Positions 1-33,836 of a stretch of 33,836 nucleotides of DNA are shown in pieces; position 1 is the stretch's first letter; the number at the start of each line of letters is the position of its first letter. Both the position numbers and the translations under genes were made by a program. The notes below the pieces were generated by a model, which saw only the letters and a list, made by a program, of their open reading frames with translations, was not told the DNA's origin and ran no database searches. Origin of the DNA: Brachyspira hampsonii 30446 (GTDB taxonomy: Bacteria > Spirochaetota > Brachyspiria > Brachyspirales > Brachyspiraceae); contig NZ_JH994110.1 of NCBI RefSeq assembly GCF_000316195.1, forward strand, positions 940,836 through 974,671, read 5' to 3'.

Positions 1-1
1 C

Positions 2-169
2 GAACAAAAATTACAAAAATTTAGTCATGATCCTTTTGAAGGCTGGATAGAAAAAGAATGGCGTCATGGAGAAGGAAGAGTTCCTGTAAATACATCGTTT
101 AATTCTGATTCTCAAATAGAAGGAAATTATACTGTTCAATTATGGAAAGAATGGGGTATAATGAAATAA
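2..169 (+). CDS. 3' end of an unrecognised protein (partial)
   Basis: An open frame runs in from the window edge and ends at a TAA after 55 codons. The visible C-terminus is rich in Trp, Glu and Lys (for example GWIEKEWRHGEG and LWKEWGIMK) and has no membrane segment. I do not recognise the family. A good Rho-independent terminator lies about 30 bases downstream, so this is the last gene of its transcript. The reading frame is clear; the function is unknown. Confidence 0.6.
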   Translation, partial: EQKLQKFSHDPFEGWIEKEWRHGEGRVPVNTSFNSDSQIEGNYTVQLWKEWGIMK

Positions 170-199
170 AAATATTAATTGATGAATAATAAAACATAT

Positions 200-240
200 A
201 AAGGGTTATTGTAATTTATACTGCAGTAACTCTTTTTTAT
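200..240 (+). terminator. Rho-independent terminator of the upstream partial gene
   Basis: A 12-bp stem (AAAGGGTTATTG against CAGTAACTCTTT, two G-T wobbles) with a 12-nt loop is followed directly by a T-run. It lies 30 bases after the stop codon at 169 and reads only on the plus strand. Confidence 0.75.
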
Positions 241-351
241 AACCTTAATTATCAAAACTTTTAATCATAATCATTATAATAAAAAATCATTAATAATGTT
301 TACAGCTTTTCCGACAAATTAACATAATATTTAATAATATAAATAATAATG

Positions 352-657
352 AGTGCTGATATCAATATCTTCACAGTTAATTACTTAACGCAAATTAGAA
401 ATATTAGAATTAGTTAAAATAAATATATATTTAGCTAAACTTGTTATGAAAGATTTGCTTGCAGGGCTTAAAATATTGTGGACAGTGAAATTAAAAGCTA
501 TACCAAAATGGTTAATAAAAGCTAGATAAAAGAAGCAAAAAAATGATAGAAGATGGAAAAATTAAATGCTAATGCCATAATAATTAATTTTTCTTCATCT
601 TCTGTACTTAAACTAACCATATAAGTTGATACTTACGGTATTGCTATTTATTGAAAA
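352..657 (+). pseudogene. Decayed tandem copy of the YbjQ-family gene
   Basis: This stretch aligns along its whole length with the intact gene at 675-1001. Shared blocks include the segment around AGATTTGCTTGCAGGGCTTA, the AAAGCTATACC block, the ATGATAGAAGA block, GCTAATGCC and the TCTTCATCTTCTGTA block. It has no usable start codon, several in-frame stops and small indels, such as a base lost near AAAATATTGTGGACAGTG. It lies just upstream of, and in the same direction as, the intact copy, so it is best read as a tandem duplication in which one copy degenerated. No other gene is visible between 241 and 660. Confidence 0.85.
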
Positions 658-674
658 AGTTATAAGGAGTAAAA

Positions 675-1001
675 ATGGATAACGATATAAAATTATTTAC
701 AGTTGATTATTTACCCAACGGATATAATTATGAATTATTAGGGTTAGTTAAAGGAAATATAGCACAGGCTAAGCATATAGGAAAAGATTTACTTGCAGGA
801 CTTAAAAATATTGTGGGCGGTGAAGTTGAAAGCTATACCGAAATGATTAGTGAAGCTAGAGAAAAGGCTACTAAAAGAATGATAGAAGAAGCTAAAAAAT
901 TAGGAGCTAATGCTGTAATAGGAGTACATTATTCATCTTCATCGGTAATGGAGGGAACTACAGAAGTTATTGCTTACGGCACTGCTGTAATTATAAAATA
1001 A
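675..1001 (+). CDS. YbjQ / UPF0145 family protein (heavy-metal-binding domain family)
   Basis: This 108-residue protein spans one complete YbjQ_1-type domain. The family hallmarks are a glycine-rich N-terminal segment (GLVKGNIAQAK), a long helix with SEAREKATKRMIEEAKKLGA, and the conserved GANAVIGVHYSSS strand followed by the GTAVII end. Family members form small oligomeric barrels of unsettled biochemical function, often annotated as heavy-metal-binding; nothing here proves metal binding. The ATG has a strong AAGGAG six bases upstream. The next gene (LOG family) starts 21 bases later with its own AAGGCGG, so they probably share a transcript. A degenerate copy lies directly upstream. Confidence 0.85.
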   Translation: MDNDIKLFTVDYLPNGYNYELLGLVKGNIAQAKHIGKDLLAGLKNIVGGEVESYTEMISEAREKATKRMIEEAKKLGANAVIGVHYSSSSVMEGTTEVIAYGTAVIIK

Positions 1002-1022
1002 TAAAAAGGCGGAAATAAAATA

Positions 1023-1694
1023 ATGAGAAAAGAAACTTATACTTATGAATTACAAAATTCGGATATGCCTAATGAATCTTGGCGTATATTTAGAATAATG
1101 GGAGAGTTTGTAGAAGGATTTGAAACTATGTCCTACTATAAAAATGCTATTTCTATATTTGGGAGTGCAAGAACTTCAGAAGATCACCCGCATTATAAAT
1201 TAGCCTATGAAACTGCTAAATTACTAGGTGAAAATAAATACGATATAATAACAGGAGGCGGTCCTGGAATAATGGAAGCTGGAAACAGAGGAGCTTTTGA
1301 TTCTAATGCAGGTTCTATAGGTTTATGCATAGAATTGCCTTTTGAACAGAAAACTAATCCGTATGTTAAAGAAGAATTAAAATTCAGATATTTCTTTGCT
1401 AGAAAAGTAATGTTCTTAAAATATGCAAAAGCTGTTATAATATTTCCAGGCGGTTTTGGTACTATGGACGAGATGTTTGAAACTCTCACTCTAATACAGA
1501 CAAGAGTCCTTGCTAGAATGCCTCTTATAGTTATGAATTATAGCTATTACACTGATCTAATAGAATGGATAAAAAAATATATGATAGGAGAAAATTATAT
1601 AGATCTTGAGGATTTGAACTTAATAAAATATGCTGAAACTCCTCAGGAAACTTTAGATATAATCAATTCATTTTATCAAAATAAACAAAAATGA
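1023..1694 (+). CDS. LOG family protein (nucleoside 5'-monophosphate phosphoribohydrolase type)
   Basis: This 223-residue cytosolic Rossmann-fold protein carries the two diagnostic motifs of the LOG / lysine-decarboxylase-like family. They are GGGPGIMEAGNRGA near residue 78 and PGGFGTMDEMFETLT near residue 141 (the PGGxGTxxE signature). LOG enzymes hydrolyse the N-glycosidic bond of nucleoside monophosphates, releasing ribose 5-phosphate and a base. In plant-associated organisms this activates cytokinins, but in a gut spirochaete nucleotide salvage or clean-up is likelier. The true substrate cannot be read from sequence. The gene follows the YbjQ gene and overlaps the next start codon by four bases (ATGA), so translation is probably coupled. 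Confidence 0.88.
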   Translation: MRKETYTYELQNSDMPNESWRIFRIMGEFVEGFETMSYYKNAISIFGSARTSEDHPHYKLAYETAKLLGENKYDIITGGGPGIMEAGNRGAFDSNAGSIGLCIELPFEQKTNPYVKEELKFRYFFARKVMFLKYAKAVIIFPGGFGTMDEMFETLTLIQTRVLARMPLIVMNYSYYTDLIEWIKKYMIGENYIDLEDLNLIKYAETPQETLDIINSFYQNKQK

Positions 1695-2287
1695 AATATA
1701 CAAAATATATAATAGTAATTTTATTAATAAATATAAATATGGTATTTGCCCAATTACCGGAGCTTTTTGACTTAAATGGGTATAAAGAGTTAAAATTTGG
1801 AATGAGCATTGAAGAAGCTGATAATAAAATTACTAATTATAATGTAAACTTATATGCTGATTTTTTTGAATCATTTGAATTAGAAAATAATACTATTCTT
1901 AATATATATAAAAATGACACAGAAAAATTGGCATATTATCTATATTTCCACAATAATGAGCTTTACAGAATAGAGATATGCAATCATATAGGTGATATTT
2001 ATAATAATCCTTCCTTTTATAATCCTGTAACTATGGCTGATATTAACAATATAAAAGAAGAGCTTACTTTCAAATATGGGCAAATAACAAAAATGGATGT
2101 CAAACATTATTCATTTTATAAAAAACCTTTTGAGGAGTATATAATATGGTGGTCATCTGAGCTTGCAAGCGTATCATTATATATAAAACCTGATTTGGAT
2201 ACTTTAGACAATGTTATGAAGCATTATTCATATAGAATTTCTTTTTATGATGAGATTAAAATAAAAAAAATATATTCATCAAAATAA
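1691..2287 (+). CDS. Secreted hypothetical protein
   Basis: This 198-residue protein begins with a typical signal peptide: Lys-rich start, hydrophobic core (YIIVILLININMV) and probable cleavage after VFA before QLPELF. The mature part is rich in Tyr, Asn and acidic residues and contains the phrase YKELKFGMSIEEADNKI. That resembles the 'G.s..e.....' opening seen in many small periplasmic proteins of unknown function. It lacks its own Shine-Dalgarno; the start overlaps the LOG gene stop as ATGA, so expression probably depends on coupling. No known catalytic motif was recognised. A periplasmic location is inferred. Confidence 0.7.
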   Translation: MKYTKYIIVILLININMVFAQLPELFDLNGYKELKFGMSIEEADNKITNYNVNLYADFFESFELENNTILNIYKNDTEKLAYYLYFHNNELYRIEICNHIGDIYNNPSFYNPVTMADINNIKEELTFKYGQITKMDVKHYSFYKKPFEEYIIWWSSELASVSLYIKPDLDTLDNVMKHYSYRISFYDEIKIKKIYSSK

Positions 2288-2293
2288 CACTAA

Positions 2294-2614
2294 CTCCCCG
2301 CCCTTTTTTCTTTATTACTTTATATAAAATTTCAGCTTTTATTTTTTTAAAGCTTATACAGAAATTATAGCTCCCACCCTAGTTTTTTATAAAAATTAAT
2401 ATCTCTTCAACGCACGTTAAGCAAAATAAAAAATAAAGAAAAATTAATAATACAACTTCAATTATATTTATAGCTAAACTAACCGTGCGTTAAATAGATT
2501 TTAAAACTAATACCAACTTGGGCGGGTGCTGAAATTTCTAATAGAGTAATAAATATAATTTAAATTATAAATAAAAATTTAGCCACAAAATATAAAGGGC
2601 GGGGTATGTAAATG
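2294..2614. repeat. Palindromic array I of spaced GC motifs
   Basis: In an otherwise AT-rich, gene-free stretch, six short GC motifs lie at regular distances. They are CCCCGCCC (2296), CCCACCC (2373), ACGCACG (2410), CGTGCGT (2484), GGGCGGG (2520) and GGGCGGGG (2597). Successive spacings are about 77, 37, 74, 36 and 77 bases. Each motif is matched by a reverse-complement-like partner across a common centre at about 2450, so the whole 310-bp array is mirror-symmetric. Related arrays lie at 19140-19575 and 24469-24670. The nature of the repeat is unknown. Confidence 0.8.
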
Positions 2615-2698
2615 AAATTTTATTATTATAAGTTTTAATAATTTATAATATATAGTATAATTTAAAAAGATAGTTATAATCATTTGGAGTATATACAG

Positions 2699-4084
2699 AT
2701 GCAAAAAAGAGAGAAACTAGGCAGCAGATTCGGATTTATACTAGTATCTGCAGGCTGTGCGGTTGGAATGGGCAATGTTTGGAGATTTCCATATATAACA
2801 GGACAATACGGAGGCGGTGCTTTTGTAATATTATATATCGTATCTATAATTATATTAGGTGTGGCTCCTATGGTAATGGAATTCGCGGTAGGAAGAGCAG
2901 GCAGACATGATATAGCTACTTCATTTGAGAAACTTGAGAAGAAAGGACATAATTGGCATAAAATAGGTTATATTCAAATATTGGGTAATGTTATTCTTAT
3001 GTTGTTTTATACAACTATATGCGGCTGGTGTTTATCTTATTTTTACTTTATGCTTTCAGGACAATTTGAAGGACTTAATGCAAATGAAGTTGGAAATTTC
3101 TTTAATGGCGTTTTAGGAAGTCCATCTACATTAACATTATGGATGGGTATAAGTTTATTAATTGGTATAATAATATGCTCTTTCGGACTAGAGAAAGGTG
3201 TAGAAAGAGCAAGTAAATTTATGATGATTTCATTATTTGCTCTTTTAATACTTCTTATAATCAGAGCATTAACTTTAAAAGGTGCAGTAGAAGGATTAAA
3301 ATTTTATTTAGTACCGGATTTAAATAAATTATTTGGAAACGGCCTTACAGGATTTATAGGAATATTTTACGCTGCTATCGGTCAGGCATTCTTTTCTTTG
3401 AGTGTAGGTCAGGGCGGAATGGCTATATTCGGAAGCTATATAGATAAAAAACAATCTCTTACAGGAGAAGCATTAATAATAATAGCATTAGATACTATGG
3501 TAGCTTTATTTTCCGGACTTGTAGTATTTCCAGCATGCTTCGCTTTCGGTGTAAATCCAGGAGAAGGTGCCGGACTTGCATTCGTAACATTGCCTAATAT
3601 ATTTAATTCTATGCCATTAGGAAGATTATGGGGAGCATTGTTTTTCTTATTCTTAGCAATGGCAGCACTTACTACTATAATAGGTGTATTAGAAAATATA
3701 TATTCATTTATCATGGATAAATTCAAACTTACAAGACAAAAAACTTCTATTGTATTATTTATGATATTATTTATACTTAGCCTGCCTACAACTTTAGGAT
3801 TTAATGTATTATCTAATATTAAACCATTGGGAGAAGGCACTGTCATAATGGATTTACTTGACTTTATAGTATCAAATAATATACTTCCTTTGGGTGCTTT
3901 GGTAACTCTATTTTTCTGTACAAGAGATTTCGGATGGGGATTCGATAACTTTATAAAAGAAGCTAATACGGGAGAAGGTATAAAATTTCCTAGAAGATTA
4001 AGATTCTATGTTAGTTATATACTTCCTTTTATAGTATTGGCAATATTTTTATATGAGTATATAAACAGATTTTTTTTGAAATAA
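2699..4084 (+). CDS. Sodium-dependent transporter, neurotransmitter:sodium symporter (NSS/SNF) family
   Basis: This 461-residue inner-membrane protein has about 11-12 hydrophobic helices. The N-terminal signature of the NSS (LeuT/SNF) family is clear: GSRFGFILVSAGCAVGMG followed by NVWRFPYITG, which in LeuT-fold proteins lines the sodium and substrate sites. The GQAFFSLSVGQGGM segment (TM6 region) is also typical. Relatives import amino acids such as tryptophan, tyrosine or leucine with Na+; the substrate here is undetermined. I place the start at ATG 2699, with GGAG nine bases upstream. An in-frame TTG at 2684 is part of that TTGGAG ribosome binding site. The gene follows repeat array I and appears monocistronic. 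Confidence 0.9.
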   Translation: MQKREKLGSRFGFILVSAGCAVGMGNVWRFPYITGQYGGGAFVILYIVSIIILGVAPMVMEFAVGRAGRHDIATSFEKLEKKGHNWHKIGYIQILGNVILMLFYTTICGWCLSYFYFMLSGQFEGLNANEVGNFFNGVLGSPSTLTLWMGISLLIGIIICSFGLEKGVERASKFMMISLFALLILLIIRALTLKGAVEGLKFYLVPDLNKLFGNGLTGFIGIFYAAIGQAFFSLSVGQGGMAIFGSYIDKKQSLTGEALIIIALDTMVALFSGLVVFPACFAFGVNPGEGAGLAFVTLPNIFNSMPLGRLWGALFFLFLAMAALTTIIGVLENIYSFIMDKFKLTRQKTSIVLFMILFILSLPTTLGFNVLSNIKPLGEGTVIMDLLDFIVSNNILPLGALVTLFFCTRDFGWGFDNFIKEANTGEGIKFPRRLRFYVSYILPFIVLAIFLYEYINRFFLK

Positions 4085-4254
4085 TTGTTTGGCTTATTAA
4101 GTATATATTTTATTGATTTCATAAACATTAATAGACCTGTTGCAATTTTGTATTTTTATACAGTTATGATTAAAAATACATAATATAAATTTTATTTATA
4201 GTAGTTTTATATATTATTTTTTGTTTAAAATGTAATATAATTTTATACAAATAA

Positions 4255-4405
4255 GATATAAAAATGCAGTCTTTCGCCACAGGCGTACTTCGTATGCTTC
4301 TCGCCGAAGGCGTACTTCGTATGTGCCACACCGAAGGCGGACAGAGTCACAAAAGAAGTGGGGTTTGGCACGACTGTGTACTTCGTAGGCAAAGCCCCAA
4401 TTATT
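4255..4405 (-). mobile_element. GC-rich core of a MITE-like element, copy 3 (ends unclear)
   Basis: This GC-rich block is strongly similar, in reverse orientation, to the core of the complete element at 24135-24456. It shares the CACTTCTTTTGTGAC block, GTCCGCCTTCGGTGTGGCAC and GCGAAAGACTGCAT. Two perfect copies of AGGCGTACTTCGTATG start 27 bases apart (4281 and 4308). I cannot place clean terminal inverted repeats next to this core, so the copy is probably old or truncated; a lone terminal repeat lies at 4506-4524. Reading frames across it look like by-products of the repeat. No other gene was seen between 4085 and 4521. Confidence 0.8.
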
Positions 4406-4505
4406 AAAACTATAAATATTATTTTTAAATTTATTATATAATAATATCACTATATGTATGTACAAAATTACAACAAATCTAATGAAATATGTGCTTTTTT
4501 ATTAT

Positions 4506-4524
4506 TAAACTTGTTTCAAAACTA
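4506..4524. repeat. Solo MITE terminal repeat overlapping the mgtE stop codon
   Basis: TAAACTTGTTTCAAAACTA matches the 19-bp element end TAGACTTGTTTCAAAACTA at 18 of 19 positions. Its inner side points into mgtE, not towards the GC-rich core at 4255-4405. The mgtE stop (TAG on the minus strand) is the last three bases of this repeat. The similarity to the element's subterminal sequence seems to continue weakly into the last few mgtE codons. Confidence 0.65.
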
Positions 4525-5886
4525 TTTAGAAAAGTTAGCAAGTATCGTAGTGGCAAGAAGTAAATATATAGCAGTACCGCTAATATCACATATAGAAGTA
4601 ACAAGAGGTACGCTGCTGGTAGTAGGATCTTTTTTAAACTTGACGAATAAAAACGGCAGGCATAAACCTATCAAACTCCCTATAACAACAACTAATATCA
4701 TAGAAAGCGACACAACCAATGCTATGATTAAACCTCCCCTGAAAATAGCAATCAATGATACAGCTGCACTCATAGTAAGTCCAAGAGCAGTAGAAACAAG
4801 TATCTCTTTTCCAAGCATAAAAAGCCAATCGCTTTTTTTAACATCTCCAACAGATAAACTTCTTATTATAAGAGTTGATGACTGAGCACCGGCATTTCCA
4901 GCACTATCTATAAGCAGAGGTAAGAAAAATATCAAAGAAACATATCTGCTTATAGTCTCTTCAAACATTCCTATAACATATCCTGATACAATATTAACAA
5001 ATACTAAAACAAAAAGCCAAAATATTCTTCTTTTGTAAAGGACAATAGGATTAGCTTGCTTTATATTACTGTCAAAATCATCGTCTATACTAATAGCCCC
5101 CAATTTATGGAAGTCCTCCGTATCCTCTTCTTCTGCTATATCAAATATATCATCTATAGTAACAATACCTATCAAAGCATTTTTAGAATCCACAACAGGT
5201 ATATAAAGTAAATCATATTTTCTTCCTACTCTAACAGCTTCTTCCTGATCCGAATATACAGACAAATATATTATATCTGTATGCATAAGGTCTTCTATTT
5301 TATCATATTGATTTGCAAATAATAAATCTTTTAATAAAATATATCCTATTAAAGTATCATCTTTTTGAACAACATATATAACTTCAAAAGTTTCAGAATC
5401 TTTACCGTATTTTCTAATATATTCTAAAGTCTGTTTGACAGTATAATCCGGCAGAACATCTATATATTCAGGAGTCATTATACGCCCTATACTGTCTTCA
5501 GGATATCCTAATAACTGCCTTGTAATATTTAAATCTTTCTCTCCCATCAAAGAAAAAATCTTTTTTGTTATATCGGAAGGAAGTTCTTCAAAAAGAGAGG
5601 TTCTGTCATCAGGACTCATATCATGAATAAGTTCTTTTAACTCATTTTCATTCATGGAAATGATAATTTTTTCCTGTTCTTCCGGTTCTAATTCGGAAAA
5701 TACATAAGCCGACATCTCTCTTGATAAAAGCCTAAATACTATACTTCTATTTTTATCGCTGTCTAATATTCGTATAATATCTACTATTTCAGCTGCATGC
5801 ATACCAGCAAGTAAATATTTAAGTTTGTCCCATCTTTGATTTTCTATTATATTAATAATTTCAGTATATTCTTTATTTTCTACCAT
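4522..5886 (-). CDS. mgtE: Magnesium transporter MgtE
   Basis: This 454-residue protein has the full MgtE layout. An N-terminal superhelical Mg2+-sensing domain covers about residues 5-130. Two CBS domains cover about 135-255, with the phrase IVTIDDIFDIAEEEDTEDFH closing the second. A five-helix channel domain follows to the end. The typical channel phrase PLLIDSAGNAGAQSS is present at the start of the pore region. MgtE is a Mg2+-gated Mg2+ channel in the inner membrane, with the cytosolic domains closing the pore when Mg2+ is plentiful. It diverges from pfkA across a perfect AT inverted repeat. The final codons and stop overlap a MITE terminal repeat, but the protein length is normal for the family. 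Confidence 0.95.
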   Translation of the reverse strand: MVENKEYTEIINIIENQRWDKLKYLLAGMHAAEIVDIIRILDSDKNRSIVFRLLSREMSAYVFSELEPEEQEKIIISMNENELKELIHDMSPDDRTSLFEELPSDITKKIFSLMGEKDLNITRQLLGYPEDSIGRIMTPEYIDVLPDYTVKQTLEYIRKYGKDSETFEVIYVVQKDDTLIGYILLKDLLFANQYDKIEDLMHTDIIYLSVYSDQEEAVRVGRKYDLLYIPVVDSKNALIGIVTIDDIFDIAEEEDTEDFHKLGAISIDDDFDSNIKQANPIVLYKRRIFWLFVLVFVNIVSGYVIGMFEETISRYVSLIFFLPLLIDSAGNAGAQSSTLIIRSLSVGDVKKSDWLFMLGKEILVSTALGLTMSAAVSLIAIFRGGLIIALVVSLSMILVVVIGSLIGLCLPFLFVKFKKDPTTSSVPLVTSICDISGTAIYLLLATTILANFSK

Positions 5887-5928
5887 GCTTCTATCGTATT
5901 TTTTTTATATTTATATATATCAATTCTT

Positions 5929-5970
5929 TTATTATTATTATATAATATATACATTATATAATAATAATAA
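5929..5970. repeat. Perfect 18-bp inverted repeat in the mgtE/pfkA divergent spacer
   Basis: TTATTATTATTATATAAT and its exact reverse complement are separated by six bases (ATATAC). The repeat consists only of A and T and includes ATT trinucleotide runs, so chance or slippage is possible. It lies between the divergent starts of mgtE and pfkA, where promoters for both must be. It is a candidate operator or supercoiling-sensitive cruciform; there is no direct proof of a role. Confidence 0.6.
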
Positions 5971-6021
5971 AAAAAACCAACAATATAATTTTAATATTAT
6001 CAATATAAAGGAGTTACTTAT

Positions 6022-7002
6022 ATGGCTGATATAAAAAAAATTGGGGTATTAACAAGCGGGGGAGATGCTTCCGGAATGAACCCTGCTATAAGAAGCGTAG
6101 TTAGAACCGCAATAGCCAATGGTTTAGAAGTTATGGGTATTAAAGAAGGATATCAAGGACTTATGTATAATGATGTATATCAAATGAATCCCGGAAGTGT
6201 AGGAGGAATCATTAATCATGGAGGCACTATACTATTTTCAGCAAGATCTCCTGAATTCCAAACAGAAGAAGGCATGAAAAAAGCTGCTGATAACATGAGA
6301 TATCATGGAATGGATGCTTTAATTGTTATAGGAGGAGACGGAACTTATAAAGGTGCTTTAGATTTTTATAATCATCACCCAGATTTTCCTATAGTAGCAA
6401 TACCGGGAACTATAGATAATGATATATTTGGTACAGACTACACTATAGGTTATGATACTGCTGTTAATGTGGCAATGGATGCTATAGACAAATTAAGAGA
6501 TACTGCTACAAGTCATGGAAGATGTTTTGTTGTAGAAGTTATGGGAAGACATGCAGGATACATTGCATTAGAGGTTGGAATAGCTTCAGGAGCTGAGGAT
6601 ATATTAATACCTGAAACTACAACTGATATGGATAAGATAGTAGAGGAATTACAAATTGCCAAAAAAAGAGGAAAAAAATCTTCTATCATAGTTGTAGCTG
6701 AAGGTGATGAATCAGGCGGCGCTATGGAAGTTGCTAAACAAATTGAGGGTAAAACAGGTTTCGATACACGCGTTACTATATTAGGACACATGCAAAGAGG
6801 CGGTTCGCCTACTTCAAGAGAGCGTTTGATGGCGGCAAGATTCGGTTATATTGCTGTTAAAGCTTTATTAGAAGGAAAGAAAAATGTTGCTGTAGGAATT
6901 TGGAAAGGTGAATATACTTATACTCCTTTAACTGATGCTGTAAAAAAAGTTCCTAAGATAGATCCTATAGACTTGGCTTTATGCAGAACTCTTGCTATAT
7001 AA
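6022..7002 (+). CDS. pfkA: ATP-dependent 6-phosphofructokinase
   Basis: This 326-residue cytosolic enzyme phosphorylates fructose 6-phosphate to fructose 1,6-bisphosphate, the committed step of glycolysis. Visible family motifs are LTSGGDASGMNPAIRSVVR near the N-terminus, GGDGTYKGA (residues 104-112), PGTIDND with the catalytic aspartate at about 132, VEVMGRHAGY near residue 171, and GHMQRGGSPTSRER. The PGTIDND form (Gly rather than Lys before TIDND) together with GGDGT fits the ATP-using subfamily rather than the PPi-dependent enzymes. The start has AAGGAG nine bases upstream. A WecG/TagA-like gene follows 26 bases later and is probably cotranscribed. Confidence 0.95.
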   Translation: MADIKKIGVLTSGGDASGMNPAIRSVVRTAIANGLEVMGIKEGYQGLMYNDVYQMNPGSVGGIINHGGTILFSARSPEFQTEEGMKKAADNMRYHGMDALIVIGGDGTYKGALDFYNHHPDFPIVAIPGTIDNDIFGTDYTIGYDTAVNVAMDAIDKLRDTATSHGRCFVVEVMGRHAGYIALEVGIASGAEDILIPETTTDMDKIVEELQIAKKRGKKSSIIVVAEGDESGGAMEVAKQIEGKTGFDTRVTILGHMQRGGSPTSRERLMAARFGYIAVKALLEGKKNVAVGIWKGEYTYTPLTDAVKKVPKIDPIDLALCRTLAI

Positions 7003-7028
7003 TAAACAAATAAAGGCTATAATTTATT

Positions 7029-7787
7029 ATGATACAGAATAAATCCATTTTAGGAATAAGAATTGACAGTTTCCAGGTTAGTCTTGAAGAAATACTTGAC
7101 TACCTTAAATATGGAAAAAATATACTCATAATATCTCTGGATGTGCATAAATTACTAAAAATAAGATATAATAAAAAATTAAAAGAGATTATAAATAATT
7201 CTTCTTTAGTGATTGCTGCACACCCTTCTATAGCCAAAGCTTATAAATTTATTCATAAAGAAGAAATAAATTATATTAATGAATTCATTTTATTTTCAAA
7301 AGTTCTGGATTATATAGAACAAAAAAATATGTCTATGTTTTTATTCGGAGATGAAGAAAAATATTTCTTTACTATATCTGAAAAAATTAAAAAGATTTAT
7401 CCGGGTATTTATATGCTTGGCAATTATCAAAATACAAAAGATAAAGAAGAATTAGATAAAGCATTTATAGGTTTTAAAAAGATAGAACCTGATGTATTTT
7501 TAATGTATATGGAATTCAAGAAATCTTTATATTGGTTCAATAATAATAAACAAAATTTAGATATGAAATTTTTTATTCCATTCAAAAGGCCATTAGATAG
7601 TTTTGCAGGTAAAATAAAACCTCCTAGTATGGAGATACTAAATAAAAATAAATACGAATCATTCTATGCCAAAAAAAATATATTCAGAATATTCTTATAT
7701 ATTGACTATATAAGATTTTGGATATTAGTTTTCTTTGAAAAACTTACAACTAAAAAAGATAAGAAAAATACTGTTTCAAACAACTAA
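7029..7787 (+). CDS. Divergent WecG/TagA/CpsF-like glycosyltransferase-fold protein
   Basis: This 252-residue protein follows the colinear plan of WecG/TagA/CpsF enzymes, which add N-acetylmannosamine(-uronic acid) to lipid-linked sugars. The FLFGDEEKYFFTISEKIKKIYP region matches the usual 'L.GG....A...L...YP' block, and LDSFAGKIKPPSMEIL matches the usual 'FD..AGk.kRAP.w' block. A C-terminal amphipathic/hydrophobic stretch (FRIFLYIDYIRFWILVFFEKL) matches the membrane-associated tail. Key positions look lost: the usual 'ADG' segment reads VIAAHPSIAKA, and the usual 'GxPkQE.w' segment reads MEFKKSLYWF. It may be a non-catalytic or altered-substrate relative. The pfkA linkage gives no obvious clue. 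Confidence 0.6.
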   Translation: MIQNKSILGIRIDSFQVSLEEILDYLKYGKNILIISLDVHKLLKIRYNKKLKEIINNSSLVIAAHPSIAKAYKFIHKEEINYINEFILFSKVLDYIEQKNMSMFLFGDEEKYFFTISEKIKKIYPGIYMLGNYQNTKDKEELDKAFIGFKKIEPDVFLMYMEFKKSLYWFNNNKQNLDMKFFIPFKRPLDSFAGKIKPPSMEILNKNKYESFYAKKNIFRIFLYIDYIRFWILVFFEKLTTKKDKKNTVSNN

Positions 7788-7869
7788 TCAATACAAATAT
7801 ATTTCACCTAATATATAATTTTCTAATACTTTACAAATTCGTAAAAACAGCAAATTTTATACAGCATTT

Positions 7870-8910
7870 CTAATTAATAGCAAGCAAAGTTTCCTGCAAA
7901 GCCTGCATATATTCTCTTGCCCTTGAGACATTAGGATTAGCCGGATATTCCGATATAAAAGTATCAAAAACCTTATAAGAATCAGCGTATCTTCCTACTT
8001 TAAAATATGATAAGCCTATATAAAGTAAAGCCTCAGCATCTAATGTATAAACATTATTAAGTCTTACTCTATTATAATACTCCAATGCTCTGTTGTAATT
8101 TTTTTCATTATAGTATGACTGAGCTATTCTAAATAAAGCCTCTTCGGCATATTCAGTTCTAGGAAATAATTCTGCTATTTTTGTATAATACATTCTTGAT
8201 TTTATATAATTAGTTTCCACAAAAGTTTTATGAGCCATAGCAGGCACTTGTATCAAATATGTTCTTACAACTTCATCATAATATATACTTGTTTTGTTAT
8301 ATTTAAGGAAATCCTCATAAGTTTCAAATGCCCTGTCATATTCATTCATATTGAAATAAACTCTTGCTCTTCCAAGAACTGCCAATTCTCCCTCATTTCT
8401 TAGGAAATAACTTAAAGCTTCTCCGTATTTTTGCTGAAGGAATAATTGATAGCCGTATTGTACATTTATTTTTGATGCTAAATTTGAATCGCCGACTTTT
8501 AAATTTTGCTGCAGTTTTGACATTATATATGGATCTGCATTATTTTCTAATCTTGATATATCTGCATAAGCTATAACTGCATTTGTGGAGTATTGAATAA
8601 AGTCAGGATTATTTATGATATTGGCAAGTCTTTCTTTTGCCAAGGAATATTTTTTTAATCTTTTTAAAGAATCTGCCACCATAAAATAAGATTCTGCTAT
8701 ATTATTTATAGGTCTTGATTTACTATCTATGGATAAATATTCATTTAAATTATTAATAGCTTCCTGATAATTTTCTATTTCATAACTTCTTTTTCCCTTC
8801 TGAAAATATCTTTCAGGAGATGATAATGCTGATACTTTAGTGATGAATACTCCGCCTAATATTGCTACTATAGTTATAACAGATGCTAAAACTGCTGCAT
8901 AAGTTTTCAT
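7870..8910 (-). CDS. Membrane-anchored TPR-repeat protein
   Basis: This 346-residue protein has an uncleaved signal anchor at about residues 7-29 (VLASVITIVAILGGVFIT) and then tandem tetratricopeptide-like repeats to the C-terminus. Examples are YFQKGKRSYEIENYQEAINN, ALFRIAQSYYNEKNYNRALE and ALLYIGLSYFKVGRYADSYK. The repeat style resembles periplasmic scaffold proteins of the BamD/YbgF type, so a periplasmic assembly or envelope role is plausible but not shown. It lies 16 bases after the FN3/TPR gene, with a GGAG ribosome binding site in that gap, so the two form an operon. It converges with the WecG-like gene; no terminator was recognised in the 82-base spacer. Confidence 0.8.
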   Translation of the reverse strand: MKTYAAVLASVITIVAILGGVFITKVSALSSPERYFQKGKRSYEIENYQEAINNLNEYLSIDSKSRPINNIAESYFMVADSLKRLKKYSLAKERLANIINNPDFIQYSTNAVIAYADISRLENNADPYIMSKLQQNLKVGDSNLASKINVQYGYQLFLQQKYGEALSYFLRNEGELAVLGRARVYFNMNEYDRAFETYEDFLKYNKTSIYYDEVVRTYLIQVPAMAHKTFVETNYIKSRMYYTKIAELFPRTEYAEEALFRIAQSYYNEKNYNRALEYYNRVRLNNVYTLDAEALLYIGLSYFKVGRYADSYKVFDTFISEYPANPNVSRAREYMQALQETLLAIN

Positions 8911-8926
8911 AAATCATATACTCCAA

Positions 8927-9895
8927 TTATAAATCACTTAAAACCTGATTTATCCAAAAATTAACTTCCTGACTGTTATAAGATTTTATACGGTTAAAAG
9001 CATCTAATGAATTTTTCTTTCTACCCAAATACTTATAACATTTTCCAAGAAGAAGATTAATATCATAATACAAATCTCTATTTATATTTCTAACAGATAC
9101 AGGCTCCAATATAGAAGCTGCCTGAGAATAATTTTTTAATTTAAACTGTGCTAATGCTCTGTCATATTCTGCTTTATATCTGCTGTACTCATTTTGAGCA
9201 GAATTATTAATACTTCTGCTAGATGATGATGGTACAGGAGTAGTTATATTATTTGTCAATGTAACTGTATTTGTCAATGTAACTGTGTTCGTAAAAGTAA
9301 CTGTATTTGTTAATAAAATATTATTTGTAAATATAATATTATTAGTAACAGTTACAGTATTGGTAATAATATTATTATTTGTATTGTATTTTAAATTATT
9401 ATTTAAAACATTCTCTGTTGTTATTCCATTAAATGACAAAGCTGATGTATCAATATTTTCCTCAGCATTATAAAAAACCAAATCATTTATATATGAAACT
9501 ACAGCATAATAGTATGTAGAAGTAATGACAGGAGTGTCTGATACAATATATCTCATTGAATCATTAGTTGCTTTTACATAATCTACTAATGTAGAATTAG
9601 AAAAAGACGACTTACCTATTATAGGGCTTTTACTTCTATAAACATAGTATACTAAATTAGTATCGGTTATTCCTTGCCACTCTATCAATACTATATTGCT
9701 ATTAGTATCTGAAGCAGAAATCTTTATATTAGATACAAATCTTTCAGCATTAGGCAAATTATTTATTAAAGCTTCATCATAATAAGCAGAGGTTTGGGTA
9801 TATAAAACATTTATTGATATATAAAAGAATATTATGCTTATAAATCCAAATAATAAATAAATACCATTTTTTTTTCTTCTATTATTTTTACTCAT
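8927..9895 (-). CDS. Membrane-anchored protein with FN3-like domain, Asn/Thr-rich linker and TPR-like end
   Basis: This 322-residue protein has a transmembrane anchor at about residues 12-35. A fibronectin-III-like segment follows at about 55-150, including NIVLIEWQGITDTNLVYYVY and the later TSTYYYAVVSYIND. Next comes a low-complexity linker at about 165-225 built of repeats such as TNTVTLTNTVTLTNN, and then a TPR-like C-terminus (YDRALAQFKLKNYSQAASIL). The arrangement suggests an envelope protein facing the periplasm, the linker acting as a spacer. It is the first gene of a two-gene minus-strand operon with the next TPR protein. The start has AGGA about eight bases upstream. Function is unknown. 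Confidence 0.75.
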   Translation of the reverse strand: MSKNNRRKKNGIYLLFGFISIIFFYISINVLYTQTSAYYDEALINNLPNAERFVSNIKISASDTNSNIVLIEWQGITDTNLVYYVYRSKSPIIGKSSFSNSTLVDYVKATNDSMRYIVSDTPVITSTYYYAVVSYINDLVFYNAEENIDTSALSFNGITTENVLNNNLKYNTNNNIITNTVTVTNNIIFTNNILLTNTVTFTNTVTLTNTVTLTNNITTPVPSSSSRSINNSAQNEYSRYKAEYDRALAQFKLKNYSQAASILEPVSVRNINRDLYYDINLLLGKCYKYLGRKKNSLDAFNRIKSYNSQEVNFWINQVLSDL

Positions 9896-9980
9896 ACAAT
9901 TATCCTATAAATGCTTTTTCAATTTTCGGAAATGAAATATATAAAATTTAATCGAAGAATATAAATGATAAAACTAGAGT

Positions 9981-10017
9981 TTAAAATAAAAAAGCCGGAA
10001 AATTAACTTTCCAGCTT
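9981..10017 (-). terminator. Rho-independent terminator, probably of the DUF368 gene
   Basis: On the minus strand, AAGCTGGAAAG, a short loop and CTTTTCCGGCTT-like pairing (one mismatch) form a stem followed by TTTTTTATTTT. The only upstream minus-strand gene is the DUF368 gene ending at 10328. A complete MITE-like element lies between them, so the terminator appears to have been pushed about 280 bases away by insertion. Confidence 0.7.
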
Positions 10018-10021
10018 ATAA

Positions 10022-10305
10022 TAGACTTATTTCAAAACTACTTGATAAGATTATATATAAAAATTTAGTAATTTATCAATTACAAAATAATGTTTTACAT
10101 GTTGTATAATTTATTTGTTTCAATGTATAAACATACAGTCCTTCGCGTCTGCGGGCTGTGCCTGCTTCTCGCCGCAGGCGGGCTTTACCTGTGCCACACT
10201 GAAGGCCGACAGGTGTCACAAAAGAAGTGGGAGCGTGGCACGAATGTGTACTTCGTAGGGATACTCCCCACAAAATTATAAAAAATTAGTTTTGAAACAA
10301 GTCTA
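10022..10305 (-). mobile_element. MITE-like element, copy 2 (complete, 284 bp)
   Basis: The element is bounded by TAGACTTATTTCAAAACTA on the left and TAGTTTTGAAACAAGTCTA on the right, an almost perfect 19-bp terminal inverted repeat beginning and ending in TA. Inside is the GC-rich core shared with 24135-24456, in opposite orientation, including CACAAAAGAAGTGG and GCCTGCTTCTCGCC. No transposase is encoded; the short frames in the core are not conserved as protein. It lies between the DUF368 gene and its likely terminator. TA ends suggest IS630/Tc1-mariner-type mobilisation, which is an inference. Bases 9896-9980 and 10306-10327 hold nothing else recognisable. Confidence 0.85.
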
Positions 10306-10327
10306 ATATATAATAATATTTTATTAA

Positions 10328-11185
10328 TTATATTTTCTCCATACCTATAGCAACCAAGAAACCAACACACATAGAAATAACTGTGGAAGCTAGCATAGGA
10401 AGACTCATAGATGTAATATTAGGCCATAAACTTAAAAATGATACTATTATAATACCAAGAACAAATCCAAATAAAGTGGATTTATATTTTTGAAGCAGTA
10501 TAGTTACAAGTTTTGATATACCGAATATTCCTATAACTACACCTAAGCCTAAAAATATTAAAGGAATTAGAAGGCTGAAATTAAAAGTATCTACAAATGA
10601 TGATATAAAATATGATATATTTTCATATTCCCCTAATATAAGTAAAAGCAAAGAGCCTGATATTCCCGGTATAACCATAGCAACAGCGGCAGCTATACCG
10701 CATAAAAATAATTTAATACCATAAATTAGTGAAAAATTTCCTACATAAGTGGTTTCACCTACAGGCTTATTTATATCAAAATACACAAACACCGCCATAA
10801 TAAAAGCACCTATAAAAAATGCTATAAAAACTTTAAAATTAAACTCTTCCACTGTTTTTGTTATAAATGGAAAAGAACCCAATATGAGTCCTACAAAAAA
10901 TATTCTAGTCGGTATAGGATAATAAGTAAATGTATAATTTATGAGTTTTAAAAATAATACTATGGAAATACCCGCACCTAAAGCAACAGGAATCAAAACT
11001 TTTAAACTTTCTTTTATTTCTTCCCATTTTAATTTTATTAATGCATTAGGCAAAATTGATATAGCATAAGTCAATTTTTCATAAATACCCAATACAAAAG
11101 CAATAGTTCCTCCGGATACGCCCGGTATGGCATTGGCAATACCTATAGCCATTCCTTTGATAAAATATGATATATAATTTCTCAT
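10328..11185 (-). CDS. DUF368 family membrane protein (PopT-type undecaprenyl-phosphate translocase family)
   Basis: This 285-residue polytopic inner-membrane protein has about eight hydrophobic helices and the two inverted family signatures. They are GIANAIPGVSGGTIAFVLGI near the N-terminus and AMVIPGISGSLLLLILGEYE in the second half. DUF368 proteins (PopT) have been shown in other bacteria to flip undecaprenyl phosphate back across the membrane for cell-wall and O-antigen lipid recycling. That role here is inferred from family membership. The start has GAGG seven bases upstream. It is downstream of ridA, but a strong terminator between them suggests separate transcription. A MITE-like copy begins 22 bases after the stop. 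Confidence 0.88.
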   Translation of the reverse strand: MRNYISYFIKGMAIGIANAIPGVSGGTIAFVLGIYEKLTYAISILPNALIKLKWEEIKESLKVLIPVALGAGISIVLFLKLINYTFTYYPIPTRIFFVGLILGSFPFITKTVEEFNFKVFIAFFIGAFIMAVFVYFDINKPVGETTYVGNFSLIYGIKLFLCGIAAAVAMVIPGISGSLLLLILGEYENISYFISSFVDTFNFSLLIPLIFLGLGVVIGIFGISKLVTILLQKYKSTLFGFVLGIIIVSFLSLWPNITSMSLPMLASTVISMCVGFLVAIGMEKI

Positions 11186-11263
11186 GATTTCCTCTTAAAG
11201 ATTAATTATTTATATAGTGATAATAAGATAAGTAAAATATTTGAATAATATAAGACAAGTTAT

Positions 11264-11304
11264 AAAAAAAATAACCATGAATATATATACATACTCATGG
11301 CTAT
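11264..11304 (-). terminator. Rho-independent terminator of ridA
   Basis: On the minus strand a 14-bp stem (ATAGCCATGAGTAT paired with ATATTCATGGTTAT, G-T wobbles only) is followed by seven or eight T residues. It begins 13 bases after the ridA stop codon and separates ridA from the DUF368 gene. Confidence 0.85.
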
Positions 11305-11316
11305 TATTAATAATAA

Positions 11317-11700
11317 TCAATTTATAACAGCAATTATTTCAACTTCTACTAAAGCATCTTTAGGCAAAGCTTTTATAGCAACAGTGCTTCTTGCAGGAGG
11401 ATTTTCTGGGAAATAAGCTGCATATACTTCATTAAAAGAAGCAAAATTAGCCATATCTGTTAAGAAACAAGTAGTTTTAATAATATTAGCCATAGTTAAA
11501 TTTTCTGATTCTAAAAGACCTTTAATATTTTCCATAACTCTTTCAGTTTGTTTTTTTATATCATTTTCAGCCATATCACCGCTTACTGGATCCAAAGGTA
11601 TTTGACCTGATGCAAAAATAAAATTTCCGCTTTTTACTGCTTGAGAATAAGGACCTATTGCCTTAGGTGCTTTATGTGTTTTAATGATTTTTTTATCCAT
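11317..11700 (-). CDS. ridA: RidA family reactive enamine/imine deaminase
   Basis: This 127-residue protein is a full-length YjgF/YER057c/UK114 (RidA) family member. It has the opening APKAIGPYSQAVKSGNFIF, the SGQIPLDP segment, and the active-site region NPPARSTVAIKALPKDALVE, in which the arginine of PARS binds the substrate carboxylate in family structures. RidA trimers hydrolyse reactive 2-aminoacrylate and related imines released by PLP enzymes such as serine/threonine dehydratases. The start has a good GGAG about eight bases upstream. A near-consensus promoter and a strong terminator frame the gene, so it is monocistronic. Confidence 0.93.
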   Translation of the reverse strand: MDKKIIKTHKAPKAIGPYSQAVKSGNFIFASGQIPLDPVSGDMAENDIKKQTERVMENIKGLLESENLTMANIIKTTCFLTDMANFASFNEVYAAYFPENPPARSTVAIKALPKDALVEVEIIAVIN

Positions 11701-11756
11701 GTATCGATTCTCCTTTATATGTCTTTTTAATTTTTTCCGTCTTTTTTATTATGTTA

Positions 11757-11785
11757 ATTATAATTATTTTTCTATAAAATATCAA
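11757..11785 (-). promoter_or_regulatory. Sigma-70-type promoter of ridA
   Basis: On the minus strand, TTGATA and TATAAT are separated by 17 bases. The -10 lies about 57 bases before the ridA ATG. Confidence 0.7.
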
Positions 11786-11827
11786 GTAATTTATACGCTA
11801 TTTTTTTATTTATATAATTATTAGTAT

Positions 11828-11855
11828 TTGACAATAATAAAAATTATATTATTAT
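11828..11855 (+). promoter_or_regulatory. Sigma-70-type promoter of aroE-aroD
   Basis: TTGACA and TATTAT are separated by 16 bases, with the -10 about 38 bases before the aroE ATG. Confidence 0.6.
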
Positions 11856-11892
11856 CTATAACAATATTTATAAAAATAATAAGGCTTTAAAT

Positions 11893-12744
11893 ATGCAAGT
11901 AAATGCTGAAACTATATTAACAGGACTATTCGCATCACCTTCAAAGCATAGCATATCACCCATTATGCATAATGAAGGATTTAATAAACTTAATCTTAAT
12001 TATATATATTTAGCTTTTGAAGTTGATAAAAACAATTTAAAAGAGGCTGTAAATTCTATAAGAACGCTTAATATGAGAGGCGTTAATTTATCTATGCCTA
12101 ATAAAAAAGAAGTAATAAAATATTTGGATAATATATCCGAAGCTGCAGAACTTTCACAAAGTGTAAATACTATAGTAAATAATAATGGAATACTTACAGG
12201 ATATAGTACAGACGGCGAAGGATTTATAAAATCATTAGAAGAAGAACAAGTATTTATAAAAGATAAAAATATTACTATATTAGGAACAGGAGGAGCTTCT
12301 ATTGCTATAATATCTCAGGCGGCATTATATGGAGTTAAAGAAATATATGTATTTAAAAGAGATAAAAATTGGAATGAGCAGAAAAAGATCATAGATAATA
12401 TTGCTTGTAAAACTAACTGCTCTATAACCCTGTATTCTTTAGAGGATAAAAATATATTAAAATCAAAGATAGAAAATAGTTATGTATTAATAAATGCCAC
12501 AAGTGTCGGTATGAAAGAAGATGTTTCTCTTATAGAAGAGTCATCTTTCTTTAGAAATGATTTAGTAGTAAGCGACTGCATATACCACCCTGCGAAAACT
12601 AAATTATTAAAAATAGCAGAAAAAGAAGGATGCAAAATAATAAATGGAATGGGTATGTTATTATATCAAGGTGCTTTGGCTTTTGAACTTTGGACTAATA
12701 ACAAAATGCCTGTAGAATATATTAAAAATATTATATTTAAATAG
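11893..12744 (+). CDS. aroE: Shikimate dehydrogenase (NADP+)
   Basis: This 283-residue enzyme reduces 3-dehydroshikimate to shikimate in the chorismate pathway. The substrate domain shows SPSKHSISPIMHN (shikimate-binding serines about 20 and 22) and GVNLSMPNKK with the catalytic lysine at about 71. The GYSTDGEG segment supplies the catalytic aspartate (about 107); the usual Asn before it reads Ser-Thr here. The nucleotide domain has ILGTGGASIAI (130-140), and the C-terminus has GMGMLLYQGALAFELW. The Shine-Dalgarno is weak (AAGG). aroD starts 34 bases downstream, so two consecutive steps of one pathway are encoded together. Confidence 0.93.
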   Translation: MQVNAETILTGLFASPSKHSISPIMHNEGFNKLNLNYIYLAFEVDKNNLKEAVNSIRTLNMRGVNLSMPNKKEVIKYLDNISEAAELSQSVNTIVNNNGILTGYSTDGEGFIKSLEEEQVFIKDKNITILGTGGASIAIISQAALYGVKEIYVFKRDKNWNEQKKIIDNIACKTNCSITLYSLEDKNILKSKIENSYVLINATSVGMKEDVSLIEESSFFRNDLVVSDCIYHPAKTKLLKIAEKEGCKIINGMGMLLYQGALAFELWTNNKMPVEYIKNIIFK

Positions 12745-12778
12745 ATATTATAATCTAAATATGAGAGAGGGTGCGGAA

Positions 12779-13537
12779 ATGGAGAATATAGTAAAAATAA
12801 AAAATCTTAAATTAGGAGACGGTATTCCAAAAATATGTATATCTGTAGTTGAGAAAAATGAAAAGGATATCATTAAATATATAAAAGAGATAAGCAAACT
12901 TCCTGTTGATATTATAGAATGGAGGGCTGATTTTTTTATCAATAATATATCTGAATACAATGATAATTTTGATGATATAATATCATTTGCTAAAGAAATA
13001 AAAAAATCAAGCAGTAAGCCTATATTATTTACTTTAAGGAGCAATAAAGAAGGCGGAAATATCAAATATGATAAATACGAAAGCATTATAAATTTATATG
13101 ATAATATAATAAAAAATAAATGCTTTGAATTGATAGATTTAGAATTATTAACTTTAAAAGAAAATGATATAAAAAAGTTAATCAAATCAGCTTCTTCAAA
13201 TAATATAAAAACTATAATATCAAATCATGATTTTAATAAAACACCTTCAAAAAAAGAAATAATATCAAGAATTAATAAAATGATAAGATTAAAATGCGAT
13301 ATAGCAAAGGTTGCTTATATGCCCAAAAATAAAAAAGATGTTATTACATTGCTTGATGCCTCGAGCGATATAAAAAATTTCCCTATAATAGCTATCTCTA
13401 TGGGAAATATTGGAATTATAAGCAGGATATTCGGTTCTATACTAACTTTTGCATCTGCAAAACGCTCATCTGCTCCGGGGCAAATAGAATCTATGAAATT
13501 AAAATACATATTAGACACTATTTACGAAAAAAATTAA
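12779..13537 (+). CDS. aroD: Type I 3-dehydroquinate dehydratase
   Basis: This 252-residue enzyme dehydrates 3-dehydroquinate to 3-dehydroshikimate, the substrate of the neighbouring AroE. Type I (class I aldolase-like, Schiff base) features are visible: IIEWRADFF (about 45-53), FTLRSNKEGG (about 84-93), SNHDF with the catalytic histidine at 150, CDIAKVAYMPKN with the Schiff-base lysine at 177, and the C-terminal SSAPGQIE loop. I choose ATG 12779 over the in-frame ATG 12761. It gives the normal family length and N-terminus, and GAGAGG lies about eight bases upstream, inside the longer frame. Confidence 0.92.
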   Translation: MENIVKIKNLKLGDGIPKICISVVEKNEKDIIKYIKEISKLPVDIIEWRADFFINNISEYNDNFDDIISFAKEIKKSSSKPILFTLRSNKEGGNIKYDKYESIINLYDNIIKNKCFELIDLELLTLKENDIKKLIKSASSNNIKTIISNHDFNKTPSKKEIISRINKMIRLKCDIAKVAYMPKNKKDVITLLDASSDIKNFPIIAISMGNIGIISRIFGSILTFASAKRSSAPGQIESMKLKYILDTIYEKN

Positions 13538-13550
13538 TTTTATTTTTTTA

Positions 13551-13611
13551 ATGACAAAATCTGTCATAGTTATCTCCTATTATTATAATATAAAATAAAT
13601 AGGAGAATAAC
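13551..13611 (+). promoter_or_regulatory. Two adjacent hairpins, the second sequestering the LRR gene's Shine-Dalgarno
   Basis: ATGACA and TGTCAT (13551-13567) form a small palindrome. Immediately after it, GTTATCTCCTATT (13569-13581) pairs with AATAGGAGAATAAC (13598-13611) with one bulged base and a 16-nt loop. The right arm contains the AGGAGA ribosome binding site, and the ATG follows two bases later. The structure would hide the ribosome binding site in the mRNA, which suggests translational control. No ligand class was recognised. Confidence 0.65.
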
Positions 13612-13613
13612 AA

Positions 13614-14447
13614 ATGCAAAATACACCTGCAATAAAAGAAAATGAATTAAACAATATTTATGAATTCTTAAAAAAGAATAATATAAATAAATATATTAAT
13701 TACAGCAGAAAAAAATTACTAAATATTAAAAAATTAGATTTAAGCTCTTTAAAATTAAATTATATTCCAAAAGAAATCAATATATTAAAAAATCTTGAAA
13801 CTTTAGATATATGCAATAACCATATAGAGGAAATACCTGAAAGTATATCTGAATTAGTAAATTTAAAATATATAGATGCAAGCTTCAATAAATTAAAAAA
13901 ATTGCCAAAAAAAATATCATTACTTAAAAATATTGAAGAAATAGATATATCAAATAACATGTTTAAATCTTTTCCTAAAGAGATATACGATTTAAAACAA
14001 TTAAAAGCTATTAATGTTTCAGGATATTCTTTAAATGAAATACCAAAAGAAATTTTCAGCTTAGTAAAATTAGAAAGATTGGATTTATCTAATAATAATA
14101 TAGTAAATATACCTAATGATATTGCAAAGTTAAAAAATTTAGAAAAACTTTGTTTAAATAATAATAATATAACAAGAATACCTAAAAATATAGAAAAACT
14201 TTCTAAATTAAAAATTCTCTCTTTAAAAAATAATAATTTAGATGATATTAATGAGTATATAGGAAAATTAGAAAATCTTGAGGAATTTTATTTCAGCAGC
14301 AAACATACAATTAAAGCAGCAGAAAATTTTTATTCTTTAGCAAAATTAAAAAAACTATATATAGAGGGAGATTTTTCAGATATAAAAAATGATATATATA
14401 GATTAAAAAATATTGAACATTTATATTTAGCAAATAATTATCAATAA
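13614..14447 (+). CDS. Leucine-rich-repeat protein
   Basis: This 277-residue protein consists almost wholly of about ten leucine-rich repeats of roughly 23 residues (pattern L..L..LdlsnN.i..iPk.i). Examples are LETLDICNNHIEEIPESISE and LERLDLSNNNIVNIPNDIAK. There is no signal peptide or membrane segment, so it is predicted to stay in the cytosol unless exported by a non-classical route. LRR proteins usually act as protein-binding scaffolds; the partner here is unknown. The Shine-Dalgarno AGGAGA at 13601 is inside a predicted hairpin. A strong terminator follows the stop codon. Confidence 0.85.
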   Translation: MQNTPAIKENELNNIYEFLKKNNINKYINYSRKKLLNIKKLDLSSLKLNYIPKEINILKNLETLDICNNHIEEIPESISELVNLKYIDASFNKLKKLPKKISLLKNIEEIDISNNMFKSFPKEIYDLKQLKAINVSGYSLNEIPKEIFSLVKLERLDLSNNNIVNIPNDIAKLKNLEKLCLNNNNITRIPKNIEKLSKLKILSLKNNNLDDINEYIGKLENLEEFYFSSKHTIKAAENFYSLAKLKKLYIEGDFSDIKNDIYRLKNIEHLYLANNYQ

Positions 14448-14456
14448 TAAACTATT

Positions 14457-14502
14457 AAAAAAGTGCATACTATTATAACAGCTATAATAACATGCACTTT
14501 TT
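14457..14502. terminator. Bidirectional terminator between the LRR and binding-protein genes
   Basis: AAAAAAGTGCAT and ATGCACTTTTT form a long stem, extended by CTATTATA/TATAATA around a short loop. It has A-runs before and T-runs after, so it should work on both strands and end both convergent genes. Confidence 0.85.
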
Positions 14503-14528
14503 AATATATTTAATATATAATTTTACGG

Positions 14529-15362
14529 CTATTTTAAAAATATATCTTTAGCAAACCATTTCTGAGATATTTCAGCAGCCTTACCATCAGCTCTCATCTC
14601 ATCTAATATTCTGTCTACCTCTGCCAAAAGTTTTTCATCGCTTTTTCTAAATCCGACACCGTATAATTCTTCTGTCAAAGGACTATTATCAACAACTACA
14701 AATGGAGCTTGTTTTTCAGATATATAATACTGAGCTGCAACTTCATCTATAATAACAGCATCTATTCTTTTAGCCTGCAAATCTAAAAATGCATTTACAT
14801 TAACATCATATCTTCTAATCTCTTTAGCATTCTTACTAACAGGATCAGCAGTTAATGCTTCATCATTACTTCCAACCTGAACACCTAATACTTTTCCAGC
14901 CAAATCATCTTTAGAATTAATAGTATTATCATCAATAGCTTTTACTATAACAAGTCTGTTATTAAGATAAGGTTTAGAAAAATTAATCTGCTGTTTTCTA
15001 GCTTCATTGATAGTAACTCCATTCCAAAGTACATCAACATCGCCTTTATTAAGACTCAATATTGAACTAGACCATTCTATAGGCTTTATTTCCAATTCTA
15101 CCACAAGTCTTGAAGCAACTTCTCTGGCTAAATCAATATCAAAGCCTACTACTTCTCCGTTTTCATCTCTAAATCCCATTGGAGCAAAAGTGTCATCTAA
15201 GCCTAATACTAATTTTCCGGCATCTTTCACTTTCTGCAATGAATTATCTTCTGCTTGAGCAGAGTTGTTTTCTGCAGTATTGTCAGCAGCATTATTACCT
15301 CCGCCGCAGCTTACAATAAATGCAAAAATAATAAATAATAAAATACTTGATATACGCTTCAT
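14529..15362 (-). CDS. Amino-acid ABC transporter substrate-binding lipoprotein
   Basis: This 277-residue protein has a lipoprotein signal peptide (ISSILLFIIFAFIVSCGGG; lipidated Cys at about 19) and a Ser/Asn/Glu-rich linker. An SBP_bac_3-type domain follows: LVLGLDDTFAPMGFRDENGE, VVGFDIDLAREVA, DVLWNGVTINEARKQ and the GVQVGSNDEAL segment. Such proteins capture polar amino acids in the periplasm for the membrane complex encoded just upstream (permease and ATPase). The exact amino acid cannot be told. The gene has its own promoter and a 5' leader of about 145 bases carrying a possible short leader peptide. GGAG lies seven bases before the ATG. Confidence 0.92.
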   Translation of the reverse strand: MKRISSILLFIIFAFIVSCGGGNNAADNTAENNSAQAEDNSLQKVKDAGKLVLGLDDTFAPMGFRDENGEVVGFDIDLAREVASRLVVELEIKPIEWSSSILSLNKGDVDVLWNGVTINEARKQQINFSKPYLNNRLVIVKAIDDNTINSKDDLAGKVLGVQVGSNDEALTADPVSKNAKEIRRYDVNVNAFLDLQAKRIDAVIIDEVAAQYYISEKQAPFVVVDNSPLTEELYGVGFRKSDEKLLAEVDRILDEMRADGKAAEISQKWFAKDIFLK

Positions 15363-15429
15363 ATTGTTCTCCTAACTTTTATGATTTTTATAATATGATA
15401 AATTAATTGTTTGAATTTTTATTAATATG

Positions 15430-15480
15430 TTAAGGAATCATAAAGTTTATATGATAAAGGATCATCAAAAAACTATTCAT
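15430..15480 (-). CDS. Possible 16-residue leader peptide upstream of the binding-protein gene
   Basis: A small frame encodes MNSFLMILYHINFMIP and then TAA. It is preceded by a near-ideal ribosome binding site, AGGGAG, eight bases before the ATG, and lies about 36 bases downstream of the promoter -10, inside the leader of the binding-protein mRNA. Good initiation signals in a leader make translation plausible. Attenuation or translational coupling would be the natural roles, but I see no clear competing terminator pair. It is hydrophobic and Met/Ile/Phe-rich, with no run of one regulatory amino acid. Confidence 0.4.
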   Translation of the reverse strand: MNSFLMILYHINFMIP

Positions 15481-15516
15481 AATAAAAACTCCCTAACACA
15501 CTTTTTATTAATAAAT

Positions 15517-15544
15517 ACTATAATAATATTTAAAAAAATGTCAA
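15517..15544 (-). promoter_or_regulatory. Sigma-70-type promoter of the binding-protein gene
   Basis: On the minus strand, TTGACA and TATAGT are separated by 16 bases in the spacer between the ATPase and binding-protein genes. This allows extra expression of the binding protein relative to the membrane components. Confidence 0.65.
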
Positions 15545-15593
15545 TATAGAAATTAAATTAATAATAGTTTATTCAGCTTTATTTTATAAATAA

Positions 15594-16367
15594 TCATTTA
15601 TGAAATATTTTATTTAGAAAATCTTTGATTCTTTCATTACTCTGATTATTAAAGAAATTAGAAGAACTATCCATAGCAATAATTTTTCCACCGTCCATAA
15701 AAGCAATATTTGTAGAAAGTTCTCTTACAAAGCTTATCTCATGGCTTACAACAATCATAGTCATTTTCTCTTTAGCAAGCTCTTTTAATACCGATAAAAC
15801 CTCTCCTATAAGCTCAGGATCTAAAGCCGATGTAGGCTCATCGCAAAGAAGTATCTCCGGTTTCATAGCTAATGCCCTTGCAATAGCAACCCTCTGTTTC
15901 TGTCCTCCGGATAATTCATTCGGATAACTGTCTTTTTTATGTTTAAGTCCTACACTATCTAAAAGTTTTAATGCCTCTTCAATTGCTTCATCTTTATTCT
16001 GCTTCTTTACTACAATAGGAGCTTCTATTATATTTTCTAATGCTGTCTTATGGGGAAATAAATTAAAATGCTGAAATATCATTCCTATTTTTTCCTTACG
16101 CTTCATAAAATCTGCATGTGTAATATTTAAAGCCTTCTCCCCTTCTCTCTTACAAAATAATACTTCATTATCTATGTAAACTTCTCCATAATCCGGCTCT
16201 TCTATCTGTATAATATTTCTTAATAGCGAACTCTTTCCGGCTCCTGAAGGTCCTATAATAGAAAGTATATCTCCTTTATTAACTGTAAAGGATACTCCGT
16301 TTATAGCTGGAGTGTCTTTATAATGTTTCTTTATATTTACAACTTTCAAATTAGTTTCTGATGACAT
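15594..16367 (-). CDS. Polar amino-acid ABC transporter ATP-binding protein
   Basis: This 257-residue ATPase has Walker A GPSGAGKSS (39-47), a Q-loop in IFQHFNLFPH, the ABC signature LSGGQKQRVAIARAL, Walker B ILLCDEPTSALDPE and the switch histidine in VVSHE. It is of the GlnQ/HisP type and powers import of polar amino acids with the permease encoded just upstream and the lipoprotein encoded downstream. I start it at ATG 16367, which has GGAGAAG six bases upstream. The longer frame beginning at 16394 has no such site. The start overlaps the permease 3' end by 17 bases, so the two are translationally coupled. Confidence 0.93.
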   Translation of the reverse strand: MSSETNLKVVNIKKHYKDTPAINGVSFTVNKGDILSIIGPSGAGKSSLLRNIIQIEEPDYGEVYIDNEVLFCKREGEKALNITHADFMKRKEKIGMIFQHFNLFPHKTALENIIEAPIVVKKQNKDEAIEEALKLLDSVGLKHKKDSYPNELSGGQKQRVAIARALAMKPEILLCDEPTSALDPELIGEVLSVLKELAKEKMTMIVVSHEISFVRELSTNIAFMDGGKIIAMDSSSNFFNNQSNERIKDFLNKIFHK

Positions 16368-17001
16368 ATTTCTTCTCCAATCGTCTGAATACAAGAACCA
16401 AAATAGAAGTAAAAATCAAATATATAATAGCTGCTATCAAAAACGGAAGCAATTTATAATCTCTAGTAAGTATTTGTCTTGCATGGAGCATTAAATCACC
16501 TATACCCAATACTATAACTAAAGAAGTATCTTTTATTAAATTAATAGCTTCATTAGAAAGCGGAGGAAGTACTCTTCTAACAGCCTGCGGAAGTATTATT
16601 CTAGTCATAATCTGTCTGTAGCTTAGATTAAGTGCAAAACCTGCCTCATACTGACCTTTCTCTATACTTTCAATACCAGCTCTGAATATCTCCATCATAT
16701 AAGCAGAATAATTAAGTATAAAAGTGACCGCAGCAGATGTAAAAGCGGGAAAAGCTATCATATTATTGGTCATAAGAGGAAGTCCGTAATAAAAGAATAT
16801 AAGCTGAAGTATTAAAGGAGTTCCTCTGAATATCCAAGCATATATATCAAAAATATACCTTAAAAACTTTGGAGCACTAAACTGCAATGCCGCAAAAAGC
16901 ATAGATAATGGAATAGAAATCACGGCAGTTATAAAGTAAAGACATAAAGTGATGTATGTTCCCTTTAATAGGTACAAAGTAGTAGATATTACATAATCCA
17001 T
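16351..17001 (-). CDS. Polar amino-acid ABC transporter permease
   Basis: This protein of about 216 residues has roughly five transmembrane helices and the HisM/GlnP-family plan. It has an early YLLKGTYITLCLYFITAVIS helix, FRGTPLILQLIFFYYG, and the EAA-type coupling loop (ESIEKGQYEAGFALNLSYRQ followed by MTRIILPQAVRR), which docks on the ATPase. It is the first gene of the permease-ATPase pair. No convincing Shine-Dalgarno is present. I choose ATG 17001; an in-frame TTG at 17013 would add four residues. A strong promoter sits about 40 bases upstream. Confidence 0.9.
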   Translation of the reverse strand: MDYVISTTLYLLKGTYITLCLYFITAVISIPLSMLFAALQFSAPKFLRYIFDIYAWIFRGTPLILQLIFFYYGLPLMTNNMIAFPAFTSAAVTFILNYSAYMMEIFRAGIESIEKGQYEAGFALNLSYRQIMTRIILPQAVRRVLPPLSNEAINLIKDTSLVIVLGIGDLMLHARQILTRDYKLLPFLIAAIIYLIFTSILVLVFRRLEKKYVIRN

Positions 17002-17042
17002 AAATAAAGCCAATAAATAATATAAAAGTTAATTAAAACACC

Positions 17043-17070
17043 ATTATAATACTATTTGTAAAAATATCAA
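17043..17070 (-). promoter_or_regulatory. Sigma-70-type promoter of the amino-acid permease operon
   Basis: On the minus strand, TTGATA and TATAAT are separated by 16 bases, about 40 bases before the permease start. The MITE mini-element begins 29 bases further upstream. Confidence 0.7.
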
Positions 17071-17098
17071 TATAAAAGATAATTCAGAATATATATTA

Positions 17099-17152
17099 TA
17101 CTTGTTTCAAAACTAATACAAAATCTTGTCAAGTACTTTTGAAGCAAGCATA
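17099..17152. mobile_element. Core-less MITE derivative (54 bp)
   Basis: TACTTGTTTCAAAACTAATA is followed directly by the other element end (AATCTTGTCAAGTACTTTTG, then AAGCAAGCATA). The outer and inner sequences match the two ends of the 24135-24456 element, but the GC-rich core is missing, so this is an internal-deletion derivative. It lies in the divergent spacer between the permease operon and the gene at 17278. The rest of that spacer shows no other gene. Confidence 0.75.
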
Positions 17153-17277
17153 ATATTCATGAATTTTATTTTGTTAAATTATTTTAATTTTATCATATAT
17201 TTTTTACAAATTTTATAGTATTATATAAAATGTATTAAAATTAGGATTTTTTTAATATAATAAATGAGGTTTAATGA

Positions 17278-18342
17278 ATGAGAAATATATTATATAATGA
17301 ATATTTTGTTTTGATTATTTCTATTATTGTTTTAGTTATTATTTTCAAATACTTAATGAAAAATAAATACAGCCCTTATTTTTATATAAAAGATATAACT
17401 TTTTTTATACTTAAAGATAAGATTAATAATATATACATGTACTGCAATAAGTTTGAAAATATTGATGAGGGTGTTCATTATTTGTATATGGGTAAAATAT
17501 TTATAAATAATGCAGCTTTATTCGGAATTTATGAGATTGCAGGAAACAGTAAAAAAATTGAAATTTTTGACTATGATACTGAAGACTTCATAACTTTAAA
17601 CAGAAAAAATATTGCAGAAATAAATTTAAAAAACACTAATCTTTCAAAAATTGAATATATTATTGATATTAATGGTGAAATACTAGAAGGTATTTTTGAA
17701 ATAATTAATGAACCTAAAATAAATATAAAAAATTTCCATATATGCGGATTTAAATATTTAAAAACTTACAACAAAGGAATAACTGTAACAATTCTTAATC
17801 ATTTATTTAATTTTTATTATGCATTTATAGATAATAAAGAAAAAATAAATTTTGATATTAATGGAGAACATAGTTTTTCAGAAGATTTCAAATTTAAAAA
17901 AGAAAAAGATCTTTCAGATGAAGTTCGTTCAACTCTAAAACAATTTTCTAGTTATGAACTAAAACAATATTTTCTAACAATTAAAGATTTATATGCTTTT
18001 AATATACTATACTTAGATAAAAAAATTATTTGTATATATAAAAGAATTACTCAAATAAAAGAAAATAAAAAACTCATAATTAATAATATTTCTCTCATTT
18101 ATGATTTGAATAGTCAAAGATTAATAAGTTCTTATTTTAAAGATTTAGTAAATAATTATTCTGAAATATTAAAAAAGTATAATGCACCTGACAATTTTTA
18201 TAATGATGATTTAGTATTTCTTATAACAGATATTGGCATTATAGTAATGTCTATTTATGGCTATGAAAAAATATTCATTAACTCAAGTGATATAAAAGAA
18301 TATATAAATAAAGATAATTATTTATATTATATATTTGATTAA
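17278..18342 (+). CDS. Membrane-anchored protein of unknown function
   Basis: This 354-residue protein has a single N-terminal transmembrane helix (YFVLIISIIVLVIIFKYLM, about 8-26) and a long Lys/Asn/Ile/Tyr-rich remainder that is probably soluble. I see no catalytic motif or repeat and do not recognise the family. GAGG lies upstream of the ATG, which overlaps TAATGAATG with an out-of-frame ATG. The SDR gene follows 48 bases after the stop; the two are probably cotranscribed. Codon use looks like that of its neighbours, so there is no sign of recent transfer. Confidence 0.6.
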   Translation: MRNILYNEYFVLIISIIVLVIIFKYLMKNKYSPYFYIKDITFFILKDKINNIYMYCNKFENIDEGVHYLYMGKIFINNAALFGIYEIAGNSKKIEIFDYDTEDFITLNRKNIAEINLKNTNLSKIEYIIDINGEILEGIFEIINEPKINIKNFHICGFKYLKTYNKGITVTILNHLFNFYYAFIDNKEKINFDINGEHSFSEDFKFKKEKDLSDEVRSTLKQFSSYELKQYFLTIKDLYAFNILYLDKKIICIYKRITQIKENKKLIINNISLIYDLNSQRLISSYFKDLVNNYSEILKKYNAPDNFYNDDLVFLITDIGIIVMSIYGYEKIFINSSDIKEYINKDNYLYYIFD

Positions 18343-18390
18343 TTGATAATAAATAGGTTTTATATATTGCATAATTTTGAGGTATTTATT

Positions 18391-19140
18391 ATGAAAAATA
18401 AAGTTTGTGTTATAACAGGTGCAGCTAACGGAATAGGAAGAGAAACTGCTATATTTTTTGCAAAAAACAACTGCGATATAGCATTTATTGATAAGGACAA
18501 TGAAAACGGATTAAAGCTGCATAAACAAATAAAAGATATCGGCAGAGAATGCTTATTTATAAATGATAATATTGATAATGAAAAATCTATAAAATCATTT
18601 ACAGACAAAGTAATAGAAAAATTTGGAAATATAGATTATTTAATAAATAATGCATGCTATTCTAATAAAGGACTTTTAAGTAAATGCAGTTATGATGACT
18701 TTTTAGATATTTTAAAAATAGGTGCTGCTGCTCCTTATGAAATAACAAAAAATTTAATGAATCATTTCAATGAAAAAGCATGCATAATAAATATTGCTTC
18801 TACAAGAGCTTTTATGTCACAGAAAGATAGTGAAAGTTATAGTGCAGCTAAAGGAGCTATTATAGCTTTAACACATGCTATGGCTATAAGTTTATCTCAT
18901 AAATTGAGAGTCAATTCTATTAGTCCGGGCTGGATTAATACTATTGAAGATGCTTCATTCAGCAAAGAAGATATACTTCAGCATCCTAGTGCCAAAGTTG
19001 GAAAAACTTCTGATATAGCAAGCATTGCTTGGTTTTTATGCAGTAATGATTTTATAAATGGAGAAAATATTACAGCAGACGGTGGCATGACAAAGCTTAT
19101 GATATATCATAATGATGAGGGATGGAAATTAGAAATTTAA
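18391..19140 (+). CDS. Short-chain dehydrogenase/reductase (SDR)
   Basis: This 249-residue classical SDR has the Rossmann motif TGAANGIG (9-16), NNAC (86-89; usually NNAG), and the catalytic Ser in NIASTR (137). The YSAAK motif gives Tyr150 and Lys154, and the SPGWI segment follows. Aspartate in FIDKD, after the second strand, suggests preference for NAD(H) over NADP(H). The substrate is unknown. I start at ATG 18391 (GAGG eight bases upstream). A longer frame from TTG 18343 has no ribosome binding site and would add a non-family N-terminus. It ends at the first base of repeat array II. Confidence 0.9.
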   Translation: MKNKVCVITGAANGIGRETAIFFAKNNCDIAFIDKDNENGLKLHKQIKDIGRECLFINDNIDNEKSIKSFTDKVIEKFGNIDYLINNACYSNKGLLSKCSYDDFLDILKIGAAAPYEITKNLMNHFNEKACIINIASTRAFMSQKDSESYSAAKGAIIALTHAMAISLSHKLRVNSISPGWINTIEDASFSKEDILQHPSAKVGKTSDIASIAWFLCSNDFINGENITADGGMTKLMIYHNDEGWKLEI

Positions 19141-19575
19141 TTAAACGCACGGTTAATAAAATTTTATATATAAATAACATGTTATTATTAATTAACCTAA
19201 ATATATAATTTCATTTTTCGTGCGGTATATGAATTCTAAATTAAAAAAACTCTTGGGCGGGCATCTAAAATTACAGAAAAATTTTTTAAAATAATATATA
19301 ACAAAAATAACAAATAAATTCAAAAAGCCTATAGGGTGGGAATAAAAATAGGCAAAAAATCTATTTACATACCCCGCCCTTTATTCTTTGATGCTTATTT
19401 TTTAAACTCTAATTTTAATTAACATCATAGCTTACTTTGAAAAAGCACACCCGCCCAAATTTTTTTTAGATTATTGTGTCTCTTAACGCACGAAGAACTA
19501 AATGAAAAATACAGAATTATTTTAAATTAAAATTATTTATTAATAAAAAAATTTAGTACACCGTGCGTTAAATGA
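19140..19575. repeat. Palindromic array II of spaced GC motifs
   Basis: Eight GC motifs lie at regular positions in the convergent spacer between the SDR and DUF4132 genes. They are ACGCACG (19145), CGTGCGG (19219), GGGCGGG (19255), GGGTGGG (19334), CCCCGCCC (19372), CCCGCCC (19450), ACGCACG (19486) and CGTGCGT (19562). Spacings alternate at about 74, 36, 79, 38, 78, 36 and 76. The order is mirror-symmetric about 19356, each left motif having a reverse-complement partner on the right. The sequence between motifs is AT-rich and only partly similar between arrays. No gene is visible here. Confidence 0.85.
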
Positions 19576-19586
19576 AATTAAAAAAT

Positions 19587-20975
19587 CTATTTTAAATAAT
19601 TAGATAATATAAGATAAGCTCCATATTCAAATCTTTCATCAGAGTTTTCAAATTTTATTTCTATATCTGTTGTGTCATTATTAGCCGAACTATAATAAAT
19701 ATCTGATACTTCTATATACAGAGAGGCTTCATTATATGAATCATACAAAAAATAAGAATTAATAAATCCTCCATCTCCGTCTTCTTTTTCCATACCCAAT
19801 TTTAATGCAGTATTTTTTATAGCTCCTACAGTTACAGTTCTCGGTATTTTTGATATTAATTCTTCTATAGTATCCAATGATAATTGATTAAAAGGCTGAA
19901 CTATATCATAATCTAAAAGCTGATTTTTCCATTTTTCTATTAATTCTTTATTAACTTCCATAGGACTCAATAAAGTTATTAAAGCATTATCTTCTATATT
20001 CATTTCTTCATCATCAGCATTATTAAATGAACCGTCCTCCATATATCTAAAAGTGCTTAATAAATTATTATCTTTATCATACACACCCCAAATAAGCTTG
20101 ACAGCAAATGCTCTCATAAAAGGATTATCAAAAAATATTTCTTTCCACTCATTTAACGTCCATTTTCTGCCGTCCATTAATACTAATAGCAAACGCTCAG
20201 TCTGAGTCTTAAGCATTTTATTTATTTCACTTTTTAATTTTGTTAATTCTTTTTTAGGATTTTGAGGAAAATCTTTCGGAATAGTTTTATATTCTTTGTT
20301 TTTTATTTCATCAAATATTGATATACTAAAATCAGGCTTCAATGTTATTTTAAATTTTTTATTATCACTTTCTATTATTCTTATTCCATCTCTATTGAAA
20401 TCAAAATCAGGTATAATCTTATCAGCAAAAGCCTCTTTACTCATTCCAAGCCTTATAGTAATATCAGTTAAAATTCCAGAACATGTATTTCTTATACTTC
20501 GCTGTTTGAATTTTCTTGAGGCCTCATAAACTAATCCAAGTCCTTTTTTTGATGCACTTAATGCAATAGCCTCAAACATAAAACATGCTAATTTAAATCT
20601 TCCGCTTGCAATAGATACCGCCATTTTATACAAATTATCAAGCTGTATATTATTTGCAAATATGCAGTATGGATATAGTATCCCTTTAGTTTTATTATCT
20701 TCATTCCATATATTGTATATGTTATCAAGTGCCTGTGTGAAACTTTCATTGTCTAAAGAATATCCTACTAAATCGGCATTTCTTATTCTGTATGATTCTT
20801 TTATATCCAAGTATTCTCCTAAAATATATCTTATTGCCTTACTTGGAACTTTGCTGCTTTTATCTTTTATAAGTACATTTGATATTATAGAATCATCTAT
20901 AAATGAAGTAGTTTTATCAAATTTTTTATTATAATTTTTTTCTACTATATTATTAATATCTTCTAATGAAAGCAT
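19587..20975 (-). CDS. DUF4132 domain protein
   Basis: This 462-residue cytosolic protein has, in its C-terminal half, the DUF4132 pattern. Residues about 275-390 read as TLNEWKEIFFDNPFMRAFAV, KLIWGVYD, a basic/acidic strand around FRYMEDGSF, ITLLSPMEVNKELIEKWKN and the diagnostic DYDIVQPFNQL. The N-terminal half is helical and Lys-rich (LIKDKSSKVPSKAIRYILGE). DUF4132 occurs in MolR/YehI-like proteins, often with WGR domains; its molecular job is not established. No WGR domain is present here. A C45-type hydrolase gene lies 54 bases upstream on the same strand. The start has AAAGG upstream. Confidence 0.75.
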   Translation of the reverse strand: MLSLEDINNIVEKNYNKKFDKTTSFIDDSIISNVLIKDKSSKVPSKAIRYILGEYLDIKESYRIRNADLVGYSLDNESFTQALDNIYNIWNEDNKTKGILYPYCIFANNIQLDNLYKMAVSIASGRFKLACFMFEAIALSASKKGLGLVYEASRKFKQRSIRNTCSGILTDITIRLGMSKEAFADKIIPDFDFNRDGIRIIESDNKKFKITLKPDFSISIFDEIKNKEYKTIPKDFPQNPKKELTKLKSEINKMLKTQTERLLLVLMDGRKWTLNEWKEIFFDNPFMRAFAVKLIWGVYDKDNNLLSTFRYMEDGSFNNADDEEMNIEDNALITLLSPMEVNKELIEKWKNQLLDYDIVQPFNQLSLDTIEELISKIPRTVTVGAIKNTALKLGMEKEDGDGGFINSYFLYDSYNEASLYIEVSDIYYSSANNDTTDIEIKFENSDERFEYGAYLILSNYLK

Positions 20976-21029
20976 TATAATTAACCTTTAAAATATTTTC
21001 ATACAAAATATATCATTTATAAAATAAAA

Positions 21030-22034
21030 TCAATAATCAAATTTTAACCTATTATCCTCTTTGAATTTTTTTCTTGAAGGATTTCCTTCTGTTATATATA
21101 CTTTTTTATTTTTTATTGAGTATATAGAAGACCAAACAGTATCAAAATTAAGTTTTCTATCGTATTGGCATAAAAATCCATACTCTCCTGAAATAAGTTT
21201 TTTGGCAAAATTTAAATCATAATCATAATTTTTGAATGCATTTTCCATAGTGATATATCTTTCATTAGAATAAATATCATCTTCAATATTAGTATTATAT
21301 TCTTTCATAGACTTGCTTACAAAATGATTTGATATAAACACATAATTATTTTTTATTATTTCTATTTTTTTGCAGTTACATTCTATTAATGCAATACTTC
21401 CTTCTCTATCTGCTAATATTATATTCTGTGCAGATGAAATTGGAATATTTTTTAAAAACTCTAAAGCCTCATCAACACTACAGCATTTCTCTAAAATATA
21501 TCTTATTATCATTCCTGCATTAAATCCGTAATCTATTTTTGTAGGATACACAAAAGTTAATGCAGCTGCAAGTCCTTTTTCATTTATACCATCTTCAATT
21601 TCTATAAATGCAGTAGTATTGCCTATAAATGAATAAGAACTATTTAATTTATAATACATACTGTCGCAATAATCTTTTATATCTTTTAAAAAATCACTGT
21701 TCTTAGCAAGTATTATATCTTCATCAGTTTTGAAAGCAAAAGACGAACATTTATTATCAAAAGTAAATGCATATATTGTAAATAAAAATTCGCATATATT
21801 TTTATAATTTATTTTTATATTATTATTTGTATTTAGTCCGTCGGATATTCCTTTTATTTCTTCTATTATTTCAGGAAAAAATTGCTTGTATATTGGCATG
21901 CATTTATTAGCAAAATATTTTCTATCATTTGATATTTTAATTTTTTCTAATGGGTTAATATTATTTTTAGAAAGTAATTTACCATATTTAAATCCCGCTT
22001 CATAATGACTGCCTTTAAATCTTGAATGATACAT
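21030..22034 (-). CDS. C45-type Ntn hydrolase (acyl-CoA:6-APA acyltransferase-like)
   Basis: This 334-residue protein fits the C45 / AAT-like family of N-terminal-nucleophile hydrolases. It has the opening RFKGSHYEAGFKYGKLL and the autoprocessing site KCSSFAF, with the nucleophile Cys at 96 followed by ILAKNSDF (the usual 'rN.D'). Later come GINEKGLAAAL, a substrate-lid region, IILADREGSIALIECN and NHFVS. Members cleave themselves before the Cys to make an active heterodimer and hydrolyse or transfer amide-linked acyl groups, such as penicillin or peptide-like amides. The physiological substrate is unknown. No signal peptide is present, so a cytosolic location is expected. Confidence 0.82.
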   Translation of the reverse strand: MYHSRFKGSHYEAGFKYGKLLSKNNINPLEKIKISNDRKYFANKCMPIYKQFFPEIIEEIKGISDGLNTNNNIKINYKNICEFLFTIYAFTFDNKCSSFAFKTDEDIILAKNSDFLKDIKDYCDSMYYKLNSSYSFIGNTTAFIEIEDGINEKGLAAALTFVYPTKIDYGFNAGMIIRYILEKCCSVDEALEFLKNIPISSAQNIILADREGSIALIECNCKKIEIIKNNYVFISNHFVSKSMKEYNTNIEDDIYSNERYITMENAFKNYDYDLNFAKKLISGEYGFLCQYDRKLNFDTVWSSIYSIKNKKVYITEGNPSRKKFKEDNRLKFDY

Positions 22035-22191
22035 TTTATATCTCCAATATGATTATAATTTTTATACAAAGACTAGCATAATAAAAATTTTAAGTAAATA
22101 TGAATAAAAAATTTTTTTAAGATTAAAAATATAATAAATGTGGCTGGCAGAATAAAACTATAAAAATATATCGATACATTTTTATTTAAAC

Positions 22192-22213
22192 AAAAAAAGA
22201 GGAAGCTCTTTTA
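22192..22213 (-). terminator. Rho-independent terminator of the PepSY-like gene
   Basis: On the minus strand, AAAAGAG, a four-base loop (CTTC) and CTCTTTTTTT form a compact hairpin ending in a T-run, about 90 bases after the stop codon at 22301. Nothing else was recognised between 22035 and 22300. Confidence 0.65.
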
Positions 22214-22300
22214 AGCCCCATCTATTTATTAGTATTTTTCAATAAATAATTAGTATCTTTATATAAATAATCTTTAATATTTGTATTTAATCAGTATTTA

Positions 22301-22732
22301 TCAGTCATCGAATTTCTGTCCCATTAACTGACCATTGCTTGATATGAACAATTCCATAAAGTTATTTAGTTTTACTTTGTAATTTCCCCATTCTTTTTCT
22401 ACATCTATAACGGCAGCCTGAGGATAAGTATTTCTTATAGTGTTTGCTATATTAGCAGGTAAAGCATTGAAAGGTACAGCATTGTATTCACCATCTATGC
22501 TATGCCAATCACCATTGTATAAAAAATCTATTTTAGCACCGTTAGATAATTTTACCTCAAATTTTCCGTCATCTCTTTCTACTTTCCATATTTGTGCATT
22601 TGGGTATATCTTTTGTATAAAACTTCTAGCATTTTGAGGAAGTGAAGAAGCTGGTACTACCCAATCAGCAAAGGCACTTGAAGTAGAAATTATAGTTAAA
22701 GTTATTAATAAAGCGAATAATTTTTTAGTCAT
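22301..22732 (-). CDS. Periplasmic PepSY-like (DUF2874) protein
   Basis: This 143-residue secreted protein has a signal peptide (KKLFALLITLTIISTSSAFA, cleaved before DWV) and two tandem PepSY-like repeats. Each has a 'lP......i...yP.a.i..ve...g.yeVkl' pattern: LPQNARSFIQKIYPNAQIWK ... FEVKLSNG, and LPANIANTIRNTYPQAAVID ... YKVKLNN. Such proteins are periplasmic and often lie under two-component control; their ligand is unknown. ATG 22732 has AGGAG ten bases upstream. A longer frame from 22771 has no ribosome binding site and would bury the signal peptide. It has a strong promoter with three phased 8-mers upstream. Confidence 0.88.
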   Translation of the reverse strand: MTKKLFALLITLTIISTSSAFADWVVPASSLPQNARSFIQKIYPNAQIWKVERDDGKFEVKLSNGAKIDFLYNGDWHSIDGEYNAVPFNALPANIANTIRNTYPQAAVIDVEKEWGNYKVKLNNFMELFISSNGQLMGQKFDD

Positions 22733-22795
22733 AGTAAATCTCCTTTTCTTTTTATTTTTATTTTTTATCACATGTAAATTATCTTTACAATTATA

Positions 22796-22823
22796 AGTAT
22801 AGCCTAAACCATATATTTGTCAA
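22796..22823 (-). promoter_or_regulatory. Sigma-70-type promoter of the PepSY-like gene
   Basis: On the minus strand, TTGACA (22818-22823) and TATACT (22796-22801) are separated by 16 bases. This predicts a leader of about 55 bases. The 22733-23060 spacer also holds the upstream repeats at 22827-22856 and the selD promoter. Confidence 0.75.
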
Positions 22824-22826
22824 TAT

Positions 22827-22856
22827 AATTTACATATAATTTACAAAAAATTTACA
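22827..22856 (-). promoter_or_regulatory. Three 11-bp-phased direct repeats (candidate response-regulator site)
   Basis: AATTTACA occurs perfectly at 22827, 22838 and 22849 (TGTAAATT on the transcribed strand), exactly 11 bases apart, ending three bases from the -35 box of the PepSY-like gene. Direct repeats on one helical turn next to the -35 are the classic layout of OmpR/PhoB-family activator sites. A related TGTAAAT/TTTACA pair lies at 22773-22789, downstream of the -10. Confidence 0.6.
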
Positions 22857-22997
22857 TAAAGTATATATTTTTACAGATATTGTAATACAAATACAACATA
22901 TATATTTTTTATAAACCAAATAAAGTAAATAAATTTTACCTTTATAGATAATTAAATATAATATAAACTTTCAAAAAACATTATTTAAATAAAATAT

Positions 22998-23025
22998 TTG
23001 AATTTTTCATCGTATAGTATATATT
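22998..23025 (+). promoter_or_regulatory. Candidate promoter of selD
   Basis: TTGAAT and TATATT are separated by 16 bases, with the -10 about 36 bases before the selD start. This is a moderate match in AT-rich DNA. Confidence 0.4.
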
Positions 23026-23060
23026 CTATTATCATAAAAATTAATTTATAGGTGTTTATT

Positions 23061-24137
23061 ATGTCAAATATTACAAATAATACGGAAGAAACAAAAGAAC
23101 AAATAGAATTATTATCATGTGCTTTGGAGGGAGGCTGTTCTGCCAAAATTCCTCCTGATTTACTCGAAAAAACTCTTGCTCCTTTAATGCAGATAAAAAC
23201 AGATTCAAATTTGCTTTCAGATGTTGATATAGGAGATGATGCAGGAGTTTATAAAATTTCAGATGATAATGCTTTAATATTTACAGTGGATTATTTTCCA
23301 CCTGTAATAGCAGACCCTTACGGATTTGGGCAAATAGCTGCATGCAACTCTATAAGCGATATTTATGCTATGGGAGGAGAACCTAAATTAGCTTTAAATA
23401 TTACTATGTTTCCAAAAGATGATTCTTTAAATATATTAGCTAATATGCTTAAAGGCGGACAGGATAAAGCAGCAGAAGCCGGAGTATTAGTTGTAGGCGG
23501 GCATACAATAACAGATACAACAGTAAAATATGGAATGGCTGTTATTGGTTTTGCTAATCCAAATAAAATAACTACAAATTCAGCAGCTAAAGACGGAGAT
23601 ATTATAATATTTACTAAACCGCTTGGAACAGGGGCTTGTTTGGCAGCTATGAGACAAGGTCTTATAAAGGAATCTCATATAGAAGATGTATTTGATTCTA
23701 TGAAGACATTAAATAAAAAAGCCTGCTCTGTTATGAATAAATATAATGTTAAATGTGCTACTGATATCACAGGATTCGGACTCATAGGACATGCATACAA
23801 AATGGCTAAAGCAAGCAATGTAACTATAGAGCTTCAATCATCTGCATTGCCTATGTTTAATAAGAGCTATGAAGTGCTTGATATGGGCTGTATACCGGGA
23901 GCTGCTTTTACTAATATGCGTTATGTAGGGGACAATATAAAAATAGATGATAATGTTGATTATAATTTAAAAATGCTTTCTTTTGATCCTCAAACCTCAG
24001 GCGGATTATTTATATGTGCTGATAAAGATAATGCTGAAAATGTATTAGCTGATTTATGGCGTGAGGGTATTGACTGTGCATGCATAATCGGAAAAGTAAA
24101 AAATAAAGAAAAAGAATATATACATCTAATAAAATAG
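23061..24137 (+). CDS. selD: Selenide, water dikinase (selenophosphate synthase)
   Basis: This 358-residue enzyme makes selenophosphate from selenide and ATP, the selenium donor for selenocysteine and selenouridine. EGGCSAKI gives the essential Cys (26) and the conserved Lys (29). It is a Cys-type, not a selenocysteine-type, enzyme, and the second cysteine of the E. coli motif is Ala. DVDIGDDAGVYKI is the metal/ATP aspartate region, followed by FTVDYFPPVIADPYGFGQIA, VGGHTITD and TDITGFGLIGHAYKMA. I start at ATG 23061, with AGGTG upstream, rather than the GTG nine bases earlier that forms part of that site. It converges on the other selenium genes. Its TAG stop is also the first three bases of a MITE-like element. 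Confidence 0.93.
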   Translation: MSNITNNTEETKEQIELLSCALEGGCSAKIPPDLLEKTLAPLMQIKTDSNLLSDVDIGDDAGVYKISDDNALIFTVDYFPPVIADPYGFGQIAACNSISDIYAMGGEPKLALNITMFPKDDSLNILANMLKGGQDKAAEAGVLVVGGHTITDTTVKYGMAVIGFANPNKITTNSAAKDGDIIIFTKPLGTGACLAAMRQGLIKESHIEDVFDSMKTLNKKACSVMNKYNVKCATDITGFGLIGHAYKMAKASNVTIELQSSALPMFNKSYEVLDMGCIPGAAFTNMRYVGDNIKIDDNVDYNLKMLSFDPQTSGGLFICADKDNAENVLADLWREGIDCACIIGKVKNKEKEYIHLIK

Positions 24138-24456
24138 ACTTGTTTCAAAACTAATTTTTTATAATTTTGTGGGGACTAGCCCTGCGAAGCACACAGTCGT
24201 GCCACGCTCTGCGTGCCTTCGGCAACCCCCACTTCTTTTGTGACGCCTGTCCGCCTTCGGTGTGGCACATACGAAGTACGCCTTCGGCGAGAAGCATACG
24301 AAGTACGCCTCACTCTGTGTGCCTTTGGCAGGCGAAAGACTGCATATTTATATACTAAAATAATAATTTATAAAACATGTCAAACATTACTTTATAAATT
24401 ATAAAATTACGAAATTTTCATATATAATCTTGTCAAGTAGTTTTGAAACAAGTCTA
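24135..24456 (+). mobile_element. MITE-like element, copy 1 (complete, 322 bp)
   Basis: The left end TAGACTTGTTTCAAAACTA and right end TAGTTTTGAAACAAGTCTA are perfect 19-bp inverted repeats, starting and ending with TA. The core is GC-rich and hairpin-prone, with CATACGAAGTACGCCT repeated 27 bases apart (24268 and 24295) and several GCC-GAA-GGC style mini-hairpins. No transposase is encoded. Short frames across the core are not conserved as proteins. The left TAG serves as the selD stop codon. The right end is 12 bases from repeat array III. Confidence 0.88.
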
Positions 24457-24468
24457 TTTTTATTTTAC

Positions 24469-24670
24469 TTAACGCACGGTGAATGAATTTTTATATATAA
24501 TAAAAATAGCAATTATTATTTTGCTCATATATATAAATATGCTTATCGTGCGGTTAGAAATTCTATAATTTTTTTTAAAACTAGGGTGGGAGTGAAAATA
24601 ACAGATTAAAATTTTAAAAAAATATGAAACAAAAATGACATAAGCGATAGAAAGCCTATAGGGTAGGATT
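24469..24670. repeat. Spaced GC-motif array III (half array)
   Basis: ACGCACG (24472), CGTGCGG (24547), GGGTGGG (24584) and GGGTAGG (24661) lie 75, 37 and 77 bases apart, the same lattice as arrays I and II. They match the left half of array II in order and strand. The stretch between the last two motifs is alignable with array II, including AAAGCCTATAGGGT. With the MITE copy it fills the convergent spacer between selD and the DUF3343 gene. Confidence 0.8.
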
Positions 24671-24731
24671 ATAAAAATATTTCTATGAATTTGATTATAA
24701 TTTTATATGTTTATCTCAGTAATATTAAAAA

Positions 24732-24950
24732 TTATTCCATATCTCTTATGGTCACAACTAATCCGGCAGATTCTAGTAGTGATATAATATATAACTTATC
24801 TTTATCTTCTATATCTATAGCCATATTGCATACACCGAATACAGGTTCAGGAGCAGGACGAACAACAACTTCTATTCCAGCATCCAATAAAATTTTTTCA
24901 GCCTTAATTAAATCTCTAGGGGTTTGTAAATAACAAAAACTTTTTACCAT
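24732..24950 (-). CDS. DUF3343 protein (putative Se/S carrier)
   Basis: This 72-residue protein matches the DUF3343 / putative Se-S carrier-like family. It has an N-terminal ferredoxin-like half with TPRDLIKAEKILLDAGIEVV and then RPAPEPVFGVCNMAI, where Cys41 aligns with the family's conserved cysteine. A second Cys is at position 6. Such genes commonly lie beside yedF, selD and cysteine-desulfurase-like genes, which supports a persulfide or selenium handover role; this has not been proven biochemically. It follows the aminotransferase gene by two bases and has AGGAC before the ATG, so it is translationally coupled. Confidence 0.85.
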   Translation of the reverse strand: MVKSFCYLQTPRDLIKAEKILLDAGIEVVVRPAPEPVFGVCNMAIDIEDKDKLYIISLLESAGLVVTIRDME

Positions 24951-24952
24951 AA

Positions 24953-26068
24953 TTATTGTCCTAATACATCTATTAAATATTCTAAATCTTCTTTTGTAGT
25001 ATACGGTGAAAAAGAAAATCTCAAAGCACCTTCATCATTTTTATAAAAGTTATGTGCTAAAAATGAGCAATGAAAACCATATCTGCATTCTATATTATAG
25101 TCTTCGTATAGTTTATGGGCAAAATTAGCCATATTTATATTATTGTTAATGGCTGCTATAGAAAATAAAAATCCTTGAGTATATTTATTTTTAGACCATA
25201 TAACTTTGTATTTATTCATAGTTTCTATTTTTTTTATCGTATCAATTATATCATCTATATTTATATTCCAATTAGGTCTATTTTTTAATGCCGCCAAAAG
25301 TCCTATTATTCCAACAGTATTTGGAGTTCCCGCTTCATATATTTCCGGTACACTATAAGGAGTTTCATAACCATCACCAAAACCGCCTCCGAAATATGCA
25401 GGATTTAATTTTTCTGGATTTTTAACATAAAATCCCCCTGTTCCTGTGGGACCAAGAAGTCCTTTATGTCCTGTAAAAGCTATAAAATCTATATCCCATT
25501 CATCAGCTTTTATATCATGCATACCTACAGCCTGAGTAGCATCTGCAAGCAATGGTACATCTCCTATAGCTTCTTTTATTTTTTTTATAGGCTGTATAAC
25601 TCCGCTTACATTGCTTTCCATATTAATAATAACCAATGATATTTTTTCTTTTTTTATTATTTCAGTAATAGCATTAATATCTATTATTCCGCCTTCTAAA
25701 GATGGTATTATTTCGTACTCTACATTTTTATTTTTACTCAATTTGTATATAGGTCTCACTACAGCATTATGTTCTAAAGCGGATATTAATACTTTACAAT
25801 GACTTAAATCAAGCCCTGTAAGTATATCATTTATCGATCTAGTAGCTCCGGGTGTAAATACTATATTTGAGGCATTTTTTACTCCCAAAAAATTTTCAGC
25901 TAATAATTCTCTGCATTCTTCTATTTTCTGTGTAGTTTCTTTTCCTCTTTTAGTATTAACTCTGCCGTAAGTTCCTCCTACATTTATTAAGAAATTATGC
26001 ATTTCTTCAGCAACTTCTTTCGGCTTTGGAAAACTAGTAGTAGAGTTATCAAAATAATAATTTTTCAT
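24953..26068 (-). CDS. Class V aminotransferase, cysteine desulfurase / selenocysteine lyase type
   Basis: This 371-residue fold-type I PLP enzyme of the NifS/Csd superfamily (EF2568-like branch) has the opening YFDNSTTSFPKPKEVAEEM and ALEHNAVVRP with the PLP-stacking histidine at about 100. It also has LADATQAVG (Asp about 176) and FTGHKGLLGPTGTGGFYV with the PLP lysine at 202. The C-terminal CRYGFHCSFLAHNF carries the likely persulfide/selenide-handling Cys at 334. It would mobilise sulfur or selenium from cysteine or selenocysteine. The neighbours (yedF, DUF3343, selD) favour a selenium-delivery role. It begins 12 bases after yedF in the same operon. Confidence 0.88.
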   Translation of the reverse strand: MKNYYFDNSTTSFPKPKEVAEEMHNFLINVGGTYGRVNTKRGKETTQKIEECRELLAENFLGVKNASNIVFTPGATRSINDILTGLDLSHCKVLISALEHNAVVRPIYKLSKNKNVEYEIIPSLEGGIIDINAITEIIKKEKISLVIINMESNVSGVIQPIKKIKEAIGDVPLLADATQAVGMHDIKADEWDIDFIAFTGHKGLLGPTGTGGFYVKNPEKLNPAYFGGGFGDGYETPYSVPEIYEAGTPNTVGIIGLLAALKNRPNWNINIDDIIDTIKKIETMNKYKVIWSKNKYTQGFLFSIAAINNNINMANFAHKLYEDYNIECRYGFHCSFLAHNFYKNDEGALRFSFSPYTTKEDLEYLIDVLGQ

Positions 26069-26080
26069 AATACTATTTTT

Positions 26081-26653
26081 CTATGCCCTTATAACAGCAG
26101 AAGCATTAGCCATAGCCTCTATAATACCAAGCATATTAGTTTGTTCTTCAACTTTTATATCATTTAATTCATAGAATTTAACACAAGTACCGCAGAAAAA
26201 TATTTTTATTCCGGCATCTCTTAATTCTTGCAATAAAGTTTTATACGGCTCCTCAACACCTAAATAAACTCCGCCGTTATAACAATATAATGCTTCCGGT
26301 TTTGGATTAGCATCTTTTAATGCTCCTAAAAATGCCTTTAATAATAGTTCTCCTAATTCATCATTTCCTTGTCCCATTACTTTTTTATCCACAACAGCAA
26401 TTACAGGACCTGAAGATTTTTCTTTATCAGTATCATTAGAAGATAACTCTTTATTTTTAATAATTTTAAAATTTAATCCTTCATTTGTATATGTTATGCC
26501 GTTATTTTTTAAAAAGTCTGTAATATTGTGAAATGCCACTTCATCATCTATTAATACTTCTATTTCTTCATTCAAAGCGGCATTTGTTATTGCAGTTTTT
26601 GTTAAGATTAATGGTTTTGGACAAGGTACGCCTTTAGCATTTACTGTTTTCAT
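26081..26653 (-). CDS. yedF: Selenium-metabolism protein YedF (TusA-like plus DsrE-like)
   Basis: This 190-residue protein has two parts. A TusA-like domain at residues 1-70 carries the GVPCPKPLILTK active site (Cys11). A C-terminal DsrE-like domain at about 82-190 has YNGGVYLGVEEP and IFFCGTCVKFY, giving a CGTC motif at 154-157. The layout is that of the YedF selenium-metabolism family, thought to carry sulfur or selenium between enzymes. It is the first gene of the yedF-aminotransferase-DUF3343 operon, with a near-consensus promoter and AAGGAAG upstream. Selenium specificity is inferred from the architecture and the nearby selD. Confidence 0.9.
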   Translation of the reverse strand: MKTVNAKGVPCPKPLILTKTAITNAALNEEIEVLIDDEVAFHNITDFLKNNGITYTNEGLNFKIIKNKELSSNDTDKEKSSGPVIAVVDKKVMGQGNDELGELLLKAFLGALKDANPKPEALYCYNGGVYLGVEEPYKTLLQELRDAGIKIFFCGTCVKFYELNDIKVEEQTNMLGIIEAMANASAVIRA

Positions 26654-26695
26654 AATTTTACTTCCTTAAATAAATAATTTGTAATAATACGGTAT

Positions 26696-26724
26696 ATGAT
26701 ATATTAAAAAAAATTTATTGTCAA
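26696..26724 (-). promoter_or_regulatory. Sigma-70-type promoter of the yedF operon
   Basis: On the minus strand, TTGACA and TATCAT are separated by 17 bases, with the -10 about 43 bases before the yedF ATG. Confidence 0.7.
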
Positions 26725-26763
26725 TTATATGTATAAAATAAGGTTTAGTAAAATAAATTGTTA

Positions 26764-27258
26764 TTATACGATAAAGTTATATATAAAATGTGCCATGTGA
26801 TTATCTTTTTCAAATGCGTAAAATATATGATGGAATAATTCAAATATATAATTGAGTATAATTGATTTTGAAAATAATTGAGTATTTTCAGGAGATAAAG
26901 TTATGATTATACCTACTATAAAATAAATAATAGCACTTGATATAAATAATAATATAGCAGCACCAATTATTCTGTCTGCCCAAGAGAGATATATTATTTT
27001 TAATATATCTTTTACACTTTTTTCTACTTTGGAAAGTATTATCCTAGTTATGGAGTAGGTAGCTATTAAAGATATTATTTTTAAGATAAAAGAATGATCA
27101 AAATATTTAGACAGATGATTATATATTAATGGTGCTATTATGAATGTTATTATTATTGCTATAACAGGGATAATAATTGATATTAATCCTTTATATAATC
27201 CATATATTAAAGCAAAAACTAATATTGCAATTAATATTATATCAATATTACTAAACAT
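26764..27258 (-). CDS. CvpA-family membrane protein
   Basis: This 164-residue inner-membrane protein has four hydrophobic helices and the CvpA plan. It opens with NIDIILIAILVFALIYGLYK, followed by the G-containing hinge of GLISIIIPVIAI, a second hairpin, and RIIGAAILLFISSAIIYFIV. E. coli CvpA was found through colicin V production and is linked to purF; the family's molecular role in membrane homeostasis is still unclear. The ATG overlaps the stop of the upstream receptor-like gene by one base (TAATG), so the three genes from 31177 form one operon. Confidence 0.8.
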   Translation of the reverse strand: MFSNIDIILIAILVFALIYGLYKGLISIIIPVIAIIITFIIAPLIYNHLSKYFDHSFILKIISLIATYSITRIILSKVEKSVKDILKIIYLSWADRIIGAAILLFISSAIIYFIVGIIITLSPENTQLFSKSIILNYIFELFHHIFYAFEKDNHMAHFIYNFIV

Positions 27259-29210
27259 TATGATTTCTTAAGTAAAGCTATTATAGGAGCAAATGTAAAG
27301 CTGCTTTTCTTTTTATGTGTACTAATAATATTTGACAATGCTTCTATATCTGTATGAGAAAATGAAGAATAATTTCCTATTTTCTTAGTTATTTCATTAA
27401 GATCATCTTTAGATTTTATTATATTGTTGAAGTTATTAAATATTTTATATATATCTTGATTTTGGTATTCTATTTTTGAGTTTAGATTATTTTGAACTTC
27501 AAGCATAGCAGATATATTCTCTTTTATTGACAATACTATTAGATTTTGATTTACTAATATATTTGACATTACATCATTATACTGCTCTAAAGATTTAAAA
27601 TGGCTTAGCTTTTTAGAATCATTATTTATATTATTTTCCATTTCTTCAATAAATTTATCTATAGTCTCTAATATTCTATTAATTTCTTTTGTTATTATTT
27701 TGCATCTGTCTTTTATATAGAAAGAAGAATTTTCTATCGTAACTAATCCTGCAAATATATCTGTAAGCATTTTCTCTATTGCATCTGTTCCCTTAGATAT
27801 TTCAAATGACAAAGTACCTATTTCTTTTGCAACTACGGAGAAACTTTTACCATAAAATCCAGCCTTAGATGCCTGAATTCCAGCATTAATAGATAAAAGA
27901 TTTGTTTTATTTGTGATATCTTTAATATATTCTATTGTATTATATATAGATTCTGTAATGTTATTTACATCTTTGAACTGATTTGCTGATTCTATTATTG
28001 CATTTAAAAATTTATTTGAAGTTTCTTTAAAACTTTCTTTTATAAGTCTTAAATCATTTTTCAATGTCATTATTTGCTCATTAGAAAAATCAGATTCTTT
28101 CATATTAGAAATAGTTTGATTTAATACTCTAAAGTGATCTTGCATTTGTGATTTATATTTATCAAAGAATGTAAATATAGTATTTGTATATTTCAAACCG
28201 TCTTTTATGATATTTTTCTTGCTATTTTTAGCATCCATTAATTTATCATTAGCTTCTAAAATGGAATCTATTTTAGAACTGATTATATTGTATGCATCTT
28301 TTGCTTCTTTATCTATTTCAAAAACAAACATAGATGTATCCATTAAATTTCTATCTATAATATTGAGTTCTTCTGATATTTTATCTATATTGGTTAATGT
28401 TTTAAGGTTTAAATGTAATTTGTTATTTAATATACTTTCTTTTTTTATTGACTCAAGAGCATTTTTAGCAAAAGATGAAAATATTGATATAGACCTGAAT
28501 GATGATGATATTACTATAGCAAATCCTACTCCGTCAAAATCTATATTATCTGTAATTTTTTCTAAATATAAATATCTTACTATTAATATTAATGCTATAA
28601 CTATAGAAATTATTAGAAGCATATTAGATTTATAATCAAAATTAATTATCATATCCGCCAAAGTTGATATAAACATAATTAAAAATACTGATAATATAAT
28701 ATAATTCTTAAATACATAAAATAATCCTTCTGGTTTTATATAGTATGAATTAGTTACTGTATCGTAGTAGTTAATTGTAGTTTTAAAAAAGATTTTAGGA
28801 TATATTATACTCGAAATTATTAATGCTGCGGACAATACAAGTACAATTATAAATATAGCATTATTTACATTTATAAGGTTTTTATTTTCTGATATAAAAC
28901 TTCTAGAGTTTATAGGCATTAATATTATTGCCAATAGCAATAATATATTATTTGCTAAATATAGAACTGTTGCTGTATTTTGATTAGTTTTATAAGTACC
29001 CAAAAATATTATAATAAGAGATATAATATTATATACTAATATAAATAGTAAAGTAACTGAAATAGTGATATATATACCTTTTTTTGTTTTTATAGATAAT
29101 AATAAATACATCATCATAAAAACAGCCATTAGAGAAATACCTATAATGGGTGCTAATAATTGTATTACTGTTATATTGTAGCCGTATATTAAACTTGAAA
29201 ATATATTCAT
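27258..29210 (-). CDS. Seven-TM chemoreceptor-like protein, paralogue A
   Basis: This 650-residue protein has about seven transmembrane helices in residues 1-260, then a long coiled-coil region. A methyl-accepting-chemotaxis-like signalling tip lies near residues 435-480: KTNLLSINAGIQASKAGFYG then KSFSVVAKEIGTLS, matching the usual 'QTNLLALNAAIEAARAGE.GrGFaVVA.EVR'. Notable changes are Gln for Glu in 'IEAA', Ser for Ala and loss of the QTN glutamine. It lacks a periplasmic ligand-binding domain, so input would come from the membrane helices. It is an unusual receptor or non-canonical partner in chemotaxis arrays. It starts 11 bases after its paralogue's stop, with AAGGAAT upstream. Confidence 0.75.
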   Translation of the reverse strand: MNIFSSLIYGYNITVIQLLAPIIGISLMAVFMMMYLLLSIKTKKGIYITISVTLLFILVYNIISLIIIFLGTYKTNQNTATVLYLANNILLLLAIILMPINSRSFISENKNLINVNNAIFIIVLVLSAALIISSIIYPKIFFKTTINYYDTVTNSYYIKPEGLFYVFKNYIILSVFLIMFISTLADMIINFDYKSNMLLIISIVIALILIVRYLYLEKITDNIDFDGVGFAIVISSSFRSISIFSSFAKNALESIKKESILNNKLHLNLKTLTNIDKISEELNIIDRNLMDTSMFVFEIDKEAKDAYNIISSKIDSILEANDKLMDAKNSKKNIIKDGLKYTNTIFTFFDKYKSQMQDHFRVLNQTISNMKESDFSNEQIMTLKNDLRLIKESFKETSNKFLNAIIESANQFKDVNNITESIYNTIEYIKDITNKTNLLSINAGIQASKAGFYGKSFSVVAKEIGTLSFEISKGTDAIEKMLTDIFAGLVTIENSSFYIKDRCKIITKEINRILETIDKFIEEMENNINNDSKKLSHFKSLEQYNDVMSNILVNQNLIVLSIKENISAMLEVQNNLNSKIEYQNQDIYKIFNNFNNIIKSKDDLNEITKKIGNYSSFSHTDIEALSNIISTHKKKSSFTFAPIIALLKKS

Positions 29211-29221
29211 AACTATTCCTT

Positions 29222-31177
29222 CTACATAACTTTAGAGTATTCAGATACTTTACTTTCTAAATCATTTGTATATTCTAAAAACTTTTTCATCTCTTCATTA
29301 AGTTTATTAGTTATAGATTCCAAATCATCAGATGTTGCCAAAAGTTTATTCATATCTCTCATAATATTTTTTATTTCTAAATTTTCTGCAGATGCTTTAT
29401 CTGATATATCAATTATATAATCATTTATTTCTTCTATTCTAGTTTTTATATTCAAAAAGTCATTTTCTTCATTAATAATAATATTTGTCATATTTGATAT
29501 TGAATTATGCATTTTATCAGTATTTTTTATGATATTCATATTATAATCATTTTGTTTTTCCATACTAGTATTGAATTTATTTATTCTATCATAATGTATG
29601 GAAATTTCTTCTGATAATTGAGACATATTATTATTAATATTGTTGCTTGAGTATGTATATTTTTTAAATATGTCTTCTATTCCGAATAATAGATTTTGCA
29701 TTCTATTTGTAGCCTGAGAAGTTTCATTTACTAGTTCGCTGACTTCCTTAGATACAACACTGAAATTATTATGCCATTCTCCTGCTTTTGACGCTTGTAT
29801 ACTTGAGTTTATGGCAAGAGTTTTTGTTTTATCTGACATATTTGTCATAAATGATATTATTTTATTTATTTGGAAATTTAATTGATTAAAGCTTTCTGAT
29901 TTAGAGAATTCTTTAATGAAATTATTTTTTTCTGCTTCTAAATTCTTTTGCAAATCCTCAAACATTGCTGTTATATTTCTGCTTTGAGCTTGTAAAGCAT
30001 ATATTTTTTCTACAGATTCATGCAGTTTTACATTAGACTCCTCAAGTGTTTTTTTCTGCAATTCCACAGAGGCCTGCAAATTTGGGTATGTTTCTATTAA
30101 TTCATTTATTTTTGTTATATTAATTTTTCCATCATTTATTTGGAAATTTTCTATAGTGATGAATTCATTTGTATATTCTATAACCCTATTTATATCATTT
30201 TTCAAATTATTAATAGTGGAGTATGTATTTTCTACTTTACTTACCAAGTTATTAACAGATTCAGAGAAATTGGCTTTTAATTCAGATAATTTTTCAGATG
30301 TATTTATGGCAGTATTAATTATTATAGAGTCCTGAGCTTTTATACCTTCTAAATCATAAGATTGATTTGTTTTCTTGTATACAGCTGAAATAAATCTGCT
30401 TATAGATGAATATATCATTATTATATTAAATATAGCATAAACTAAAGTAATTCTGCTAAATGTTGAATTTTTAAAAACTAAGAAATTACTTGAATATTTG
30501 GTATATATTGATATACCATTAAAATCATCAAAAAATGCTAAAGATATTAATACAATTAATACCAATAAAAGAATATTTTCTTTAATTTTTTTATTTACAG
30601 TCATTTCATATATAAATGAACATATAATTACAAAACAATATATAGTAAATACGAAATCTCTAAGTATATATACTGTTCCCAATTCTCCTCTGCTTTTTAT
30701 ACTATTTTTCATAGTTTCACTCAATGTACTCATAGGCTGAGTTGTTGATATAAAAAGCTGAGGATATAATAGTGCTATGGCACATAAAAGTATTAATATA
30801 AATACAATAGCTATATATAATTTATCTAGTACAAAATGGAAATGTTCGCTTAAAGTTAATTTGCTTCTTATATACATCATCCATGGTATGATAGTCAGCG
30901 AAAGGGCTAATTGTTCAAATTTATACATATTAAGTGCTAAATAATTATTCTTACTGTATAAAGAAATTATTATATTTGATGCTTCCAATCCTGAAAATAA
31001 AAAAGATAGAAAACCTAAAAGCAATACGATAGCCTGTGTTTCTTCATATAGCTGAAAATATATATAAGCATATAAGATTATACCAACTATTGATATTATA
31101 GTTGCTATAACAGGAATTCCTAGTTCTAATGTTATAAGAGAAAAATTGTAATCCATAAATCCTCTGTAATCAATCAA
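29222..31177 (-). CDS. Seven-TM chemoreceptor-like protein, paralogue B
   Basis: This 651-residue protein has the same architecture as its downstream neighbour: about seven transmembrane helices (residues 1-265), a long heptad-rich coiled coil and an MCP-like tip near residues 455-500. The tip reads KTKTLAINSSIQASKAGEWH then NNFSVVSKEVSELV. It is more diverged than paralogue A: QTNLLALN becomes KTKTLAIN and the tip GxGF glycines are replaced (WHNNF). Direct CheA/CheW binding is therefore uncertain. It is the first gene of a three-gene minus-strand operon with paralogue A and the CvpA-like gene. The pair most likely arose by tandem duplication. Confidence 0.75.
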   Translation of the reverse strand: MIDYRGFMDYNFSLITLELGIPVIATIISIVGIILYAYIYFQLYEETQAIVLLLGFLSFLFSGLEASNIIISLYSKNNYLALNMYKFEQLALSLTIIPWMMYIRSKLTLSEHFHFVLDKLYIAIVFILILLCAIALLYPQLFISTTQPMSTLSETMKNSIKSRGELGTVYILRDFVFTIYCFVIICSFIYEMTVNKKIKENILLLVLIVLISLAFFDDFNGISIYTKYSSNFLVFKNSTFSRITLVYAIFNIIMIYSSISRFISAVYKKTNQSYDLEGIKAQDSIIINTAINTSEKLSELKANFSESVNNLVSKVENTYSTINNLKNDINRVIEYTNEFITIENFQINDGKINITKINELIETYPNLQASVELQKKTLEESNVKLHESVEKIYALQAQSRNITAMFEDLQKNLEAEKNNFIKEFSKSESFNQLNFQINKIISFMTNMSDKTKTLAINSSIQASKAGEWHNNFSVVSKEVSELVNETSQATNRMQNLLFGIEDIFKKYTYSSNNINNNMSQLSEEISIHYDRINKFNTSMEKQNDYNMNIIKNTDKMHNSISNMTNIIINEENDFLNIKTRIEEINDYIIDISDKASAENLEIKNIMRDMNKLLATSDDLESITNKLNEEMKKFLEYTNDLESKVSEYSKVM

Positions 31178-31393
31178 ATGATATATTATAAATACTATTA
31201 TAAGTTAATTTTAATATATTAAAAGTATAAAAAATAAAATTAACGAAAAAACAAAATACCGTTTATATGTTCGGAATTAGTTTATCAAGTATTTACTTTC
31301 TTATAATAATTTTTTAATTTGAATAATTATCTAATCTATTGAGAAATAAATATATATTATAGTTATTAACTTACATATCAAACATAAATAATA

Positions 31394-32794
31394 TTACTCA
31401 GTGAGTTTTTTAACCCATCTTTCTCTTTTCAGCATTATAACCCCAACTGTAATTTTGGCAAAGTCAGTTAATTTAGCTATACCGAACATAGCTACAGGAC
31501 CGACAGAAGTAAATTTTGCCAATATTAAGGCTAAAGGGGCAAACATAAGTAATGATACAGGAACATCAACAGCAAAACCAAATATGGTATCACCTCCAGC
31601 CCTTGAAACAGCAAATTGAGCATTAATATATGTCCATACAGGCATATAGCAGGATATAAGTATTACTAAATTTCTTGTTATTGCCTGAGCATCTATTGTA
31701 AGTTTAGAAAAAATAAAAGGGATTAATAGGGTAGAGGACATTTGTACTAATCCAACAACTAAACCTGCTATAATAGATCCGTTTAATATCCATCTTGCTT
31801 TATTTTTGGCATCTTCCAACTCTCCTCGTCCAAGTGTACCGCCTACAACTACCATAGTAGATACAAATATACCCTGAAAAACCAAGTAGAATATATTTGC
31901 TATAGTGAATCCTGATGCCATACCTGCAACTGTTTCGGCTCCGCCTCTGCTGTTATATAAAGCCGTCATAAACATTTCGCTTAATCCCCAGCTTATTTCA
32001 CTTAAAAATATTAAACTTGATTTTTTCAGCATTGAATAAAATACATCTAATTTTACTTTAAGTATTTCTCTAGTTCGTACATAAAATTTTTCATGACGAA
32101 GTTTTATATATACTATAAACAAAATCATTTCTATTATTCTAGCTATCAGTGTAGCAATAGCAGCCCCTGTTTCTTCTAGTCTTGGAGCTCCGAAATTTCC
32201 ATATATAAGTATATAGTTTCCTATAGTATTGCAGAATGTAGCTATTACCGATATTATTAACGGTATATGAGGTTTGCCTATCTCTCTGTATGAAGTTCCT
32301 ATGGCACCGGATATTGATATTGGTATAAAAGTAAATGCTATTATACTCATATATTTTGTACTTGATATCAGTATTTCTTCCTGAGAGGCATTTCCCCTAG
32401 TCATTAGACGCATAAATATTTCAGGATTGATTATCATTAGTATCATATAAGAAATAGAAATAACAAGAGGAAGTATTACTTTAAATCTAAATGCCTGCTG
32501 CATACCTTCTTTATTGTCAGCACCATTATTCTGTGCCATATATATACCGCCTGCCGCGTAGCAGGTATTGAGTATTACCAAGTATATAAAATTTAATTGA
32601 TTTGATACATTCACAGCAGCCATTTTTGTATCTCCTAATTCTGCTACCATGAAATTATCTATTAATGATACCATTCCCATTATAAGCTGCTGAAGCATTA
32701 CAGGTACGGCAATAGATATGCATAATTTATAAAAATCAAAATTTCCAAAAAGAGTTTTTTTACCTGTATTAAATTTATTTGAATTGGTATTCAT
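31394..32794 (-). CDS. MATE family efflux transporter
   Basis: This 466-residue inner-membrane protein has 12 hydrophobic helices in two six-helix halves. The first half has the MATE-type opening ISIAVPVMLQQLIMGMVSLI then DNFMVAELGDTKMAAVNVSN; the second has SLIFLSEISWGLSEMFMTAL and later VARNLVIL-like helices. MATE proteins export drugs, metabolites or sugars by Na+ or H+ antiport; the substrate cannot be assigned. It has its own promoter and only a weak ribosome binding site (AGAGA). The 216-base gap to the receptor operon downstream shows nothing recognisable. Confidence 0.9.
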   Translation of the reverse strand: MNTNSNKFNTGKKTLFGNFDFYKLCISIAVPVMLQQLIMGMVSLIDNFMVAELGDTKMAAVNVSNQLNFIYLVILNTCYAAGGIYMAQNNGADNKEGMQQAFRFKVILPLVISISYMILMIINPEIFMRLMTRGNASQEEILISSTKYMSIIAFTFIPISISGAIGTSYREIGKPHIPLIISVIATFCNTIGNYILIYGNFGAPRLEETGAAIATLIARIIEMILFIVYIKLRHEKFYVRTREILKVKLDVFYSMLKKSSLIFLSEISWGLSEMFMTALYNSRGGAETVAGMASGFTIANIFYLVFQGIFVSTMVVVGGTLGRGELEDAKNKARWILNGSIIAGLVVGLVQMSSTLLIPFIFSKLTIDAQAITRNLVILISCYMPVWTYINAQFAVSRAGGDTIFGFAVDVPVSLLMFAPLALILAKFTSVGPVAMFGIAKLTDFAKITVGVIMLKRERWVKKLTE

Positions 32795-32858
32795 GATATA
32801 ATCTCTTTTAATAAAAAACTAAAGTATAAATTTAGTATGATTAATAAAAACGAAATGT

Positions 32859-32886
32859 AATATATAGCTATTTTTATATTTGTCAA
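32859..32886 (-). promoter_or_regulatory. Sigma-70-type promoter of the MATE gene
   Basis: On the minus strand, TTGACA and TATATT are separated by 16 bases, about 65 bases before the ATG. Confidence 0.6.
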
Positions 32887-32961
32887 TATGATTTATATGA
32901 TTTTTTTGATGTTTTAGAAAAATATTAAATATCTACCGTGTATATAATCTTATTTATTTTT

Positions 32962-33483
32962 TTATATTGCATCTTGCATTTCATTATAAAGTCTAATCAA
33001 CTCATTTGCAGCATCTTTTTTTACCTTTAAATTTTTAAATCCTTCATCAGTCTCTACTCTTATATCAGTTAAAACTTTCATTTCTCTTATAGTGTTTTCA
33101 GCATTTATACTGTAACTTCTATCTACATAAGCTGTATCCATAAAATATATAGAAGTACCATATATTATTTCGCTTTCTGTTTTAGGCATAAGAGATGTAT
33201 ACTGTAGAATTAAATAAGTATCATCTTCAAATTTCAATACAATTTTACTATTTTCTGATATATTAAATGAGTTGTCTGCAATGTACTCTACTTCCAATAT
33301 TATATTATTAGGATCATTTGCACTTTTAAATCTGAATTTGATAGTTTCTGACCAATAACTCATGGAAATATAATCTGTTTGATAGATTTTCTGTTCATAA
33401 AAAGAATCATTTATTAAATGTACTTTTGCAGCACATGATGATAATGTTAGAATAAATATAAAAAGCAGTATTATTTTTTTCAA
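32962..33483 (-). CDS. Hypothetical lipoprotein
   Basis: This protein of about 173 residues has a textbook lipoprotein signal peptide, LKKIILLFIFILTLSSCAAK, with lipidated Cys at 17. The mature domain is beta-rich and acidic, with no recognised family. I start it at TTG 33483, which has GGAG six bases upstream. The longer frame begins at a TTG at 33495 that is itself part of the TTGGAG ribosome binding site. It precedes the MATE gene on the same strand but with a separate promoter, so they are not clearly an operon. An AT dinucleotide tract lies just upstream. Confidence 0.7.
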   Translation of the reverse strand: MKKIILLFIFILTLSSCAAKVHLINDSFYEQKIYQTDYISMSYWSETIKFRFKSANDPNNIILEVEYIADNSFNISENSKIVLKFEDDTYLILQYTSLMPKTESEIIYGTSIYFMDTAYVDRSYSINAENTIREMKVLTDIRVETDEGFKNLKVKKDAANELIRLYNEMQDAI

Positions 33484-33509
33484 TATTTTCTCCAAATGAT
33501 TGAATATCT

Positions 33510-33529
33510 TATATATATATATATATATA
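33510..33529. repeat. AT dinucleotide tract upstream of the lipoprotein gene
   Basis: About nine to ten AT units lie 27 bases upstream of the lipoprotein start, where its -10 region should be. Such tracts can change length by slippage. The very AT-rich background weakens the inference. Confidence 0.5.
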
Positions 33530-33577
33530 ACCTATTTATTTTTTATAAATAAAACATATGGTTTATAATTAATATTA

Positions 33578-33607
33578 TTGACATTTATATATTTTGTGTT
33601 ATATTAT
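33578..33607 (+). promoter_or_regulatory. Candidate promoter of the gene at 33641
   Basis: TTGACA and TATTAT are separated by 18 bases, with the -10 about 33 bases before the ATG. Confidence 0.5.
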
Positions 33608-33640
33608 TTAATATGAAATACATAATTATAGGAGTGTTAT

Positions 33641-33836
33641 ATGGAACTAAAAAAAGTTTTTGCCTGCGGAGTTAGTTGGGGTGATGGTAAGCCTTCATAT
33701 TTTGAAGAGTTTAAAAAGAATAATTCTGCTATATTAGGAAGCTACAACAGAAGAATAGAATATTTTAGAGATTTACAAGTTGGTGATTTAATAGCAGCAA
33801 AAGAAGGTTTTAAAATAATAGCTATAGGAGAAGTGT
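33641..33836 (+). CDS. 5' end of a possible PUA/EVE-like domain protein (partial)
   Basis: The frame opens with a good ribosome binding site (AGGAG seven bases upstream) and runs out of the window after 65 codons. The visible N-terminus (ELKKVFACGVSWGDG ... YNRRIEYFRDLQVGDLIAAK, then FKIIAIGEV) has the spacing of small beta-barrel domains of the PUA/EVE type: 'W..G...... G..v......GD.i..k.....i..iG.V'. Such N-terminal domains often precede nuclease or GTPase modules in restriction-like proteins. That idea rests on a short fragment and cannot be confirmed here. Confidence 0.5.
   Translation, partial: MELKKVFACGVSWGDGKPSYFEEFKKNNSAILGSYNRRIEYFRDLQVGDLIAAKEGFKIIAIGEV

Follow-up and report, generated by a model that had tools for sequence, protein, structure and literature searches.

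The stretch of DNA analysed here (the window) covers 33.8 kb of the 3.04-Mb genome of Brachyspira hampsonii 30446 (designated G000; the window is G000:C3:940836-974671) and contains three arrays of short GC-rich motifs. Array I occupies the gap between the stop codon of one ORF (1691-2287) and the promoter side of the next (2684-4084). The six GC-rich motifs that the original prediction had picked out in this gap are indeed there, starting at 2297 (CCCGCCC), 2373 (CCCACCC), 2410 (ACGCACG), 2484 (CGTGCGT), 2520 (GGGCGGG) and 2597 (GGGCGGG), with motif-to-motif spacings of 76, 37, 74, 36 and 77 bp, and the same motifs recur in arrays II and III, outside which there are no matches in the window. 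The arrangement is symmetric as well, but the symmetry is that of a dyad (reverse complement) rather than of a mirror. A protein-coding reading is ruled out for all three arrays, since none has an ORF of at least 80 aa within it.

The motifs fall into two classes, A (AACGCACG, with its inverse CGTGCGTT) and GGGYGGG, the latter occurring either as CTTGGGYGGG (context C) or as AAAGGGYGGG (context D). They are combined in modules, i.e. [Aa], which consists of ACGCACG and CGTGCGT 74 bp apart, [GG], which consists of two GGGYGGG 78 bp apart, and [gg], the inverse of [GG] (Table 1). A full unit of ~345 bp, built of ~115-bp modules and with two dyad axes, reads A+ 74 A- 37 C+ 78 D+ 42/48 D- 78 C- 37 and back to A+; a tandem array at C3:127.5-128.7 kb has a period of 344 according to TRF, with 3.0 copies and 93% matches. 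Array ends coincide with module borders (types AaGG, ggAaGG, AaGGggAa and GGggAa), and two-module tandems of ~225-233 bp (C3:28.2 and 279.5 kb in G000, 2.494-2.495 Mb in G010) again point to modules of ~115 bp.

Table 1. Arrays and motifs of the window (window positions; identities are those among the genomes or orthologues indicated)
Feature	Positions	Strand	Remarks
Array I, modules [gg][Aa][GG]	2297..2603		
Array I D motif, GGGYGGG class	2297..2303	-	86% identity, 9 orthologues
Array I C motif, GGGYGGG class	2373..2379	-	100%, 9 orthologues
Array I A+ motif AACGCACG	2409..2416	+	100%, 9 orthologues
Array I A- motif CGTGCGTT	2484..2491	-	98.6%, 9 orthologues
Array I C motif GGGCGGG	2520..2526	+	95%, 9 orthologues
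Array I D motif GGGCGGG, context AAAGGGCGGGGTATGTAAAT	2597..2603	+	100%, 9 orthologues; sole remnant in G018
Array II, modules [Aa][GG][gg][Aa]	19144..19569		Fills gap of convergent ORFs 18343-19140 and 19587-20975
Array II first [Aa], AACGCACG ... CGTGCGG	19144..19225		Motif identity 98-100%, 8 genomes
Array II [GG] module	19255..19340	+	C+ at 19255, D+ at 19334
Array II [gg] module	19373..19456	-	D- at 19373, C- at 19450
Array II second [Aa]	19485..19569		9 genomes compared; present only in G000 and G005
Array III, [Aa] then [GG]	24471..24667		Last motif decayed: GGGTAGG at 24661

Spacers in or beside modules are tightly held, measuring 68 ±1 bp in 85 of 91 cases, 30-31 bp in 82 of 104 and 70-72 bp in 96 of 111, a scatter of about ±1-2 bp, whereas the lengths of the spacer from D+ to D- fall into two modes, 32-36 and 40-42. 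Motif pairs thus do prefer fixed spacings genome-wide, as the original prediction held. As for selection on the motifs, an unselected test showed that, given A- and C+, the D+ motif is exact in 90 of 103 cases, with C or T as the central base in 89 of these 90. The spacer lengths are better described by paired ~115-bp modules than by the single lattice with every third site missing that had been proposed. At the 'missing' lattice position, ~38 bp past C+, the half-unit consensus has a weakly conserved RY..AAA core, which is possibly a weaker third site between C+ and D+. The two members of a D pair are never both GGGCGGG in G000 (0/36), being either one C-type and one T-type or both T, which gives the unit a polarity.

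Array I was found in 11 genomes of the genus, in decayed form in G017; a single solo D+ motif remains at the locus in G018, and the orthologous gap of G014, G002 and G020 is without the array. The patchy distribution of the second [Aa] of array II evidently reflects gain or loss of a whole module among species. Just before array III, the DNA at 24200-24340 is GC-rich and has repeated CCTTCGGC and GAAGCATACGAAGTACGCC words, which look like another dispersed Brachyspira repeat.

At the level of genomes, the arrays were followed by pattern searches and in sampled stretches. The inverted A pair (AACGCACG-N55-85-CGTGCG) has 134 matches in G000 and the three-motif half-unit A- C+ D+ has 136 exact ones; either pattern gives 0 matches when reversed, and the array pattern is therefore not due to chance. 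Half-units are present in 23 of the 26 Brachyspira genomes searched (23 to 168 per genome), and a flanking gene has its close relatives in Brachyspira species, in agreement with the genus taken by the original prediction; there are none in G001, G003 and G019, nor in 367 other Spirochaetota genomes representing 167 genera besides Brachyspira. The arrays are thus a Brachyspira-wide family with hundreds of copies per genome. No mention of such repeats was found in the accessible Brachyspira genome papers and wider literature (a coverage that takes in a minority of subscription papers), in line with the original prediction, whose author knew of no such element, and they apparently represent an undescribed DNA element.

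Conservation is higher in the motifs than in the intervening DNA, as had also been noted originally. In array I, motifs are 96.7% identical across ten species and spacers 80.2%, the latter value equalling that for third codon positions in the flanking genes (80-82%), with 62% of the spacer G/C bases kept. Array II gives similar figures (motifs 96.7%, spacers 84.2%, spacer G/C bases 66.9%), third codon positions near arrays I and II being at 74-82%. In thirteen further orthologous arrays of G000 and G004, motifs are 98.2% and spacers 90.7% identical, and G/C bases are kept at 98.9% in motifs versus 79.8% in spacers (Fisher p 3e-24), figures that are biased upward for A because the segments were picked by exact A pairs in G000, C and D having been unused in the picking. 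Array copies can indeed be aligned over their full length, as a diverged repeat whose motifs are separated by a weak AT-rich consensus, but the excess of motif conservation is large, which disposes of the idea of an ordinary repeat lacking such an excess. Comparison of orthologous copies indicates that selection acts on the motifs at individual sites.

It is the double strand of these motifs, we conclude, that is conserved. A folded non-coding RNA, or a long hairpin, had been among the original suggestions, and array I can be folded at -75.7 kcal/mol, an energy that follows from its motifs being inverted. However, in a permutation of arm pairing, arms are no more complementary within a unit than between units (0.657 versus 0.679 for 25 [GG][gg] units, 0.617 versus 0.650 for 75 [Aa] units), and the central bases of 36 paired D motifs are the mismatch C.A in 19, T.G in 11, T.A in 6 and C.G in none, so that neither arm pairing nor D central bases reveal compensatory covariation in stems. 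Moreover, arrays made of [Aa][GG] only exist, in which GG has no [gg] to pair with, and Rfam returned no match at its gathering threshold. The arm comparison and the many partnerless arrays lead us to reject a folded RNA, which contradicts the earlier suggestion and makes this reading highly improbable.

Along the chromosome, the arrays are markedly regional. The half opposite dnaA holds all 25 array clusters in G009 and 62 of 68 in G004, and 29 of 130 gaps of at least 150 bp have an array there, compared with 1 of 95 in the half that holds dnaA. In this array-rich region GC skew and gene strand change sign, with the clusters at the GC-skew minimum, and near-consensus parS pairs (G004 1.676 Mb, G009 1.593 Mb, G010 1.883 Mb, G000 C3:241 kb) coincide with the region of sign change. 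Earlier Brachyspira papers assumed that the origin is at dnaA; a published skew analysis placed it away from this gene (PMC3163572), and the distance of parS from dnaA supports the latter placement. The array centre lies 122 kb from parS in G004, 67 kb in G009 and 57 kb in G010, and concentration around parS is significant in G009 (Rayleigh p about 9e-7) and in G004 (p about 3e-13) but not in G010 (R=0.20, p=0.35). Of three complete genomes, two therefore have their arrays centred on both parS and the origin defined by GC skew; the window arrays, ~0.7 Mb from parS on C3, belong to a sparse part of this distribution.

In both G000 and G004, the pair of parS sites upstream of a gene that we take, from its translation, to be rsmI-like encloses an [Aa] module and additional GGGYGGG copies; no module stands between the parS sites in G009, G010 and G001. 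In G000 (C3:241434-241656) this inter-parS [Aa] is preceded by overlapping GGGYGGG (CCCGCCCGCCCACCCC) and not by a full [gg]. parS is far from dnaA in G004, G009, G010, G000 and G001, and parB is also away from parS (dnaA, parB and parS at 0, 0.68 and 1.59 Mb in G009, and at 0, 0.73 and 1.88 Mb in G010). A terminus domain, the reading first drawn from the position opposite dnaA, is reversed by GC skew, the published placement (PMC3163572) and parS, and a KOPS-like polarity of replication direction is dismissed since the polarity of [Aa] is unchanged across parS.

Several known systems offer points of comparison. The RacA-ram system of Bacillus subtilis (PMC4949633) similarly has many extra motif copies around the origin beside parS, and ram sites are thought to anchor the origin region (PMC4949633); the concentration around origin and parS is shared by G004 and G009, whereas the arrays of G010 are centred without being significantly concentrated. 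However, ram sites lie mainly on one side of oriC whereas the Brachyspira arrays flank both sides and, unlike ram, have 115-bp modules and two motif classes. The BIME/REP elements of gammaproteobacteria (PMC2817692; PMC6379681) are likewise extragenic, present in more than 100 copies, regularly spaced and of alternating orientation, and gyrase binds to BIME-2, which may have a part in genome organisation (PMC2817692; PMC6379681). A REP/BIME has in each unit a GC-rich imperfect palindrome forming a stem-loop, with a GT(A/G)G head (PMC2817692), whereas the Brachyspira motifs are 6-8 bp long, not self-complementary and 37-78 bp apart in a unit of ~345 bp, the half-unit consensus is without a hairpin, and neither a head plus stem nor a RAYT goes with them. 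A search for the Y1/RAYT transposase (PF01797) was positive in control genomes and negative in all 26 Brachyspira genomes, which rules out REP/BIME descent. GGGTGGG or GGGCGGG is present in some REP sequences of Haemophilus and Enterobacter, a sharing that looks coincidental.

Sites for MatP (matS) are solitary and lie in the terminus region of gammaproteobacteria; the arrays resemble these macrodomain sites in being short motifs clustered regionally along the chromosome, but they are not solitary. A ParB-parS centromere is likewise origin-proximal, and in two genomes one array module stands between parS sites, but the arrays are without a parS sequence, and G001 has parS and ParB without arrays. 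In their working, the arrays would by analogy be most like RacA-ram sites or BIMEs.

Taken together, motif selection and constant spacing favour the multi-site protein-binding or nucleoid element of the original prediction, binding itself being what we infer. Our leading, if tentative, reading, to which we give nearly even credence, is that the arrays may be binding sites for a sequence-specific protein that acts three-dimensionally on the origin region. One or two putative, probably Brachyspira-specific proteins would bind double-stranded array DNA at two site classes, ACGCACG/CGTGCGT as inverted pairs (74 bp) and GGGYGGG as direct pairs (78 bp), which alternate in orientation through 37- and 42/48-bp joints and whose ~115-bp modules are gained, lost and duplicated as wholes. 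The bound protein might bridge or wrap neighbouring modules, and the bound arrays might condense or anchor the origin/centromere region in the manner of RacA-ram or BIME type sites. The narrower version, a genus-specific centromere-like system in which a putative protein on hundreds of modular, parS-flanking arrays condenses or tethers the origin half, opposite dnaA, is conceivable but doubtful. G001, G003 and G019 have no arrays and retain ParB, so arrays are not essential to the genus; these three genomes and the diffuse pattern of G010 count against an essential segregation role. Origin-centred density could also come from a plastic region tolerant of repeats.

The position of arrays relative to genes has inspired a different explanation, a bidirectional 3'-end insulator or roadblock in which array-bound proteins halt RNA polymerase from both sides with no need for a hairpin terminator, and the dyad design is neutral to orientation. 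A transcription-end structure was also among the original suggestions. The extragenic arrays abut stop codons, often starting 1-41 bp past them, stand off from start codons and avoid divergent promoter gaps. Among gaps of at least 150 bp in 254 kb of segments, an array is present in 28 of 31 convergent versus 6 of 28 divergent ones (p 6e-8); these segments had been selected as array-containing through their exact A pairs, which biases motif counts from them upward for A. When 20-kb samples of G004 and G009 were taken without such selection, arrays occupied 9 of 30 gaps between convergent genes, 15 of 128 between genes in tandem and 6 of 67 between divergent genes. Intrinsic terminators are scarcer beside arrays: of 40 stops that have an array no more than 60 bp away, 1 has a detected terminator, as do 14 of the remaining 88. 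However, few array-less stops have a detectable terminator anyway (5/46), and a close array leaves scant room for one. Several genes have a terminator first and the array after it, so that arrays need not be transcribed, and the orthologous gap of array I is simply vacant in three genomes (G014, G002 and G020). Long convergent gaps have an array in 0 of 9 cases in the dnaA half versus 9 of 21 elsewhere, a regional clustering that a generic terminator does not predict and that argues against one; a generic intrinsic terminator is in any case set aside, no hairpin plus T-run having been reported for the window arrays, although the terminator scan is weak evidence. On balance, we consider a roadblock rather unlikely.

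A parasitic or neutral dispersed repeat of the MITE/REP kind, spreading by modules and surviving where promoters are not hit, would account for the high copy number, the tandem expansions, the gain or loss of whole modules, the presence or absence between species and the avoidance of promoter gaps. Yet old copies hold their motifs at orthologous sites while their spacers drift, which dead copies should not do, and the genus is without the transposase mentioned above. A MITE would have terminal inverted repeats together with a target-site duplication; [Aa] has inverted ends, and comparison by eye of occupied and empty array I sites revealed no clear target duplication, though the empty gaps are diverged. 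Such an origin of the pattern is, in our judgement, improbable, and binding sites for an origin-region protein would remain the better account.

Brachyspira, a genus of intestinal spirochaetes, includes important pig pathogens, yet its chromosome biology is little known and its origin has been placed inconsistently in papers. The arrays provide densely placed cis elements that are under selection and open to testing, and together with parS and GC skew they point to an origin away from dnaA. Should they be insulators, the separation of genes that have no hairpin terminator would be explained; if a protein that binds them is found, origin domains would be seen to be marked and handled in a new way.
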